Source: Candidatus Galacturonatibacter soehngenii (lineage in GTDB: Bacteria; Bacillota; Clostridia; Lachnospirales; Lachnospiraceae). From it: a DNA stretch of 64,000 bases. The translations under genes were made by a program, and so were the position numbers. Where the stretch lies: the NCBI RefSeq assembly GCF_008830185.1, contig NZ_WAGX01000007.1, positions 434,001-498,000 of the forward strand, in the 5' to 3' direction. This document shows positions 1-64,000 of the stretch, piece after piece; within the stretch, counting starts at the first letter, position 1, and every line of letters starts with the position of its first letter. Below the pieces are notes generated by a model that searched no databases, was not told the DNA's origin, and worked only from the letters and a program-made list of their open reading frames with translations.

Positions 1-2
1 CA

Positions 3-1796
3 ATCTCCTATGATATGACACTTCAAACAGCAGCTGGAGAGATTTCCTTTCCAAACCAAGCAGTGTTAACGACAACGAAAGAAGGTAACTATCAATATCT
101 AATTGCTTGGGAGGATGCTTTGATTTTTCCAAATCTTACAAAGACGGATAGAGTAAAAGTATCCATTTCTCAACCAGAAAGAGGTGCGATATTAGATAGA
201 AATGGGAACCTTTTAGCAGGAAAAGGGGTTGCTTCTTCCGTAGGAATCGTACCAGGAAAATTAAATGAGGACCCTACGCAGGATTTGAATCAATTAGCAG
301 AGCTTTTGAAGGTATCGGTAGAAAGTATTGAAAAAAAATTATCTGCAAAATGGGTCAAAGACGATTCTTTTGTACCTATTAAAACGATTTCAAAATTAAC
401 AGAATTAGAGCAAACCACGAGATATACAAGTGATGAAACATTAGAAAAAAGAGCTAGAAATGATGCCTTGTTATCCATACCAGGAGTGATGATAAGTGAT
501 ACACAAGTTAGAAGTTATCCGCTTGGAAAGGCCGCATCACACTTAACTGGCTATATACAACAAGTAACTGCAGAGGATTTAGAAAAGCATCCAAATGAGG
601 GATATTTGGAGACAAGTGTGATTGGCCGAAGTGGAATGGAAGCACTTTATGAAAAAGAGCTTAAGGGGATAAACGGCTGCGAAATCTCGATTGTAAATGA
701 AGAGGGTAAAACCAAATTAGTACTTGCAAGTCTTGCAACACAAGATGGTAAGGATATTCAATTGACCATAGATGCATCTTTGCAGCAGGCATTATATGAA
801 AGCTTCGCTGAGGATAAAAGCAGTTCGGTTGCTATGAATCCTTATACGGGAGAAGTTTTGGCATTGGTAAGTACACCTTCTTTTGATAGTAATGACTTTG
901 TATTTGGTATGTCACAAGAACTTTGGGATTCCTTAAATGAAGACGAGCGAATGCCTCTTTACAATCGTTTTAGGCAAAAATTAGTACCTGGTTCCTCTTT
1001 TAAACCAATCATAGCAGCAGTAGGACTTGAAACAGGAGATATTAACCCAGAAGAGGATTATGGCAATGCAGGGCTTAGCTGGCAAAAGGATGCAAGTTGG
1101 GGTAACTACAAGGTAACTACTTTACATGAAACTAGTCCAGCTAATTTAGAAAATGCAATTATTAATTCAGATAATATCTATTTTGCCAAGACGGCTCTAA
1201 AAATTGGCAGTGAAAAATTACAAAGTGAATTGGATCAGTTAGGATTTAATACAGACATTCCGTTTGAGATTGGTTTAAGTAAATCACAGTATGCCAATGA
1301 AGGAGATATATCAACAGAGATTTTGCTGGCTGACAGTGGTTATGGGCAGGGACAGATTTTAGTAAATCCCGTTCATCTTGCAGCACTATACAGTGGATTT
1401 GCTAACGATGGAAATGTAATCAAACCATATCTATTGTATCAAAAGCAAGTACAGCCACAAATATGGCTTGCAAATGCTTTTCAAATGGAGAATGCAAACC
1501 TTATTAAATCGGCCATGGAACAAGTAGTAAGTTCAGAGCATGGAACAGGGCATGCTGCTTATCGCGAAGATATTGTATTGGCAGGAAAGACAGGTACGGC
1601 TGAAATTAAGGCCTCCAAAGAAGACAAGAGTGGTACAGAGCTTGGTTGGTTTGGTATTTTTACATCGGATAAAGAGGTAGATAAGCCAATTCTTCTTATG
1701 AATATGGTAGAGGATGTAAAAGAAAGAGGCGGTAGTGGTTACGTGGTAAGAAAAGATAAGGAGATATTAGACCAGTATTTTGGTACGCAGCAATAA
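3..1796 (+). CDS. Penicillin-binding protein, class B transpeptidase, 5' end cut by the window
   Basis: Cell-wall D,D-transpeptidase that cross-links peptidoglycan outside the membrane. The frame is open from position 3 through the first ATG at 15, so the true N-terminus (signal anchor) lies outside the window. Residues below count from the ATG at 15. The order is the end of an NTF2-like MecA_N-type domain (about 1-35), a PBP-dimer domain starting near the motif ERGAILDRNG, and a transpeptidase domain from about 250. The active-site triads are all present: S327-S-F-K330, S385-D-N387 and K525-T-G527. The presence of a MecA_N-like remnant suggests the PBP2a/PBP3-like low-affinity type found in Firmicutes, but that rests on the visible tail only. 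No partner genes are visible upstream. The following gene belongs to a separate operon. Confidence 0.9.
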   Translation: MSYDMTLQTAAGEISFPNQAVLTTTKEGNYQYLIAWEDALIFPNLTKTDRVKVSISQPERGAILDRNGNLLAGKGVASSVGIVPGKLNEDPTQDLNQLAELLKVSVESIEKKLSAKWVKDDSFVPIKTISKLTELEQTTRYTSDETLEKRARNDALLSIPGVMISDTQVRSYPLGKAASHLTGYIQQVTAEDLEKHPNEGYLETSVIGRSGMEALYEKELKGINGCEISIVNEEGKTKLVLASLATQDGKDIQLTIDASLQQALYESFAEDKSSSVAMNPYTGEVLALVSTPSFDSNDFVFGMSQELWDSLNEDERMPLYNRFRQKLVPGSSFKPIIAAVGLETGDINPEEDYGNAGLSWQKDASWGNYKVTTLHETSPANLENAIINSDNIYFAKTALKIGSEKLQSELDQLGFNTDIPFEIGLSKSQYANEGDISTEILLADSGYGQGQILVNPVHLAALYSGFANDGNVIKPYLLYQKQVQPQIWLANAFQMENANLIKSAMEQVVSSEHGTGHAAYREDIVLAGKTGTAEIKASKEDKSGTELGWFGIFTSDKEVDKPILLMNMVEDVKERGGSGYVVRKDKEILDQYFGTQQ

Positions 1797-1822
1797 AATA
1801 CATTTTTAATACAAGTATAGTA

Positions 1823-1868
1823 AAAGTCACTTCATTGTTTATTTTGTATAAAAAGACGAGGTGATTTT
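1823..1868 (+). terminator. Possible hairpin after the PBP gene
   Basis: AAAGTCACTTC (1823-1833) can pair with GAGGTGATTTT (1858-1868) over 11 bp with three G-U pairs. The loop is long (24 nt) and the T tract after it is poor, so this is only a weak terminator candidate. Confidence 0.35.
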
Positions 1869-1884
1869 AGGTGATTTTCAATCA

Positions 1885-1913
1885 TTGACATAATGTTTCG
1901 AATCATCTATACT
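1885..1913 (+). promoter_or_regulatory. Promoter of the beta-glucoside operon
   Basis: TTGACA (1885-1890), 17-bp spacer, TATACT (1908-1913). Transcription would start about 1920, just upstream of the first RAT element, as expected for an operon controlled by antitermination. Confidence 0.75.
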
Positions 1914-1927
1914 AAGTAATATAGTAA

Positions 1928-1990
1928 GGATTGTAACTCTTCGAGGCATTACCTGTTTTTTTTGGTATACTTGAAGAGTTTTTTATTTTT
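1928..1990 (+). promoter_or_regulatory. RAT antiterminator site overlapping a terminator (upstream of licT)
   Basis: GGATTGTAACTC followed by GAGGCATTACC (1928-1953) matches the ribonucleic antiterminator (RAT) of BglG/LicT proteins. Its 3' half overlaps the 5' arm of a terminator: AACTCTTC (1935-1942) pairs with GAAGAGTT (1973-1980), followed by a T-rich tract. The two folds exclude each other, so LicT binding should allow read-through into its own gene. Confidence 0.85.
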
Positions 1991-2014
1991 ATGAAAATCA
2001 TGTGGGGGATGATC

Positions 2015-2848
2015 ATGAAGGCAATTAAAAAAATCAATAACAATGTTGTAATATGTGTAGATGATAATAAAAAAGAGTTAATTGCCTTTGGAAAAGGAAT
2101 TGGTTTTCCGGCAGTGCCGTACGAGATAACTGATTTGAGTTTGATCTCAATGACTTTTTATAAGATGGATCGAAGCTATTACAGATTATTGGAAGAGATT
2201 CCAGAGGAAATTTTTGAGGTATCGGCACTCATTGTAAAAAAGGCACAAAGAACATTAGATTGTAATCTCAATCCAAACTTATTACCTGGGCTTGCAGATC
2301 ATATTAATTTTGCATTGACAAGGTTGAAGAAGTTTAAGAAAATGAAGATGTTATTTTCTTATGATATTGAGCAGTTATATCCACAAGAAACAGAGCTTGC
2401 TAGATATGCAGTTAAGATGATTCAAAAAAAACTATTTGTCAAATTACCAGATAGTGAGATTACCAATATAGCAATGCATTTTGTCAATGCACAGGAAGAA
2501 AATACAATGGCATCTTCGCATCGAAGTACAGATGAAATAATTCAGGAGATTACCAAAGAAATTGAATCTGATTTCGAAGTAATGATTGATCGAAATGGAT
2601 TTAATTATAATCGCTTTGTGATGCATTTAAGGTATTATATGAAGCGAATCGAAGAAAAGAAGCAATTTATTGATGATAACAGTGTCTTATTTAAAGCTGT
2701 AAAAGAGGAAAGTCCTAAGATTTATGAATGCGCGAAGCGTATTGCATCAATGATTGATGAACGTCTTGGAGCACAAAGCACAGAAGATGAAATATTATAT
2801 CTGATGATTCATATTGGACGTATTTTAAAAAATAATATAGCAGTCTAA
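2015..2848 (+). CDS. licT: Transcription antiterminator, BglG/LicT family
   Basis: RNA-binding antiterminator that binds RAT hairpins in nascent mRNA and is controlled by PTS phosphorylation of its two PRD domains. The start is taken at the ATG at 2015 because it gives MKAIKKINNNVV, the usual N-terminus of the CAT RNA-binding domain, and because the GGGGG at 2004-2008 sits correctly; an in-frame ATG at 1991 lies upstream. The order is CAT domain (about 1-58), PRD1 (about 65-165) and PRD2 (about 172-275) with conserved His-containing segments such as LPGLADHINFAL and MIHIGRI. It is the first gene of the bgl operon and is flanked on both sides by RAT/terminator elements, so it probably controls both itself and the transporter/hydrolase genes behind it. 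Confidence 0.92.
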   Translation: MKAIKKINNNVVICVDDNKKELIAFGKGIGFPAVPYEITDLSLISMTFYKMDRSYYRLLEEIPEEIFEVSALIVKKAQRTLDCNLNPNLLPGLADHINFALTRLKKFKKMKMLFSYDIEQLYPQETELARYAVKMIQKKLFVKLPDSEITNIAMHFVNAQEENTMASSHRSTDEIIQEITKEIESDFEVMIDRNGFNYNRFVMHLRYYMKRIEEKKQFIDDNSVLFKAVKEESPKIYECAKRIASMIDERLGAQSTEDEILYLMIHIGRILKNNIAV

Positions 2849-2925
2849 GGATTGTAACTCGTAATGGAGGCATAACCGAGGAAAAACGTACAAGCTTTGT
2901 ACGTTTCCTCGGTTTTTTATTTTTT
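2849..2925 (+). promoter_or_regulatory. Second RAT/terminator switch between licT and the PTS gene
   Basis: GGATTGTAACTCGTAATGGAGGCATAACC-type RAT (2849-2877; longer motif described by its ends GGATTGTAACTC and GGCATAACC) overlaps a strong terminator: AACCGAGG (2874-2881) plus ACGTAC pair with GTACGT plus CCTCGGTT (to 2914), followed by TTTTTTATTTTTT. This gives a second, independent antitermination checkpoint before the transport and hydrolase genes. Confidence 0.9.
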
Positions 2926-3004
2926 AAGAGAAATTGCTTCGTAACTTAATTAAGCAAAAGCAATGTTGATAAACATTGTTGCAATAAAAAAAAGGAGAAT
3001 GATT

Positions 3005-5847
<2,843 letters not shown>

Positions 5848-5873
5848 GATAGGAAGAGATTTAAGGAGGTATC

Positions 5874-6362
5874 ATGGAACTTTTAGATAAATTAAGAAAT
5901 AAATTAAATCGTACTCACGAAATTTATATGCCAGTGGTAGGAAAGTTAATATCATTAAAGGAGATTGCAGATGGTGTATTTTCTGAAGGGATTCTTGGAA
6001 TGGGTGCTGGTATTGACCCAGAAGAAGGTGTAGTTTATGCTCCTTTTGATGGAAAAGTTATACAGGTCGCAGATACGAAACATGCGATTGGTTTGGAAAG
6101 TTCAAAAGGCATTGAATTGTTAGTACACGTAGGTATGGATACAGTTGAAATGAAAGGTGAGGGCTTTGATGTATTGGTAAAGGAGGGAGAACGTGTTGTA
6201 CGTGGACAAAAGCTTATGTCATTTTCAATAGATGCAATTAAAAAAGCAGGACACCCCACAACAACTGCTGTTATTGTTACCAATAGTGCTCAGTTTGAAT
6301 CTGTTCTTGTCTTAGAAGAAGGAAACAAACAAAAAGAAGATGTTATGATGCGAGTGGTATAA
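5874..6362 (+). CDS. PTS glucose-type IIA component
   Basis: Soluble phosphocarrier of the Crr/EIIA-Glc fold that passes phosphate from HPr to the EIIB domain of the transporter encoded upstream. 162 aa is the normal size of a stand-alone IIA. The phospho-accepting histidine is H85 in LLVHVGMDTV, with the partner histidine H70 (TKHAIG). The start is backed by AAGGAGG 6 nt upstream. The gene ends the bgl operon. The separation of IIA from IIBC differs from the common three-domain BglF/BglP layout. It could in principle also serve other IIA-less glucose-family transporters in the cell. Confidence 0.92.
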   Translation: MELLDKLRNKLNRTHEIYMPVVGKLISLKEIADGVFSEGILGMGAGIDPEEGVVYAPFDGKVIQVADTKHAIGLESSKGIELLVHVGMDTVEMKGEGFDVLVKEGERVVRGQKLMSFSIDAIKKAGHPTTTAVIVTNSAQFESVLVLEEGNKQKEDVMMRVV

Positions 6363-6457
6363 GCCACGAGACTTACTATTCTATCCATTTTTTCAGGTCT
6401 TGGAAGTTTAGTTAACTTGTACAAAGAAAGATAACAACATCAAAATCAAAATTAGCC

Positions 6458-6494
6458 AAAAAACCTCTATCTTTTGAAAAGACAGAGGTTTTTT
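6458..6494. terminator. Bidirectional terminator between the bgl operon and the convergent gene
   Basis: AAAAAACCTCT (6458-6468) and the inner TCTTTT pair with AAAAGA and AGAGGTTTTTT (to 6494). A-run and T-run on the two sides make it usable from either strand. It ends right at the stop of the convergent gene at 6496. Confidence 0.85.
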
Positions 6495-6495
6495 A

Positions 6496-7098
6496 TTAGG
6501 CTGATAGAACTTGAATTCGAAAAGCGGTGGTCTGTGGAGGGATACTTAATGTTTGAAAAGAGGCATGTTCTACTCGTACAAGTTGACCAGGCTTTATATG
6601 GCTTAAGGAGATTCGCTCTCCATTTCTATTTAAAATAATGGTCGCTTGGGAAATAACAAAGCGCATTTGTTCAATCATTTCATATGGATTTCCTGTTAAT
6701 AAAAAACTATTTCTTACATCTACGCTTACCACACGGTCTGTTGTTACAACAACTTCAGGCATTCTTAAGCGAACAATCATTTGAAAGGCCCTTGCCTGAG
6801 GGGGGATACTCATAGTCATTGCTGAAGAAAAAGAGGCATCAAGATACATTCCCTTTTTTAGGTCACAAAGATTCAATGGTTCTGCAAATTCATTTATAAT
6901 TTCAGTATTTGGGTTTACGATTAATTTTAATAATTCATTTTGAAGCACGTTGTTTGAAGTTTCTACACGAAAGGATATTAAAACAGACCCTGTTTTTCCA
7001 TCTGTGGTAGATACTTCTTCTATCAGAGCATGCTCAACGTACAAGACGGGGCTGTTCATCTTGTGCGATGTGTTTGATGTAGGACTAAAATGTGCCAT
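6496..7098 (-). CDS. Unknown protein with a duplicated SIPPQ domain
   Basis: I do not recognise this 200-aa protein. It has no signal peptide or membrane segment. It is built from beta-strand-like alternating residues and shows an internal duplication: DLKKGMYLDASF...MSIPPQARAFQMIV (about 78-108) resembles HIKPGQLVRVEHASF...LSIPPQTTAFRIQV (about 167-198). The pattern 'xKPGxxVxVxHxxFxTxSIPPQxxAFRIxV' suggests two beta-sandwich or beta-barrel units. The first ~20 residues (MAHFSPTSNTSHKMNSP) look unstructured. The gene stands alone, convergent with the bgl operon and sharing its terminator. The start at 7098 is the only ATG near the N-terminus; no strong SD is visible. Function unknown. Confidence 0.7.
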   Translation of the reverse strand: MAHFSPTSNTSHKMNSPVLYVEHALIEEVSTTDGKTGSVLISFRVETSNNVLQNELLKLIVNPNTEIINEFAEPLNLCDLKKGMYLDASFSSAMTMSIPPQARAFQMIVRLRMPEVVVTTDRVVSVDVRNSFLLTGNPYEMIEQMRFVISQATIILNRNGERISLSHIKPGQLVRVEHASFQTLSIPPQTTAFRIQVLSA

Positions 7099-7170
7099 AG
7101 TGATATGAATTCCTATTTATTTTCTATAGTATATGTCTAATTTAAAATAATGTGTTAGGTAAAGATAATC

Positions 7171-7205
7171 TGAACCAGCCAAAAGAAGTTATTATGGCTG
7201 GTTCA
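7171..7205 (-). terminator. Inverted repeat after the XRE regulator gene
   Basis: TGAACCAGCC (7171-7180) and GGCTGGTTCA (7196-7205) form a perfect 10-bp stem with a 15-nt loop, 5 nt beyond the stop of the minus-strand regulator. No clear T tract follows on the minus strand, so it is a weak terminator or an mRNA-stabilising hairpin. Confidence 0.5.
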
Positions 7206-7209
7206 AGTA

Positions 7210-7575
7210 TTATAACCCAAGATGGGCTACTCTTTCCTTTAGTTTTTGCAGTTCAATGTACTCTAATACTGCACGTCTTCCAGAGTTATTTAGAGAGAGT
7301 ACATCAGTAATTAGCTGACCAGATGTGTATTCTCCCACAACGGTTTCATTTAAGGATTGAATTCCCCCTTTACAGGCAGTTCTTCCTAACAAATAATCTG
7401 TTGATACATCATAAAAGTTTGCAAGAGCAATCACAGCACGAGTCTGTAAATCACTGTCGCCTTGTTCACATCTTGAATAATGCTGTTGTGTGGTTCCTAT
7501 TATCTTTGCAATATCTGACTGCCTCAAATCTTTGTCTTCTCGAAGTCCGCGGATAATTTCATATGGTTCCTTCAT
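7210..7575 (-). CDS. XRE-family helix-turn-helix transcriptional regulator
   Basis: 121-aa protein with an N-terminal Cro/CI-type HTH (about 7-62): LRQSDIAKIIGTTQQHYSRCEQ followed by ALANFYDVSTDYLLGRT, the standard end of this domain (motif named by its parts). The C-terminal 55 residues (LITDVLSLNNSGRRAVLEYIELQ) form a short helical tail common in small Firmicute XRE regulators. The start at 7575 is preceded by ATGAGGTT. It is divergent from the diguanylate cyclase transcript, with about 100 bp of shared promoter space, so it could control that transcript or itself; no target is proven. Confidence 0.88.
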   Translation of the reverse strand: MKEPYEIIRGLREDKDLRQSDIAKIIGTTQQHYSRCEQGDSDLQTRAVIALANFYDVSTDYLLGRTACKGGIQSLNETVVGEYTSGQLITDVLSLNNSGRRAVLEYIELQKLKERVAHLGL

Positions 7576-7644
7576 AACCTCATTTCTCTACTCCTTTTAC
7601 ATTTTATTTGTGTATAAAATAGTATCACACACGATATTGATGTA

Positions 7645-7673
7645 TTGACATTAACTTATAATTAATGTACAAT
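7645..7673 (+). promoter_or_regulatory. Promoter of the diguanylate cyclase transcript
   Basis: TTGACA (7645-7650), 17-bp spacer, TACAAT (7668-7673). With a start near 7680 the mRNA would carry a 5' leader of about 280 nt before the cyclase start codon at 7961. Confidence 0.7.
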
Positions 7674-7767
7674 GACAAATAATACATTTAGCATGTGTAT
7701 AATTGGATTTTTTTATCCAAAGAACTTTCATTAGCTTATATTTCGGTATTTTATTTATTATTTTAAG

Positions 7768-7942
7768 AAGAAGGTGTCAGCGTAAGCTGATAGTTGATAT
7801 AACTTTATACAAATAAGTGTACTTTATGAACCGATTAGGAATTTGCAATTTTAACTACAAAAGCAAAACGCGTCAAGCGAGTGTTTTTTACAAAGGAAAC
7901 ACCTTCTTATGACCAAGGAATATTCGATACTCGTATATTCTT
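7768..7942 (+). ncRNA. Candidate structured 5' leader RNA upstream of the diguanylate cyclase
   Basis: AAGAAGGTGT (7768-7777) is exactly complementary to ACACCTTCTT (7899-7908), closing a 141-nt domain. Inside are small hairpins: CAGC-GTAA-GCTG, with a GNRA-type loop, AGTT-GATAT-AACT, and an AAAACGC/GTGTTTT arm. It is followed by a second hairpin, AGGAATAT (7916-7923) with ATATTCTT (7935-7942) and an inner CGA/TCG, ending just before the ribosome-binding site. I do not recognise the class; the signature sequences of the c-di-GMP-I and -II riboswitches are not seen. A small inverted-repeat element is an alternative reading. Confidence 0.45.
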
Positions 7943-7960
7943 AAAGAGAGGTGAGTGAAA

Positions 7961-8815
7961 ATGATTTTTAATAATTTAGGGGAGATATTTTATATCATTC
8001 ACGCGCTGGAATCAACAAATACATCAGTTTGCATTACTGATGCCAATCAAAAGATTATTTACGAAAGTTCGCATAAGGATTATAAATATGATGCAACAAT
8101 AGAAGATATGAATTCGTTTGTTGAGCGTTTGCGACAAGAACAAAATGCAATTTTTAGAATTCAGCTCATTGATTGTGTATTAACAGCGATTACAACGGTT
8201 CCCGTCTTAATTGGTAAAAGTCAATATTTTATGGAATTAAAACAACATGTCTCAAGAATCAAGCAATATAGCTTGGTTTCTTCCTCGTTTGATAATTTAT
8301 CCATACACCAGATTAAAGAAATGGCGATTACGGATGCTTTAACAAAACTTTATAATAGAAGATATATTGATGAACGACTACCAATTGATATGCAAAGTTC
8401 TTTTGAACTTGGTGAACCGATTAGCATTTTGTTTATTGACATTGATTGCTTTAAAGAAATCAATGACACATATGGTCATGCAGTGGGAGATCAGGTACTT
8501 TGTGAAGTGGCGCTTTTATTACAAAAGCAATTTAATAAAGGAAATGGATGGGTAGCAAGATACGGAGGCGATGAGATTCTAGTTTGTTTGCCAGGCTGTG
8601 TAAAGCATTCTGCAAAAAGAATAGCCAATCGTTTGAGAAAGACAATTGAATCCAATACCTTTAGGGCATTAGGAAAAGAGATTCAAATAACCTGTAGCAT
8701 TGGAGTTCAAACAACACTAAGAGATTCAGGGATAAAAAGTATATCAGAGTTAATAAGGATGGCAGATAAGAATCTATACCGTGCAAAAAGTGAAGGACGT
8801 AATAAAGTAATATAA
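7961..8815 (+). CDS. Diguanylate cyclase (GGDEF domain protein)
   Basis: Makes cyclic di-GMP from two GTP. The N-terminal part (about 1-115) looks like a degenerate PAS-type sensor (MIFNNLGEIFYIIHALE, then VCITDANQKIIYES) and is followed by a GGDEF domain (about 120-284) beginning at MAITDALTKLYNRRYIDE. The active-site loop reads RYGGDEI, a conservative variant of GGDEF, and the metal-binding FIDIDCFKEINDTYGH is intact, so activity is expected. There is no transmembrane segment, so it acts in the cytoplasm. The ATG at 7961 is chosen over the GTG at 7955 because AGGTG (7949-7953) is 7 nt upstream of it. A terminator follows at 8836. Confidence 0.9.
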   Translation: MIFNNLGEIFYIIHALESTNTSVCITDANQKIIYESSHKDYKYDATIEDMNSFVERLRQEQNAIFRIQLIDCVLTAITTVPVLIGKSQYFMELKQHVSRIKQYSLVSSSFDNLSIHQIKEMAITDALTKLYNRRYIDERLPIDMQSSFELGEPISILFIDIDCFKEINDTYGHAVGDQVLCEVALLLQKQFNKGNGWVARYGGDEILVCLPGCVKHSAKRIANRLRKTIESNTFRALGKEIQITCSIGVQTTLRDSGIKSISELIRMADKNLYRAKSEGRNKVI

Positions 8816-8835
8816 TAGCTAGCATTTAGATAGAT

Positions 8836-8868
8836 GAATCAGGGAAAAACAACTCTGGTTCTTTTTTT
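8836..8868 (+). terminator. Terminator after the diguanylate cyclase gene
   Basis: GAATCAGGG (8836-8844) pairs with CTCTGGTTC (8853-8861), with two G-U pairs, followed by seven T. Confidence 0.85.
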
Positions 8869-8930
8869 ATATAAAGGAAACTTCGAGAGAGAATTCTTTG
8901 CTTAAAAAGGGTTGTTTCATTAAAAAAAAT

Positions 8931-8978
8931 GTTTAGTTACTAAAAAATATTGCAATTTTTGTTTAGTTACTATAAAAT
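8931..8978 (+). promoter_or_regulatory. Promoter and twin operator of the marR-suf operon
   Basis: TTTAGTTACTAAA (8932-8944) is a perfect 6-bp inverted repeat around one base. A second copy, TTTAGTTACTATA, starts at 8962, exactly 30 bp later (about three helical turns). A -35-like TTGCAA (8950-8955) and a -10-like TATAAA (8971-8976, 15-bp spacer) flank and overlap the second copy, so binding there would block RNA polymerase. The first gene is a MarR regulator, the likely binder. Confidence 0.7.
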
Positions 8979-8995
8979 AAATTTGAGGTGACGAT

Positions 8996-9523
8996 ATGAA
9001 TTCAAAAAACGAATTAATACAAAAGTTTCATCAGGCTGCAAATATTATGTTATGCGATGCCAGAACTTCAAGATGTTATGGAACAGAATATGCTTTAACT
9101 TACTCTGATCTTTCCTTTCTTAAATGTATTCAAAGAAATGAAAATAACAAAGCGGGGGATATCTCTCAATACCTAGGGATTACAAATGGAGCAGTGGTAC
9201 AACTAGCTAAGAAGCTGGAAGGAAAGGGTTATTTAGAGTCCTATCGTATGGAAGGAAATAAAAAAGAAGTGTATTATCGCTTAACGAAAAGTGGACAGAC
9301 TGCCTGTGAAGGCTATGACAAATACAATGATGATATAAATGCATTAATCGAAGCTTATATTATAGATTTGGACGAGGATACACTAGGTACCATAAAAGGC
9401 TTATTTGAAGCTGTCATCACAGGAATTGAAAAAAAAGACTGCTATATCAAATATTCCAGTAAAACAAAACAACTGGAAAGTAAAAAAGATGGAAGGTGCG
9501 AAAAATGCAAAAGAACTTATTAG
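8996..9523 (+). CDS. MarR-family winged-helix regulator, first gene of the suf operon
   Basis: 175-aa MarR-like repressor. The winged helix (about 35-105) reads SDLSFLKCIQRNENNKAGDISQ then ITNGAVVQLAKKLEGKGYLE and the wing GNKKEVYYRLTKSG. Cysteines occur at the N-terminal (MLCDARTSRC) and C-terminal (GRCEKCK) ends; the C-terminal CxxC and the position before an Fe-S assembly operon invite a redox or Fe-S sensing role, which is inference. Its last 19 bases overlap the start of sufC, so the two are translationally coupled. Two palindromes in the promoter are good autoregulatory operators. The usual suf regulators (SufR, IscR) are of other families. Confidence 0.85.
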   Translation: MNSKNELIQKFHQAANIMLCDARTSRCYGTEYALTYSDLSFLKCIQRNENNKAGDISQYLGITNGAVVQLAKKLEGKGYLESYRMEGNKKEVYYRLTKSGQTACEGYDKYNDDINALIEAYIIDLDEDTLGTIKGLFEAVITGIEKKDCYIKYSSKTKQLESKKDGRCEKCKRTY

Positions 9524-10245
9524 AAATAAAAGATTTAAAGGCAACCGTAGAAGGAAAATTAATTTTAAATGGTGTAGATCTTACCATTCGTCCAGGAGAA
9601 GTACATGTTTTAATGGGGCCAAACGGTGCGGGTAAATCAACACTTGCCAATGTCATAATGGGAGATCCAAGGTTTGAGGTAGAAGAAGGTAATATTGTAT
9701 TTGAAGGAGAAGATATCTCTAAAGAGAAACCAGATGCAAGAGCAAGAAAAGGAATCTTTTTATCCTTTCAGGCGCCAGAAGAAATCCCAGGTGTGACTTT
9801 GGAAAACTTCCTAAGAGCTTCTAGAGCTGCCTGTTCTGGAAAACCGGTTAAAATATTTGCTTTTAAAGATGAGCTTTCAGAGAATATGAAGGCACTAGGC
9901 ATGGATGAAGCCTATGCAAAACGTTATTTAAACGTTGGTTTTTCTGGTGGTGAAAAGAAAAAAAGTGAAATTCTTCAATTGGCAATGATGAATCCCAAAT
10001 TAGCGATTCTTGATGAAACGGATTCAGGGCTTGATGTAGATGCAGTAAAGCTTATTTCTGAAAACATAGCACGCTTTAGAAATGAAAACAATGCAATCTT
10101 AATTATTACCCATATTACTAAAATATTGCAAAACCTACCAATTGATTATGTTCATGTATTGGCAGATGGGAAAATAGTAAAAACAGGAGATGCCTCCATT
10201 GTTGATACAATAGTACAGGAAGGATTTTCATCCGTTTTGGGATGA
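9505..10245 (+). CDS. sufC: Fe-S cluster assembly ATPase SufC
   Basis: ABC-type ATPase of the SufBCD scaffold complex in the cytosol. Walker A is GPNGAGKST, the signature motif FSGGEKKKSEI carries the extra lysines typical of SufC, and Walker B is AILDETDSGLD. 246 aa matches the family. The ATG at 9505 is chosen over the GTG at 9496 since GGAAGGTG lies just upstream and the protein then begins MQKNLLEIKDLKATVEG as in other SufC. It overlaps the regulator gene and is followed after 22 nt by sufB. Confidence 0.96.
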   Translation: MQKNLLEIKDLKATVEGKLILNGVDLTIRPGEVHVLMGPNGAGKSTLANVIMGDPRFEVEEGNIVFEGEDISKEKPDARARKGIFLSFQAPEEIPGVTLENFLRASRAACSGKPVKIFAFKDELSENMKALGMDEAYAKRYLNVGFSGGEKKKSEILQLAMMNPKLAILDETDSGLDVDAVKLISENIARFRNENNAILIITHITKILQNLPIDYVHVLADGKIVKTGDASIVDTIVQEGFSSVLG

Positions 10246-10267
10246 GATTAGATTGGAGGTAATAGAA

Positions 10268-11674
10268 ATGGAAAAACAAAAGACCATGATTGAGGATATC
10301 TCACGTGAGCTTTATGATATAAAAAATGCAGATGTTGCTCGCTATAAAACCCAAAAAGGTTTAACGCCAGATATTGTCTGTGAGATTTCAAAACAAAAGA
10401 ATGAACCAGACTGGATGCTTGCGCATCGTTTGAAATCGTTAGAACATTATAACAAAATAAAAATGCCAGCATGGGGGCCTTCTCTTGACGAGCTAGACAT
10501 GAGCCAAATTGTTACTTATGTAAGACCAAATACAGATATGAAAAATAGCTGGAATGACATTCCAGAGGATATCAAAGAAACATTTGATCGACTTGGAATA
10601 CCAAAGGCAGAAAAAGAATCATTAGCAGGTGTTGGTGCACAATATGATTCAGAGGTTGTGTATCATAATGTAAAGCAAGACTTGTTAAATCAAGGAGTTA
10701 TTTATACGGATATGGAAAGCGCGGTGCAAGAACATGAAGATATTGTAAGAGAGTTATTCATGAAACTAGTACCACCAACCGATCACAAATTTGCAGCGCT
10801 GCATGGTGCAGTTTGGTCGGGAGGCTCCTTTGTATATGTTCCAGAAGGAGTACACGTATCCATACCACTTCAGTCTTATTTTCGCTTGAATGCACCAGGG
10901 GCAGGACAATTTGAGCATACACTCATTGTAGTAGAAAAGAACGCAAGTCTTCACTTTATTGAAGGATGTTCTGCACCCAAATATAACCAGCTTAATCTTC
11001 ATGCTGGCTGTGTAGAGTTATATGTAAGAGAAAATGCAAAATTAAGATATTCGACCATAGAAAATTGGTCAAAGAATATGATGAATTTGAATACAAAGAG
11101 AGCGTCTGTTGAGAAAAACGGAACCATTGAATGGATATCTGGAACTTTTGGTTCTCACATTACCATGTTGTATCCATCCAGTATGTTAAAAGGAGAAGGA
11201 GCCAAATCAGAATTCACTGGTATTACTTTTGCGTCCAGTGGACAACATCTTGATACTGGAACAAAGGTATTTCATATGGCACCAAATACCTCCTCAACCA
11301 TTAATTCTCGTTCCATTTCAAAGGATGGAGGAAAGTCAATTTATCGTAGCTCTGTAACCATAACACCAAAGGCAACAGGAAGCAAATCGTCTGTTATATG
11401 TGAATCGTTGATGCTTGACAATGAATCAAGAGCAGATACCATACCAGTTATGGATATTCAAAACGATCAGGTGGATATTGGACATGAAGCAAAAATAGGA
11501 AGAATCAGTGATGAAGCCGTCTTTTATTTGATGACAAGAGGACTTTCAGAGGAAGAAGCAAAAGCTATGATTGTACGAGGATTCGTAGAGCCAATTGCAA
11601 AGGAGCTGCCACTTGAATATGCAGTAGAAATGAATCGACTGATTACTCTTGAATTAGAAGGGACCATTGGCTAG
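10268..11674 (+). CDS. sufB: Fe-S cluster assembly scaffold SufB
   Basis: Core subunit of the SufBCD scaffold on which Fe-S clusters are built. 468 aa, normal length. The beta-helix core region contains the conserved HGAVWSGGSFVYVPEGV and the C-terminal part GRISDEAVFYLMTRGLSEEEA typical of SufB/SufD. The ATG at 10268 follows GGAGGT (10255-10260) by 7 nt; the upstream TTG at 10253 is not needed. It is the second structural gene of the operon and is followed 11 nt later by sufD. Confidence 0.96.
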   Translation: MEKQKTMIEDISRELYDIKNADVARYKTQKGLTPDIVCEISKQKNEPDWMLAHRLKSLEHYNKIKMPAWGPSLDELDMSQIVTYVRPNTDMKNSWNDIPEDIKETFDRLGIPKAEKESLAGVGAQYDSEVVYHNVKQDLLNQGVIYTDMESAVQEHEDIVRELFMKLVPPTDHKFAALHGAVWSGGSFVYVPEGVHVSIPLQSYFRLNAPGAGQFEHTLIVVEKNASLHFIEGCSAPKYNQLNLHAGCVELYVRENAKLRYSTIENWSKNMMNLNTKRASVEKNGTIEWISGTFGSHITMLYPSSMLKGEGAKSEFTGITFASSGQHLDTGTKVFHMAPNTSSTINSRSISKDGGKSIYRSSVTITPKATGSKSSVICESLMLDNESRADTIPVMDIQNDQVDIGHEAKIGRISDEAVFYLMTRGLSEEEAKAMIVRGFVEPIAKELPLEYAVEMNRLITLELEGTIG

Positions 11675-11685
11675 GAGGTGACAAA

Positions 11686-12795
11686 ATGATTACACATGCA
11701 AAGAAAATTGATCGAATGCCTGAAAGGACTTGGTCGTGGTTAAAGGTAAATACCGCAGATATTTTTTTATACGCACCTGAGGATAAAAAAGAGGAATCCG
11801 TTTTGATTCAGGCGTCAGATAAGATAGAAGTGAGAAAAGATTTTACTGGTGTTACGTTTAAGACGGATCCCTCCAAGCATTTGATGAATGAAGAAATTGA
11901 GAGCTTTATAGAGCAAAACAGTAATATTCGCTATTACATTCGAATCCCAAAGAACCACAAAGAAGAAGAGCCGATTCGAATTACCCTTGAAATAACGGAT
12001 GAATACAACGTAATTGGAGAAGATATTGTAATTGAGGCAGAAGAAAACAGTGAAAGCACTATTATTGTAGAGTATCGCTCCAAAGGAAAAGAAGAAGGCT
12101 ATCATAGTGGACGAACTAGAGTGCTTGTACATGAAAAGGCTTGTTTAAAACTTGTTAGAGCGCAATTGTTTCATGATGAGGTGAAACACAATGATATCTT
12201 AGGAGCGCAGGTACAAAAAGAAGGAAAGCTTACAATGATACAAGCTGAGATGGGGTCAAGTGGTTCTACAGCAGGCTGGAATGTTTTACTATCTGGAGAG
12301 GAAAGTGAAGTAAATTTAGACCTTGTATATGTGGGAGAAAAAGAAAAGAAGCTTGATTTTACAAGTCGTATCGAATACCAAGCGGCAAAGACCAATGGAC
12401 AGGTAAGAGCAAGAGGTGTTTTACTTGGAAAAAGTAAAAAGATACTTCGAGATACGCTTGATTTTGTCAGTGGTTCTAAGGAAGCAAAAGGAAGAGAAGA
12501 AGAAGATGTACTCATGCTTAGCAAAAATGTAAGAAACATTTCAGTTCCTCTTTTATTTTGTGGAGAAGACGACGTACAAGGTGAGCATGCAGCGTCCTCA
12601 GGCCGACCAAGTGACAGTACTTTATTTTATTTAATGAGCCGAGGACTAAGTGAAGCAGAGGCTAAGAAGTTACTAGCAGAATCAAAGTTTGCCGCTATTT
12701 TGGAGGAAATGAAGGAAGAAGCATTGAAGGAAGAAATCTTATCCTACCTTCGAGTAGCCATTGAAGAGGGAGGATACATGAGTGAAGGATTTTAG
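11686..12795 (+). CDS. sufD: Fe-S cluster assembly protein SufD
   Basis: Partner of SufB in the SufBC2D complex. 369 aa; sequence is less conserved than SufB, but the C-terminal segment STLFYLMSRGLSEAEAKKLL aligns with the end of SufB, and the gene sits in the standard order sufC-B-D-S-U. GGAGGTGACAAA precedes the start. Its 3' end overlaps the sufS start by 14 nt. The upstream half (beta-strand rich, IEAEENSESTIIVEYRSKG) fits the SufBD core fold. Confidence 0.92.
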   Translation: MITHAKKIDRMPERTWSWLKVNTADIFLYAPEDKKEESVLIQASDKIEVRKDFTGVTFKTDPSKHLMNEEIESFIEQNSNIRYYIRIPKNHKEEEPIRITLEITDEYNVIGEDIVIEAEENSESTIIVEYRSKGKEEGYHSGRTRVLVHEKACLKLVRAQLFHDEVKHNDILGAQVQKEGKLTMIQAEMGSSGSTAGWNVLLSGEESEVNLDLVYVGEKEKKLDFTSRIEYQAAKTNGQVRARGVLLGKSKKILRDTLDFVSGSKEAKGREEEDVLMLSKNVRNISVPLLFCGEDDVQGEHAASSGRPSDSTLFYLMSRGLSEAEAKKLLAESKFAAILEEMKEEALKEEILSYLRVAIEEGGYMSEGF

Positions 12796-14008
12796 AAAGG
12801 ATTTTCCTCTTTTTACAAACATAGATAAACAAGGAAGAAGCATTGCGTATCTTGACAATGCAGCAACGACACAAAAACCTTACGCAGTGCTACAAGCACA
12901 AGAAGAGTATTATAAGAATAAAAATGCCAATCCTCATCGCGGGGCTTACGATTTGAGCATCGAAGCAACAAAAGTTCTTGATGACGTCAGAGAGAAAACA
13001 AAAAGATGGCTACATGTACCAATAGACGGAGAAATAATTTTTACAAAAAATGCCTCCGAGAGCTTAAACCTTGTAGCCTATAGCTATGGAATGACTTATA
13101 TAAAAGAAGGAGATGAAATCGTTTTGGCGGTTTCGGAACATCATAGTAATCTTGTTCCATGGCAGATGGTTGCAAAAGCAAAAGGCGCTCATCTAACTTA
13201 TTTGTATTTAAACGAAGAGGGAAGAATCACATTAGAGGAAGCAAATCGTAAGATAACGAGTAAAACAAAGCTAGTAGCGATTGCTCAAGTATCAAATGTT
13301 ACAGGTCTTGTCAGTCCAATCGAAGAAATCATAGGACTGGCTCATTCAAAGGGTGCGGTTGTGGTAGTTGATGGAACACAAGGGGCTGCGCATTTGGCGG
13401 TTGATTTAGAAAACATGGACGCTGATTTTTATGCATTTTCAGGGCATAAGATGCTTGGACCAATGGGGATTGGCGTATTATATGGAAAGAAAAAATATCT
13501 AAATGAAATGCCTCCATTTCTATATGGTGGAGATATGATTGAATATGTAGAAGAACAGTCAACTACCTATGCTCCAGTTCCGCAAAAGTTTGAGGCAGGA
13601 ACACAAAATATGGGAAGTATTGCAGGATTTGGGGCTGCAATTGATTATTTGGAGCAGATTGGGATGAGTCAAATTCAAAGGATAGAAGAGGACCTTACCA
13701 GATATTTACTAGAACGCCTTAGTAGCGTTTCCCATGTAAATATTATCGGTTCTTCCTCCTTAGAAAATCGCATTGGCGTTGTGCCTTTTGTAGTAGACGG
13801 AGTACATCCTCACGATGTGGTAACCATTTTAAATAAAGATTTGGTAGCGATTCGTTCAGGCAATCACTGTGCACAGCCACTTCATAGTTTCTTGAAGGTT
13901 CCAGCAACGTGTCGTGCTAGTGTGTATCTTTATAATACAAAAGAAGACATTGACAGACTAGCAGATAGCTTAAAAGGAGTTAGGAGGTGGCTCGGTTATG
14001 GAGCTTGA
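12782..14008 (+). CDS. sufS: Cysteine desulfurase SufS
   Basis: PLP enzyme that takes sulfur from L-cysteine (giving alanine) and passes it as persulfide to SufU for Fe-S assembly. The PLP lysine is K223 in FSGHKMLGP, and the catalytic cysteine is C363 in RSGNHCAQPL, the class II desulfurase motif. The N-terminal YLDNAATTQKP is standard. The start is a GTG at 12782, 8 nt after GGGAGG (12768-12773), inside the end of sufD; no in-frame ATG is available before the conserved region. The gene overlaps sufU by 11 nt, so translation is coupled along the operon. Confidence 0.95.
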   Translation: MKDFRKDFPLFTNIDKQGRSIAYLDNAATTQKPYAVLQAQEEYYKNKNANPHRGAYDLSIEATKVLDDVREKTKRWLHVPIDGEIIFTKNASESLNLVAYSYGMTYIKEGDEIVLAVSEHHSNLVPWQMVAKAKGAHLTYLYLNEEGRITLEEANRKITSKTKLVAIAQVSNVTGLVSPIEEIIGLAHSKGAVVVVDGTQGAAHLAVDLENMDADFYAFSGHKMLGPMGIGVLYGKKKYLNEMPPFLYGGDMIEYVEEQSTTYAPVPQKFEAGTQNMGSIAGFGAAIDYLEQIGMSQIQRIEEDLTRYLLERLSSVSHVNIIGSSSLENRIGVVPFVVDGVHPHDVVTILNKDLVAIRSGNHCAQPLHSFLKVPATCRASVYLYNTKEDIDRLADSLKGVRRWLGYGA

Positions 14009-14426
14009 TGAATTATATACAGATTTAATACTTGAGTATAGCCAATCGAGTGCTTACAAAAAGCCACTGATTCAGCCAAACCGTAAGATGAGAGGCGTGA
14101 ATCCAAGCTGTGGTGATAACATCGAATTGGAATTAAAGGTAGACAATGATATCATACAAGAAATTGGATTATTAGGAAATGGATGCGCCATATCACAAGC
14201 ATCCGCCTCTATGATGGCGGAGCTAATCGAAGGAAAAACAGTAAAAGAGGCAAAAGAGTTAGCAAAGACCTTCATTGGTATGATTCAAAAGACAGTTACC
14301 AATGGGGAAGAATTAAAGATATTAGAAGAAGCCAGAGCGTTTCAAAATATTTCAAATATGCCTGCTAGAGTAAAATGTGCGGTACTTTCTTGGCATACAC
14401 TAGAAGAGGCATTAGGCGAAGATTAA
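13998..14426 (+). CDS. sufU: Sulfur-transfer protein SufU
   Basis: Zinc-containing IscU-like protein that accepts persulfide sulfur from SufS in Gram-positive bacteria. Visible zinc ligands are C38 and D40 (NPSCGD), C63 (GNGCAIS) and C127 (ARVKCAVL); the insertion between them distinguishes SufU from IscU. 142 aa is the usual length. The start lies inside the end of sufS, with TAGGAGGTGG upstream. It closes the suf operon proper; the peroxiredoxin gene follows after 30 nt and may be cotranscribed. Confidence 0.95.
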   Translation: MELDELYTDLILEYSQSSAYKKPLIQPNRKMRGVNPSCGDNIELELKVDNDIIQEIGLLGNGCAISQASASMMAELIEGKTVKEAKELAKTFIGMIQKTVTNGEELKILEEARAFQNISNMPARVKCAVLSWHTLEEALGED

Positions 14427-14456
14427 TTAAAGTAAAAAGAAAGGAGGTATATTATT

Positions 14457-14909
14457 ATGTTAGAAAAAGGATGTAAGGCTCCAGATTTTACATTACTGGA
14501 TAAAGAAGGAAATGCAGTAACTCTGTCTGATTTTAAGGGGAAAAAGGTTGTTCTTTATTTTTACCCAAAAGATAATACTCCTGGCTGTACCAAACAAGCT
14601 TGCAACTTTGCTGACAATTACAATGCTTTTTTAGAAAAAGGAGTAGTTGTTCTTGGTATTAGTAAAGATAGCGTGACATCACATGAAAAATTTGCAGCGA
14701 AGTACAATCTGCCATTTCCAATTCTTTCTGACCCCGAATTAATTGCAATTAAAGCATATGATGTGTGGCAGGAAAAAACGTCCTATGGGAAAACGAGCAT
14801 GGGAGTTGTTCGTACTACTTATATCATTGATGAGGATGGAATGATTGAGACTGTTATGACCAAAGTAAAGGCAGATAGTAATGCAATCGATGTTTTGGAA
14901 CAGTTATAA
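14457..14909 (+). CDS. bcp: Thioredoxin-dependent thiol peroxidase, Bcp/PrxQ type
   Basis: Peroxiredoxin that reduces hydrogen peroxide and organic peroxides. The peroxidatic cysteine is C44 in DNTPGCTKQAC, with the resolving C49 five residues later, the alpha-helix type (atypical two-cysteine) of Bcp/PrxQ. 150 aa, full length, cytosolic. A strong AAAGGAGG lies upstream. With no terminator between it and sufU, it is probably the last gene of the suf transcript, pairing Fe-S assembly with peroxide defence. A strong terminator follows. Confidence 0.94.
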   Translation: MLEKGCKAPDFTLLDKEGNAVTLSDFKGKKVVLYFYPKDNTPGCTKQACNFADNYNAFLEKGVVVLGISKDSVTSHEKFAAKYNLPFPILSDPELIAIKAYDVWQEKTSYGKTSMGVVRTTYIIDEDGMIETVMTKVKADSNAIDVLEQL

Positions 14910-14918
14910 ATGAAAAAG

Positions 14919-14956
14919 AAAACGACTCTTTTTGTAAAAAGAGAGTCGTTTTTTGA
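14919..14956 (+). terminator. Terminator after the suf-bcp operon
   Basis: AAAACGACTCT (14919-14929) pairs with AGAGTCGTTTT (14942-14952), followed by T-rich sequence. Confidence 0.9.
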
Positions 14957-15025
14957 TTTTTTATAACGAAAAATATAAAATAATTTTAGGGGTCATGTCA
15001 TTTTGTAATCAGGAAAATAGAGGGG

Positions 15026-15054
15026 TTGACAAAGAGTGATAATTTGATTACAAT
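15026..15054 (+). promoter_or_regulatory. Promoter of the DUF1413/DUF1538/PII operon
   Basis: TTGACA (15026-15031), 17-bp spacer, TACAAT (15049-15054), close to consensus. Confidence 0.75.
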
Positions 15055-15095
15055 GTTCATAACAATGTTGTTGACAATAGGAGGAGAGGTACTTT

Positions 15096-15335
15096 ATGAT
15101 TGATGTAAATGATTTATTAAAGCAAGCAATCAAAGAGACGAAAAATCTTCAGGAAGGTGAGATTTTTTTGGTTAAGGATTTGTTCAAGGGTTATATCTGG
15201 AACAGAATAGCAGTAAAAGACAGACTTTTACTTGGGACTTTGTTTTTAAATCACGTGCAAAAGGAAAAGAGTGGTTTAATACCAGTTGAAAAGACCTCCT
15301 CACATCAACAAAGGTATCAAAAAATGCAGGCTTAA
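15096..15335 (+). CDS. Small DUF1413-like protein
   Basis: 79-aa soluble protein resembling the DUF1413 family: an N-terminal helix (DVNDLLKQAIKETKNLQEG), then FLVKDLFKGYIWNRI and the segment DRLLLGTLFLNHVQKE, then a tail with SSHQQRYQKM. Function unknown. It has its own good promoter and a strong SD (AGGAGAGG). The next gene starts 39 nt downstream with no terminator between, so it may be cotranscribed with the DUF1538 gene, although the functional link is unknown. The DUF1413 assignment is by memory of the sequence pattern. Confidence 0.65.
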   Translation: MIDVNDLLKQAIKETKNLQEGEIFLVKDLFKGYIWNRIAVKDRLLLGTLFLNHVQKEKSGLIPVEKTSSHQQRYQKMQA

Positions 15336-15374
15336 GTATAGTTTGTAGAAAGATAAGGAAAGGAAGAGAGCTAT

Positions 15375-16865
15375 TTGAGTGTAATTATATCTAAATTAAA
15401 AGAGGTATTGTATTCAATACTACCAATCACAGTAATGGTGATTATTTTAAACTTTACATTGACCCCAATTGATGGTGTTTTAATGGCAAGATTCTTAATT
15501 GGAGCTGTGTTAATTACGTTAGGTTTAACTATATTTTTAATCGGAGTTGACATCGGAGTTACTCCAATCGGTAATATAATGGGATCAATGATGGCAAAGT
15601 CGAATAAAGTCTGGGTGGTAGTTGTTGTTGGTTTGATTCTTGGTTTTTTTGTTTCCATTGCTGAGCCAGATCTTCATATTCTGGCAAATCAGGTAGATGA
15701 TGTATCTTTAGGTCTAATTTCTAAACTCAGTATTGTTGTAGTTGTGTCTATTGGAATTGCAGTCTTACTTGTTCTAGGGCTTCTTAGAATTGTTTATAAT
15801 TTTCCACTATATAAGATATTAACTGGTTTATATGCTGTTATTTTTGTATTAGCATTATTTACCTCAAAAGAGTTTATGGCTATTGCCTTTGATGCATCCG
15901 GAGCTACCACAGGAGCTTTAACCGTACCCTTTATCTTGGCATTGGCAATTGGTGTATCAAAGTTAAAGAAAGATAGTAAATCATCCGAAAAAGATAGTTT
16001 TGGGTTGGTTGCAATTGCTTCCATTGGTGCAATCATATCCGTTATGATTATGAGTATTATCAAGAATACAAATGAAATCACAGGTTCACTTGAGGAAGCT
16101 GAAGCAGTATCTACTTCAATCCTAGAGCCATTTATACATGAATTGCCTAGGTTATCTAAAGAAGCATTAATCGCTTTAGCTCCTATCGTTATTATTTTCT
16201 TAGTATTTCAAAAATTATCGTTTCATTTATCTAAGACAGCCGTTCGAAAAATATTATTTGGAATGTTGTTTGCCTTTATTGGACTAGTATTATTTTTGTT
16301 GGGTGTGAATGCTGGATTTATGGAAGTGGGTAGTGTAGTTGGTTATAGTATTGCTTCTTTGGATAACAAGGTCTACGTAGTAATCATTGGATTTATCCTA
16401 GGAGTTGTTACCATTCTTGCAGAACCAGCGGTATATGTATTGACTCATCAGATTGAAGACGTAACAAGTGGCTACGTAAAACGTAATGCTGTAATGATAA
16501 CACTTTCTATTGGTGTAGGTTTTGCAGTTGCATTATCTATGGTACGAATTTTAATTCCTTCTTTGCAGCTTTGGCAGTATTTACTACCAGGGTATGTGAT
16601 TGCAATTGCAATGACTTATTTTGTGCCAAAACTATTTGTTGGTATTGCTTTTGACTCAGGTGGAGTTGCTTCAGGTCCTATGACGGCAACCTTCATTCTT
16701 GCATATGCACAAGGGGCTGCACAGGCAATTGAAGGAGCTGATGTATTAGTGGACGGATTTGGAATGATTGCAATGGTTGCCATGACTCCATTAATTGCCT
16801 TGCAAATTCTTGGATTAGTGTTTAAAATAAAGTCAAGAAAAGGAGGGATGAACGAAGATGTTTAA
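15375..16865 (+). CDS. DUF1538 family polytopic membrane protein
   Basis: 496-aa integral membrane protein with about 12-14 hydrophobic segments and a clear internal repeat. The pattern LFLxGVxxG...VVxxGxILGxxxxxAEP appears in both halves: about 50-110 (with IAEPDLHILANQVDDVSLG) and about 310-372 (with LAEPAVYVLTHQIEDVTSG). A third shared motif, AFDxSGxxxGxxTxxFILA, also occurs twice (about 175 and 425). This matches DUF1538, whose function is unknown; the repeat and conserved acidic/Gln motifs suggest a transporter. The start is a TTG at 15375 after AGGAAAGGAAG; no ATG is available. The stop overlaps the PII-like gene by 8 nt, implying coupling. Confidence 0.85.
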   Translation: MSVIISKLKEVLYSILPITVMVIILNFTLTPIDGVLMARFLIGAVLITLGLTIFLIGVDIGVTPIGNIMGSMMAKSNKVWVVVVVGLILGFFVSIAEPDLHILANQVDDVSLGLISKLSIVVVVSIGIAVLLVLGLLRIVYNFPLYKILTGLYAVIFVLALFTSKEFMAIAFDASGATTGALTVPFILALAIGVSKLKKDSKSSEKDSFGLVAIASIGAIISVMIMSIIKNTNEITGSLEEAEAVSTSILEPFIHELPRLSKEALIALAPIVIIFLVFQKLSFHLSKTAVRKILFGMLFAFIGLVLFLLGVNAGFMEVGSVVGYSIASLDNKVYVVIIGFILGVVTILAEPAVYVLTHQIEDVTSGYVKRNAVMITLSIGVGFAVALSMVRILIPSLQLWQYLLPGYVIAIAMTYFVPKLFVGIAFDSGGVASGPMTATFILAYAQGAAQAIEGADVLVDGFGMIAMVAMTPLIALQILGLVFKIKSRKGGMNEDV

Positions 16866-17526
16866 TGAATCAACAGCAGGTGATATTGAATTAATCTGTG
16901 TTATTATAGATTTTGGTTTGGGTAGTAAAATAATCAAGTCAGCAAAACGTCATGGTGTGTCTGGGGCCACGGTAACACTTGGGAAAGGTACCGTAAGTAA
17001 AAGTATCTGGGATTATATGGGATTGTCTGAAATTAGAAAAGAGATTGTCTTTATGGCGGCGAAAAAAGAAACAGCCTATGTTGCCTTAGAGGAATTAAAT
17101 AAAGAATTTAAGTTTTGTAAACCAAATCATGGAATTGCGTTTACGACATCAATCAAAACCCTAATCGGATGCAAAAAAATAAAAGCAAGTAATGAAGAGA
17201 ATGAAGGAGGGGTAGAACAATCTATGTATCAGTCTATCACAGTCATTGTAGAAAAAGGAAATGCCGAAAATGTTATTGACGCGGCAGTAAAGGTTGGAGC
17301 TAAGGGCGGTACAATCATGAATGGAAGAGGATCTGGCATTCATGAAACAACCAAATTATTTTCAATCGAAATTGAACCAGAAAAAGAGATTGTTATGATT
17401 ATTTCTGAAGTAGAAAAGACGGATGAAATTGTAAACTCTATCCGAGAGGAACTTAAAATAGATGAGCCAGGGAATGGAATTATTTATATTCAGAATGTAA
17501 ATAAAACATATGGCATCTATAAATAA
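16858..17526 (+). CDS. Tandem PII-like regulatory protein
   Basis: 222-aa cytosolic protein made of two GlnB/PII-like ferredoxin-fold domains. Domain 1 (about 8-105) runs from IELICVIIDFGLGSKIIKSA to GIAFTTSIKTLIG; domain 2 (about 122-220) runs from SITVIVEKGNAENVIDAA to GNGIIYIQNVNKTYG. Each ends in the strand pattern expected for a PII nucleotide-binding fold, with the connecting glycine-rich loops (GATVTLGKG; GGTIMNGRGSG) in place of a normal T-loop. Its start overlaps the end of the DUF1538 membrane gene. By analogy with GlnK-AmtB and SbtB-SbtA pairs, it probably regulates that membrane protein; this is inference. The start at 16858 has AAAAGGAGGG upstream. Confidence 0.8.
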   Translation: MFNESTAGDIELICVIIDFGLGSKIIKSAKRHGVSGATVTLGKGTVSKSIWDYMGLSEIRKEIVFMAAKKETAYVALEELNKEFKFCKPNHGIAFTTSIKTLIGCKKIKASNEENEGGVEQSMYQSITVIVEKGNAENVIDAAVKVGAKGGTIMNGRGSGIHETTKLFSIEIEPEKEIVMIISEVEKTDEIVNSIREELKIDEPGNGIIYIQNVNKTYGIYK

Positions 17527-17543
17527 ATGATACACATCTAAAT

Positions 17544-17590
17544 AAAATACTCTGTTTTACTAAAATTTCTTAGTAAGACAGAGTATTTTT
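17544..17590 (+). terminator. Terminator after the PII-like gene
   Basis: A 20-bp stem: AAAATACTCTGT...(17544 on) pairs with ...ACAGAGTATTTT (to 17589), with one A/G irregularity, ending in T residues. Confidence 0.9.
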
Positions 17591-17675
17591 ATGTCATCAG
17601 GAAAGTTCTTCAAACTATTTTCTTCTTTTTTACTGTATTAGAAATTTTTTCAAACATATTTTGAATGCCGTCTTA

Positions 17676-17696
17676 GTTATAGGTAATAGGTATAAC
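17676..17696 (+). promoter_or_regulatory. Dyad operator upstream of the first GST operon
   Basis: GTTATA-GGTAATAGG-TATAAC (17676-17696): 6-bp inverted repeat with a 9-nt spacer, containing the T-N11-A pattern of LysR-type sites. The same arrangement with spacer GGTAAAACT occurs at 22832-22852 before the third GST gene. Its centre is about 66 bp upstream of the predicted start, a typical LysR activator position. Confidence 0.65.
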
Positions 17697-17715
17697 CCAT
17701 ATTCACTTTTTGGTA

Positions 17716-17745
17716 TTGTACATATTCATATCGGAATGGTATGAT
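17716..17745 (+). promoter_or_regulatory. Promoter of the first GST/ABC operon
   Basis: TTGTAC (17716-17721), 18-bp spacer, TATGAT (17740-17745). A poor -35 fits a promoter that needs an activator bound at the dyad upstream. Confidence 0.6.
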
Positions 17746-17774
17746 ATGAAAAACAAAGAGCAAAGGAGTAAAAA

Positions 17775-18794
17775 ATGGCGAGTGAAAAAAAGTTAACTAA
17801 TATAGATGATAAAGAGCAATTTTTTGGCAAAGTAGCAACAGCAGAAGAAGTTAATGAACTTTCAAAGACAGGTGCATTTGTCAGACAAGAAAATCGTTTT
17901 ATTACACCATTTGGAACGAAGGAAGGCGAACTTCCAATTGAAGCAGGTCGATATCGACTGATTTGGACACCTCTTTGCCCTTGGGCAACTAGACAGGTGA
18001 TTGCATTTAAGCTTCTTGGACTTGAAGATGTTATCAGTGTTGGAACGGTTGCACCGATTCGAACAGAAAAGGGATGGGAATTTTCTTTGGATAAAGATGG
18101 TGTTGATCCCGAGCTAAAGATTCGTTATCTACCAGAAATTTATGCAGCAACGGATCCACAATATACAGGAAGAGCAACTGTTCCAGCAGTAATTGACCTA
18201 AAGACCAAACAGGTTGTCAACAACGATTATCATCATTTAAGCAAATACTGGGAGACGGTTTGGGAGCCATTTCATAAAAAGGGTGCACCTGATTTGTATC
18301 CAAAAGAGTTAAGAGATGAGATTGATGCACTCAATGACATCTTATTTCATGAAGTGAATAATGGAGTTTACAAGGCAGGATTTGCACAATCGCAAGAGGC
18401 TTATGAAAATGCTTATGATTTAGTCTTTCAGCGACTCGATTGGTTAGAAGAAAGACTTTCAAAAGGTAGATATCTATTTGGAGATCAGTTGACCGATTCA
18501 GATATTCGTTTATATGTTACACTGGCAAGATTTGACATTGCATATTATTTTGCATTTCGCACCAATCGAAATCGTATTGCAGATTATGATAATTTATGGA
18601 ATTATGCAAAGGATTTATACAGCATCCCTGCATTTAAAGAAGCAACCGATTTTGATGCCATTAAGAGAGGGTATTTGTTAGGAAATCATGCCCACAATCC
18701 TTATGGACTCTTACCAAAAGGCCCAGATCTTTCGATTTGGGAGGAACCAAATAACAGAGAAGAAAAATTTGGAAAAAATAAATTCACATATTAA
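17775..18794 (+). CDS. Glutathionyl-hydroquinone reductase-like GST (Xi class), paralog 1
   Basis: 339-aa member of the YqjG/PcpF/ECM4 family, which reductively removes glutathione from glutathionyl-hydroquinones using a catalytic cysteine. The thioredoxin-fold domain holds the Xi-class active site C68-P-W-A in TPLCPWATR; the C-terminal helical domain has NNGVYKAGFAQSQEAYENA and TDSDIRLYVTLARFD as in E. coli YqjG. Length is normal. AAAGGAG precedes the start. Free-living Clostridia usually lack glutathione, so the physiological thiol may be different. It heads a run of ABC transporter, GNAT and a second paralog, which suggests work on imported sulfur conjugates. Confidence 0.88.
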   Translation: MASEKKLTNIDDKEQFFGKVATAEEVNELSKTGAFVRQENRFITPFGTKEGELPIEAGRYRLIWTPLCPWATRQVIAFKLLGLEDVISVGTVAPIRTEKGWEFSLDKDGVDPELKIRYLPEIYAATDPQYTGRATVPAVIDLKTKQVVNNDYHHLSKYWETVWEPFHKKGAPDLYPKELRDEIDALNDILFHEVNNGVYKAGFAQSQEAYENAYDLVFQRLDWLEERLSKGRYLFGDQLTDSDIRLYVTLARFDIAYYFAFRTNRNRIADYDNLWNYAKDLYSIPAFKEATDFDAIKRGYLLGNHAHNPYGLLPKGPDLSIWEEPNNREEKFGKNKFTY

Positions 18795-18810
18795 AAAAGA
18801 GGAGAATTGT

Positions 18811-19755
18811 ATGAAGAAAAATATCTTAAAAAAATTAGTAACAGGAATCATGGTAACAACATTAGCAGCTGGAGTCTTAACTGGATGTGCAAAAAAAGCA
18901 GAGAGTGATTCAAATGCCAATGCAAGCAATCAAGAGGCATCAGATGAAAAAGCAACAGATGCAAGCACTGATAATGCGAATACAGAGGATGCAAAAAACA
19001 CAGACCTAGAAGAAGTAACCACGATTTATGCAGCAACGGGCGGAGCTCCAAAGCCTTTTACCTTTGTGGACGATAGCAACGAATTAACAGGGCATAACAT
19101 TGATTTAATCAAAGCGGTATTTGAACGATTGCCACAATATAAACTGGAAATTGAAGTAACAGATTTTCCATCTATTTTTGCAGGACTAGATTCTGATCGC
19201 TATCAAATTGGCGTAAACAATTTTGCCATGAACGAAGAGAGAAAAGAAAAATACTTATTTAGCGATCCTATCTTTGCAAATGAATATGTAGCAATCTTTG
19301 CAAAAGACAGTGATAAGGCCGAATCCGTTGAGAGTTGGGAGGACTTGGCAGGCTTAAAGACCATTTCACAGGCAGGAATTAATATTACAACCGCATTAGA
19401 AAACTATAATACGGCAAATCCAGATAATGCAATTCAAATCGAATACAGTGAAGCAGACCTTGTGCTACAGATTCAAGATGTAGAAGCAGGTAAATATGAT
19501 TTTGTACTAATGGATAAACCAATGTTTGAGTATTACCAAAAGGAATTTAACTTTAATGTAGTTGGAGCTGAGATTAGCAATGACGTATCACAGGATTTAC
19601 TACCACAACCGTTTAGCTATTTATTAATTAGCAAAGGAAATGAGCAATTGGTAGAAGACATTAATAAGGCACTCAAAGAAGTAATACAAGATGGCAAGAG
19701 TAAAGAGATTAATGAAAATTGGTTTGGTTCTGATTATTCTCCATCTTACAATTAA
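18811..19755 (+). CDS. Amino-acid ABC transporter substrate-binding lipoprotein
   Basis: Family 3 (polar amino acid) binding protein, anchored to the outer face of the membrane. Lipobox LAAGVLTGC puts the lipidated cysteine at C26; a Ser/Asn/Ala/Asp-rich linker (about 30-65) follows, then the periplasmic-binding-protein fold with GHNIDLIKAVFERLP and FAMNEERKEKYLFSDP. The start at 18811 (GAGGAG upstream) is used, not the upstream in-frame ATG inside the GST gene, because only this gives a signal peptide. Adjacent to a single permease and ATPase. Context (GSTs, C-S lyases) favours cystine, cysteine derivatives or S-conjugates as ligand; not provable from sequence. Confidence 0.9.
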   Translation: MKKNILKKLVTGIMVTTLAAGVLTGCAKKAESDSNANASNQEASDEKATDASTDNANTEDAKNTDLEEVTTIYAATGGAPKPFTFVDDSNELTGHNIDLIKAVFERLPQYKLEIEVTDFPSIFAGLDSDRYQIGVNNFAMNEERKEKYLFSDPIFANEYVAIFAKDSDKAESVESWEDLAGLKTISQAGINITTALENYNTANPDNAIQIEYSEADLVLQIQDVEAGKYDFVLMDKPMFEYYQKEFNFNVVGAEISNDVSQDLLPQPFSYLLISKGNEQLVEDINKALKEVIQDGKSKEINENWFGSDYSPSYN

Positions 19756-19770
19756 ACCTGGAGGAATGAT

Positions 19771-20523
19771 ATGAGCAAATTGTTTGATGGAAAATTAGTA
19801 TTTACCCAGATTCCCACTTTACTTGAATATTTACCAATTACAATTGAATTAACTTTGGTTGCGCTCATAATTGGCTGGATCATAGGACTTTTATTAGCCA
19901 TGATCAAAATAAAAAGAATACCTGTTTTATCACAGTTAGCTGCTTTATTTGTTTCGATTGTAAGAGGAACGCCTGTTATTGTACAGTTATATTTGACTTA
20001 TTTTGGAATACCGATTGCGTTAAAATATTTTAATTACTACAATGGGACTTCATATAACGTAAATACCGTACCGCCGATTCTTTTCGCAATTATTGCGTTA
20101 GGTCTTAATCAGTCAGCATTTGACTCAGAAACCATTCGCGCAGCAATCCAATCTGTAGATAAGGGACAGGTGGAAGCAGCGAAAGCTTTAGGAATGACAG
20201 GTAAACAAATTCTTAGAAGAGTTCTCCTTCCACAGGCAGTGACAGTCGCGCTGCCTTCCCTTGGTAACTCGTTGATTGCATTAATCAAAGGAACTTCCTT
20301 GGCATTTACCTGTTCTGTGGTAGAAATGACTGCAAGGGGTAAGATTATAGCAGGAAACAATTATCGTTATTTTGAAGTTTATTGTTCCCTTGCAATTATT
20401 TACTGGTTACTGACTATTATAATTGAGTGGGTATTTAAATATATAGAAAAGAAAATGAGTGTACCAGAGGATGTACCAATCATAAAAGAAGACCAGTTAC
20501 AGGAGAGGAGGCTTAACCTATGA
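19771..20523 (+). CDS. Amino-acid ABC transporter permease
   Basis: 250-aa HisM/TcyB-type permease with an N-terminal segment of 3-4 membrane helices and the EAA loop (VEAAKALGMTGKQILRRVLL, about 133-152) that docks to the ATPase. FVSIVRGTPVIVQLYLTYFG is the typical family motif. It forms a homodimer in most family 3 systems. GGAGGA precedes the start, and its stop overlaps the ATPase start as ATGA (4 nt). Part of the operon starting at the first GST gene. Confidence 0.92.
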   Translation: MSKLFDGKLVFTQIPTLLEYLPITIELTLVALIIGWIIGLLLAMIKIKRIPVLSQLAALFVSIVRGTPVIVQLYLTYFGIPIALKYFNYYNGTSYNVNTVPPILFAIIALGLNQSAFDSETIRAAIQSVDKGQVEAAKALGMTGKQILRRVLLPQAVTVALPSLGNSLIALIKGTSLAFTCSVVEMTARGKIIAGNNYRYFEVYCSLAIIYWLLTIIIEWVFKYIEKKMSVPEDVPIIKEDQLQERRLNL

Positions 20524-21284
20524 GCTTTGTTGAAATTAGAGGACTTAGTAAGAAGTTTGGACAAAACGTTGTTTTAAACGATATCAATCTAGACATCCGC
20601 AAAGGTGATGTAGTAGCAATCATAGGACCTTCTGGAACTGGTAAATCCACTTTACTTAGAGCTTTAAACTTATTAGAAAAACCTGAAAAAGGTGAAGTAA
20701 GTATAGAAGGAAACGTATATGATCTAACGACTAAGTCAGCAAAAAAGAAATTAGAACTTAGGAAAAGCACCGAAATGGTATTTCAGCAATTTAATCTATT
20801 TAAAAACAAGACAGCACTAGAAAACGTAATGGAAGGTTTACTAATTGTGAAAAGGATGAAAAAAGAGGAGGCGAGAAAGCGAGCCATTAACCAGCTTGAA
20901 AAAGTAGGAATGGGTGATCGCCTCAATCATTATCCAAGGCATCTATCAGGAGGGCAACAACAACGAGTTGCCATCGCAAGAGCACTTGCAATGGAACCTA
21001 AAATGCTTTTAATGGATGAACCTACTTCGGCACTTGATCCAGAGTTAGTAAGTGAGGTTTTACTAACGGTAAAGAAGGTTGCGCAAGAAGGAAATACGAT
21101 TTTACTGGTGACTCACGAGATGAATTTTGTAAAAAAGGTAGCCAATCGTGTCATCTTTTTAGAAAATGGAAAAGTGGTTGCAGATGGAACACCAAAAGAA
21201 ATTTTTGAAAATCCAAGTAATGACAGGTTAAAAGAATTCTTAGTAAAAATCCATATGTTGGAGGGGTTAGAGTATACCATTTAA
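20520..21284 (+). CDS. Amino-acid ABC transporter ATP-binding protein
   Basis: 254-aa GlnQ/TcyC-type ATPase powering the adjacent importer. Walker A is GPSGTGKST, Q-loop VFQQFNLF, signature LSGGQQQRVAIARAL, Walker B LLMDEPTSALDPE, switch His in LLVTHEMNFV. Starts in a 4-nt overlap with the permease gene, so the two are coupled. No regulatory C-terminal domain. Confidence 0.94.
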   Translation: MSFVEIRGLSKKFGQNVVLNDINLDIRKGDVVAIIGPSGTGKSTLLRALNLLEKPEKGEVSIEGNVYDLTTKSAKKKLELRKSTEMVFQQFNLFKNKTALENVMEGLLIVKRMKKEEARKRAINQLEKVGMGDRLNHYPRHLSGGQQQRVAIARALAMEPKMLLMDEPTSALDPELVSEVLLTVKKVAQEGNTILLVTHEMNFVKKVANRVIFLENGKVVADGTPKEIFENPSNDRLKEFLVKIHMLEGLEYTI

Positions 21285-21319
21285 TGGTGATAGATTGATT
21301 AGAAACAAGGTGAATGATA

Positions 21320-21826
21320 ATGAATATTACTTATAAGACAAATAAAGAAGATGTTAACTGGCAAGAAGTATCAGAAGTTTTAAAACGTTTGGGACTTTCC
21401 AATCATCCTGCGTGGGAACAAGAAATCATATTTAAAAATAGCTATGCGGTCGTATTTGCATATGATGACGAAAGAATTGTTGGTGTAGCCAGAGCTTTAT
21501 CAGACGGTGTATGCCAGGCTGCGATATACAATGTAGCCCTAGATGATGAATATCAAGGACATGGAATTGGAAGAACTTTAATTGAGACTCTTCTAGAACA
21601 AGTCAAAGGTCAAAATGTAATATTATATACACATCCAAGGACTGTTCATTTATATGAAAAGTTTGGATTTCGTCGAAGTAAAACCGCTATGTGTATGTTT
21701 CAAGGATCAGAAGAAAAGTTAGAATGGATGAGTGAACAAGGCTTTCTTCTTCCAAAAGATTTTCGATTTGCAGATGAATATGGAAGAAAAGATATGCAGT
21801 ATCAAGCGCCAGAACGTGGAGAGTAA
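21320..21826 (+). CDS. GNAT-family N-acetyltransferase
   Basis: 168-aa acyltransferase of the Gcn5 superfamily. The acetyl-CoA pyrophosphate loop is DEYQGHGIGRTLIE (Q-x-x-G-x-G), followed by the C-terminal motif LYEKFGFRRSKTAM. The ATG at 21320 is used because AAGGTGA lies 6 nt upstream; an in-frame ATG at 21314 is too close to it. Set between an amino-acid ABC transporter and GST genes, it recalls the acetyltransferases (such as YxeL, SnaA) that act in Bacillus pathways breaking down S-modified cysteines, but the substrate here is unknown. Confidence 0.82.
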   Translation: MNITYKTNKEDVNWQEVSEVLKRLGLSNHPAWEQEIIFKNSYAVVFAYDDERIVGVARALSDGVCQAAIYNVALDDEYQGHGIGRTLIETLLEQVKGQNVILYTHPRTVHLYEKFGFRRSKTAMCMFQGSEEKLEWMSEQGFLLPKDFRFADEYGRKDMQYQAPERGE

Positions 21827-21846
21827 AGAAAGTAAGGTGAATTCGC

Positions 21847-22806
21847 ATGTCAACAAAATATATAAAAGAAGAAATACAAGCAAATGGTAAGTTTGAACGA
21901 CAAAAAAATCGTTTCACAACGCCATTTGGAACAAAAGAGGGGCAATTACCAGTGGAAGCAGGCAGATATCGACTCTTTTGGTCACCCGTTTGCCCTTGGG
22001 CTCATCGAAGCATCATTGTTCGAAGACTCCTTGGATTAGAAAATGTAATTAGTGTGGGTACACTTGACCCGATTCGTCCAGATATTGAAAGAACGGACTG
22101 GGCATTTACCTTAGATGAACACCATGAAGATCCTGTGTTAAAGATTAAATATCTAAGTGATATTTATTTATCCACAGACCCAGAATATACAGGTCGATTT
22201 ACCGTTCCTTGTGTCGTTGACTTGAAAACAAAAAAAATAGTAAATAATGACTATTTTAATTTGACAAAGTATTTCGAGATAGAATGGAGCAAGTTTCATA
22301 AGGAGGGAGCTCCTGATTTATATCCAAGCGAACTTAGAGAAGAAATCGATGCGTTAAACAACCTTTTGTTTCATGATATCAACAATGGAGTCTACAAAGC
22401 AGGGTTTGCAAGAAGCCAAGAAGCTTACGAAGAAGCTTATGAGCTAGTATTTAATCGATTGGATTGGTTAGAGGAACGCCTTTCACATCAAAGGTATTTA
22501 TTTGGTGATAAGATTACAGAGTCAGATATTCGCTTATATGTGACACTTGCTAGGTTTGATGTGGCATATCATAATGGTTTCTGGCTTAATCGAAATAAAT
22601 TAGTAGATTTTCCAAATCTATGGGGGTATGCAAGAGATTTATATCAACAGAGAGGATTTGGAGATACGACAGACTTTGATGCCATCAAAAAGCATTACCA
22701 TTTATGCTGTTTGTCAACCAATCCATTTCATATTTTACCAAAAGGCCCTGATTTATCCATTTGGGATACGCCTCACAATAGAGATAGAGCTTATGGAACT
22801 GTGTAA
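21847..22806 (+). CDS. Glutathionyl-hydroquinone reductase-like GST (Xi class), paralog 2
   Basis: 319-aa paralog of the gene at 17775, shorter at both ends. The Xi-class active site is C49-P-W-A in SPVCPWAHR; the helical domain repeats NNGVYKAGFARSQEAYEEA and ESDIRLYVTLARFD. The closing LPKGPDLSIWDTP matches paralog 1 (LPKGPDLSIWEEP). It starts 20 nt after the GNAT gene (AAGTAAGGTGA upstream) and probably ends the first operon. Same catalytic expectations as paralog 1: reductive removal of a thiol from a hydroquinone-type conjugate. Confidence 0.88.
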   Translation: MSTKYIKEEIQANGKFERQKNRFTTPFGTKEGQLPVEAGRYRLFWSPVCPWAHRSIIVRRLLGLENVISVGTLDPIRPDIERTDWAFTLDEHHEDPVLKIKYLSDIYLSTDPEYTGRFTVPCVVDLKTKKIVNNDYFNLTKYFEIEWSKFHKEGAPDLYPSELREEIDALNNLLFHDINNGVYKAGFARSQEAYEEAYELVFNRLDWLEERLSHQRYLFGDKITESDIRLYVTLARFDVAYHNGFWLNRNKLVDFPNLWGYARDLYQQRGFGDTTDFDAIKKHYHLCCLSTNPFHILPKGPDLSIWDTPHNRDRAYGTV

Positions 22807-22827
22807 AAATAGTTTCTATAGTTACAG

Positions 22828-22856
22828 ATTGGTTATAGGTAAAACTTATAACCAAT
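22828..22856 (+). promoter_or_regulatory. Perfect 10-bp dyad upstream of the third GST gene
   Basis: ATTGGTTATA (22828-22837) and TATAACCAAT (22847-22856) with the 9-nt spacer GGTAAAACT. The core GTTATA-GGTAA-N4-TATAAC is shared with 17676-17696. A TATAAT at 22896-22901 with TTACCA (22872-22877, 18 bp spacer) gives a predicted start near 22908, so the dyad centre is again at about -66. A weak terminator for the upstream operon is an alternative. Confidence 0.65.
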
Positions 22857-22871
22857 TTTCATTATAAAGTA

Positions 22872-22901
22872 TTACCACTCAATTTGCTTAAAAGGTATAA
22901 T
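22872..22901 (+). promoter_or_regulatory. Promoter of the third GST / C-S lyase operon
   Basis: TTACCA (22872-22877), 18-bp spacer, TATAAT (22896-22901). Same 18-bp spacer and weak -35 as the promoter of the first GST operon. Confidence 0.55.
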
Positions 22902-22917
22902 AAAGGAGGATATAAAC

Positions 22918-23931
22918 ATGTCAAATGAAGGAATAAATAAGAAATTACGACCAAAAGAAATAGAGAATGAAATCGATGAACGAGGTGCTTTTGTCCGTCA
23001 AAAGAATCATTTTGTTACTCCCTTTGGTGAGGGAGAGAAGGATTTAAAGGCCCAAAAAGGAAGGTATCGTTTAATCTGGGCAAAGGGATGTCACTGGTCA
23101 AATCGTGCCTCCATTGTAAGAGAATTATTAGGTCTAGAAGAAGCAATTGGAATCAATTTGGTTGGTCATAGTAAAGAGAATGCGGCCTATGGATGGGAAT
23201 TTGTATACAATGAAGATAGAATGGATCCCGTACTTCAAATTCAATTCCTAAGCGAGGCATATTACAATGCAGATCCTGATTACACAGGAAGATGTACGGT
23301 ACCAGCATTAGTTGATGTCACAACAAAAAAGGTCGTAAATAATGACTATCATCGTTTGACGAATTATTTGGAAACCGCATTTCGGCCATTCCAAAAAGAG
23401 AATGCTCCAGATCTTTATCCAGTAGAACTTAGAGAGGAAATCGATGCGTTCAATGACTGGCTCTTTCCAAATGTAAACAATGCCACCTATCGAATGATGT
23501 TTGCACAATCCCTTATTGCCTATGAAGAAGCATTTGAAGATTTTTATCATGCACTTGATACGATTGAAGAACGGCTTTCAAACAATCGATTTTTATTCGG
23601 GGATTATGTAACGGATAGTGATATCCGATTATTTGTTACCTTGGCAAGGTTTGATACACATTATTATAGAAATATAGGCCCTATCAAACAAAGGGTGCAA
23701 GATTATAAAAATATATGGGACTATTGCAAAGACCTATATGAAATTGAAGCATTTAAAAACAATACTTACTTTAAAAGTTTCTCAAAGCCAATTGATATTA
23801 GAGAAGGAATCTTTCAGCCTTACGCCACAAGATTTTATGATCAGATTGATTATGATAAGCTTTGGTCAACACCACAATCACGTAAGATACTTAGTAAGAC
23901 TCCCGATGAGAAATTTTTGAGACAGAAATAA
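22918..23931 (+). CDS. Xi-class GST homolog with altered active site (CHWS), paralog 3
   Basis: 337-aa member of the same family, more divergent. The active-site motif is C58-H-W-S (KGCHWSNRAS) in place of C-P-W-A, so the catalytic cysteine stays but the conserved proline and the small residue are changed. Family landmarks remain: DPDYTGRCTVPALVD, NNDYHRLTNYLE and TDSDIRLFVTLARFD; the usual NNGVYKAGF reads NNATYRMMF. The changes around the cysteine suggest a different thiol or substrate. Strong AAAGGAGG upstream. It begins the second operon, followed 25 nt later by the cystathionine gamma-synthase/lyase gene. Confidence 0.82.
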   Translation: MSNEGINKKLRPKEIENEIDERGAFVRQKNHFVTPFGEGEKDLKAQKGRYRLIWAKGCHWSNRASIVRELLGLEEAIGINLVGHSKENAAYGWEFVYNEDRMDPVLQIQFLSEAYYNADPDYTGRCTVPALVDVTTKKVVNNDYHRLTNYLETAFRPFQKENAPDLYPVELREEIDAFNDWLFPNVNNATYRMMFAQSLIAYEEAFEDFYHALDTIEERLSNNRFLFGDYVTDSDIRLFVTLARFDTHYYRNIGPIKQRVQDYKNIWDYCKDLYEIEAFKNNTYFKSFSKPIDIREGIFQPYATRFYDQIDYDKLWSTPQSRKILSKTPDEKFLRQK

Positions 23932-23956
23932 ATGAGCAAAGCAAAGGAGATATGCT

Positions 23957-25105
23957 ATGGGAAAATCCATTGACACAGTGTGTATACACGGAAAAGATGT
24001 AAGGAGATTTGTTGATAATACAGGTTCAATCAGCTTTCCAATTTATCAGACAGCGGCCTATGCACATCCAGCGGTAGGAGAGAGTACTGGTTTTGATTAT
24101 ACCAGACTACAAAATCCAACCAGGGAAGAGGTAGAACGAATTGTGGCTGATTTAGAAGATGGAATAGATGCATTAGCATTTTCTTCTGGCATGGCTGCAA
24201 TTACAACATTGTTTGAGCTATTTAAACCAGGTGATCACATCATTGTTACGGATGACTTATACGGCGGAACGATTCGATTATTAGATCATGTAAATAAAAA
24301 AAATGGCTTGCAAATCACCTATGTTGATACCAGTGATTTAGAGCAAATTACTAGTAACATAAAAGAGAATACCGTTGCCATTTACATTGAAACACCTACC
24401 AATCCGATGATGAAAGTAACAGATATTGAGAAAGTAGCAAAAGAAGCACACGAAAAGGATATTATACTTATTGTTGATAATACCTTTTTATCTCCTTATT
24501 ATCAAAAGCCACTATTACTAGGTGCAGATGTGGTGATTCATAGTGGAACAAAATATTTAAGCGGTCATAACGATACGATAGCAGGTTTCTTGGTAACAAG
24601 TCGTGAAGATTTGAGTGAAAAATTACGATTTTTAATTAAGACAACGGGAGCAGGGCTTTCTCCCTTTGATAGCTGGCTGTTACTTCGTGGAATAAAAACA
24701 TTGGCACTTCGCATGGATAAGCATCAGGCAAATGCAATTGAAATCGCAAACTTTTTACAAGAACACAAAAAGGTAGAGCAAGTGTATTATATTGGATTGC
24801 CCAAGCACCCATCGTATGACATAATTAAAAAGCAGTGTACTGGTTTTGGAGGAATGATTTCATTTACTGTTGATAGTGAGGAAACAGCAAAAAACGTCTT
24901 ACAAAAGGTAAAATTAATACAATTTGCAGAAAGCCTTGGTGGTGTGGAAAGTTTGATTACCTATCCAATTTATCAGACGCATGCAGATGTTCCAATTGAA
25001 AAACGATTGGCACAAGGTATTGATGAACGCCTTCTTCGCATATCGGTAGGAATTGAAAATGCGAAGGATTTAATCGCAGATTTAGCGCAGGCACTGGAAG
25101 GCTAA
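23957..25105 (+). CDS. Cystathionine gamma-synthase/gamma-lyase family PLP enzyme
   Basis: 382-aa Cys/Met-metabolism PLP enzyme (MetB/MccB/MetC family), acting on C-S bonds of cystathionine, homocysteine or related thioethers. The PLP lysine is K199 in HSGTKYLSGHND; the N-terminal YTRLQNPTREEVE and ETPTNPMMKVTD are family hallmarks, as is the C-terminal RISVGIEN. Sequence alone does not separate gamma-synthase from beta/gamma-lyase. Placement after GST paralog 3 and before a MalY-type lyase points to sulfur salvage from thioethers or S-conjugates rather than a plain methionine-synthesis operon (no metA/metE here). Confidence 0.9.
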   Translation: MGKSIDTVCIHGKDVRRFVDNTGSISFPIYQTAAYAHPAVGESTGFDYTRLQNPTREEVERIVADLEDGIDALAFSSGMAAITTLFELFKPGDHIIVTDDLYGGTIRLLDHVNKKNGLQITYVDTSDLEQITSNIKENTVAIYIETPTNPMMKVTDIEKVAKEAHEKDIILIVDNTFLSPYYQKPLLLGADVVIHSGTKYLSGHNDTIAGFLVTSREDLSEKLRFLIKTTGAGLSPFDSWLLLRGIKTLALRMDKHQANAIEIANFLQEHKKVEQVYYIGLPKHPSYDIIKKQCTGFGGMISFTVDSEETAKNVLQKVKLIQFAESLGGVESLITYPIYQTHADVPIEKRLAQGIDERLLRISVGIENAKDLIADLAQALEG

Positions 25106-25156
25106 TTGATTAGAATAATAGGTAATATGGAATACACAATTAAAAGGAGAAAATGT

Positions 25157-26335
25157 ATGGGCTGTAAGTATGATTTTGATTCAGTCATAGACAGAAGAAA
25201 TACAAGTAGTTTAAAATATGACTTTGCTAAGGAGCGAAAAAATAGAGAGGATCTATTACCTTTGTGGGTTGCTGATATGGATTTTTCGCTACCAAGTGAA
25301 GTGCTAAATGATATTACAAAGAGAGTAAATCATGGAATCTTTGGTTATACAGATCCTATGGATGATTATTATAAGATTATTCAAAACTGGTATAAGGACC
25401 AGTATGGCTTTGAGATACAAAAAGACTGGATATTGGTTACTCCTGGTGTCGTATTTGCATTAGTTTTAGCAATTAGAGCATATACGAAGGAAGGTGATGC
25501 AGTCTTAATTCAACAACCTGTTTACTATCCTTTTGCGGAATGTATTGTAGATAATAACCGTAAGCTGATTAATAATCAACTACATTATGAATGTGGGAAG
25601 TATACCATTGATTTTGAAGACTTTGAAAAGAAGATTGTAGAAAACAAGGTAAAGCTATTTTTATTATGCAACCCTCATAACCCGGTTGGAAGAGTTTGGA
25701 CAAAACAAGAGTTACTGCAGTTAGGGAAAATTTGCATCAAGCATGGAGTCAAGATTGTTGCGGATGAGATTCATGCAGATTTTGTGTATGGTGATAGAAA
25801 GCATCTGGTTTTTGCTTCCTTAAGTGATGAAATAAAAGAAAATTGTATAATTTGCAGTTCTCCTAGTAAAACATTTAATATAGCGGGATTGCAGATATCA
25901 AATATTTTGATACCGAATAAAGAATTGCATCATTTATTCCAGCAAGAGATAGGTAAAGTAGGATATAGCCAAATAAATACGCTTGGTTTAATAGCAACCA
26001 AATCCGTATATACCAAAGGATATGAGTGGTATATAGAATTAAAAGAGTATTTATGGAACAATTATATATTCGCAAAGAAGTTTATTGATGAAAATATTCC
26101 AGGCATCAAAGTGGTAGAGCCAGAGGGGACTTATTTACTATGGCTAGATTGTAGTGGGCTTGGTTTGACAGAAGAAGAGTTAGAAGATGTAATTACGAAT
26201 AAAGCAAAGCTATGGCTAGATGGAGGAGCGATATTTGGAAAGGAAACAGGACTTTTCCAAAGAATCAATTATGCATGTCCAAGAAGTATTTTAGAACAAG
26301 CATTGATCCAATTAAAGAGTGCAATCAAGCAATAG
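25157..26335 (+). CDS. MalY/PatB-type aminotransferase fold C-S lyase
   Basis: 392-aa PLP enzyme of the MalY/PatB branch of class I aminotransferases, most of which are cystathionine beta-lyases (cysteine-S-conjugate beta-lyases) giving thiol, pyruvate and ammonia. The PLP lysine is K238 in SSPSKTFNIAGLQ, typical of this branch; PLWVADMDFSLP near the N-terminus and CNPHNPVGRVW are also characteristic. The ATG at 25157 has AGGAG 7 nt upstream; the in-frame TTG at 25106 is rejected. Last gene of the second GST operon; together with the upstream PLP enzyme it could release sulfur from cysteine S-conjugates. Confidence 0.88.
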   Translation: MGCKYDFDSVIDRRNTSSLKYDFAKERKNREDLLPLWVADMDFSLPSEVLNDITKRVNHGIFGYTDPMDDYYKIIQNWYKDQYGFEIQKDWILVTPGVVFALVLAIRAYTKEGDAVLIQQPVYYPFAECIVDNNRKLINNQLHYECGKYTIDFEDFEKKIVENKVKLFLLCNPHNPVGRVWTKQELLQLGKICIKHGVKIVADEIHADFVYGDRKHLVFASLSDEIKENCIICSSPSKTFNIAGLQISNILIPNKELHHLFQQEIGKVGYSQINTLGLIATKSVYTKGYEWYIELKEYLWNNYIFAKKFIDENIPGIKVVEPEGTYLLWLDCSGLGLTEEELEDVITNKAKLWLDGGAIFGKETGLFQRINYACPRSILEQALIQLKSAIKQ

Positions 26336-26342
26336 AGTTAAG

Positions 26343-26374
26343 AATAGAGGCTGTGAAAGGGCTTCTATTTTTTT
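26343..26374 (+). terminator. Terminator after the C-S lyase operon
   Basis: AATAGAGGC (26343-26351) pairs with GCTTCTATT (26361-26369), followed by TTTTT. Confidence 0.8.
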
Positions 26375-26579
26375 GTTTTCTCATAAAGACATATCGTATA
26401 AGTAACTTTAAAATGATACAAGAAGATAAAAAACAATAAATATAAAAAATAAGTAGAAATAAATTAATAATATTATAAAAATCATACAAAATAGTAAGGA
26501 TAGATATTCATTGACAAGTTAGCAGCAAATTATCAATCTAACAAATCAGTGAAATTAAACTTATTTAGGAGGGTATTAT

Positions 26580-27929
26580 ATGCAAGCTGTTAATGTAATC
26601 ATAGGTATCATAATGGTCTTATCGTTTTTTGGATTGGTATGGTACTGTGTAAAGGGCTACAACCTTTTGGTGGGATTTTTTGTGATGTCAGTATTATGGA
26701 CAACGATTTCACTGATTGGTAATTCAATTACCCCTAACTCAGCTATGGAAGGAGCAACAATAATTGATGTACTTACCAATGTTTTTCAAACAGGACCAGA
26801 AAACTATGGAAAATCAATTCTAGTTAATATTTTCTTTGGCGCGTTCTTTGGCAGAGTATTAATTGACACTGGTATTGCGGCAACTTTGATTCGTAAGGTA
26901 GTTGAACTAGGAGGCGACAAACCAAGAATTACCATGTCTTTGCTGTGTATTGTCACAACCATTATTTTTACATCAATGACAGGGATTGGTCCTGTTATCT
27001 CGATTGCCGTTATTGTATTACCTATCATGCTTTCGCTTGGAATACCAGCACCAATTGCAATGTTTTCGTTTATGGGTTCTATCATGGCAGGAATATTTGG
27101 TAATATCGTTAACTTTAAGCAGTATCAGGCGATATTTGCAACGGCAAATGAAAGTTATGGCACCTACGATTACAATACCTATTTTCCATTTGGAATGATA
27201 GCTTTGGTAGTTGCTCTTATCGTTGTACTTGTAGTAAGTAATGTATTTTTAAGTAAGAAAAAAGTATCTTATGCGTGGGCAGTAACAGCGGATTCCTCGA
27301 ATTCGGCTGATGCACCAATCATTTCATGGATTTGTGTTGTGTTACCTGTAATCGGTGTTATTTTATTTAAAATCCCTATTATTCTTGCGTTTATTATTTC
27401 AGGTCTGTTTGCACTTATAACATGTGGGAAATTACGAGGGGGATTTACCGCGGTATGTCGAATGCTTGCAAAGCAGTTTGCAGATGGGGCAATCGATGTA
27501 GCACCAATGATAGGATTTTTATTAACCTTATCCATGTTTAATAATGCGGCTAATTATGCTTCACCATATTTTAAGGTTTTACTTGGAGGGGTTATTCCAG
27601 AAAGTGCACTTTTGTTAAGTATTTTGTTTGCAGTATTGACACCACTAGGGTTCTTTCGAGGTCCAATGAATCTTGTAGGATGTGGAGCAGCAATTTTAGC
27701 TGTTGTGGTTTCCGTTGCAGCTTGGCCAGTACAATTTTTATTCCCTTTGTTTGCGATTACAACAATTGCACCACAGCATTTAGATGTTACACAATCTTGG
27801 GTTGCTTGGGGATTTGGCTATACAAAAGTAGCAACCAAAGACTATTTGAAGATGTCCATTCCAACTGGTTGGATTATTGGAATTATTCTTTGTATTGTCG
27901 TTTATGTCTTATATGGTGGATTCGTTTAA
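26580..27929 (+). CDS. Polytopic transporter of the ion-transporter type, substrate unknown
   Basis: 449-aa membrane protein with about 12 hydrophobic segments, no signal peptide and short polar loops. The segment MSLLCIVTTIIFTSMTGIGP followed by VISIAVIVLPIMLSLGIPAP and GSIMAGIFGNIVNF looks like the hairpin regions of IT-superfamily carboxylate carriers (GntP, DcuC, citrate type), but I cannot place the family firmly. GGAGG precedes the start. The hydantoinase/oxoprolinase-like gene follows 121 nt later, with an intervening hairpin; the pair probably handles uptake and opening of a cyclic amide or related carboxylate. The 240 bp upstream are AT-rich with a TTGACA at 26511 but no convincing -10. 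Confidence 0.75.
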   Translation: MQAVNVIIGIIMVLSFFGLVWYCVKGYNLLVGFFVMSVLWTTISLIGNSITPNSAMEGATIIDVLTNVFQTGPENYGKSILVNIFFGAFFGRVLIDTGIAATLIRKVVELGGDKPRITMSLLCIVTTIIFTSMTGIGPVISIAVIVLPIMLSLGIPAPIAMFSFMGSIMAGIFGNIVNFKQYQAIFATANESYGTYDYNTYFPFGMIALVVALIVVLVVSNVFLSKKKVSYAWAVTADSSNSADAPIISWICVVLPVIGVILFKIPIILAFIISGLFALITCGKLRGGFTAVCRMLAKQFADGAIDVAPMIGFLLTLSMFNNAANYASPYFKVLLGGVIPESALLLSILFAVLTPLGFFRGPMNLVGCGAAILAVVVSVAAWPVQFLFPLFAITTIAPQHLDVTQSWVAWGFGYTKVATKDYLKMSIPTGWIIGIILCIVVYVLYGGFV

Positions 27930-27945
27930 CTTATACGTATCTTGG

Positions 27946-27978
27946 TAACCGGCTAATGTATTGCGCAGGAGTCGGTTA
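27946..27978 (+). other. Intergenic hairpin between transporter and HyuA-like gene
   Basis: TAACCGGC (27946-27953) pairs with GTCGGTTA (27971-27978) with one G-U. T tract is weak, so it may be a partial terminator or processing site lowering expression of the second gene. Confidence 0.4.
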
Positions 27979-28050
27979 TTAAAATTAGTTCAAATACGGA
28001 GTATTTAGATAGAACGTGTAAGACAATATAGGTAGAAATGGAGGAGCAAC

Positions 28051-30183
28051 ATGGCTAGAATGGTTAGAATGGGAATTGATGTGGGAGGCACGCATACAAA
28101 AGCAGTGGCAATCAATAATGAGACCCATGAGATAATTGGTAAATCGTCGGTAAAGACAACACATGATGATAAACGAGGAGTTGCGGCTGGTGTTGTAACA
28201 TGTTTTCAAAACTGTATGAGGGAAAATGACATTAGTCCAGATTCAGTTGTTTTTGTGGCTCATAGCACAACTCAGGCAACCAATGCATTAATAGAAGGTG
28301 ATGTTGCACAAGTTGGTATCATTGGGATGTCAAAGGGTGGTTTGGAAGGATTTTTAGCAAAGAGGCAGACTAAGCTTGAAAACATTGATTTAGGAAATGG
28401 AAAAGAAATTATAATACGAAACCGCTATATGAATGTAAAGAAGATGACAGAAGATTCGGTTAATAAGGAGTTGCATGCTTTAGTGCAGGAGGGAGCGCAA
28501 GTAATTGTTCCTTCCATGGCATTTGGAGTTGACAATGAAGAGCCTGAAAAAATGGTAGCCAAAGCGGCAGAGAAAGAAAAAATAGCAACGGCAATGGCAT
28601 CAGATATTACAAAACTTTACGGTTTAACAAGAAGAACAAGAACAGCGGCAATCAATGCAAGTATACTACCCAAAATGCTAGAAACAGCAAATTCAACAGA
28701 ACAATCGGTTCGTGAAGCAGGGGTACAGGTTCCTCTTATGATTATGAGAGGTGACGGTGGTGTCATGGAGATTACGGAGATGAAAAAACGACCAGTACTT
28801 ACTATGCTTTCAGGCCCTGCTGCATCGGTTATGGGCTCTTTGATGTATTTGAGAGCATCAAATGGAGTGTATTTTGAAGTGGGTGGGACAACTACAAATA
28901 TTGGAGTAATTAAAAATGGCCGTCCAGCCATTGATTATTCCATTGTTGGTGGTCACCCAACCTATATTAGTTCTTTGGATGTGCGTGTACTTGGAGTGGC
29001 TGGTGGCTCGATGGTGCGTGCAAACAAAAATGGTATTGTTGATGTTGGACCTAGATCTGCCCATATAGCAGGACTTGACTATTCAGTCTTTACAGACGAA
29101 GAAAAGATTCAAAATCCACAGGTAGAGTTTTTTTCTCCCAAACAAGGAGATCCTGCTGATTATGTTGCAATCAAAATGGAGAATGGTGATAGGGTTACAA
29201 TTACAAATTCTTGTGCAGCAAACGTACTAGGGCTTGTAAAACCCACTCATTTTTCATACGGAAAGGTGGAGTCTGCAAGAAAGGCAATGCAAGCGTTGGC
29301 AGATTATTGTGGGACAACGGTGGAGGATATTGCAAAACAAATTATGGAAAAGGCGTATGCAAAGATAGAACCTGTGATACTTTATTTGGCAGAAAAATAT
29401 AAATTGGAAAAAGACCAGATTTCCTTAGTTGGTGTTGGAGGAGGAGCTGCCTCGTTAATCATTTATTTTGCTGAGAAAATGGGAGTGAAATATAGCATTC
29501 CAGAAAATGCAGAGGTGATTTCCTCCATTGGAGTGGCTTTATCTATGGTACGAGATGTAGTGGAACGTATCATACCATCACCAACAAAAGAAGATATAAG
29601 CTCCATTAAAATGGAGGCAATGAATAAAGCCATACAAAGTGGTGCGACTGCAGAAAGTGTGGAAATTCATATTGATATTGATCCACAAACCTCAAAAGTA
29701 ACTGCAATTGCGACAGGTTCAACAGAAGTAAAGACAACGGATTTACTAAAAGAATGTAGTGAAGAAGAGTTAAGGAAGTTAGCAGCCGCCGATATGCGTA
29801 TTGATATAGAAGAGGCGATCCTTCTTGAAAAAACAAAATTCATTTCTGTTTTTGGAACAAAGTCGCAGCAAAATGGAGAGGCTGATGCGATTCGTATTCT
29901 AGATTCAAAAGGTTTTATAAAGGTTCAACGAGGTTTTGCACAAGCGCTAAAAACAACAGCTAGTAAGTATTTGGAAGTAGTACAAAGACTGTGGGATGCA
30001 ATGGCGGTATATCAAACAGAATTAATTGCAAGACCAGATTTTTATTTATGCGTTGGAGCACGAGTCATTGATTTTAGTGCTTCTGATTTTGAACAGCTAA
30101 AACTTCTGATGGATATTGAAATATCGACGCTAGAGCCAGATATGGAAATTATTGTAGTGGCAGCAAATATAAAGCAAAGTTAA
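28051..30183 (+). CDS. Hydantoinase/oxoprolinase (HyuA-like) family protein
   Basis: 710-aa ASKHA-fold protein. The N-terminal hydantoinase domain begins with the phosphate loop MGIDVGGTHTKAVAIN and has VVFVAHSTTQATNALIEGD; the central Hydantoinase_A domain contains MLSGPAASVMGS and FEVGGTTTNIGV, and a C-terminal extension (about 510-710) follows. The family includes ATP-dependent N-methylhydantoinase A, acetone carboxylase beta and 5-oxoprolinase subunits. A HyuB partner is not encoded nearby, which is unusual for activity on hydantoins or 5-oxoproline. GGAGGAG upstream fixes the start at 28051. Its neighbours are a transporter and an HExxH protein. Confidence 0.85.
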   Translation: MARMVRMGIDVGGTHTKAVAINNETHEIIGKSSVKTTHDDKRGVAAGVVTCFQNCMRENDISPDSVVFVAHSTTQATNALIEGDVAQVGIIGMSKGGLEGFLAKRQTKLENIDLGNGKEIIIRNRYMNVKKMTEDSVNKELHALVQEGAQVIVPSMAFGVDNEEPEKMVAKAAEKEKIATAMASDITKLYGLTRRTRTAAINASILPKMLETANSTEQSVREAGVQVPLMIMRGDGGVMEITEMKKRPVLTMLSGPAASVMGSLMYLRASNGVYFEVGGTTTNIGVIKNGRPAIDYSIVGGHPTYISSLDVRVLGVAGGSMVRANKNGIVDVGPRSAHIAGLDYSVFTDEEKIQNPQVEFFSPKQGDPADYVAIKMENGDRVTITNSCAANVLGLVKPTHFSYGKVESARKAMQALADYCGTTVEDIAKQIMEKAYAKIEPVILYLAEKYKLEKDQISLVGVGGGAASLIIYFAEKMGVKYSIPENAEVISSIGVALSMVRDVVERIIPSPTKEDISSIKMEAMNKAIQSGATAESVEIHIDIDPQTSKVTAIATGSTEVKTTDLLKECSEEELRKLAAADMRIDIEEAILLEKTKFISVFGTKSQQNGEADAIRILDSKGFIKVQRGFAQALKTTASKYLEVVQRLWDAMAVYQTELIARPDFYLCVGARVIDFSASDFEQLKLLMDIEISTLEPDMEIIVVAANIKQS

Positions 30184-30228
30184 ATAGTGAGTGAAATGTA
30201 GTAGAAAGTAAAACTAGGTGGAAAAAGT

Positions 30229-30906
30229 ATGCAAGAAGTCACTCAGTTATATAAGTTAGTATCAAATTTATTATTGGTAAAAGAAAATGAGTGGGGGTTA
30301 TATGCATTTTCCAAAGAGCCATTGCATAAAAAAATCACGAAAGAAGAGAAAAAAGAAATGATTGATATGGCTATCAATTGTGGGATTGAATATGCAAAGC
30401 GTATTAAGATGCAATATAAAAGTGCAAGAGTAAAAGAATTAGCGGAGGTTTTTCAGATAAAAGTATTCCAACAGGATAGCTCTATGATTGGAAAAAGAAT
30501 TGTTTTTGCTCTTTACACCCCGCCGAATCGGATTGAAATTATGAATGAGCCAATTCAAAAAGCATGTGATATTTTAGAGAAGGATTCTTTTTTGGTTGAA
30601 CATTTCACACAAGAGGTTATAATAAATACAATATTAGGACATGAGATATTTCATTTTTTGGAGGAACAATTCGAGCAAGAAATCTATACAAGAACTAAGA
30701 AAATTCTATTGTGGAGTTGTCTTGGTATAAAAAATTATTCTACAATACGTACCTTAAGTGAGATTGGAGCAATGGCCTTTACAAAGGAGCTAAATCAGCT
30801 TACATTCTCACCATATATACTGGATATCATCTTGTATTACAGTTATGATTCATGCAGTACGAAAAAAATATATCATGATATTATGAAAATAAGTGCAAGA
30901 AGATAG
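30229..30906 (+). CDS. Unknown protein with an HExxH zinc-peptidase-like motif
   Basis: I do not recognise the family of this 225-aa protein. It has no signal peptide and no clear membrane segment. It contains H138-E-I-F-H142 inside NTILGHEIFHFLEE, the zincin active-site pattern, and a later glutamate-containing helix (RTLSEIGAMAFTKEL, about 180-195) that could supply the third zinc ligand. The N-terminal third is helical and basic. It lies 45 nt after the HyuA-like gene, probably cotranscribed, and is followed by a terminator. It may be a small intracellular metalloprotease or an inactive relative. Confidence 0.65.
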   Translation: MQEVTQLYKLVSNLLLVKENEWGLYAFSKEPLHKKITKEEKKEMIDMAINCGIEYAKRIKMQYKSARVKELAEVFQIKVFQQDSSMIGKRIVFALYTPPNRIEIMNEPIQKACDILEKDSFLVEHFTQEVIINTILGHEIFHFLEEQFEQEIYTRTKKILLWSCLGIKNYSTIRTLSEIGAMAFTKELNQLTFSPYILDIILYYSYDSCSTKKIYHDIMKISARR

Positions 30907-30933
30907 GAAGCACCAGTACTTGATGTTAATGGA

Positions 30934-30965
30934 AAATACGGACTCTTTTGGGTCCGTATTTATTA
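30934..30965 (+). terminator. Terminator after the HExxH gene
   Basis: AAATACGGAC (30934-30943) and GTCCGTATTT (30952-30961): perfect 10-bp stem, short T run. Confidence 0.75.
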
Positions 30966-31008
30966 AAATCATAGGTACGTTACACTTTAAAAAAAGCACT
31001 ATATTTAA

Positions 31009-31061
31009 TTGACAAAATAAAAAAATAATGATATTCTCTATTAAACATATCAATTTAATAG
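31009..31061 (+). promoter_or_regulatory. Promoter and dyad of the LysR gene
   Basis: TTGACA (31009-31014), 17-bp spacer, TATTCT (31032-31037). Immediately downstream CTATTAAA (31038-31045) and TTTAATAG (31054-31061) form a perfect 8-bp dyad with an 8-nt spacer, placed over the predicted start: a good autorepression site. A CTATTAAA half-site also lies before the metNIQ promoter (32048-32055). Confidence 0.65.
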
Positions 31062-31124
31062 GAAATGAATTTTTCTAGACAGTAGATTTAAAATCATTTC
31101 TCATCGACACAAAGAGGTGAAGGT

Positions 31125-32030
31125 ATGACATTACAACAATTAAGATATGCTATCATGATTGCGGATTGTGGTTCTATGAATGAAGCGGCAAAGCGATTGT
31201 TTATTTCACAACCAAGTCTTTCAGGCACTATGAAGGAACTAGAAGAAGAAATTGGAGCCGATATTTTCTTTCGCTCAAACAGAGGAATCATTATTACTCC
31301 AGAAGGGGAAGAGTTCTTAGGCTATGCAAGACAGGTAGTAGATCAATATCGTTTGTTGGAAAATAGATATATCGAAAAGAATTCAAAGAAAAAATTTAGT
31401 GTATCCATGCAGCATTATACCTTTGCGGTCAAGGCATTTGTAGAAGTGGTGAAAAAGGTTGGTATGGAGCAATACGAATTTGCAGTACACGAAACGAAGA
31501 CGTATGAAGTGATTGAGAATGTAAAAAACTTTAAAAGTGAGCTTGGTGTACTCTACTTAAATGATTTTAATGAGCAGGTGCTCACCAAAATACTGCGAGA
31601 AAACAGTCTTGAATTTCAAGAACTATTTCAATGTGATACGTATGTGTATTTATGGGGGGAACACCCATTGGCAAAGCAGGAATTAATCTCCATGGAAGAA
31701 CTAGAAGAATATCCTTGTCTGGCATTTGAACAAGGGAAGAATAATTCATTTTATCTGGCAGAAGAAGTAATGAGTACGTATGAATACAAAAGAATTATTA
31801 AAGCAGATGATAGAGCAACCTTGTTAAATCTTATGGTAGGGTTAAATGGATATACACTATGTTCGGGAATCATTTGTGAGGAATTAAATGGAGATGATTA
31901 TAAGGCAGTACCACTGGTGGAAAGTCAGAAAATGAGGATTGGTTATATCAAAAGAAAAGGATCAAACATTAGTAGCTTAGGTGAATTATATATAAAAGAA
32001 TTGCAAAAATATCAAGACAGAGTGTTATAG
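31125..32030 (+). CDS. LysR-family transcriptional regulator
   Basis: 301-aa LysR protein: N-terminal winged HTH (about 1-60, MTLQQLRYAIMIADCGSMNE, AKRLFISQPSLSGTMKELE) and a C-terminal periplasmic-binding-like effector domain (about 90-295). AGAGGTGAAGG precedes the start. It sits directly upstream of metNIQ in the same direction, separated by a leader region, and downstream of the thiol/C-S lyase genes. It is the best local candidate for a sulfur-responsive regulator, of metNIQ and possibly of the GST operons, but the dyad in its own promoter differs from the dyad of the GST operons. The effector is unknown; O-acetylserine-type ligands are common in sulfur LysR proteins. Confidence 0.9.
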   Translation: MTLQQLRYAIMIADCGSMNEAAKRLFISQPSLSGTMKELEEEIGADIFFRSNRGIIITPEGEEFLGYARQVVDQYRLLENRYIEKNSKKKFSVSMQHYTFAVKAFVEVVKKVGMEQYEFAVHETKTYEVIENVKNFKSELGVLYLNDFNEQVLTKILRENSLEFQELFQCDTYVYLWGEHPLAKQELISMEELEEYPCLAFEQGKNNSFYLAEEVMSTYEYKRIIKADDRATLLNLMVGLNGYTLCSGIICEELNGDDYKAVPLVESQKMRIGYIKRKGSNISSLGELYIKELQKYQDRVL

Positions 32031-32064
32031 GTTTTTCCTATATCTAACTATTAAATTTGTGTAT

Positions 32065-32093
32065 TTGCGCATAATTTTATTATCTGCTATGAT
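32065..32093 (+). promoter_or_regulatory. Promoter of the leader peptide-metNIQ transcript
   Basis: TTGCGC (32065-32070), 17-bp spacer, TATGAT (32088-32093). A half-site CTATTAAA (32048-32055), identical to the LysR gene dyad arm, lies just upstream of the -35. Confidence 0.6.
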
Positions 32094-32126
32094 GTTACAT
32101 ATTAATATTGAGAGGAGAAATCGGAT

Positions 32127-32237
32127 ATGAGAAGTTACATGAGAGCTTATAATCAAATGATGTGTTGCTGTTGCAGGTACATTTGTGGTATTATGCTTTA
32201 TGGAGTGCGCTTCAAACCGGTTTTATATCTGTTATAA
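32127..32237 (+). CDS. Cysteine-codon leader peptide upstream of metNIQ
   Basis: 36-codon ORF with GAGGAG (32112-32117) before the ATG. It reads MRSYMRAYNQMMCCCCRYIC and continues GIMLYGVRFKPVLYLL. Codons 11-16 are Met-Met-Cys-Cys-Cys-Cys (TGTTGCTGTTGC at 32163-32174), with another Cys at codon 20. Codons 27-34 contain the 5' arms of an antiterminator that competes with the terminator at 32264-32296. This is the classic layout of ribosome-mediated transcription attenuation: shortage of charged tRNA-Cys would stall the ribosome on the Cys run and allow expression of the transporter genes. Confidence 0.75.
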   Translation: MRSYMRAYNQMMCCCCRYICGIMLYGVRFKPVLYLL

Positions 32238-32272
32238 TCAAGAGCCTACAATGATGAAACCAAAACAGCGCA
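32206..32272 (+). promoter_or_regulatory. Antiterminator of the cysteine attenuator
   Basis: GGTTTTAT (32219-32226) can pair with ATGAAACC (32254-32261), 8 bp including one G-U, and TGCGCT (32206-32211) with AGCGCA (32267-32272), 6 bp. The outer 3' arm uses bases of the terminator 5' arm, so the two folds exclude each other. Both 5' arms lie inside the leader peptide ORF and would be covered by a ribosome reaching its stop codon. Confidence 0.65.
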
Positions 32273-32296
32273 TCCGTAGGATCGCTGTTCTTTTTT
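32264..32296 (+). terminator. Attenuator terminator upstream of metN
   Basis: AACAGCG (32264-32270) pairs with CGCTGTT (32283-32289) and ATCC with GGAT inside, one bulged C, followed by CTTTTTTGTTTT. It lies between the leader peptide and metN. Confidence 0.88.
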
Positions 32297-32374
32297 GTTT
32301 TAACTAAAAAGTTCGAAGAATCCTAACTCTAAGAGGAAATGCCTCTATTAATTTAAACCGAAAGGAGTAAGCAG

Positions 32375-33376
32375 ATGATTCGAATTGATAATGTCAGTAA
32401 AGTATTTCGTACTAGCACAGATGAAATCAAGGCTGTAAACAATATTAATCTTACGATAGAAGATGGAAGTATATTCGGAATCATCGGATTATCCGGAGCA
32501 GGTAAGTCTACTCTGGTACGATGTATTAATCTGTTAGAAAGACCGACAGCAGGAAGAATTTATTTAAATGAGGTAGAACTTACTTCATTGAATCCAAAAC
32601 AATTAAGAAAAGAAAGAGAAAAAATCGGTATGATATTCCAACAATTTAATCTGTTGGAACAAAGAACTGCATTAAGAAATGTATGCTATCCGCTAGAAAT
32701 TGCAGGAGTTAAGTCATCTGAGGCGAAAGAAAAGGCTAAAAAATTATTAGATCTAGTAGGGCTTTCCGATCGTCTGAATAATTATCCTTCTCAGTTATCA
32801 GGAGGACAAAAGCAAAGAGTTGCAATTGCAAGGGCACTAGCAACAGATCCACAAGTACTGTTGTGTGATGAAGCAACGAGTGCACTTGATCCAAATACAA
32901 CTAGATCGATTTTAGATTTATTAAAAAATATCAATGAAAAGCTGGGTGTTACGATTGTTGTAATTACCCATGAAATGAAAGTTGTGGAGCAAATTTGTGA
33001 TCAGGTTGCTGTACTTGACAATGGAATGGTAGCAGAAACTGGTGCAGTGAAAGATATTTTTCTTTCACCAAAGTCAAAGATTGCACAAGAATTGATATTT
33101 CCAAAAAATAAAGGAATTGCAAGTCTACAAAACAAACGAATTCTTCGACTTGCATTCGATGGTCAATCCTCTTTTGAACCAGTTATATCTAATTTGGTAT
33201 TAAAATGCCAAACTATGGTTAATATACTTGGTGCTAGTACTGAAGATATTGGAGGTAAGGCATTTGGGCAGATGATTCTTCAATTACCTGAGGATGAACT
33301 TGCTATTGCCAGAGCTAAAAATTACTTAGATTCAATCGGAATTCATTATGAGGAGAGTGATGTAGATGGAAATTAA
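32375..33376 (+). CDS. metN: Methionine-type ABC transporter ATPase MetN
   Basis: ATPase of the MetNIQ importer for L/D-methionine, some forms also moving cystine or homocysteine. Walker A GLSGAGKST, signature LSGGQKQRVAIARAL, Walker B LLCDEATSALDP. A C-terminal NIL domain (about 255-333) is present, which in E. coli MetN binds methionine and inhibits transport when the pool is full. AAAGGAG precedes the start. Overlaps metI by 11 nt. Expression appears to be set by the upstream leader peptide/terminator. The cysteine codons in that leader leave open whether the substrate is methionine, cyst(e)ine or both. Confidence 0.94.
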   Translation: MIRIDNVSKVFRTSTDEIKAVNNINLTIEDGSIFGIIGLSGAGKSTLVRCINLLERPTAGRIYLNEVELTSLNPKQLRKEREKIGMIFQQFNLLEQRTALRNVCYPLEIAGVKSSEAKEKAKKLLDLVGLSDRLNNYPSQLSGGQKQRVAIARALATDPQVLLCDEATSALDPNTTRSILDLLKNINEKLGVTIVVITHEMKVVEQICDQVAVLDNGMVAETGAVKDIFLSPKSKIAQELIFPKNKGIASLQNKRILRLAFDGQSSFEPVISNLVLKCQTMVNILGASTEDIGGKAFGQMILQLPEDELAIARAKNYLDSIGIHYEESDVDGN

Positions 33377-34034
33377 TCAATTAATTACGCTAATGATTCA
33401 AGGTACAAAAGAAACACTATATATGACATTGATATCCACTGCCTTTTCCTATTTGCTTGGAATTCCAGTTGGAGTACTTTTATTCATAACAGATAAATTT
33501 GGAATATGGGAGTGTAAGCCATTAAATGCCGTTTTAGGTATTGTTGTAAATATTATGCGCTCCGTTCCATTTATTATATTATTAGTAGCCATTTTGCCTT
33601 TTACAAGAGCTGTCGTTGGAACGACCATTGGTTCTACGGCTACCATTGTTCCGCTTGTTGTAGCAGCAGCTCCATTTGTAGCAAGAATGGTTGAATCATC
33701 TTTAAAAGAAGTCGATGCAGGTATCATTGAAGCAGCTTTGGCGATGGGGTCTAGTCCCTTACAGATTATCTATAAAGTGCTTCTACCAGAATCAAAACCA
33801 TCATTATTGATTGGGGCTACGATTACAACAACAACAATCTTAGGATATTCTGCTATGGCAGGATTTACTGGTGGTGGTGGACTTGGAGCGATTGCTGTAA
33901 ATTATGGTTATTATCGCTACCAGACCAATATTATGTTTATCACAGTGATTTTACTAGTCATCGTTGTGCAAATATTCCAAGAAATTGGAATGAGATTTGC
34001 CAATAGGACTGATAAAAGAATAAAGAATTTGTAA
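33366..34034 (+). CDS. metI: Methionine-type ABC transporter permease MetI
   Basis: 222-aa permease with five membrane helices, typical MetI length. The coupling loop is around GIIEAALAMGSSPLQIIYKV (about 118-137), contacting MetN; NIMRSVPFIILLVAILPFTR is characteristic. Its start overlaps the metN end, GAGGAG just upstream, so the pair is coupled. metQ follows after 56 nt. Confidence 0.93.
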   Translation: MEINQLITLMIQGTKETLYMTLISTAFSYLLGIPVGVLLFITDKFGIWECKPLNAVLGIVVNIMRSVPFIILLVAILPFTRAVVGTTIGSTATIVPLVVAAAPFVARMVESSLKEVDAGIIEAALAMGSSPLQIIYKVLLPESKPSLLIGATITTTTILGYSAMAGFTGGGGLGAIAVNYGYYRYQTNIMFITVILLVIVVQIFQEIGMRFANRTDKRIKNL

Positions 34035-34090
34035 TTGTTTGGAGCTTGTCTTTAAATGATTGCATGAATTAAGAAAAGGAGAGAAGTATT

Positions 34091-35002
34091 ATGAAAAAAA
34101 GAATTACATCATTTATGTTAGCATTTACATTAGCAGCAGGAGCATTGGCAGGCTGTGCAACAAAAGCAGAGCCAGAAGCAACCAATTCTGAAACAACAAA
34201 AGATTCATCAACTGAGACAAAAGATGATTCAACAGATACAACAGATGCAAAAGCTGAGGAAGCTACAACAGAAGATAAAACAATTAAAGTAGGAGCATCT
34301 CCAACACCTCATGCAGAAATTCTAGAACAGGCAAAGGCTATTCTTGAAAAAGATGGCTATACACTTGAAATCGTAGAGTACAATGATTATGTATTACCAA
34401 ATACTGCACTTGATACTGGAGAGTTAGATGCGAATTACTTCCAACATAAGCCATACTTAGATGACTTTAACAAAGAAAATGGAACTGATATCGTTTCAGC
34501 AGGAGCGATTCATTTTGAGCCATTTGGAATTTATGCAGGAAAAACAAAGTCCATCGAAGAATTAAAAGAAGGAGCAACTATTGCAGTTCCTAACGATGCA
34601 ACAAATGAAGCAAGAGCACTTCTTTTATTAGAAGCACAAGGTCTTATTAAATTAAAAGCAGATGCAGGACTTAGCGCAACCAAATTAGACATTGAAGAAA
34701 ATAAACTAAATTTAAACATTGAAGAAATTGAAGCAGCTCAGATTGCACGTGCTTTACCAGATGTTGATCTTGCTGCAATCAATGGTAACTATGCAATTCA
34801 AGGTGGTCTTAGTGTATCAGATGCACTAGCAACAGAAGAAGCTAGTTCACTAGCAGCTACTACTTATGCAAATATTATTGCTGTAAATGCAGGAAATGAA
34901 AACAGTGAAAAGGTTCAGGCACTTTTAAAGGCTCTTCAAAGTGAAGAAATTCGTAAATTTATTGAAGAAAAATACACTGGAGCTGTAGTTCCAACCTTTT
35001 AA
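34091..35002 (+). CDS. metQ: Methionine-type substrate-binding lipoprotein MetQ
   Basis: 303-aa NlpA/MetQ family lipoprotein. Lipobox LAAGALAGC places the lipid-modified cysteine at C22. A Thr/Asp/Lys-rich linker (about 27-60) leads to the binding fold with KVGASPTPHAEIL, LDANYFQHKPYLDDFN and VPNDATNEARALLLLE, all MetQ signatures. AAGGAGAG precedes the start. It completes metNIQ. Ligand preference cannot be seen directly; NlpA-family members bind methionine, and some bind other sulfur amino acids. Confidence 0.93.
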   Translation: MKKRITSFMLAFTLAAGALAGCATKAEPEATNSETTKDSSTETKDDSTDTTDAKAEEATTEDKTIKVGASPTPHAEILEQAKAILEKDGYTLEIVEYNDYVLPNTALDTGELDANYFQHKPYLDDFNKENGTDIVSAGAIHFEPFGIYAGKTKSIEELKEGATIAVPNDATNEARALLLLEAQGLIKLKADAGLSATKLDIEENKLNLNIEEIEAAQIARALPDVDLAAINGNYAIQGGLSVSDALATEEASSLAATTYANIIAVNAGNENSEKVQALLKALQSEEIRKFIEEKYTGAVVPTF

Positions 35003-35019
35003 TTAAATAGTTTTTAGAC

Positions 35020-35050
35020 AAATACGCCACTTATGACATGTGGCGTATTT
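35020..35050 (+). terminator. Terminator after metQ
   Basis: AAATACGCCAC (35020-35030) and GTGGCGTATTT (35040-35050): perfect 11-bp stem, 9-nt loop; T tract short. Confidence 0.7.
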
Positions 35051-35130
35051 GCATATAAAATGTTATTACAACATAAATACATTAATTTAGTGAATAAGTA
35101 ATTTAGTTTAAGAAAAGGAGTGGATATTTC

Positions 35131-35676
35131 ATGACAAGAGAAGCAGCGTGGGAGCTACTAACACAATACAACAAAGAACCATTTCATTTAGAACATGCAC
35201 AAGTGGTTGAGCAAACCATGAAGTATTTTGCACGTAAATTAGGATATGAGAAGGAGGAAGAGTTCTGGGGGATTGTAGGGCTCCTTCATGATCTTGATTT
35301 TGAACAATATCCCAATGAACATTGTATCAAAAGTCAAGAAATTATGAGAGAACATGGTATAGAAGAGAGTATCATTCATGCAACGGCCAGTCATGGATAT
35401 GATATCACCGTTGATATAAAGCCAGAACATGAGATGGAGAAAGTACTCTATGCAGTAGATGAGCTGACTGGACTAATTGGAGCAGCAGTGTTAATGCGCC
35501 CATCTAAGAGTGTTCAGGATTTGGAACTAAAGTCTGTTAAGAAAAAGTATAAGAGCAAGGGATTTGCGGCGGGATGTTCCAGAGAAGTTATTGAAAAAGG
35601 TGCCAATATGCTTGGGTGGACACTTGATGAGTTAATCTTGCAAACCATAGAGGCGTTGAAGACGTTTCAAGATTAA
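35131..35676 (+). CDS. HD-domain phosphohydrolase family protein
   Basis: 181-aa soluble protein with an HD metal-dependent hydrolase fold. Conserved metal ligands are visible: H in EHAQVVEQ, HD in GLLHDLDFE, H in ATASHGYD, and D in YAVDELTG. This pattern matches the small HDIG-type proteins of Firmicutes, often annotated only as hydrolases. Substrate unknown; nucleotides are the usual targets of the superfamily. AAAGGAG upstream. It stands between metQ and the rhodanese fusion gene, each with separate promoters, so no functional link is certain. Confidence 0.82.
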   Translation: MTREAAWELLTQYNKEPFHLEHAQVVEQTMKYFARKLGYEKEEEFWGIVGLLHDLDFEQYPNEHCIKSQEIMREHGIEESIIHATASHGYDITVDIKPEHEMEKVLYAVDELTGLIGAAVLMRPSKSVQDLELKSVKKKYKSKGFAAGCSREVIEKGANMLGWTLDELILQTIEALKTFQD

Positions 35677-35709
35677 GCAAAAGTAAAATTTACCATGTAA
35701 AACACCTTA

Positions 35710-35738
35710 TTGCGTTCATTCTCATTTCCTAGTATAAT
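35710..35738 (+). promoter_or_regulatory. Promoter of the rhodanese-PP-loop gene
   Basis: TTGCGT (35710-35715), 17-bp spacer, TATAAT (35733-35738). Confidence 0.65.
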
Positions 35739-35777
35739 CAATCCGTATCGATTAACAACAAATGATGGAGTGATAAA

Positions 35778-36938
35778 ATGAAATCAATAGATTTAACCAT
35801 AGACCAATTAAAACAGTTACAAGAAAATGAGTACCAGCTCATCGATATGAGGGATAATATAGCTTATCAGCATGGATATATTCCAGGTGCAATCAACTTA
35901 AGTGAGTGTGAGTTTTGGAACAACATTAATCAACTAGATAAGAGTAAGAAAATTATTTTGTACTGTATGAAAGGCATCATCAGTAAGGATGTTGCAATTG
36001 AATTAACCGAACAAGGGTATGAGGCATATAATCTTGATGGAGGATATGGAAAATGGCTCATAGATACCTTTAAAAAAGAAGAAGTTCGTTATAAAGAGAT
36101 TGAAAAGAGCATTCAAAAGAAATATCACAAAGAGATTATGAGTAAATTTACCAAGGCAGTAAAAGAATATGAACTGGTAAAAGAAGGAGATAAGATAGCA
36201 GTTTGTATCTCTGGTGGAAAAGACTCCATGTTGATGGCAAAATTATTTCAGGAATTGCAGCGCTATAAAAAGGTAAACTTTGAGCTTGTATTTCTTGTGA
36301 TGGATCCAGGTTACAATGAAACAAATAGACAGGTTATTGAGAAAAATGCGAAATTGCTTAATATACCAATCACGGTATTTGAGTCAACTATATTTGAAGC
36401 AGTCTATGAAGTTGAAAAGTCACCATGTTACTTATGTGCCAGAATGAGAAGAGGCTATTTATACAGCAAGGCAAAAGAGCTTGGCTGCAATAAGATTGCA
36501 CTTGGACATCATTATGATGATGTAATTGAAACAATCTTAATGGGTATGATGTATGGAGCACAGATTCAGACCATGATGCCAAAGCTACACAGTACAAACT
36601 TTGAAGGCATGGAGTTAATACGACCTATGTATCTGATTCGAGAAGAAGATATCAAAAGTTGGAGAGACTATAACGACCTTCATTTTATTCAGTGCGCTTG
36701 TCGTTTTACCGATACATGTACAACCTGTCGTGTGGATGGAAGTACAGGATCGAAACGAGTTGAAATAAAGAATTTAATCGCCAAGTTAAAGGAAACAAAT
36801 CCATACATTGAAGGAAATATATTTAGAAGCGTAGAAAACGTAAATTTAAGTACAGTTATTGCCTATAAGGAACAAGGTGTGAAACATCATTTCTTAGAAA
36901 ATTATGATAAGAATCTTAATGGGGATGACAACGAATAA
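35778..36938 (+). CDS. Rhodanese domain fused to a TtcA-like PP-loop tRNA thiolation enzyme
   Basis: 386-aa two-domain protein. Residues 1-105 are a rhodanese domain with the active cysteine C63 in ILYCMKGIISKDV, which would carry a persulfide. Residues about 120-386 are an N-type ATP pyrophosphatase with PP-loop SGGKDS (145-150), and cysteine motifs PCYLCARMRRG and CACRFTDTCTTC expected to hold an Fe-S cluster and catalytic cysteines as in TtcA/TtuA. HHYDDVIETILM is also a family motif. It probably activates a tRNA base with ATP and inserts sulfur supplied by its own rhodanese. The target base (C32, as for TtcA, or another) cannot be told. Promoter at 35710, terminator after. Confidence 0.87.
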   Translation: MKSIDLTIDQLKQLQENEYQLIDMRDNIAYQHGYIPGAINLSECEFWNNINQLDKSKKIILYCMKGIISKDVAIELTEQGYEAYNLDGGYGKWLIDTFKKEEVRYKEIEKSIQKKYHKEIMSKFTKAVKEYELVKEGDKIAVCISGGKDSMLMAKLFQELQRYKKVNFELVFLVMDPGYNETNRQVIEKNAKLLNIPITVFESTIFEAVYEVEKSPCYLCARMRRGYLYSKAKELGCNKIALGHHYDDVIETILMGMMYGAQIQTMMPKLHSTNFEGMELIRPMYLIREEDIKSWRDYNDLHFIQCACRFTDTCTTCRVDGSTGSKRVEIKNLIAKLKETNPYIEGNIFRSVENVNLSTVIAYKEQGVKHHFLENYDKNLNGDDNE

Positions 36939-36968
36939 AAGAGCGTAATAATTATATTTACAGTCAAG

Positions 36969-36996
36969 AAAGAACACAGATTTTGTGTTCTTTTTC
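36969..36996 (+). terminator. Terminator after the rhodanese-PP-loop gene
   Basis: AAAGAACACA (36969-36978) pairs with TGTGTTCTTT (36984-36993), followed by TTTC. Confidence 0.85.
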
Positions 36997-37167
36997 TAAT
37001 GGAAAACATGAATAATGTAGAAGGATTTATGTACTAGTATTATTAATAAAATCATATTATGATTGTTTGAGATAAAGACAAAGGAGAGAGTAAAAAGAAC
37101 AATGAAAATTAACTATTTTGGGGTTTTATCATAATATATATTTTGAATAAAAGTATGGCGGTAAATT

Positions 37168-37749
37168 ATGTATCTGATTATGCTGATACTCATTACATTC
37201 GCATCCACGGCGGATAGTTTTATTATAGGCTTTAACTATGGATTAAAAAAGGTTTCGATTAATAACACCTCTAATTTTTATATAGCAATGGTTACTTGTG
37301 TTGGAACATTTTTATCCATGCATTTTGGTAAAATCCTAGGCGATTTAATGTCAGTTAAGGCTGCAAATATGATTGGAGGAATGCTACTGATTCTTCTTGG
37401 CATGTACATGTTAAAAATGTCGGTTTTGCCAAAAAGAAATAAAATACTTGAAATGAGCGAAGATCCAACAATCGTAGATGAGGATAAATCACAGGTTATT
37501 GAATTAAAAGAGGCAATATTAATTGGTGTAATTCTTAGTGTAAATAATATTGGTATGGGAGTCGGAGCTGGAATTACAGGTATGCCCGTATTTATTACAC
37601 CATTAATATGTGGAATTGCAAGTTTTCTTTTTGTGAAAAGTGGCAGTCTACTAGGTGGGCTATTAAAAAGCCGAAGGCTCTCAGGATATTTTGAAATAGT
37701 ATCATCCGTGTTTGTTTTAATACTTGGAATTTTAGGTTTTTTTAATTAA
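37168..37749 (+). CDS. YtaF/MntP-like membrane protein
   Basis: 193-aa protein with six predicted membrane segments in two halves, of the MntP/YtaF family. The N-terminal ITFASTADSFIIGFNYGL and the second-half ILSVNNIGMGVGAGITG are duplicated acidic/Asn-containing helices typical of this LysE-superfamily group. Closest in layout to Bacillus YtaF, linked to sporulation, rather than the Mn exporter MntP; the role is inferred. The start at 37168 has a TGGCGG SD. A ten-codon ORF with a stronger SD (AAAGGAGAG, ATG at 37102) lies upstream, meaning unknown. Confidence 0.82.
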   Translation: MYLIMLILITFASTADSFIIGFNYGLKKVSINNTSNFYIAMVTCVGTFLSMHFGKILGDLMSVKAANMIGGMLLILLGMYMLKMSVLPKRNKILEMSEDPTIVDEDKSQVIELKEAILIGVILSVNNIGMGVGAGITGMPVFITPLICGIASFLFVKSGSLLGGLLKSRRLSGYFEIVSSVFVLILGILGFFN

Positions 37750-37765
37750 GTGTTTATAAATTTAA

Positions 37766-37817
37766 TTGACTAAAAACATTTATTTGACTATATTATTAAG
37801 GTAGTACATTAGTACTA
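37766..37817 (+). promoter_or_regulatory. Promoter and dyad of secreted paralog 1
   Basis: TTGACT (37766-37771), 17-bp spacer, TATATT (37789-37794). TAGTAC-ATTA-GTACTA (37802-37817) is a perfect dyad right at the predicted start. The same layout is repeated before paralog 2. Confidence 0.6.
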
Positions 37818-37843
37818 AAATACTTATGAAAAGGGGTTATTAA

Positions 37844-38647
37844 ATGAAGATTATTAAGAAACTATTCACAGCATTCCTTGCACTCACACTTGTTATAGGT
37901 GTATTATTGGTGCCATCAACACAGGCAAAAGCTGATAGCTATGGAGCAGTACCTAAAAAAGTTAGAATCTATGCAATGACATCAAAACAAACATTAAGTT
38001 TTGATTTACCAGGGTATGGTTACACAATTGCAAACTTAAAGTCTAGTAATAGTAAATTGAAGGTGAAACAAACTTTTTATAGAACCGAAGAAGGTTACAC
38101 GGAAAATAGTAATTTTGCAACCATTTCTTTGTATGCTAGTAAAGAAGGAACTTATAAAGTGTCTTTTGACATTTTAGATGCGCAGGGAAAGAAAGTAAGC
38201 TCTAAAAAGATTACTGTTTATGCACGCAACGATAGTCCATTAAAAACTTTGAAGTTAGGAAAAAATACCATTACTTCTACTACTGTTAATGATGCAAATA
38301 TGAAAACTACCGATAATTACTTATTAAAAGGTAATTCAGGTAAAGTTAAAGTAACTTTAGCAAAAGGTTATAAATTGAAAAAGATAGAATATGGTATCTA
38401 TGATAAAGCAAAAAAAGAAATAGTATATACTACAGTTAAGAATAATAAAAAGATTACTTATGGTAAAGATTCTTCAGAGTATTCTTCAAAAGATGAATAT
38501 TTTGATGAAGACGAAGGTAAATATATCAGAAGAAAATACTGGACAAAAAGTGCAGTGGCAGGTACATTTATTCGTGTATCTTATCTAGATAAATATACAA
38601 AGCAAGAGAACACACTTTCTTATAGCTTCTATAAATTGTTATATTAA
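37844..38647 (+). CDS. Secreted protein of unknown function, tandem paralog 1
   Basis: 267-aa exported protein: basic N-terminus, hydrophobic stretch LFTAFLALTLVIGVLLVP and a cleavage site near TQAKA-DS. The mature part is beta-rich, Lys/Ser/Tyr-rich, with the segment YKVSFDILDAQGKKVSSKKI that resembles an Ig-like or bacterial surface-adhesion strand pattern, then GNSGKVKVTLAKGYKLKKIEYGIYDKAKKE (parts named) and a C-terminal YSFYKLLY. No lipobox, no LPxTG, no catalytic motif seen. It is about half identical by eye to the next gene, so the pair arose by duplication. AAAAGGGG precedes the start. Function unknown. Confidence 0.75.
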   Translation: MKIIKKLFTAFLALTLVIGVLLVPSTQAKADSYGAVPKKVRIYAMTSKQTLSFDLPGYGYTIANLKSSNSKLKVKQTFYRTEEGYTENSNFATISLYASKEGTYKVSFDILDAQGKKVSSKKITVYARNDSPLKTLKLGKNTITSTTVNDANMKTTDNYLLKGNSGKVKVTLAKGYKLKKIEYGIYDKAKKEIVYTTVKNNKKITYGKDSSEYSSKDEYFDEDEGKYIRRKYWTKSAVAGTFIRVSYLDKYTKQENTLSYSFYKLLY

Positions 38648-38654
38648 CTAGCTT

Positions 38655-38694
38655 AGTCCTTTCGATTAAATAGAAAATCGAAAGGACTTTTTTT
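38655..38694 (+). terminator. Terminator after secreted paralog 1
   Basis: AGTCCTTTCGATT (38655-38667) pairs exactly with AATCGAAAGGACT (38676-38688), followed by seven T. Confidence 0.92.
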
Positions 38695-38730
38695 GAAAGA
38701 AACAGCGTTAGCTTAAACGTAATCTTCCTA

Positions 38731-38781
38731 TTGACAGAAAATACCAATTAATTATATTATTAGAATAGTATAAAAGTACTA
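38731..38781 (+). promoter_or_regulatory. Promoter and dyad of secreted paralog 2
   Basis: TTGACA (38731-38736), 16-bp spacer, TATATT (38753-38758). TAGTAT-AAAA-GTACTA (38766-38781) repeats the dyad of paralog 1 at the same distance, with one changed base. The region up to the SD is clearly a copy of the paralog 1 upstream region. Confidence 0.6.
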
Positions 38782-38806
38782 TAAAACTTATGAAGAGGGG
38801 AAACAT

Positions 38807-39577
38807 ATGAAAATCTCAAAGAAAATAACATCCATTTTACTTGCATTAACATTTGTAATTGGTTTGTTTGCTATGCCATCTAATGCGGTAAAAGCACAAT
38901 CCTACGGATCAGTACCTAAAAAGGTAAGAATGTATTCCGATTCCACTTATCAAACGTTTAGTTTTGATTTAGGTGGATATGGATATTCAATCAAAGGATT
39001 AAAGTCAAATAGTAGCAAGTTGAAAGTAAAGCAAACGTATCAACGTACAGAACAAGGAACCTCAACAAACCAAAACTACGCAACGATCACACTCTTAGCA
39101 AATAAAGAAGGGAATTATAAAGTTAGCTTTAACATTGTAGATGCAGCTGGAAAAAAGGTGAGTGCACATACTGTTAAAGTTTATGCAAAAAACGATAGCG
39201 TGCTAAAAACCCTTAAGGTTGGGAAAAATGATGTTTTTAGTGCAAATAATCTTAATTATAGCTTATTAAAGGGAAACTCAGGTAAAGTAAAGGTTGCTAT
39301 GTCTAAAGGCTATAAGTTGAAAAAAATAGAGTATGGCGTTTATGATAAGAGTAAATCAGAATATGTATATACAACAATAAAAAATAATAAAAAGATTACT
39401 TATGGAAAACAGGTTTCAGAATATAGTTATAGCTATGAGTCAGCATATTCATCTTATAAATATAATTATTGGAGCAAAAGTGCAATGGCAACTACTTATA
39501 TTCGAATAACCTACATTGATAAATATACAAAAACACAAGATACCATATCCTACGCATTTTATCGTTGGGTGGATTAA
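38807..39577 (+). CDS. Secreted protein of unknown function, tandem paralog 2
   Basis: 256-aa exported protein, homologous over its length to the preceding gene (shared SYGxVPKKVR near the mature N-terminus, SFDLxGYGY, KEGxYKVSF, LLKGNSGKVKVxxxKGYKLKK, and IKNNKKITYGK). Signal peptide ends near AVKA-QS. A Tyr/Ser-rich stretch (YSYSYESAYSSYKYNYW) is specific to this copy. No known domain recognised. It has its own copy of the promoter/dyad, so the duplication included regulation. A hairpin follows the gene. Confidence 0.75.
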   Translation: MKISKKITSILLALTFVIGLFAMPSNAVKAQSYGSVPKKVRMYSDSTYQTFSFDLGGYGYSIKGLKSNSSKLKVKQTYQRTEQGTSTNQNYATITLLANKEGNYKVSFNIVDAAGKKVSAHTVKVYAKNDSVLKTLKVGKNDVFSANNLNYSLLKGNSGKVKVAMSKGYKLKKIEYGVYDKSKSEYVYTTIKNNKKITYGKQVSEYSYSYESAYSSYKYNYWSKSAMATTYIRITYIDKYTKTQDTISYAFYRWVD

Positions 39578-39590
39578 GGAATTCTTTGTC

Positions 39591-39629
39591 AAGAAGACTT
39601 TAGAATAAAACCAATTCAAAAGTCTTCTT
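39591..39629 (+). terminator. Hairpin after secreted paralog 2
   Basis: AAGAAGACTTT (39591-39601) pairs with AAAGTCTTCTT (39619-39629). The stem is perfect, but the loop is 17 nt and the T tract weak. Confidence 0.55.
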
Positions 39630-39657
39630 GGTATTTATATACTCATAAGAATAGCCG

Positions 39658-39686
39658 TTGACAACTTCATACCAGTATTATATAAT
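39658..39686 (+). promoter_or_regulatory. Consensus promoter of the aspS T-box transcript
   Basis: TTGACA (39658-39663), 17-bp spacer, TATAAT (39681-39686): exact consensus. Confidence 0.85.
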
Positions 39687-39699
39687 TTGAAAATAGCAA

Positions 39700-40005
39700 T
39701 GACGAAGAGAAGTAGCATAAATTATCGTTTCCAGTGAGTGGAGGACAGTGAAAACTCCATAAAGTGAATTTATGTGAATAACACTTTACCAGCTGCAATC
39801 TGAACCTCACTACATAGATAGCGATTAGTAGGTGCGCCGTAGGCTGTGCGACAAACAGCAAGGTTTATGAGTTATGGCAAGTGAAACAGTTTAACGTTTC
39901 AGCCTGTAGAACCGTTGAGTGACTGTATTACAGTAAATCAGGTGGTACCGCGGACATATAATGTTCGTCCTGAACGACAATTCGTTTTGGATGGGCATTT
40001 TTTAG
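39700..40005 (+). promoter_or_regulatory. T-box riboswitch upstream of aspS
   Basis: tRNA-sensing leader. The start GACGAAGAGAAGTAG (39701 on) and stem I distal motif GAGGACAGTGAAAACTC are T-box features. The core sequence TGGTACCGCGG (39943-39953) is the T-box proper, which pairs with the tRNA acceptor end. The terminator is TGTTCGTCC (39962-39970) with GGATGGGCA (39989-39997), then six T. Stem I can be closed by ATCGTT/AGCGAT (39724/39820) and AGTGAG/CTCACT (39733/39806). The specifier region reads CTGAACCTCACT; I see AAC (Asn, 39803-39805) as a candidate and no Asp codon in place, but CCT cannot be excluded. Confidence 0.88.
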
Positions 40006-40134
40006 TATTAAAATTTATGATACAAATCTATAAATTGCCAGTATTATTGAACTTTTCATTGAACTGAACTGAATCGTTATCGCTATTTTAGTATAATGAA
40101 GGTTCGCGTATTTATTATCATTTGGAGGAGAAAT

Positions 40135-41886
40135 ATGAACACATCGAATATGTATCGTAACAAAACAATGAATCAAATTGGCGAAGGAGACATCGGCCAG
40201 ACACTAAAAATTGCTGGTTGGGTGGAAAATATCCGTGATCATGGTGGTGTATCTTTTATTGATTTAAGGGATATGTATGGAGTAATGCAAGTAGTTATGC
40301 GTGATACCACTCTTTTAGAAGGAGTTAATAAAGAAGATTGTATCAGCATTGAAGGACCAGTACAACTTCGTGATGAAGAAACCTTTAACCCAAAGATACC
40401 AACAGGAACAATTGAATTAGAAGCACAAAAAGTAGAAGTATTAGGAAAAGTATATAAGCAGCTTCCTTTTGAAGTAATGACATCAAAAGAAATTCGTGAA
40501 GATTTACGATTAAAGCATCGATACCTTGATTTACGTAATAAAAAAGTAAAAGACAATATTGTTTTTAGATCTGAGGTTATTACTTTCTTAAGACAAAAGA
40601 TGACCGACATGGGATTTTTAGAAATTCAGACCCCAATTCTTTGCGCATCCTCACCAGAAGGTGCAAGAGATTATATTGTTCCTTCACGTAAATTCAAAGG
40701 AAAATTTTATGCGTTGCCACAAGCTCCACAGCAGTACAAACAATTACTTATGGTATCAGGCTTTGATAAATATTTTCAGATTGCACCATGTTTTCGTGAT
40801 GAAGATGCAAGAGCAGATCGTTCACCAGGAGAATTCTATCAATTGGATTTTGAGATGAGCTTTGCAACTCAAGAAGATGTTTTTAGAGCAGGGGAAGAAG
40901 TGTTATCAGCAACCTTTGAAAAGTTTGCACCAGAAGGCTTTGAAGTAACAAAAGCACCATATCCAGTCATTAGTTACAAACAAGCGATGTTAGAGTTTGG
41001 TAGTGATAAACCAGACCTTCGTAATCCACTGCGTATTGTAGATGTAACAGACTTTTTCCAAAGATGTACCTTTAAGCCATTTCACGGTAAGACCATTCGT
41101 GCCATTAAGGTTCATGCGGATATGTCAAAGGGCTTCCATGAAAAATTATTAAAATTTGCAACATCAATTGGTATGGGCGGTCTTGGATATTTGGAAGTAT
41201 TAGAAGATAAATCCTACAAAGGACCAATTGACAAATTCATCCCCGATGAAATGAAGCAAGAAATTGCAGAAATTGCTAAGTTAGAAGCAGGAGATACCAT
41301 TTTCTTTATCGCGGATAAAGAAGAAAAAGCTGCATTGTATGCAGGACAGCTTCGTACAGAGTTAGCAAATCGCTTGGATCTATTAGAAAAGAATGCATAC
41401 CGCTTTTGCTTTGTCAATGACTTTCCAATGTTTGAGTATGACAAAGAAGCAAAACAGGTTATCTTTACGCATAATCCATTCTCTATGCCACAAGGCGGCT
41501 TAGAGGCGTTAAATACCAAAGATCCTCTTGATATATTAGCATATCAATATGATATTGTATGTAACGGTGTAGAATTATCCTCAGGTGCAGTTCGAAATCA
41601 TAATCTTGATATTATGGTTAAGGCATTTGAAATAGCAGGATATACAGAGGAAGATTTAAAAGAGAAATTTGGAGCTTTATATAATGCATTCCAATACGGG
41701 GCACCACCTCATGCAGGAATGGCACCAGGTGTTGATCGTATGATTATGCTTCTTCGAAATGAAGAAAATATTCGTGAAATTATTCCATTCCCAATGAATG
41801 GTAATGCGCAAGACTTAATGTGCGGAGCACCAGGTGAAGTAACAGAACAACAGCTTCGAGAAGTTCATATAAAAGTAAGACAATAA
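40135..41886 (+). CDS. aspS: Aspartyl-tRNA synthetase
   Basis: 583-aa class IIb synthetase of the bacterial type: N-terminal OB-fold anticodon-binding domain (about 15-105), catalytic domain with motif 2 (FRDEDARADRSPGEFYQLDFE, parts named) and motif 3 GAPPHAGMAPGVDRMIML, and the inserted GAD domain (about 290-415). The ATG at 40135 follows GGAGGAG closely; the upstream in-frame ATG at 40096 would add 13 residues with no SD. It is controlled by the T-box leader. Whether the enzyme charges only tRNA-Asp or also tRNA-Asn (non-discriminating) cannot be read reliably; the leader specifier is relevant to that. Confidence 0.96.
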   Translation: MNTSNMYRNKTMNQIGEGDIGQTLKIAGWVENIRDHGGVSFIDLRDMYGVMQVVMRDTTLLEGVNKEDCISIEGPVQLRDEETFNPKIPTGTIELEAQKVEVLGKVYKQLPFEVMTSKEIREDLRLKHRYLDLRNKKVKDNIVFRSEVITFLRQKMTDMGFLEIQTPILCASSPEGARDYIVPSRKFKGKFYALPQAPQQYKQLLMVSGFDKYFQIAPCFRDEDARADRSPGEFYQLDFEMSFATQEDVFRAGEEVLSATFEKFAPEGFEVTKAPYPVISYKQAMLEFGSDKPDLRNPLRIVDVTDFFQRCTFKPFHGKTIRAIKVHADMSKGFHEKLLKFATSIGMGGLGYLEVLEDKSYKGPIDKFIPDEMKQEIAEIAKLEAGDTIFFIADKEEKAALYAGQLRTELANRLDLLEKNAYRFCFVNDFPMFEYDKEAKQVIFTHNPFSMPQGGLEALNTKDPLDILAYQYDIVCNGVELSSGAVRNHNLDIMVKAFEIAGYTEEDLKEKFGALYNAFQYGAPPHAGMAPGVDRMIMLLRNEENIREIIPFPMNGNAQDLMCGAPGEVTEQQLREVHIKVRQ

Positions 41887-41916
41887 GAAATAAAGTGTAA
41901 TTTTTTAGTATGATAG

Positions 41917-41954
41917 AAAAAAGGTAACGGAAGAAAATCTCCGTTACCTTTTTC
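41917..41954. terminator. Bidirectional terminator between aspS and the ABC exporter genes
   Basis: AAAAAAGGTAACGGA (41917-41931) pairs with TCCGTTACCTTTTT (41940-41953). A-run and T-run on either side serve both converging transcripts. Confidence 0.9.
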
Positions 41955-41968
41955 GTGTTCAATTTAAT

Positions 41969-44632
41969 CTACTCTGATTTTCTTAAACGCTCTACAATGG
42001 TATGATTAGAGCTAAAACGATAAGAAACCAAAGGTAATACAATTCCTAGCAATATGAATATTGGAGTCACAACAATGATTGGAAGTAAAGTAAAGCGATA
42101 CGTAAAAAACCAAAGTATACTTTCTAATACCTTACGAAACATCGGCCCCATAATCAGACTAAGAATCAGGGAGATACCAATTACAAATGCGGTATAAATA
42201 AGTCCTTCAAAAACAAGCATTTGGTTTAATTGCTTTCCTGTCATTCCTATGGATTGTAGCATTGCAAATTCTCGTTGTCGTGCCATAATAGAGGTTAGTA
42301 TCGCATTTAAAAAGTTAAGGATACCAACGAACCCTACAATCGCACTCAATACGCTTCCAAGTAAAAGAAACATATTTTTAAATTCCTTGAATTCATCCAT
42401 ATACGACTGTTTCGACTCGTAATCTAGGGTAGGTTCAATATTTTCTGTGTAGTCTTTTAAAAATGCTTCCATAGCAGCATTTGTCTCTTTTGTAGTGTCA
42501 TATAGATAAGTCATAATACCAGACGTATTGCTATCTTTTTGAAACACCTTGGCGTTTAAAACAAAAGCATCCGTCCCATAGTAGCGATAGGACATGGAAT
42601 GACGCATAGTTACACAGGCAGCTACAGTATACGTGATATCACGATAAGTAGAAGGTCGAAGTGCCAAGCTGGCTTCATCTACATTTGTTATGTCTGTCAC
42701 GACTTCTCCTGTTTGTGGATCGTAGTATTCCATTGTATCAACGTAGCGCAGGGTAACTTGATCTCCCACCTTAGCCCAGTGACTATCAGGTTCCAATACA
42801 TTGTAATCATCCGTATGATATACTGCAGCAATAGCATTTTGTGAGGAATCATAAAGAGCAGAAAGATCGCCCTCCACCACCGTTAACTGATCCAGTGGAT
42901 ATTTTTCCATTCCATATAATTGTGCATCATCGGTAACCAATCCCTCTTTCGTATCTTCACCTTCAAGCATTTGAGTTACGGTATCCTTATCATTATACTT
43001 TCCATGAAGCTGATAGTACCAATCCTTTTCTGTGAACTCCTTAATATTGCTTGTAGCGCCATAGATACGACCAGAATCAGTAAAGGTGCCTTGTTCTTCA
43101 AGGTCTTTTATAACTTCTTCAGGTAAGGCAGTTTCTTGGCTAAAGAAATCTGCGTTGGTCTGAAAATAAGAGGCGTTTGCCACAATAAAATCTGATACAA
43201 CATTTTTTTGCAAATATTTTTCCATGTCAAATCCATTTGTGAATAGGACTGTTAATTGGAGAAGAACAACGGCTAAAGAAAGTGAGATTACCACTAATAC
43301 TGTTTTTGAAATATTACGAGATAAATTTGCAAAGGCCATTTGAAACAGATTTAAGTGCTCCTTGTTCTTTCTATTTGTTTTTTTTACGTTCGTACGTTCT
43401 GTATAGCGGACAGCTTCAATGGGAGATACCTTTGAAGCGATTTTTCCTGGTTTTTTGCAAGATATAAAAACAGTAACCAAAGAAAAGAGAATAGCTCCAG
43501 CAAAAATCAACGGATTTGTTGTTACAAAAACATTCTTATAGGAGAGTGTAGACATAATAACTGGAGCCAGAATATTACCGCATAGGTATCCTAAAAGAAG
43601 GCCAATTGGAATACCCAAGGTAGATAAAAGTAAGGCTTGTTGAAGGATAAGCTTTTTCATTTGTTTTCCTGTCGTTCCAATAGTCTTTAGGAGACCATAA
43701 AAACGAATATCATTTGAAACAGAGATTTGAAAAATATTATAAATTATCAAATACCCAGTAAATATAATGAGTAAGAGCAACAAAAGTATTAAAATAAAAG
43801 TTCCAGCGTCAATATTTTGTGACAACTGTGCGCCAACATACGCCCAATTTATGCCGATTCCTATGTAGTTATTTGTGCTTTGATCCTTTGATTGATAACC
43901 ATTTCGTTCCAGTATGGTATTTAAATCGTCTTCAATGTGTGCTGCATTTTTTAAATAAACATTTAAAGTCCAGCTACCCGTTTTATCCTTTTCATGTATC
44001 TTTTCATAACTTGCTAAGGTATTGTTAGCATAGGATAAAGGAACAATGATATGGCTGGCATAAGATGCCGCATCGTAGTTCCACCAGCCTGACAGTGTAA
44101 AAGTATCTGTCACGGACTTAGCAGAGTTTGTATCAAGACCTAGGCGATATGTAATGGTAATTTGCTGTCCTATCTTTGGCTCTATGCCAAGAAGCTTAAG
44201 GACTCTAGTATCACAAGCCATTTCATTTGTACCTTCTTTTGGTAAAGAACCAACATCAGGTATGCAAAAAGAAGATTTTACACATACTTCATCCATATAA
44301 CTAACTTCAACATGAGCCTTATGAAAAGGAACATCAGCAGGCATTCCAAGTATAAGTCTTGCACCAGATTCTTTTATAAGTGGATCTTTTGAAAGAGTAT
44401 CTAATATCTCCTTTGTAATGTATTTAAAACCTCCATGGAAATCCCCTCCTACTTGTCGAAATGTAGCCTGTTGATAGGAATGTAAAATCGTTCCCGTTAT
44501 GGTAAATAAGGTGGTAAATAACATGGTAGTCAAAGCAATTGCAAAGATGGCAATACAATTACGTGTAGGATTGGATTGAAAGCTTCTTTTGGCAAGATTT
44601 GCAATTACTTTGTTATTCTTTACTTTAATCAA
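41969..44632 (-). CDS. FtsX-like ABC transporter permease
   Basis: 887-aa membrane protein of the MacB/FtsX permease type. It has an N-terminal membrane helix (about 17-40), a large external domain (about 45-265), three helices with the typical FtsX segment (about 280-395), the linker KVSPIEAVRYTERT, another helix (about 440-460), a second external domain (about 470-745) and three C-terminal helices. The two halves repeat the FtsX fold; the element GxTGKQxxxxLxxxxL occurs in both. It overlaps the ATPase gene by 4 nt. Such exporters with a two-component system next to them often confer resistance to antimicrobial peptides or handle lipids/peptides at the cell surface. Confidence 0.88.
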   Translation of the reverse strand: MIKVKNNKVIANLAKRSFQSNPTRNCIAIFAIALTTMLFTTLFTITGTILHSYQQATFRQVGGDFHGGFKYITKEILDTLSKDPLIKESGARLILGMPADVPFHKAHVEVSYMDEVCVKSSFCIPDVGSLPKEGTNEMACDTRVLKLLGIEPKIGQQITITYRLGLDTNSAKSVTDTFTLSGWWNYDAASYASHIIVPLSYANNTLASYEKIHEKDKTGSWTLNVYLKNAAHIEDDLNTILERNGYQSKDQSTNNYIGIGINWAYVGAQLSQNIDAGTFILILLLLLLIIFTGYLIIYNIFQISVSNDIRFYGLLKTIGTTGKQMKKLILQQALLLSTLGIPIGLLLGYLCGNILAPVIMSTLSYKNVFVTTNPLIFAGAILFSLVTVFISCKKPGKIASKVSPIEAVRYTERTNVKKTNRKNKEHLNLFQMAFANLSRNISKTVLVVISLSLAVVLLQLTVLFTNGFDMEKYLQKNVVSDFIVANASYFQTNADFFSQETALPEEVIKDLEEQGTFTDSGRIYGATSNIKEFTEKDWYYQLHGKYNDKDTVTQMLEGEDTKEGLVTDDAQLYGMEKYPLDQLTVVEGDLSALYDSSQNAIAAVYHTDDYNVLEPDSHWAKVGDQVTLRYVDTMEYYDPQTGEVVTDITNVDEASLALRPSTYRDITYTVAACVTMRHSMSYRYYGTDAFVLNAKVFQKDSNTSGIMTYLYDTTKETNAAMEAFLKDYTENIEPTLDYESKQSYMDEFKEFKNMFLLLGSVLSAIVGFVGILNFLNAILTSIMARQREFAMLQSIGMTGKQLNQMLVFEGLIYTAFVIGISLILSLIMGPMFRKVLESILWFFTYRFTLLPIIVVTPIFILLGIVLPLVSYRFSSNHTIVERLRKSE

Positions 44633-45306
44633 GCCAAAGCACCCCCTACAATTTTTCCATCTTCAATATGGATGATGCGATCGGCAAGCTGAGCAATCTC
44701 TTCATTATGAGTAATCATAACTATGGTTTGACCAAATTTTTGACTGGTTACCTTCAAAAGCGAAAGCACGTCTTGGCTAGTCTTACTATCTAAGTTCCCA
44801 GTTGGCTCATCTGCAAGAATGATTGCAGGTTTAAAAGCCAATGCACGTGCTATGGCGACTCTTTGTTGCTGACCGCCAGAAAGATTATTGGAAAGATTGT
44901 TAAGCTTTTGTTCTAGACCAAGCGTATGAATGATTTGGTCTAAATATGCTTTGTCAGGAATATTGCCGTCAAGTTGTATTGGTAAAACTATATTTTCATA
45001 TACAGTAAGAATAGGGACTAAATTATAATTTTGAAATACAAAACCGATTTTCCTACGTCGAAAGATAGTAAGTTGTTCTTCATTTAGCTGAAAGATTTCT
45101 TTTCCATCGACATGTACACTTCCTTTTGTAGGACGATCAAGACCACCAAGCATATGAAGTAAAGTGGATTTACCACTTCCAGACATTCCAACGACTGCGA
45201 CAAATTCTCCTCTTTTTATTTCTAGATTTACATCATCAAGCGCATGTACCATTGTTTCACCAGAACCATAGATTTTAGTTAGAGATTGCGTTTCTAGGAT
45301 ATTCAT
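44629..45306 (-). CDS. ABC transporter ATPase, LolD/MacB type
   Basis: 225-aa ATPase partner of the FtsX-like permease. Walker A GMSGSGKST, Q-loop VFQNYNLVP, signature LSGGQQQRVAIARAL, Walker B IILADEPTGNLDS, switch His in VMITHNEEIA. N-terminal ETQSLTKIYGSGETMVHALD is the hallmark of this subfamily. GGAGG precedes the start. Overlaps the permease gene by 4 nt. Preceded by a hairpin-forming region and the two-component genes. Confidence 0.94.
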   Translation of the reverse strand: MNILETQSLTKIYGSGETMVHALDDVNLEIKRGEFVAVVGMSGSGKSTLLHMLGGLDRPTKGSVHVDGKEIFQLNEEQLTIFRRRKIGFVFQNYNLVPILTVYENIVLPIQLDGNIPDKAYLDQIIHTLGLEQKLNNLSNNLSGGQQQRVAIARALAFKPAIILADEPTGNLDSKTSQDVLSLLKVTSQKFGQTIVMITHNEEIAQLADRIIHIEDGKIVGGALA

Positions 45307-45380
45307 TTGCTATTACCTCCATTTTAAGCATTTGGTTTCACTACTTGTGTGATACCATAAAAAAACTATAACAAGAAAAT

Positions 45381-45428
45381 CTTTCCACAATCTTTCTGTA
45401 CCAAATGAAAATGTGACAGAATGGAAAG
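45381..45428 (-). promoter_or_regulatory. Long interrupted inverted repeat between the kinase and exporter genes
   Basis: CTTTCCA (45381-45387) and TTCTGT (45394-45399) are complementary to the contiguous ACAGAATGGAAAG (45416-45428). It may be a terminator for the kinase gene (weak T run on the minus strand) or a binding site for the response regulator controlling the ABC genes. Confidence 0.45.
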
Positions 45429-45448
45429 ATTTTAAGGTCCTAGAAATA

Positions 45449-46369
45449 CTAGTTGGGTTTTTGCTTTAATAAAAAGGTTGAAAATGTACTTCCTTTTCCT
45501 ATTACGGAAGATAATTTTATGTATCCCCCTTCTTTGCTAATAATTTGCCTAGATAAATACAATCCAATTCCAACACCCTCCATCGTACTTACGTTAGGAG
45601 AACGATAAAAACGCTTAAATATTTTCGATTGTTCCTCCACAGCAATCCCAATTCCATTATCCTCAATATCAATGCGACAAAAAAATTCATAAGAAATAAC
45701 GCGGATAAGAATGGAAGTACCACTAGAGGAGTATTTTATGGCATTGTCAAGAATATTAAGGATTGCTTCACTTGTCCATTTGTAGTCAAAGTATGCACAT
45801 TCCTTTGTAGGACTTATCACTAATTTAATTTCCTTTTCCAAAGCTTTATGTTCAACCTGTTTACAGATATCTTTTAACATAGGAATAATTTCATTTATAG
45901 TAGGATGCAAAGTGAAGATATCTGTTTCTAAACGTGATGTTTTTACAAGTGAATCAATTAAAAAATTAAGTTTTAAGGCTTGCTTATTTAAGGTGTTTAC
46001 ACAGGCTTCACATTCTGGTGAAAGTGTTTGCTCGCTTAAAAGCTGTGAATATAACATAATATTTGAAATAGGCGTTTTGGTTTGATGAGAGATATCGGAT
46101 ATCAATTCTTTGATTTTATCCTTATCCTTAGCTAATTTTTTTGAGGCAGTTTCCATTCCTCTTAGATATTGTGCAAACCTGGCTTCCACCGAGGAGAGTA
46201 GACTCTCATCATAGGTATTTTCGGTAAAGGTTCCAGATATTGCAGCATCAATCATACGATTAAGGGTCACTAGTGTACGACGCTGCTTTCTACGGCTCAT
46301 TAGCATAACGACTACAGCACTTACGGTACAAATGAGTAAGAGGATTACTATTATGTGTGAAAGGTTCAT
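45449..46369 (-). CDS. Sensor histidine kinase
   Basis: 306-aa kinase with one N-terminal membrane helix (about 5-25) and almost no external domain, so it probably senses within the membrane or through the ABC exporter. HisKA box with phospho-histidine H95 in SDISHQTKTPISN; ATPase N box NILDNAIKYS, G1 DNGIGI, F box FKRFYRS, G2 GVGIGLYLSR. The start at 46369 overlaps the regulator stop as ATGA (4 nt); an ATG at 46387 is also in frame. Paired with the response regulator upstream, and probably controlling the ABC exporter downstream. Confidence 0.92.
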   Translation of the reverse strand: MNLSHIIVILLLICTVSAVVVMLMSRRKQRRTLVTLNRMIDAAISGTFTENTYDESLLSSVEARFAQYLRGMETASKKLAKDKDKIKELISDISHQTKTPISNIMLYSQLLSEQTLSPECEACVNTLNKQALKLNFLIDSLVKTSRLETDIFTLHPTINEIIPMLKDICKQVEHKALEKEIKLVISPTKECAYFDYKWTSEAILNILDNAIKYSSSGTSILIRVISYEFFCRIDIEDNGIGIAVEEQSKIFKRFYRSPNVSTMEGVGIGLYLSRQIISKEGGYIKLSSVIGKGSTFSTFLLKQKPN

Positions 46370-47049
46370 GTTCGATTCACCACCCATGTATACCCTACTC
46401 CGTAAATGGTTTTTATATATTCAGGTTTTGAGGGATTTTCTTCCAACTTATTACGAAGTCGCTTAATCGAGACAGAGAGTGCATTTTCATCTACATATTC
46501 GACTGCATCGGTCCAGATTCGATCAATGCACGTTTCTCTTGGAAGGATTCGTCCTTTGTTCTCGACTAAGAGCCGTAGAAGCTTTTGTTCTGTCCTACTA
46601 AGTTCAATGGGAGTATTCTTTTTAAAAAACTCGATTCGTTCAAAATCAAAACAAAAGTCGTCTAGTTCTATTTTTGTGCTAGGATATGTCACTTGTTTTC
46701 GAAGCTGAGTATGGATTCTGGCTCTTAAAATAGCCAGACTAAATGGTTTTGTAATATAATCATCTGCCCCAAGTTCAAGGCCCATTACAACATCGGTTTC
46801 CATATCGTTGGCAGTGAGCAAAATGATAGGAGTAGTATCCTTACTTTTCAATTCTTTTAGAAATTGAAGTCCATTTCCATCTGGAAGATTGATGTCTAAT
46901 AGGATTAAATCATATTGCAAAGAACAAATCTGTTCTTTTGCAAAATGCAGATTCAAACATGGTGTAACTGCAATTTCATTGGTGGAAAGAGCAAGTATAA
47001 TTCCATCACTTAAGGATTTATCATCTTCAATTAATAATATATTTTTCAT
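46366..47049 (-). CDS. OmpR/PhoB-type response regulator
   Basis: 227-aa DNA-binding response regulator. The receiver domain (1-115) has the phospho-acceptor D52 (LILLDINLPDG), acidic pocket E8-D9-D10, and K in ITKPFS. The C-terminal winged helix (about 125-225) has RTEQKLLRLLVENKGRILPR and RLRNKLEENPSKPEYIKTIYGVGYTW as in the PhoB family (parts named). The start at 47049 is preceded by GGAGG; an ATG at 47061 is also in frame but would sit before that SD. First gene of the minus-strand group with the kinase and ABC exporter. Confidence 0.93.
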   Translation of the reverse strand: MKNILLIEDDKSLSDGIILALSTNEIAVTPCLNLHFAKEQICSLQYDLILLDINLPDGNGLQFLKELKSKDTTPIILLTANDMETDVVMGLELGADDYITKPFSLAILRARIHTQLRKQVTYPSTKIELDDFCFDFERIEFFKKNTPIELSRTEQKLLRLLVENKGRILPRETCIDRIWTDAVEYVDENALSVSIKRLRNKLEENPSKPEYIKTIYGVGYTWVVNRT

Positions 47050-47191
47050 AACAGCCTCCATAGATTAATTGAAATACGTTTGGTTGTTAGTATCATATTA
47101 CTAGCCTTTGTATCGGAATGCAAATATTAAAATAAAAGAAAAGGATGAGAAATCAAAACCAACGTCTCCTAGCATAGAAGAAAACTATGAC

Positions 47192-47220
47192 TTGACAGCA
47201 CAAAGAATCAGACCTATAAT
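47192..47220 (+). promoter_or_regulatory. Consensus promoter of the thiW transcript
   Basis: TTGACA (47192-47197), 17-bp spacer, TATAAT (47215-47220): exact consensus, immediately before the riboswitch. Confidence 0.85.
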
Positions 47221-47232
47221 AACAGCAATTAA

Positions 47233-47326
47233 ATAGTATCGGGAGCTTGTGAGACAGGCTGAGAGGAAACTATAGTTTCGACCGTACCTGATTTGGATAA
47301 TGCCAACGTAGGGATTACAATGCTAT
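47233..47326 (+). promoter_or_regulatory. TPP riboswitch (THI element)
   Basis: Thiamine pyrophosphate sensor. The conserved parts are present: GGGAGC, then CTGAGA (47259-47264), GACCGT, and ACCTGATTTGGATAATGCCA followed by ACGTAGGGA. P1 can be formed by ATAGTA (47233-47238) and TGCTAT (47321-47326). A terminator follows at 47347, so thiamine pyrophosphate should switch off the downstream thiW gene. Confidence 0.95.
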
Positions 47327-47346
47327 AAATTATTATATGTATTCGT

Positions 47347-47378
47347 ATGAGATATACCTATGGGTGTATCTCATTTTT
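47347..47378 (+). terminator. Terminator controlled by the TPP riboswitch
   Basis: ATGAGATATACC (47347-47358) pairs with GGGTGTATCTCAT (47362-47374), followed by TTTTT. Confidence 0.9.
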
Positions 47379-47444
47379 GCGTTGTAGAGGAATTCATTCC
47401 ATCCATTCATATTTAATTAATTAAAAGCAGAAGGAGAGATTTGT

Positions 47445-47945
47445 ATGAAAGTAAAGAAACTAGCATTAGCAGGTGTATTGGTGGCGATGGGGGTAGTGTG
47501 TTCTGCCTTTTATATTCCTATTGGCGTGGCAAAGGCATTTCCAGTGCAACATTTTGTAAATGTGATAGCGGCAGTTGTTTTAGGACCTGTTTATGGTGTG
47601 GGAATGGCATTTGCCACATCCTTGCTTCGTAATGTGATGGGAACTGGTAGTTTGCTAGCTTTTCCGGGTAGTATGTGCGGAGCCCTGTTAAGTGGTCTTA
47701 TGTATCGTTATAGCAAAAATATTTATGGAGCGGTATTAGGAGAGATATTTGGAACGGGAATAGTAGGTGCAATTTTGGCTTATCCGATAGCAGCTTTGTT
47801 TTTATCGAGTACAGTCGCTATCTATGGTTTTATTCTTCCCTTCCTTATAAGTACTGTGGTTGGATCAAGTCTTTCGTTACTTCTATTAATTACTTTGAAA
47901 AGAAGTAGTGTATTGTTTCGGTTGCAACATGGGGAAGAAATATAA
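47445..47945 (+). CDS. thiW: ThiW, S component of a thiamine/thiazole ECF transporter
   Basis: 166-aa membrane protein with 5-6 helices that binds a thiamine precursor (probably hydroxyethylthiazole) for an energy-coupling-factor transporter; the shared EcfAAT module is encoded elsewhere. Family segments: VLVAMGVVCSAFYIPIGVAK, PVQHFVNVIAAVVLGPVYG, LLRNVMGTGSLLAFPGSM. AAGGAGAG precedes the start. Single-gene transcript under a TPP riboswitch, followed by a terminator; no thiazole kinase thiM nearby. Confidence 0.93.
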   Translation: MKVKKLALAGVLVAMGVVCSAFYIPIGVAKAFPVQHFVNVIAAVVLGPVYGVGMAFATSLLRNVMGTGSLLAFPGSMCGALLSGLMYRYSKNIYGAVLGEIFGTGIVGAILAYPIAALFLSSTVAIYGFILPFLISTVVGSSLSLLLLITLKRSSVLFRLQHGEEI

Positions 47946-47977
47946 GAACATGTAAAAGTTTAATAATAGAATTAATA

Positions 47978-48020
47978 AGAGAATTCTAAGTCAATATTTT
48001 GGCTTAAGAATTCTCTTTTT
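47978..48020 (+). terminator. Terminator after thiW
   Basis: AGAGAATTCT (47978-47987) pairs with AGAATTCTCT (48007-48016), followed by T residues. Confidence 0.85.
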
Positions 48021-48096
48021 ATATAAATGTTTTGAATAAAAAAAACTAGTACAAATTCATAAAAAGCACGTTTGATTTATAGTAATTTATACATGA

Positions 48097-48125
48097 TTGA
48101 CAATAACATATTAACATGTTAACAT
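48097..48125 (+). promoter_or_regulatory. Promoter and palindromic operator of the TRAP operon
   Basis: TTGACA (48097-48102), 17-bp spacer, TAACAT (48120-48125). The perfect 12-bp palindrome TTAACATGTTAA (48111-48122) lies in the spacer and touches the -10, so a bound repressor would block polymerase. The GntR-family gene at the end of the operon is the likely binder. Confidence 0.65.
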
Positions 48126-48153
48126 ATTATTATAAAAAGGAGGTAAATGAAGT

Positions 48154-49206
48154 ATGAAAAAACTATTATCAATTGTTTTGGCGGGAGTGTTAACCGTATC
48201 TTTAACAGCATGTGCAGGCAAAGGAAGTTCAAGCGAAGTAGAGTCTAACTCAAATGAAACTACAAAAACAGATTCTAAGGCAGAGGTTGCCGCTACGCAA
48301 GGGAAGTATACCTTAAAGATTGGAACTGCATTAAGTGAGAACGACCCTTTGTATCAAGCCTTGGAGAATGTATTTGAAAAAAATGTAGAAGAACAAACAA
48401 ATGGTGAAGTTCAGGTTGAGATTTACTCTAGCTCACAGCTTGGAAGTGATGAAGATGTTTTGGAACAGGCGCTTGTAGGGGCAGGCGTTGGTATTATTAC
48501 AGATCCAGGCCGTTTAAGCAACTATGTGTATGACTTTGGTGTATTACAGGCGCCATATATTGCCGATAGCTATGAAGAGGTGCTAAAGCTATTTGCAACG
48601 GATGTATATAAAGACTTGTGTAGCCAGATTGAGCAACAAGGGTTCAATATTTTATCCTTTAATTATTATCAGGGAGAAAGAGAACTGTTTACAAAAAAAC
48701 CAATTGTAGAGCCAAGTGATTTAAAAGGACAAAGAATTCGTTCTTCAGGATCACAGGTTGTAACAGCAACTTTGGAGGCTATGGGTGCGAATACAACTGT
48801 TTTAGCTTGGTCAGAGGCATATCAGGCATTACAGCAACAAGTAATTGAAGGGGTTGAGGTACATCTTTCAGCAGCAGTAGGTTCTTCTATGCAAGAGGTT
48901 ACGAAATACTTATCATTTACAGGACACCAGCAGTTACTTACAGCATTAGTAATATCGGATGCTTGGATGAAGAGTTTACCAGAAGAATATCAAACAATTT
49001 TAATTGATCAGTCTTATAAGGCTGGAACTGCAGCTTCAGAAGCGGTATTAGCGAAAAACGAAGAGTACCTTCGCACATTAAAAGAAGGTGGTATTGAAGT
49101 GATTGAATGTAATAAAGAAGCTTTTAAGGAAGCATGTAATATAGCTTATGAAACACTAGGATATACACAAATTAAAGCCAAACTAGATGCTGAATTAGGT
49201 AGATAA
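48154..49206 (+). CDS. TRAP transporter substrate-binding protein, DctP type
   Basis: 350-aa extracellular solute receptor of a tripartite ATP-independent periplasmic transporter. Lipobox VSLTAC puts lipid at C20, as expected for a Gram-positive cell; a Ser/Asn/Thr-rich linker follows. Family motifs: IYSSSQLGSDEDVLEQAL, DLKGQRIRSSGSQVV, EAYQALQQQVIEGVE; the arginine in the middle motif binds the ligand carboxylate. AAGGAGG upstream. First gene of the operon, so the ligand is probably a sugar acid such as a (keto)gulonate-type compound. Confidence 0.93.
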   Translation: MKKLLSIVLAGVLTVSLTACAGKGSSSEVESNSNETTKTDSKAEVAATQGKYTLKIGTALSENDPLYQALENVFEKNVEEQTNGEVQVEIYSSSQLGSDEDVLEQALVGAGVGIITDPGRLSNYVYDFGVLQAPYIADSYEEVLKLFATDVYKDLCSQIEQQGFNILSFNYYQGERELFTKKPIVEPSDLKGQRIRSSGSQVVTATLEAMGANTTVLAWSEAYQALQQQVIEGVEVHLSAAVGSSMQEVTKYLSFTGHQQLLTALVISDAWMKSLPEEYQTILIDQSYKAGTAASEAVLAKNEEYLRTLKEGGIEVIECNKEAFKEACNIAYETLGYTQIKAKLDAELGR

Positions 49207-49223
49207 ATGTAAGGAGAGATTTG

Positions 49224-49733
49224 ATGGTTAAGAAGTTTGAAGAGCTACTTTCTAAAATAGAAATCAGTATCGTGTGTCTGGGTTTGGGTCTGCTCATTAT
49301 AACTGTGTTTGCAGCTGCAATCTTACGCTTTTTTGGTATTGACATGTCGATATCAACCGATTTGGCACAGTTGACATTTGCTTGGGTTAGTTTTATTGGT
49401 GCTGATTTAGCAATGAGGCAAAATAAACACATGGGTGTTGATATGCTAGTAAATCGATTTCCTGTAAAACTTAGAAATGCCATATTTTTATTTAATTCTT
49501 TGTTAATGTTAGCGTTTCTTTTGTTTGCAGTATATTATGGAGTTAATTTATGTATTATAAATGCAGCAAGAAAATATAATACACTTTATATCAGTTATTC
49601 CTTTGCGACTGCTAGCTGTCCTGTTGGATGTGCATTGATGTGTCTAACCGTTGTAAAAAACATTGTCACATATGTGAAAAATTTTGTGAAAAACGATTAT
49701 TCTAGTATTGAGAAGGGAGAAATCATAGCATGA
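49224..49733 (+). CDS. TRAP transporter small membrane subunit, DctQ type
   Basis: 169-aa protein with four membrane helices. The motif STDLAQLTFAWVSFIGADLA (about 52-71) is the DctQ signature. The ATG at 49224 is used (AGGAG 7 nt upstream), not the TTG at 49221. Its stop overlaps the DctM start as ATGA. Confidence 0.92.
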   Translation: MVKKFEELLSKIEISIVCLGLGLLIITVFAAAILRFFGIDMSISTDLAQLTFAWVSFIGADLAMRQNKHMGVDMLVNRFPVKLRNAIFLFNSLLMLAFLLFAVYYGVNLCIINAARKYNTLYISYSFATASCPVGCALMCLTVVKNIVTYVKNFVKNDYSSIEKGEIIA

Positions 49734-51010
49734 TATGGTTAGGATTAACATTTATTATACTTCTCGCAATCGGTATGCCAATTGCTTTAACAGTAGGAAT
49801 ATCAGCACTTGTTTTCTTTGTGATTGAGAATGTACCAGTGCAAATTGTAGTTCAAAAAATGGTAAGTAGTACACAATCCTTCTCATTATTAGCAGTACCG
49901 TTCTTTGTATTGGCAGGAAATCTTATGAATGAAACGGGTATTACATCGAGACTGATTAAGTTTGCAACATTGGTAACAGGACATATGCGTGGTGGACTTG
50001 CCCAGGTATCAGTTGTATTATCTTGCTTGATGGGTGGAATATCTGGGTCTGCCACAGCAGATGCCGCAATGGAAAGTCGAATTTTGGGTCCTGATATGGA
50101 GAAAAGAGGATACTCAAAAGGGTTTACTGCGGCGATACTAGCCATGGGAGGATTAATTACTTCCACTATCCCACCTAGCCTTGGACTGATTTTATATGGA
50201 GTAACTGGTGAGGTATCAATCGGTAGATTGTTTATGGGAGGAATAATACCAGGGTTTTTAATGACAGTTGCGTTGATGTTTGCCGTAGCCAAAATTTCTA
50301 AAAAGCGAAGTTATGTGAAGGAACACGAGCATTTTCCAACGATAAAAGAGGTATTAAAAGGTTTATTAGATAACATTTGGGCTCTTATATTTCCAGTGAT
50401 TTTAATTGTTGGAATACGATTTGGTGTATTTACCCCATCGGAGGCAGGAGCTTTTGCAGTAGTATATGCAATATTCGTAGGAGTATTTGTATATAAGGAA
50501 CTTACATTTAAAGTTATGGTAGAATGCTTAAAGCAAACAGCAGTTGATTTGGCAGTAATTATGTTTATTATCATATGTTCCAATGCATTTGGCTATGCAA
50601 TTGTTACAGGGCGTTTACCTCAAACATTAGCCAACTTAATTATACAAACATCAAATAATAAATACATTGTACTAACAATTATTATGATTTTTGTTTTTAT
50701 AGTAGGAATGTTTATGGAAGCAACAGCAAATGTTTTGTTATTAACGCCAATATTCTTACCAATTATAACGCAATATGGAATTGATCCTGTTCATTTTGGA
50801 GTTATGTATATGATCTTAATCACCATGGGAGGTATGACTCCGCCAATTGGAGTTACGATGTATACCACTTGTTCCATACTAGAGTGCCCTGTTGAGAAAT
50901 ATACAAAAGAATCCATTCCTTTTGTAGGAGCGATTGTAGTACTACTTGTCATTCTAGCAGTATTTCCACAGTTAGTATTATTTTTACCAAATTTAATTTA
51001 TGGAGCTTAA
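49730..51010 (+). CDS. TRAP transporter large membrane subunit, DctM type
   Basis: 426-aa polytopic carrier subunit with about 12 helices. Family landmarks: VPFFVLAGNLMNETGIT, GGISGSATADAAM, LITSTIPPSLGLILYG, and GMFMEATANVLLLTPIF. Translation is coupled to DctQ by the 4-nt overlap. Couples solute uptake to a sodium or proton gradient. Confidence 0.95.
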   Translation: MIWLGLTFIILLAIGMPIALTVGISALVFFVIENVPVQIVVQKMVSSTQSFSLLAVPFFVLAGNLMNETGITSRLIKFATLVTGHMRGGLAQVSVVLSCLMGGISGSATADAAMESRILGPDMEKRGYSKGFTAAILAMGGLITSTIPPSLGLILYGVTGEVSIGRLFMGGIIPGFLMTVALMFAVAKISKKRSYVKEHEHFPTIKEVLKGLLDNIWALIFPVILIVGIRFGVFTPSEAGAFAVVYAIFVGVFVYKELTFKVMVECLKQTAVDLAVIMFIIICSNAFGYAIVTGRLPQTLANLIIQTSNNKYIVLTIIMIFVFIVGMFMEATANVLLLTPIFLPIITQYGIDPVHFGVMYMILITMGGMTPPIGVTMYTTCSILECPVEKYTKESIPFVGAIVVLLVILAVFPQLVLFLPNLIYGA

Positions 51011-51034
51011 ATTAATGTATAAAGGAGAACACTT

Positions 51035-52045
51035 ATGAGATTAACATTCGAAGAAATTCAATCAGAAATTAAACGTGTATTTATAAAATACGGGCTTTCA
51101 GAGGAAAAAGCAGATATCTGTGCGAGAATCCACACAGAATCAACCTATGATGGGATTTATTCCCATGGAACGAATCGAGTAGCAAGGTTTGTAGATTATA
51201 TAAAAAAGGGTTGGGTAGATGTAAATGCAGACCCGACACTTGAAAAAGATTGTGGTGCCATTAAAGTATATAATGGAAATATGGGGCCGGGAATACTAAA
51301 TGCATTGTTTGCATGCGACCGTGCTATGGAAATGGCAGACCAGTATGGAATTGGTATGATTGGACTTAAAAATACCACTCATTGGATGAGAGGTGGCACT
51401 TATGGTTTATATGCAGCAAGGAAGGGGTATGTTGCCATTATGTGGACAAATACTGAAGCTTGTATGCCACCATGGGGAGCAAAAGAATGCCGTTTAGGAA
51501 ACAACCCTTTTGTTATGGCTCTTCCTGGAAATGACAATCAACCTGTACTTCAACTTGACATGGCAATATCACAATACGCCTATGGAAAACTTCAGGTAAC
51601 AAGATTAGCGGGCAAAAAGCTTCCTTTCCCGGGTGGATTCGATAATGATGGCAATTTAACAGATGATCCAGGAGCAATTGAAGAGTCCATGAGAATTTTA
51701 CCAATAGGCTATTGGAAGGGTTCAAGCTTTTCCTTTATGTTAGATGTATTAGGTGCTGTGTTAACAGATGGAGTTGGTGCGGCTGATTTGGATGCAGCTA
51801 CAAAAGGAAGCTGTGGCGGATGTTCACAGGTTATGATTCTGATTGATCCTAAAAAAATTACGGACGGTGATAGTATGACAAATACCATTACCCGTGCAAT
51901 TGAATATTTAAAAAGTGCAGAGCTTGCAGAAAATTCAAAAGGAATTATGGCTCCTGGAGAAGATTATATTCAGTTTAACAAAGATCACGATGAAAATGGA
52001 ATATTTGTAGACGATGGTGTTTGGGAAGAAATCAAATCGCTATAG
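51035..52045 (+). CDS. YiaK/DlgD-like NAD(P)-dependent oxidoreductase (malate/L-lactate dehydrogenase family)
   Basis: 336-aa member of the MDH2/LDH2 family, whose best fit is 2,3-diketo-L-gulonate reductase (YiaK). Family features: AxIHTESTYDGIYSHGTNRVARFVDYI-type N-terminus (seen in parts), the catalytic-His region KNTTHWMRGGTYGLYAA, and WGAKECRLGNNPFVMALP. The C-terminal glycine-rich GYWKGSSFSFMLDVLGAVLTDG also matches. AAAGGAG precedes the start. The position next to a YiaMNO-like transporter and a YiaL-like gene supports a 2,3-diketogulonate or similar 2-keto acid substrate; related enzymes act on other 2-oxoacids. Confidence 0.88.
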   Translation: MRLTFEEIQSEIKRVFIKYGLSEEKADICARIHTESTYDGIYSHGTNRVARFVDYIKKGWVDVNADPTLEKDCGAIKVYNGNMGPGILNALFACDRAMEMADQYGIGMIGLKNTTHWMRGGTYGLYAARKGYVAIMWTNTEACMPPWGAKECRLGNNPFVMALPGNDNQPVLQLDMAISQYAYGKLQVTRLAGKKLPFPGGFDNDGNLTDDPGAIEESMRILPIGYWKGSSFSFMLDVLGAVLTDGVGAADLDAATKGSCGGCSQVMILIDPKKITDGDSMTNTITRAIEYLKSAELAENSKGIMAPGEDYIQFNKDHDENGIFVDDGVWEEIKSL

Positions 52046-52074
52046 TTAACAGATATAAAAGGAGAGGAGCGCCT

Positions 52075-52539
52075 ATGATATTTGATCAAATAAAACATGC
52101 ACCTCGATATTATCAAACCAATCATAATATTAAGACTGCATTGGAATTTATAGAAAAGAATGCAAAAGGTGATACGTTAGCAGATGGAAAATATGAATTG
52201 GTGCCTGGAGAAGTAACTGCCTTCGTCATAACAAAGGAAACAGTTAAACAAAGCCAAGCAAAGATGGAGATTCATAAAAAATATATGGATATTCATTATG
52301 TCATCAATGGTTGTGAAGTATGTGGAATTGCACCGATTATGGATAATCCTGAAGGTGTAATTCCATATGACGAGCAAAGTGATAATGGTTTTTTTGAATG
52401 TGAGAATTCATTTCAGGTAAAGGTAGGTGAGGGAGAATTCTATGCTGTATGGCCAATGGAACCCCACAGACCACTATGCAATGTATTTGAAGAAAGCATA
52501 GTTGTACGAAAAATCATATGTAAAGTTAAAGTAGATTAG
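52075..52539 (+). CDS. YhcH/YjgK/YiaL family protein (DUF386)
   Basis: 154-aa cupin-like protein found in sugar-acid and sialic-acid operons; a sugar isomerase/anomerase role has been suggested for relatives. Motif AKMEIHKKYMDIHYVINGCE carries the metal-binding histidines, and EGEFYAVWPMEPHRP the C-terminal one. The ATG at 52075 (GGAGAGGAG upstream) is used, not the TTG at 52021 inside the previous gene. Its place beside the YiaK-like gene mirrors yiaK-yiaL of E. coli. Confidence 0.9.
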   Translation: MIFDQIKHAPRYYQTNHNIKTALEFIEKNAKGDTLADGKYELVPGEVTAFVITKETVKQSQAKMEIHKKYMDIHYVINGCEVCGIAPIMDNPEGVIPYDEQSDNGFFECENSFQVKVGEGEFYAVWPMEPHRPLCNVFEESIVVRKIICKVKVD

Positions 52540-52555
52540 AAAGAAGTGGTTAACG

Positions 52556-53578
52556 ATGAAAGGGATTCAAATCGAGCATCCAAATAAATTAAAAATAATT
52601 GATATGAATATGCCTGTTCTAACTAAAAAGAACAATGTGTTGATAAAAATAAAGGCAGCTGGAATCTGTGGATCAGATATTTCCATTTATCATGGAACCA
52701 ATGCAGCTGCCACCTATCCAAGAGTGATTGGTCATGAAATGGTAGGAGAAGTCGTTGAGATTGGAGAAAATGTAAAAAAGCTACACGTTGGGGATAGGGT
52801 AATTATTGACCAAGTTACAAACTGCGGCAAATGTTATGCTTGCAAGGCAGGAAGAGGAAATGTGTGTGCAGACTTACAAGTTAGAGGTGTTCATATTGAT
52901 GGAGGATATAGAGAGTATATGTCTGTTGCGGAGAGTGATTGCTATATTATCCCAGATAAATTGTCATATGAAGATGCTGTCTTAATTGAACCAACTACAA
53001 TAGCAATTCAAAGTTGCTCAAGAGCAGAGCTTACTGCAGATGATACCTTGTTAATTTTAGGATATGGAGCCCTTGGAAGTAGCATATTAAGAATTGCAAA
53101 AATATCAGGAGCAAAGATTATTGTAGCTGATGTAGTCGGTTCAAAATTAAAAGAAGCGTTAGACAATGGAGCGGATTATATCATTAACCTTTCAAAAGAA
53201 GATATCGTAAGTAAAACAAAGGAATACAGCGACGGATATGGTGCTACGGTTTGCATAGACGCTGCATGCACAAAAGATTCTTTGGCAACATTACTAGATG
53301 TGGTTGGAAATGCAGGAAGGGTAATAACAATGGGCTTTTCTGAGCAGCCAACTTCAATTACTCAATATAAGATCACTTCGAAAGAAATTGATGTACGTGG
53401 ATCAAGGCTTCAAAACAAGAAGTTTCAAAAAGCAATTGATTATATAAATGAAAATCAATTGGATATAACCGGAAGTATATCACATAGGTTTTATTTTGAA
53501 GATGCACAAAAAGCATTTGACTTTATTGATACGAAAGACTCTTCCATTAGAAAAGTTATTCTTTATTTTGAAAAATAA
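52556..53578 (+). CDS. Zinc-dependent alcohol/polyol dehydrogenase family (sugar-acid dehydrogenase)
   Basis: 340-aa medium-chain dehydrogenase. Catalytic zinc region AAGICGSDISIYHG and GHEMVGEVVEIG; structural-zinc cysteines CGKCYACKAGRGNVC; Rossmann motif GYGALGSS. Resembles L-idonate/galactonate/gulonate-type dehydrogenases, which convert between sugar acid alcohol and keto forms. A weak SD (AGAAGTGG) precedes the start. The enzyme probably works next to the YiaK-like reductase on the acid brought in by the TRAP system. Confidence 0.9.
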   Translation: MKGIQIEHPNKLKIIDMNMPVLTKKNNVLIKIKAAGICGSDISIYHGTNAAATYPRVIGHEMVGEVVEIGENVKKLHVGDRVIIDQVTNCGKCYACKAGRGNVCADLQVRGVHIDGGYREYMSVAESDCYIIPDKLSYEDAVLIEPTTIAIQSCSRAELTADDTLLILGYGALGSSILRIAKISGAKIIVADVVGSKLKEALDNGADYIINLSKEDIVSKTKEYSDGYGATVCIDAACTKDSLATLLDVVGNAGRVITMGFSEQPTSITQYKITSKEIDVRGSRLQNKKFQKAIDYINENQLDITGSISHRFYFEDAQKAFDFIDTKDSSIRKVILYFEK

Positions 53579-53608
53579 TATAAAACAGAAATTACTTTTC
53601 TAATGGAT

Positions 53609-53637
53609 TTGACAAACATAAAAAACTTTGATATAAA
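53609..53637 (+). promoter_or_regulatory. Promoter of the gntR gene
   Basis: TTGACA (53609-53614), 17-bp spacer, TATAAA (53632-53637). The repressor gene can thus be expressed independently of the operon. Confidence 0.7.
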
Positions 53638-53675
53638 AAACATAAACATAAAAATTTGAATATAGGGGTTTAAGA

Positions 53676-54368
53676 ATGCATCTATTAAAAAGGTTTTCAA
53701 ATGAAACAGCTCGTGAGTATGCATATAGGATGTTAAGAGACAATATCATATCTCTTGAATTAGTCCCAGGGAGTACTGCAAGCGTATATGAGTTATCTGA
53801 AAAGTTAGGAATTAGCAGAACGCCAGTTAGAGAAGCCTTATTGGAACTAAATAGGACTGGAATTATTGAGGTTTACCCCCAAAAAGGCAATGTAATATCA
53901 TATATTGACTTTGAAGCTGCAAACGAAGCAAGATTTCTTCGTTTGGCAATTGAGCGAGCTATATTAGAAGAGGTATGTGATTTGGTTACAGAAAAGGATT
54001 TTGAAGAGTTAGAATTTAATATTCAACTGCAAAAAGTAGCATTACAAAATCATCATACGGATAAATTATTAGAATTAGATAATGAATTTCATTTGAAACT
54101 ATTCCAGATTGCAAATAAGGAACGTTTGTTTTATATCAAAGATTCTTTATATATTCATTTTGACCGAATAAGAAGTATAAGACTTGCTGCGATAAATGAT
54201 GATAGAATTGTATGTGAACATAAAAAAATAATTAAGGCTCTAAAAGATAAAAACAAAGAAGAACTAAGACATGCAATTGATAGTCATTTAAGTGGATATT
54301 CAAAAGAGGAGCAAGATACTATACGAAAGGCCTATCCTGAATATTTCTTGGAAAACCAAATTAAATAA
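53676..54368 (+). CDS. GntR-family regulator with FCD effector domain
   Basis: 230-aa regulator: winged helix (about 10-75) with SVYELSEKLGISRTPVREAL and an all-helical FCD domain (about 85-220) with metal/ligand histidines (LDNEFHLKLFQIA; HKKIIKAL; IDSHL). FCD regulators usually bind carboxylic acids. Adjacent to the TRAP/dehydrogenase genes; the palindrome at 48111-48122 is a likely operator. Start: ATG at 53676 with GGGG a little upstream, a moderate SD. Terminator follows. Confidence 0.92.
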   Translation: MHLLKRFSNETAREYAYRMLRDNIISLELVPGSTASVYELSEKLGISRTPVREALLELNRTGIIEVYPQKGNVISYIDFEAANEARFLRLAIERAILEEVCDLVTEKDFEELEFNIQLQKVALQNHHTDKLLELDNEFHLKLFQIANKERLFYIKDSLYIHFDRIRSIRLAAINDDRIVCEHKKIIKALKDKNKEELRHAIDSHLSGYSKEEQDTIRKAYPEYFLENQIK

Positions 54369-54400
54369 TAAGCTATATTCAACATTATATATGAATCAAT

Positions 54401-54428
54401 AAACTGCCTATTATAAGGCAGTTTTATT
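54401..54428 (+). terminator. Terminator after gntR
   Basis: AAACTGCCT (54401-54409) pairs with AGGCAGTTT (54416-54424), followed by T-rich sequence. Confidence 0.85.
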
Positions 54429-54499
54429 ATATAAAAAGATAATTACTCTTTATTTAAAAGACATCTTTCACCATTTTAACGACAGGTGCGTATACTACA

Positions 54500-55507
54500 A
54501 TGGGGGTGATTATTCTGAATAAGCGAATCAATGCTGTATTTGAAGGCGGAGGTATGCGAGGAATTGGTCACGTAGGTGCAGCCTGCATTTTTGAAAAAAA
54601 GGGATATGAATTCGTTAATTTAGCAGGGTCTTCTGCGGGAGCAATTGTTGCGTCACTTTTAGCTGCAGGTTATACTTGTGAAGAAATAAGAAAAGAGATG
54701 GATCATGTTAATTACATGAAGTTTAAGCAAGAATCCTTATTAGATCGGATCGGAACCATAGGAAAAGTAATCAGCATTCTTTATCATTATGGGATTTATA
54801 GTGCAGATTATTTTGAAGAGTGGTTAAATGACTTACTAAAAAAGAAAGGAAAAGTTACATTTAAAGATATAAAGACAGAAATAAATCCTTGCGGTGATGT
54901 GCCTTATCGCCTGCAGATTACAGCTTCTGATCTTACTGAACAAAAGCTTTTGATTTTGCCAAATGATTTGAAGGATTTTTGCATTGATCCTGATACTTTC
55001 CCGATTGCAAAGGCAGTACGTATGAGTATGAGTATACCCATTTTTTATGAGCCGTATCGATTAATGGATTGTAACGGTAAAGAACATTACATAGTAGATG
55101 GTGGACTACTTAGCAACTATCCGATATGGATCTTTGATAAGGTAAAAGCTTATCCACCTTGCCACACAATAGGATTTAAATTTATTGATGAAGCACAAGA
55201 GACAAAACGAGAAGTTAAAGATATGAAAATGAATATTATAGAATATATTTGGTCTTTGGCCTCGACAGGTTTAAATGCAAAAGATAAGCAATACATTTCT
55301 GCGTCAAAAGGTGATTATCAAAGAACAGTTACGATTCCAACTATCATACAATTAGACGGAAAAGAGAAAAATATTGGTGCAACTGATTTTGGAATATCGG
55401 ATAAGGAAAGTGATGCTTTGTTTTATAATGGGAGTAAGGCAGCAAGGCATTTCTTGGATGTATGGAATTATGATCAGTGGAAAAAAACATATCAAAGTTC
55501 AGATTAA
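54500..55507 (+). CDS. Patatin-like phospholipase
   Basis: 335-aa serine lipid acyl hydrolase, cytoplasmic or loosely membrane-bound. Oxyanion motif VFEGGGMRGIGHVG, nucleophile in GSSAGA (GxSxG), and the catalytic aspartate in VDGGLLSNYP complete the patatin Ser-Asp dyad. The start is uncertain: the ATG at 54500 has no SD before it, while an excellent SD (GGGGGTGAT, 54502-54510) lies inside the ORF and would point to a CTG (54515) or ATT (54512) start directly before NKRINAVFEGGG. A terminator follows at 55536. Confidence 0.9.
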   Translation: MGVIILNKRINAVFEGGGMRGIGHVGAACIFEKKGYEFVNLAGSSAGAIVASLLAAGYTCEEIRKEMDHVNYMKFKQESLLDRIGTIGKVISILYHYGIYSADYFEEWLNDLLKKKGKVTFKDIKTEINPCGDVPYRLQITASDLTEQKLLILPNDLKDFCIDPDTFPIAKAVRMSMSIPIFYEPYRLMDCNGKEHYIVDGGLLSNYPIWIFDKVKAYPPCHTIGFKFIDEAQETKREVKDMKMNIIEYIWSLASTGLNAKDKQYISASKGDYQRTVTIPTIIQLDGKEKNIGATDFGISDKESDALFYNGSKAARHFLDVWNYDQWKKTYQSSD

Positions 55508-55535
55508 CCTTAAAAGTGAATATTGATATAGATGA

Positions 55536-55568
55536 AAAGAAGCACTGATTTACATAGTGCTTCTTTCT
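55536..55568 (+). terminator. Terminator after the patatin gene
   Basis: AAAGAAGCACT (55536-55546) pairs with AGTGCTTCTTT (55556-55566). Confidence 0.85.
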
Positions 55569-55668
55569 GTGAAAAAAATGTTGAAATATAAATCCATCTA
55601 AAGTACTATGTTTACTGGGATTGCTATTTGTTATTGTGCAATAATAGCACTATATTCTGGAAAAATGA

Positions 55669-55740
55669 TTGACTTGTTATATGGAATAAGTTAAATTGTT
55701 AATATCAGATTCGATAAAATTCAACATATTATGTTGAAAT
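55669..55740 (+). promoter_or_regulatory. Promoter and 5' UTR hairpin of the GGDEF-EAL gene
   Basis: TTGACT (55669-55674), 17-bp spacer, TAAATT (55692-55697). In the short UTR, TTCAACAT (55720-55727) and ATGTTGAA (55731-55738) form a perfect 8-bp dyad with a 3-nt centre: hairpin or operator. Further upstream GCTATTTG/TTATTG-TG-CAATAATAGC (55623-55648) is another dyad. Confidence 0.5.
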
Positions 55741-55762
55741 TATAGTTAGGATGAGGAAGTAT

Positions 55763-58700
55763 ATGAATAATTTATCTGTTTTAATCTATGGGATATATTT
55801 TGTAGCGGCATCGTTTAGTATTGGAATGGGAGTCTATTTTCTGTACAAGAATATTAATACAAGTTTAAATAAACTAGCTTTTTTGTTTTGTACGTCCTTA
55901 AGCTGTTGGTGTTTTGGAGCAGCACTTTCTTTGGTAGCTAAAAGTGATGAGATAAGTTTTCTATGGGTTAGATTCTCTGCAATTGGAATGGCAACATTTT
56001 ATGCGTTTTTAATCCATTATATTTTGATTTTAACCAATCAAGAAAAATTTTTAAAAAAGAAAGGATCAAAGTTCCTTCTTTATTTACCATGTGCAATTGC
56101 TGTTTATATAGTAGCCATTTCAGAACCTATTACAAAACAACTCTATACCTTGATTAAGACTCCGATTGGCTATGTATTTGTTATCGAAAATGGAATGTGG
56201 AATTACCTTTTTGATTTATATTCACTTAGCTCAATGGTACTTGGAATACTACTGGTTTATTTCTGGAAAAAACAATGTAATGATATGAATCAGAGAAAAC
56301 AAGCATATTTACTTTTATTAACCTATTATATCGCTTTTTGTTCGATTGCAGTAACGAAATTGTTGGATATATTTTTAGAGCATCATTATTTTTATATTAT
56401 TACACCGTTGATTTTTATCTTCCCTATTTTTGGTATTTTTTATTCCATACGAAATTATAACTTGATGAAAGCAGATTCTTGGATTGAGGACAATGTATTT
56501 GTTGAACAGTTTCGAACAAAGATTATCAGATACTTGGCACAAGCATTTGTTTTTGGAGGAATGCTATATCTGTTAACACAATTTATATATCATAAACAAG
56601 CTAATTTGTTTCAAGTCATTGGATTTACATTTATTTTAGTTTTATTTGGTGCTGGCATATATTTGGTACATCGATACATACCAAAAAAAGAGTTGAAGAT
56701 AATATTGTATTCGGTAATACTTTCTTTTGCAATACCAGTTATCACCTTAAGATTTGCTGATGATGGAGCTATTACAGTATGGGCGTTTTCGTTTATAATT
56801 ATAATAGCAACACTTCTTTTTAACAATGCAACAATACTTACCATGGTATCTACATCGATCATGTTTACGCAGTTTTATCTGTGGATATTTGCTCCTTACA
56901 AAGAGGTTGCTTTGGATAACTCCGATTTTTTTGCACGAGTTGGTTTAATCGGAATTACAATTATGTTAATTCAACACATAAATAGGATTTACTTGCTAAG
57001 GCTTAATCAGCTGTCAGAAAAAGTACAGGCCCATGATCTCTTGTTTTTGGTATCCTCTCATGTGATTCAAGTCAACAATGAAAATACAAAGGAAAAGATG
57101 AAAGAGGTATTGAATTTAATCTGTGATTATGTTCAGGCAGATAGAGCCCACATCTATTTTAGAGAAACACAAGAATTAGCAGAGGATGAAGCTTATTACT
57201 TCTGGTGCAACGAAGGAAACAATAATGTAGATAGATACTCATTGCAAGATATTAATATAGTTAGATTTCCATGGATTAAACAACAACTAAAAGACAATGG
57301 AGTGGTTTTAGTATCAAATGTAGACGAATTAGCCAAAGAAGCAGAAGCAGAAAAAATATTCTTGCTGAATCAGCAGGTAAAATCTGTATTGATAATACCC
57401 CTGAAAAGGCAAGAGCATAACATTGGTTTTTTAAGAATCGATTACGTATCAAATAAAAAGAAGTTCGACGAATCCTTTACAAAGATATTAATGACGATTG
57501 GAAATATTTTGGGAGAAGCTCATATAAAAATCTGCTCTGAGAAAAAAATGGAAAAAATGGCATATTATGATCAGCTAACCAATATTCCAAATAGACAGAT
57601 GTTTTCGAAATGCATCAATCAAGTAATTGAAAAGTCTCATCAAAACGGAGGTTTGTTTGGCATTATTTTTCTTGATCTTGATTCATTTAAAATTGTAAAT
57701 GACACACTCGGTCACCATTACGGAGATAAAATACTGATTATGATTGCGGACAGGCTTGCTAAATGTATTCGTAAGACCGATACAGTTTGTCGTTTTGGTG
57801 GAGATGAATTTTTAATTATGCTAAATGATGTTACCTGCAAAGCGGATATCGAAACCGTTGCAGCCAAAATCATCAAACAACTAGAACAACCTTTATATAT
57901 TGAAGAACAAGAATTTAATATTACTGCAAGTGTTGGTATTTCAATTTTCCCAGTAGATGGTATGGATAATGATACCCTAATTAAGAATGCAGATATTGCT
58001 ATGTATAAAGCAAAAACGAGTGGAAGAAATCAATTTGTTTTTTGCTCACCAGAGATGAAAGAAGAGATTGAGCAGTCACTTATTCTTACGAACAATTTAT
58101 ATCATGCGCAAGAAAGAAGTGAGTTTTCAATTGTGTATCAACCGCAGGTTGCAATCGAAACAGGAGAAATTATTGCAGTGGAAGCACTAGCTAGATGGTA
58201 TCATCCAGAACTTGGAATGATATCACCAGGAATCTTCATTCCGATTGCGGAACATACGAGCTTGATTAATTCTATTGGAGAATGGGTTCTTAAAACGGCT
58301 TGTGCGCAGAATAAGAAATGGCAAGAACAAGGCCTAAAGCCAGTGAGGATGGCAGTTAATGTTTCTGTAAACCAACTTCTTAATTCTAATTTTACAAATA
58401 TTGTTATGAAGGTTTTGGAAGAGACAGGTCTGGAAGCAAGGTACTTAGAGCTAGAAATTACTGAAAATGTTGCAATGCAAGAGTCGGAATATATCATTGA
58501 AGTACTAACAAAACTAAAGACTTTAGGGGTTTCTTTAGCTATTGACGATTTTGGTATTGAATATTCTTCCTTAAACCGTATTAAGATGTTACCAATCGAT
58601 CGTTTAAAGATTGATATGCATTTCATAAAAGGTATCTTAACTTGTGACAAGGATAAAGTAATCGTTGATGTAATTATAAAGCTTGCCAAGGACTTAAAAC

Positions 58701-58855
58701 TAAAAGTCATTGCAGAAGGCGTTGAAACCATTGAACAACTAGACTACCTAATTGAGAAAAAGTGTGATGAAGTACAAGGGTATTATTTTTACAAACCATT
58801 ATCCGATGATGAAATAACCAAAGTATTGACAAATTTGACCAATAATAGACAGTAA
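55763..58855 (+). CDS. Membrane GGDEF-EAL cyclic di-GMP turnover protein
   Basis: 1030-aa protein. The N-terminal half is membrane: 7-8 helices resembling the histidine-kinase 7TM sensor (about 1-225) and a second group (about 250-420). A GAF-like domain follows (about 425-590), then GGDEF (about 595-760, site RFGGDEF intact) and EAL (about 775-1025, VEALARW, EITENVAM, IDDFGIEYSSL, LKIDMHFI, VIAEGVET all present). Both synthesis and breakdown of cyclic di-GMP look possible. The ATG at 55763 is used (GAGGA upstream) rather than the one at 55751. Its N-terminal sensor ligand is unknown. Neighbours are a lipase and a chemoreceptor. Confidence 0.92.
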   Translation: MNNLSVLIYGIYFVAASFSIGMGVYFLYKNINTSLNKLAFLFCTSLSCWCFGAALSLVAKSDEISFLWVRFSAIGMATFYAFLIHYILILTNQEKFLKKKGSKFLLYLPCAIAVYIVAISEPITKQLYTLIKTPIGYVFVIENGMWNYLFDLYSLSSMVLGILLVYFWKKQCNDMNQRKQAYLLLLTYYIAFCSIAVTKLLDIFLEHHYFYIITPLIFIFPIFGIFYSIRNYNLMKADSWIEDNVFVEQFRTKIIRYLAQAFVFGGMLYLLTQFIYHKQANLFQVIGFTFILVLFGAGIYLVHRYIPKKELKIILYSVILSFAIPVITLRFADDGAITVWAFSFIIIIATLLFNNATILTMVSTSIMFTQFYLWIFAPYKEVALDNSDFFARVGLIGITIMLIQHINRIYLLRLNQLSEKVQAHDLLFLVSSHVIQVNNENTKEKMKEVLNLICDYVQADRAHIYFRETQELAEDEAYYFWCNEGNNNVDRYSLQDINIVRFPWIKQQLKDNGVVLVSNVDELAKEAEAEKIFLLNQQVKSVLIIPLKRQEHNIGFLRIDYVSNKKKFDESFTKILMTIGNILGEAHIKICSEKKMEKMAYYDQLTNIPNRQMFSKCINQVIEKSHQNGGLFGIIFLDLDSFKIVNDTLGHHYGDKILIMIADRLAKCIRKTDTVCRFGGDEFLIMLNDVTCKADIETVAAKIIKQLEQPLYIEEQEFNITASVGISIFPVDGMDNDTLIKNADIAMYKAKTSGRNQFVFCSPEMKEEIEQSLILTNNLYHAQERSEFSIVYQPQVAIETGEIIAVEALARWYHPELGMISPGIFIPIAEHTSLINSIGEWVLKTACAQNKKWQEQGLKPVRMAVNVSVNQLLNSNFTNIVMKVLEETGLEARYLELEITENVAMQESEYIIEVLTKLKTLGVSLAIDDFGIEYSSLNRIKMLPIDRLKIDMHFIKGILTCDKDKVIVDVIIKLAKDLKLKVIAEGVETIEQLDYLIEKKCDEVQGYYFYKPLSDDEITKVLTNLTNNRQ

Positions 58856-58952
58856 AATAAAAGATATTTTGCGAATTTTTGTATTTTTTTCTTTTCCTTT
58901 GATATGTTATGATAGTATAGTATTTACGAATTAGCATATTGGAGGAATTTTT

Positions 58953-60929
58953 ATGAAATTACGAACATTACTTACTCTTGCATTTACCTGCATCATTATT
59001 AGTGCAATCTCGGTTTTGGCTATTTACGCAGATTATGTAGTTCAAAATCAAACAGAAGCTAAAATTGAAGAGAAATTGTCTTCAACAGTAACACATTTGG
59101 AAGATAGTATTGAAGGCTGGCTTATGAGCAAGGTGCAGATTGTAGAAGCTCTCGCAGCATTACAAAGTGAGGAAATCGGAAGTGAAGTTACTCCAAATTA
59201 TTTAAACCAAATTCTTCAAACAGCTAGTAACAAAGGAATTGTTTCAGATATATACATTGGGACAGAAGAAGGAAGAATGATTGTTGGCTCGTTATGGGAG
59301 GTGCCACCTGATTTTGATCCCAAGCAAAGACCTTGGTATCAGGAAGCGCAAAACAGTGATGGCATTATCTTTACGGATACTTATGTAGATGCTCAAACAC
59401 AGCAAATTACCATTTCAATTGCATCCGCAATTCGTTCTAAAACAGGAGATATGCTTGGCGTTATTTCTATCGACTTACGACTTGATGCAATAACGAATCA
59501 GGTAAATGCCCAAAAGATTGGTGAATCAGGGTATGCGTTTTTAATAGATGAAAACGGTGTGTTTTTGGCACATCCTGACAAAACTCTTTTAAACACAAAT
59601 ATTTTGGAGGTACCAGGATTAGAGAAACTAGGACAAAAACTTCTTTCTAAGGATTCAGGTAATGAAAAATATACATTAAATAATGAGAACAAAGTAGTTA
59701 CATTTAAAAAACTAGAAGGAACTTCTTGGATAATTGGTGCTACCATACCGGAGAAGGAAGTTTATCAAGAACTTACAACCGTTCGTGTCTCCTTTGTTGG
59801 TATTTCAATTATACTATTAGCAATCATTCTAGTTGTTGCAATTGTTACTTCTAATATTTTAACGAGACCTATTAAGAATATGACAAATGCAGCGATACAG
59901 GTTGCAAATGGACAACTTAACATACAGATAAAGGAAGATGGTGCAAAGGAAATTCGTGAATTAGCCAATGCCTTTAACCGTATGTCTCATAATATCAGAA
60001 ATCTGGTATTAGAAATTTCTGAAGTAGCAACTATGGTAGATTCTTCCTCCAATGAAGTGAATGAATTGATTGCAAGCACAAAGAATATATCTGATGATAT
60101 ATCAAATACTACAAATGAGTTAGCAAAAGGCGCGCAAGAACAATCTCAATCCGTAACAATTGGAGCAGAGATGGTGAATCAGATTACGGAGTCAATTAAT
60201 CGAATTACAAAGGATAGTGAAGAATCCTATGAAAAGATTAATGATGTAAATAATTCTGTTATGAATGGTTTAAGGGTAATAGATAACCAAGCTGACTTAA
60301 TGAAAAATAATAAAAAGTCAACCTATAAGATGAAAGATGCAATTAATCAATTAGAAGAAAAATCACATGTCATTAAAGAAATTGCCGAAGTAATAGGAGA
60401 AATTGCGAATCAGACGAATTTGCTATCCTTAAATGCTGCAATTGAAGCTGCTAGAGCAGGAGAAAATGGTAAAGGCTTTGCAGTTGTAGCAGATGAAGTG
60501 AGAAAGCTTGCAGAACAATCAGCTAAATTCAGTGGTGAAATAGGAGCGTTATTAAAAGATATTCAGGAAAAGACCTTGCAAAGTGTTGATGAAGTAGCAC
60601 AGGTGCAAAAAATAGTGGATGAGCAGGAGATATCATTAGAAGAAACCAGAAAACTTTATATCGATATCGAAAATAAAATGCATGATGTAGTAGAAAGAAC
60701 GGTTCGTATTACGGAAGAGACAAAGCAAATACAAGAGCAGTCAGAGCAAGCTTCAAATTCAATTGAAGAAGTAGCAGCCGTAACACAGCAAAGTGCCGCA
60801 GCAACCCAAGAAGTTGCAAGTTCTACACAAGAACAAAATGATGCGGTTATGAAAATAAATGATGAAGTTGAAGTGCTTGTAAAAAAAGCAAATGAACTAC
60901 TAGACGTCATTCAACAGTTTCATATCTAG
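58953..60929 (+). CDS. Methyl-accepting chemotaxis protein with dCache sensor
   Basis: 658-aa chemoreceptor. Helix TM1 (about 7-27), external double-Cache domain (about 35-270, with [12 protein letters not shown] and [11 protein letters not shown]), TM2 (about 278-302), HAMP (about 303-355) and a cytoplasmic signalling rod with the conserved tip [20 protein letters not shown] and [15 protein letters not shown]. Cache receptors of this kind commonly bind amino acids or carboxylates. GGAGGA precedes the start. The asparaginase gene follows 21 nt later without a terminator and may be cotranscribed, hinting at an amino-acid ligand. No C-terminal CheR-docking pentapeptide is seen. Confidence 0.94.
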
Positions 60930-60950
60930 AATAGCTTAAAGGATGAAATT

Positions 60951-61967
60951 ATGAAAAAAATATTATTAATCGCAACGGGTGGTACCATTGCTTCTTCTGA
61001 AAGTGAAGCGGGGTTGCTACCAACAATTGATGCAAAACAAATTCTAGAATATATACCAGATATTGAATCGATTTGTCATTTGACAGGTATATCTATTATG
61101 AGTATAGACAGTACCAATATGAATCCAAAACGAATGGTTCGAATTGCAGAAGCAATCAATGATAACTATAAGGATTATGATGGGTTCGTAGTTACTCATG
61201 GAACGGATACGATGGGATATACGGCGGCGGCATTGACGTATATGCTTGAGAATGTCAATAAGCCAGTTGTTTTAACTGGCTCTCAAATTGCTATTGAAGC
61301 AATGAATACAGATGCAAAGAAAAATTTATCAGATGCCATTCGCTTTTCCTGCGAGGAACTTAGAGGTGTTTTTGTTGCCTTTGATGGAAAAATGATAAGT
61401 GGTACACATGCTGTCAAGATGAAAACAAGGAGTATGGACTCTTTTAAAAGTATTAATTTTCCAGCCGTTGCAGACATTATGCTTGGAAAAATAACCGTTA
61501 ACAGTGCTTTAAACTATGGAAACCATTGGGAAAAGCTTGAGGATAGTAACACAAATACGTTTCAAATAAAAACAAATTTATGTGAAAACATCTTTATATT
61601 AAAGCTATTTCCTGGTATGAAGCCTTCCATATTTTCTTTTATTAAAGAAAATTATAAAGGAGTCATCATTGAAAGTTTTGGTATCGGCGGTATTCCAAGT
61701 GAGGAATATGACATAGTTTTGGAAGTGTCAAAGTTAATTGAAGCAGGAATTGCAGTGGTAATCACAACACAATGCCTTTATGAAGGAATTGATTTAAATA
61801 TTTATGCGGTTGGTAAAAGACTTGCAAAACAAGAGGTAATCTATGCAGCAGATATGACTACCGAAGCCCTTTCCATGAAACTGATGTGGGCTCTTGGAAA
61901 TTATCAAAATCTAAAAGACGTCAAACAATTTATTGAGACACCTATTTTTGCAGACCGAAATTACTAA
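60951..61967 (+). CDS. L-asparaginase, type I
   Basis: 338-aa amidohydrolase converting L-asparagine to aspartate and ammonia. First catalytic Thr in LIATGGTIASSE, second in VTHGTDTMGYT, both standard; no signal peptide, so the cytoplasmic type I (AnsA). Length is normal. SD AAAGGATGA lies upstream, with a short 21-nt gap after the chemoreceptor gene. Its last 26 bases overlap the end of the convergent unknown gene. Confidence 0.93.
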   Translation: MKKILLIATGGTIASSESEAGLLPTIDAKQILEYIPDIESICHLTGISIMSIDSTNMNPKRMVRIAEAINDNYKDYDGFVVTHGTDTMGYTAAALTYMLENVNKPVVLTGSQIAIEAMNTDAKKNLSDAIRFSCEELRGVFVAFDGKMISGTHAVKMKTRSMDSFKSINFPAVADIMLGKITVNSALNYGNHWEKLEDSNTNTFQIKTNLCENIFILKLFPGMKPSIFSFIKENYKGVIIESFGIGGIPSEEYDIVLEVSKLIEAGIAVVITTQCLYEGIDLNIYAVGKRLAKQEVIYAADMTTEALSMKLMWALGNYQNLKDVKQFIETPIFADRNY

Positions 61968-62847
61968 AATTTAAATTCAAATCAGGATTTAAAATGGATA
62001 ATTTAAGCTGTTGATCTTGTGGTTTAAGGAGATTCATTTTTTGAAAAGTACCCTTAATACAAACATTTTCATGAAGTAGAATATCATAACCATTGGTGAT
62101 ACGTATAAAATCAAAGCGATAGCTTGCTTTGGGATTAGAAGCATAAACATATACTATATTACCCTCATGCTTTACTTGGTCGATTTGTGTTATTAACTCA
62201 TACCAATCTTTGTAGACAAAAGTTACTAAACTAGTCGCAGAATAAATCCATCCATGATCAGGCGCGCAAAGAAAATCCTCTGGAAGACTGCTAATTTTAC
62301 TAATCTTCCAGCCTGATACAGCGTTAAACGTAGTTGAAATAATACCATAATGGTATACAAAGTAACTGCCTATTCTTAATGTAGTAAGCTGTTCTAAAGC
62401 AGAGGGACCTGTAATTGATTCTATTTCAAACATATAATAACAGGTGTTAAAATTTGTTGTTCCAGGATGAAATGCTTTATGTAAATTTAATAGTGTAATA
62501 TGCCCAATGCCCTGAAAAGAATGTATAAATTCTTCCAAGGGCATTTGTGCTTGCAGACTAGGCGTAAGCAATTCATAGGCGTAGGGATAAGGCAAAAGAG
62601 AATCACCAATTGACCCGCACCCACCAAGATAACCAGGCATGTTTGAAGCATTTGCTAAAATCCCAAAGTAAGCTAAGATTACATCCTTACCATTTTTAAA
62701 AATTTTGTTAATAAAAGGAGGAGCATCATAGTCTTTTACAAAATCAGCAAACACATAAGGATTATCAACTGGCGGGCATTTGGAAGGCCTTCGAAATCGT
62801 TTTGTAGAGTATTCATTTAAATTTGAATTATAATATAAACATGTCAT
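61942..62847 (-). CDS. Unknown 301-aa cytoplasmic protein
   Basis: I do not recognise this protein. It has no signal peptide or membrane helix. It is rich in aromatic residues and proline near the N-terminus (RRPSKCPPVDNPYVFADF), with several Gly-containing segments (YLGGCGSIGDSLLPYPYAYELL) and a beta-rich C-terminal half (NIVYVYASNPKASYRFDFIRI). No catalytic motif stands out. SD GGGGTGAT precedes the start at 62847. It lies 55 nt downstream of the metallophosphoesterase gene on the same strand and is probably cotranscribed with it. The two convergent 3' ends overlap by 26 nt. Confidence 0.72.
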   Translation of the reverse strand: MTCLYYNSNLNEYSTKRFRRPSKCPPVDNPYVFADFVKDYDAPPFINKIFKNGKDVILAYFGILANASNMPGYLGGCGSIGDSLLPYPYAYELLTPSLQAQMPLEEFIHSFQGIGHITLLNLHKAFHPGTTNFNTCYYMFEIESITGPSALEQLTTLRIGSYFVYHYGIISTTFNAVSGWKISKISSLPEDFLCAPDHGWIYSATSLVTFVYKDWYELITQIDQVKHEGNIVYVYASNPKASYRFDFIRITNGYDILLHENVCIKGTFQKMNLLKPQDQQLKLSILNPDLNLNFSNFGLQK

Positions 62848-62902
62848 AGTTTATCACCCCTTTTAAAAGGTATATGAAGGAGGAGACATGATTATAACAT
62901 GT

Positions 62903-63796
62903 TTATCGCAAATCGTAGGTTTCAATTGGTTCTGGACCGCGGATAACGTAACGTTCAATGTGTAATACTCCTTTTGGATCACAGCGTACTCTCCAGTCAA
63001 CCATCATGATTTGATTATCTTTGATTTCGATTCCCGTAATGCCTTTTGAGTGAATGCAGCAACCTGAGTTAAAATAAGGCAGCGTATTTTTTTTAGGAAA
63101 TCTTGGTCGGTGAGTATGTCCGCAAATCAGCATTATTTTGTGATTGCGAATCCATTCTTTATAGGTTCTTTCTACCTTATGTCTCGTAAATTGATTCCTT
63201 GCAGGACTAGCTGGGTTGTGAAAGCCTACAACATGTAGATAGCGCCAGAAATAACGTAAGGTAAACATAGATATCATCCATAGTTGATCGTTCATTAAAT
63301 CACCTTGATGCCCGTGTACTACAAATATTTCTTGTTTTGTTTTTTTGTGTTTCAAAATCAATGCCTCACAAGGCTTGATTCCAGTTAGAAGCTCTTTTGT
63401 GTTGCGATTGTATTCATCGTGATAGTAATAATATGTTTTCTCTACAAACTTTTTGTTTCTTAAAAAAATATTATGATTTCCATATAAAAGAATGAATCGA
63501 TTATCGTCATAAAACTTTTTGATTTCCAAAAAGATATCGCTGTGTGCGAGTCGTATTAATTTAAAATCTGGATACTCCCACATTTCATCTCCGTCACCTA
63601 CCTCAACATAGGTATAGCCATGATTATAATAATAATTGAGTGCATGTAAAAGTAAAATTTGATTTCTTGCAAATTCATCTGAAACACTGTCATCACCACG
63701 ATGACAATCACTAAAAAAGATATATTTGGAGTGTTTATCGAAATATTCAATTTTTGCATTTTGATATGCCTTTGATAACCTTTTATCTGTAAACAT
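62903..63796 (-). CDS. Metallophosphoesterase
   Basis: 297-aa calcineurin-like phosphoesterase, cytoplasmic. The di-metal motifs are complete: FSDCHRGDD, EVGDGDEMWE, LLYGNHNIF, VVHGHQGD and ICGHTHRPRF. It belongs to the branch with LpxH-like or UDP-2,3-diacylglucosamine hydrolase resemblance, but its substrate in a Gram-positive cell is unknown. AAGGAG precedes the start at 63796. The unknown gene at 61942-62847 follows it. Confidence 0.88.
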   Translation of the reverse strand: MFTDKRLSKAYQNAKIEYFDKHSKYIFFSDCHRGDDSVSDEFARNQILLLHALNYYYNHGYTYVEVGDGDEMWEYPDFKLIRLAHSDIFLEIKKFYDDNRFILLYGNHNIFLRNKKFVEKTYYYYHDEYNRNTKELLTGIKPCEALILKHKKTKQEIFVVHGHQGDLMNDQLWMISMFTLRYFWRYLHVVGFHNPASPARNQFTRHKVERTYKEWIRNHKIMLICGHTHRPRFPKKNTLPYFNSGCCIHSKGITGIEIKDNQIMMVDWRVRCDPKGVLHIERYVIRGPEPIETYDLR

Positions 63797-63927
63797 AAGT
63801 TCTCCTTACTGCTCTTGTTATTAGAACGCCAACCTTTTCTTATTACTTTATTCTTAGTATATAAGATACTAGCAATATTATTCGAAGTACAAAAAACTTA
63901 CAACTTTCTTTCTTATTCTTAGTATTG

Positions 63928-63956
63928 TTGCGAACGGACTTATCATATGATAGAAT
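63928..63956 (+). promoter_or_regulatory. Promoter near the right end of the window
   Basis: TTGCGA (63928-63933), 17-bp spacer, TAGAAT (63951-63956). An SD (AAGGAG, 63970-63975) follows at a fitting distance for a leaderless-short transcript, so another gene begins at the window edge. Confidence 0.6.
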
Positions 63957-63980
63957 AGGCAATATTTGAAAGGAGAAGAT

Positions 63981-64000
63981 ATTACTTTAGGCATAAGTGT
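63981..64000 (+). CDS. Possible start of a gene cut by the window end
   Basis: After the SD at 63970-63975 the first codons in the expected position read ATT ACT TTA GGC ATA AGT. An ATT start is rare, so either the start lies beyond the window or the gene uses a non-standard codon. Too short to identify. Confidence 0.25.

Follow-up and report, generated by a model that had tools for sequence, protein, structure and literature searches.

The 64-kb stretch of DNA from Candidatus Galacturonatibacter soehngenii analysed here (the window) carries the methionine-type ABC transporter operon metNIQ and, directly upstream of it, a short open reading frame (ORF) rich in methionine and cysteine codons, an intrinsic terminator, and the arms of a candidate antiterminator. 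The features of the locus are:

31125-32030: LysR-type regulator gene, upstream of the leader
32065-32093, forward strand: probable promoter as read from the sequence, TTGCGC (-35), 17 nt, extended -10 TGC-TATGAT
32111-32117, forward strand: Shine-Dalgarno sequence AGAGGAG of the leader ORF, read from the sequence; AGGAG is kept in the genus
32127-32237, forward strand: leader peptide ORF, 36 aa, MRSYMRAYNQMMCCCCRYICGIMLYGVRFKPVLYLL; ATG at 32127, stop codon at 32235-32237
32157-32174, forward strand: putative control codons Met-Met-Cys-Cys-Cys-Cys; M-C-C is kept in the genus, the last two Cys are not
32206-32226, forward strand: putative antiterminator 5' arms, TGCGCT (32206-32211) and GGTTTTAT (32219-32226), in the 3' part of the ORF
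32254-32272, forward strand: putative antiterminator 3' arms, ATGAAACC (32254-32261) and AGCGCA (32267-32272), from duplex search and alignment
32264-32296, forward strand: intrinsic terminator, AACAGCGCATCCGTAGGATCGCTGTT followed by C and T6; stem 32264-32289, T-run 32291-32296, dG -12.6
32375-33376, forward strand: metN, ABC ATPase with NIL domain (TIGR02314, E 1.8e-108; PF00005; PF09383)
33366-34034, forward strand: metI, permease (NF008049, above cut-off)
34091-35002, forward strand: metQ, substrate-binding lipoprotein (PF03180, E 2.9e-93; TIGR00363, slightly under cut-off)

NCBIfam and Pfam support the identity of metN, metI, and metQ given in a preliminary description of this DNA, with the MetN match to TIGR02314 (362.6 bits) lying under the cut-off of that model (499.7). 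The same description had proposed that the transporter may carry cyst(e)ine or a precursor. Against this speak the NIL domain of MetN—a domain with a methionine-sensing role—and a comparison of MetQ with solved chains, in which 22 sequences matched, several of them named MetQ or methionine-binding, among other names. We found no support for metNIQ as a cystine transporter, and it is most likely still a transporter for methionine. Shortly after metQ, at 35778-36938, a rhodanese domain is fused to a TtcA-like PP-loop domain, and the product is likely a sulfur-transfer protein near the sulfur amino acid transporter. Across eight loci with a leader-bearing metN, ten nearby genes vary and offer no common clue.

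The sequence and the ORF list place the 36 codons, the good Shine-Dalgarno sequence, the MMCCCC run at 32157-32174, and the further Cys codon (32184-32186) where they had been described, and the peptide holds 5 Cys and 4 internal Met. Among ORFs of 12-60 aa with an ATG and a Shine-Dalgarno sequence, on both strands of the 64-kb window, it alone reaches a Met/Cys score of at least 2.5, which argues that it is not a chance ORF. No Pfam or NCBIfam family matches the peptide at E 0.001; as a sole query against 61 genomes, it recovered itself and the genome G002 of the same genus (E 3.5e-5), with the remainder at E 0.036 or worse. Transcription of the leader probably starts at about 32100. A consensus promoter and terminator scan of the window listed neither the proposed promoter at 32065-32093 nor the terminator at 32264-32296; the sole promoter-like site that it gave at the locus (32211-32238, TTCAAA-16-TATAAT, with TG before the second hexamer) sits inside the leader ORF, at its 3' end, and, if real, would start a metN transcript that lacks the leader. 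A small hairpin (AGAGGAAATGCCTCT, 32332-32346), terminator-like in the consensus scan, follows the terminator ahead of metN.

Arms overlapping the ORF, and competing with a terminator right before metN, had also been described, and both are present and able to pair. In the window, TGCGCT can pair with AGCGCA and GGTTTTAT with ATGAAACC, and AGCGCA doubles as part of the terminator's 5' arm. The antiterminator duplex has an energy of -18.3 (p 0.015, 200 shuffles); the leader-region stretch as a whole has a minimum free energy that is not below shuffles (z -0.72, or 0.33 without the terminator). With a ribosome placed on the fourth Cys codon, the predicted folds come to a near tie (antiterminator -24.3 versus terminator -24.0). 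The minimum-energy fold keeps the terminator when the ribosome is on the first Cys or on Cys 20, and at the stop codon the terminator alone is left.

All three genomes of the genus (the window's, G001, and G002) have a leader ORF upstream of metN, encoding MRSYMRAYNQMMCCCCRYICGIMLYGVRFKPVLYLL in the window, MRTLNIMSNEIMCCDDRGMCGIMLYQVRLNPFSL in G002, and MRTVKTSNKMMCCLNKCMCYMMHHQVRLNRFSI in G001; common to these peptides is Met-Cys-Cys, followed further on by another Cys and another Met. Conservation extends to the -10 element (TATAAT in both genus mates, TATGAT in the window), the Shine-Dalgarno sequence, the leader start, the MCC core, and a GTGCG[CT]TT...GTTTT arm encoded by the 3' part of the ORFs, which would account for the conserved VR near the end of the peptide. 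The window's two extra Cys are absent from its genus mates, which read MCCDD and MCCLN; the run of four Cys from which the preliminary description had argued is therefore special to the window, with only MCC kept in the genus.

Starting from the window's MetN, we surveyed 30 loci from relatives (best matches only) and the best 80 of 547 public loci, amounting to 109 loci with usable DNA upstream of metN. An ORF with an ATG, a Shine-Dalgarno sequence, and a Met/Cys score of at least 4 was found in 29 of the 109 regions, whereas none of 2180 dinucleotide shuffles had one (31 of 109 versus 1 of 2180 at a score of at least 3), and none of the 109 reverse complements held a Met/Cys-rich ORF at either threshold; 80 regions lacked a leader at score 4. 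When residue pairs were compared (190 pairs, score of at least 5), Cys+Met gave the most regions (21), followed by Met+Asn (16) and Met+Arg (15). Examples of the leaders are MRQLTAMQMNMDQMNGMCMMMCCFSECVKNR (L077, Lacrimispora), MRTSNIIMCNMDNMCGMCTMCSMPYIILCLDR (L063), and MPSTRMNMCMMCGFARFSAMQR (L053, Agathobaculum). The 80 public loci (778,423 bases in all) held a single other ORF that scored at least 4, unrelated and in three nested forms: a short, Cys-rich ORF from position 2954 of locus L062 (MMNNIEKNRRRCMCCQCVTCRNKNCVSCTVNM).

Our final leader set comprised 43 loci with a score of at least 2.9, 32 from the survey and 11 from a profile search, encoding 42 distinct peptides; it was restricted to ATG starts and left out Met/Cys-containing ORFs of L129 (GTG start, score 4.4) and L121 (score 1.7). 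After the start, Met makes up 24.2% and Cys 10.1% of the residues of the 42 leaders; in the other frames, Met falls at 1.5 and 1.1%, and Cys reaches 13.3% in frame 1. The distinct leaders contain 314 Met versus 131 Cys (4-11 Met and 1-6 Cys each), and since the set was selected on Met+Cys content, that content is partly by construction and the informative part is the split between the two.

This split divides the preliminary reading of the locus as a cysteine-sensing attenuator: a leader-peptide attenuator before metNIQ is supported, and sensing of Cys alone is not, given the 314 Met to 131 Cys and a CCCC run that is not kept. We regard it as unlikely that the attenuator senses cysteine alone in the window's lineage, with a transporter whose substrate would have changed to cyst(e)ine or a precursor. 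The window's leader, with 5 Cys to 4 internal Met, is the only one of the 42 in which Cys outnumbers Met, and the MCC core is kept in all three genus genomes; yet CCCC is not, all three genus leaders place Met before the Cys pair and again after it, Met dominates in the leaders of relatives, the NIL domain of MetN and the methionine-binding matches of MetQ point to methionine, and cysE in the same genome is preceded by a T-box. Most likely, the input is mainly Met in relatives and Met plus Cys in the window, with both supplies read together rather than cysteine alone.

A profile of 32 leaders (A1) searched against 299 whole genomes of the family gave 17 matches in 17 genomes (E 3.8e-4 or better), every one of them upstream of metN, the leader start lying 206-432 nt ahead of the metN match. 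For six of these, the same genome had already contributed a leader to A1, and a seventh (G305) duplicates an A1 row exactly; the other 10 are new, although some could belong to close relatives of A1 members. Leaders of this kind, which the preliminary description had suggested looking for upstream of metN in relatives, are found in 29 of 109 regions, in three of three genus genomes, and at 17 of 17 profile matches. In a class-wide sample, a wider profile matched three of 391 genomes: the window's, G559 (also before metN), and G388, the last of which (E 0.006) was rejected as a chance match: it runs antisense to a gene for a Xer-type recombinase, and its 3 kb contain no metN. The compact form of the leader seems characteristic of the window's family; looser forms occur in loci titled Butyricicoccaceae, Christensenellaceae, Oscillospiraceae, and Clostridiaceae.

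In the aligned leaders, one Met-Cys pair is nearly invariant and the positions of other Met and Cys vary. Met/Cys-rich peptides can bind Cu(I), and the near-invariant pair would suit a nascent chain that itself stalls the ribosome in response to a metabolite or metal (SAM, for example, or copper on Met/Cys side chains) instead of codon supply. We consider this very unlikely, however, as composition is common to the leaders more than sequence outside the pair, which fits codon reading better, and all 17 A1 matches precede metN.

An intrinsic terminator lies between leader and metN in 40 of the 43 leader loci, and in the remaining three (L028, L070, and L139) it is visible in alignment A3. At a stricter cut, it is found in 39 of 42 leader loci versus 18 of 210 shuffles, and near metN in 33 of 77 leaderless regions as well. 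Over 24 aligned loci—relatives only, with the window's genus not included—the terminator is 93.9% paired, with 28 double changes where 6.2 were expected, a level that none of 500 shuffles reached. Of the two stems whose covariation the preliminary description had suggested testing, the terminator shows it and the antiterminator does not exceed shuffles: 56 of 500 reach the observed pairing and 187 of 500 the observed score.

Terminators in leaderless regions are also what one would see if the leader ORF were a functional small protein or a product of chance and the terminator were constitutive or otherwise controlled, for instance by the LysR regulator encoded at 31125-32030, and a LysR gene like the window's does precede the leader in 3 of the 17 profile-match loci (G000, G002, and G026). 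The other 14 have no such gene in flanks of at most 1.5 kb, however, chance is excluded by the shuffles and by the 17 of 17 link to metN, and the terminator follows the leader and covaries, making this explanation highly improbable.

The evidence for the alternative pairing in relatives is an element resembling TGTATGGATTGTGATT, conserved near the stop codon of the leader, which pairs with the terminator's 5' arm and loop in 82.8% of cells of the alignment versus 25-48% when slid. The limited covariation of the antiterminator may arise because the shared arm has two partners, which we offer as an explanation and not as evidence. An upstream complement of the terminator arm, scored in 39 loci, gave a mean z of -1.2 and p of at most 0.05 in only 8. 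In equilibrium folding with the arm free, the terminator still wins in 22 of 25 loci, and the switch would therefore have to be kinetic; for RNA that ends short of the terminator's 3' arm, the antiterminator is the predicted fold in 22 of 25 loci. Judged by positions only, a ribosome on most Met/Cys codons leaves the arm free in the 24 relatives. The arm starts at most 12 nt from the leader stop in 16 of them and more than 12 nt past it in the other 8, where masking by a terminating ribosome is doubtful.

A profile built without the window's genus did not recover the leaders of that genus (best E 2.8) and therefore does not establish peptide homology with the main group. When other clades were left out in turn, the leaders of L119, L084, L122, L123, and L035/L038 were not recovered (E above 0.7 or no match), and those of L100 (E 1.2e-4), the Herbinix type (0.011), and Agathobaculum (0.08) were recovered weakly, the level for comparison being 0.27 for the best leaderless region in a run without the window's genus. 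On a MetN tree (FastTree, 120 rows), the distribution of the leader requires 12 changes versus 34.9 for shuffled labels, and at least nine are forced by starred branches; L058 is scored leaderless there only because its contig ends, and L102, from a metagenome assembly, has no leader although the clade around it bears one. Across clades, composition, position, and terminator are shared and sequence is not. Repeated origin would be the simpler reading of these comparisons, the alternative being fast divergence from a common ancestor. A phage origin was rejected, as the leader of L120 had no match in the phage collection.

Rfam bears out the earlier remark that no SAM riboswitch or T-box is visible at the locus: it reports neither a riboswitch nor a T-box at the window's leader, and the sole gathering-level match in the 64 kb is a TPP riboswitch (RF00059, 47229-47332, 65.9 bits). 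A T-box at 39690-39975, before an aspartate--tRNA ligase gene (ORF from 40096, NF001750), scores 92.7 versus a gathering score of 93. None of 17 leader loci examined had a gathering-level Rfam match, including to RF00162 and RF00230, and 5 of 23 leaderless loci did (4 SAM, 1 T-box); the 80 public loci were checked for SAM riboswitches and T-boxes by crude sequence patterns only. One SAM riboswitch is present in 18 of 19 leader genomes, and in the three genus genomes it precedes metK (TIGR01034 in the window's genome). In the window's genome, 17 T-boxes match at E 0.001, some of them not exceeding the gathering score, and of ten inspected, one precedes cysE (TIGR01172); judging from this gene position, the organism seems to have another cysteine monitor. 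Also in this genome, a T-box precedes a gene for a TrpX-like substrate-binding protein (L182, 277-1344; NF041285, under cut-off). The organism seems to have the usual devices, and yet to use a leader peptide for metNIQ.

We propose that the region from 32100 to 32296 is probably a ribosome-mediated transcription attenuator of metNIQ that reads sulfur amino acids. The proposal rests on sequence analysis—the ORF, its codon bias, the terminator, the alternative pairing, and the recurrence before metN—from which we infer translation, stalling, a response to Met and Cys, and the ribosome position that switches the structure. The short Met/Cys-rich peptide would be translated from the nascent leader RNA. 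With ample charged tRNA-Met and tRNA-Cys, the ribosome would reach the stop codon and hinder the antiterminator arms, allowing the terminator before metN to form and transcription to stop. With either sulfur amino acid in short supply, the ribosome would instead stall in the Met/Cys run and leave the downstream arms free, such that the antiterminator could form ahead of the terminator's 3' arm and metNIQ would be transcribed.

Methionine control in Firmicutes has been described through S-box riboswitches and Met T-boxes. The classical leader-peptide attenuators are those of Proteobacteria (trp, his, leu, thr, and ilv), with a short ORF, control codons, and alternative antiterminator and terminator, the thr and ilv leaders each reading two or more amino acids; Cys leader ORFs of mycobacteria were reportedly the subject of work by Canestrari in 2020. 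The window's leader would share with the Proteobacteria attenuators a short ORF, control codons, and a candidate antiterminator as the alternative to a terminator before the operon, but differs in that its putative control codons are Met and Cys, its target is a transporter, and its host is a Clostridia-type bacterium with many T-boxes. Among Firmicutes, His leader peptides precede hisS paralogs (hisZ and hisS*) in bacilli in place of a T-box, and the 2010 paper on them presents leader-peptide attenuation as new to Firmicutes and mentions no earlier leader-peptide system outside Proteobacteria and Actinobacteria, apart from the ermC leader (PMC2965389). Leader-peptide attenuation without a T-box would be common to these and to the window, whereas the bacilli leaders use His codons and serve other genes.

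Cys codons in a short ORF upstream of a sulfur-related gene, as in the window, are also described in excerpts on the mycobacterial cys operons, with no conserved terminator hairpins (PMC1262725; Cys leaders also in PMC9094748 and PMC13236596), and on uORFC-8-2 before cysS in Rhodobacterales, which has a U run at its end, interpreted as a terminator (PMC8632094). Unlike the window's, the leaders of PMC1262725 and PMC8632094 are, in those excerpts, Cys only and belong to different phyla; for methionine, PMC1262725 gives no conserved RNA structure in Actinobacteria. The same type of transporter is controlled at transcription termination by a methionine T-box in the met transporter operon of Lactococcus lactis (PMC7058034), and by SAM riboswitches on metN, seen here by Rfam in 4 leaderless loci; these are tRNA- or SAM-binding RNAs without a translated peptide, unlike the window's leader. 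Within the open-licence literature, we found no leader-peptide attenuator that reads methionine codons, a provisional result in that most subscription papers lie outside this scope. A Met-codon leader would be unusual because methionine shortage also affects initiation, and such a leader would therefore have to tell the supply of elongator tRNA-Met from a general slowing.

On balance, we lean towards the view that these leaders form an undescribed class of Clostridia attenuators that read Met codons, usually together with Cys, in which a single leader would signal the overall supply of sulfur amino acids, and which arose or were lost several times before the same transporter, replacing an S-box or Met T-box, with the window's lineage having drifted toward cysteine. 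In a gut-type bacterium, the methionine importer thus appears to be under the control of a tiny upstream peptide packed with Met and Cys, and similar peptides precede metN in many related bacteria, where such a sensor was not expected. Leaders that recur in several families while preserving composition rather than sequence may provide natural replicates of how codon-reading switches arise, and they would open sulfur amino acid sensing in Lachnospiraceae-type bacteria to direct testing.
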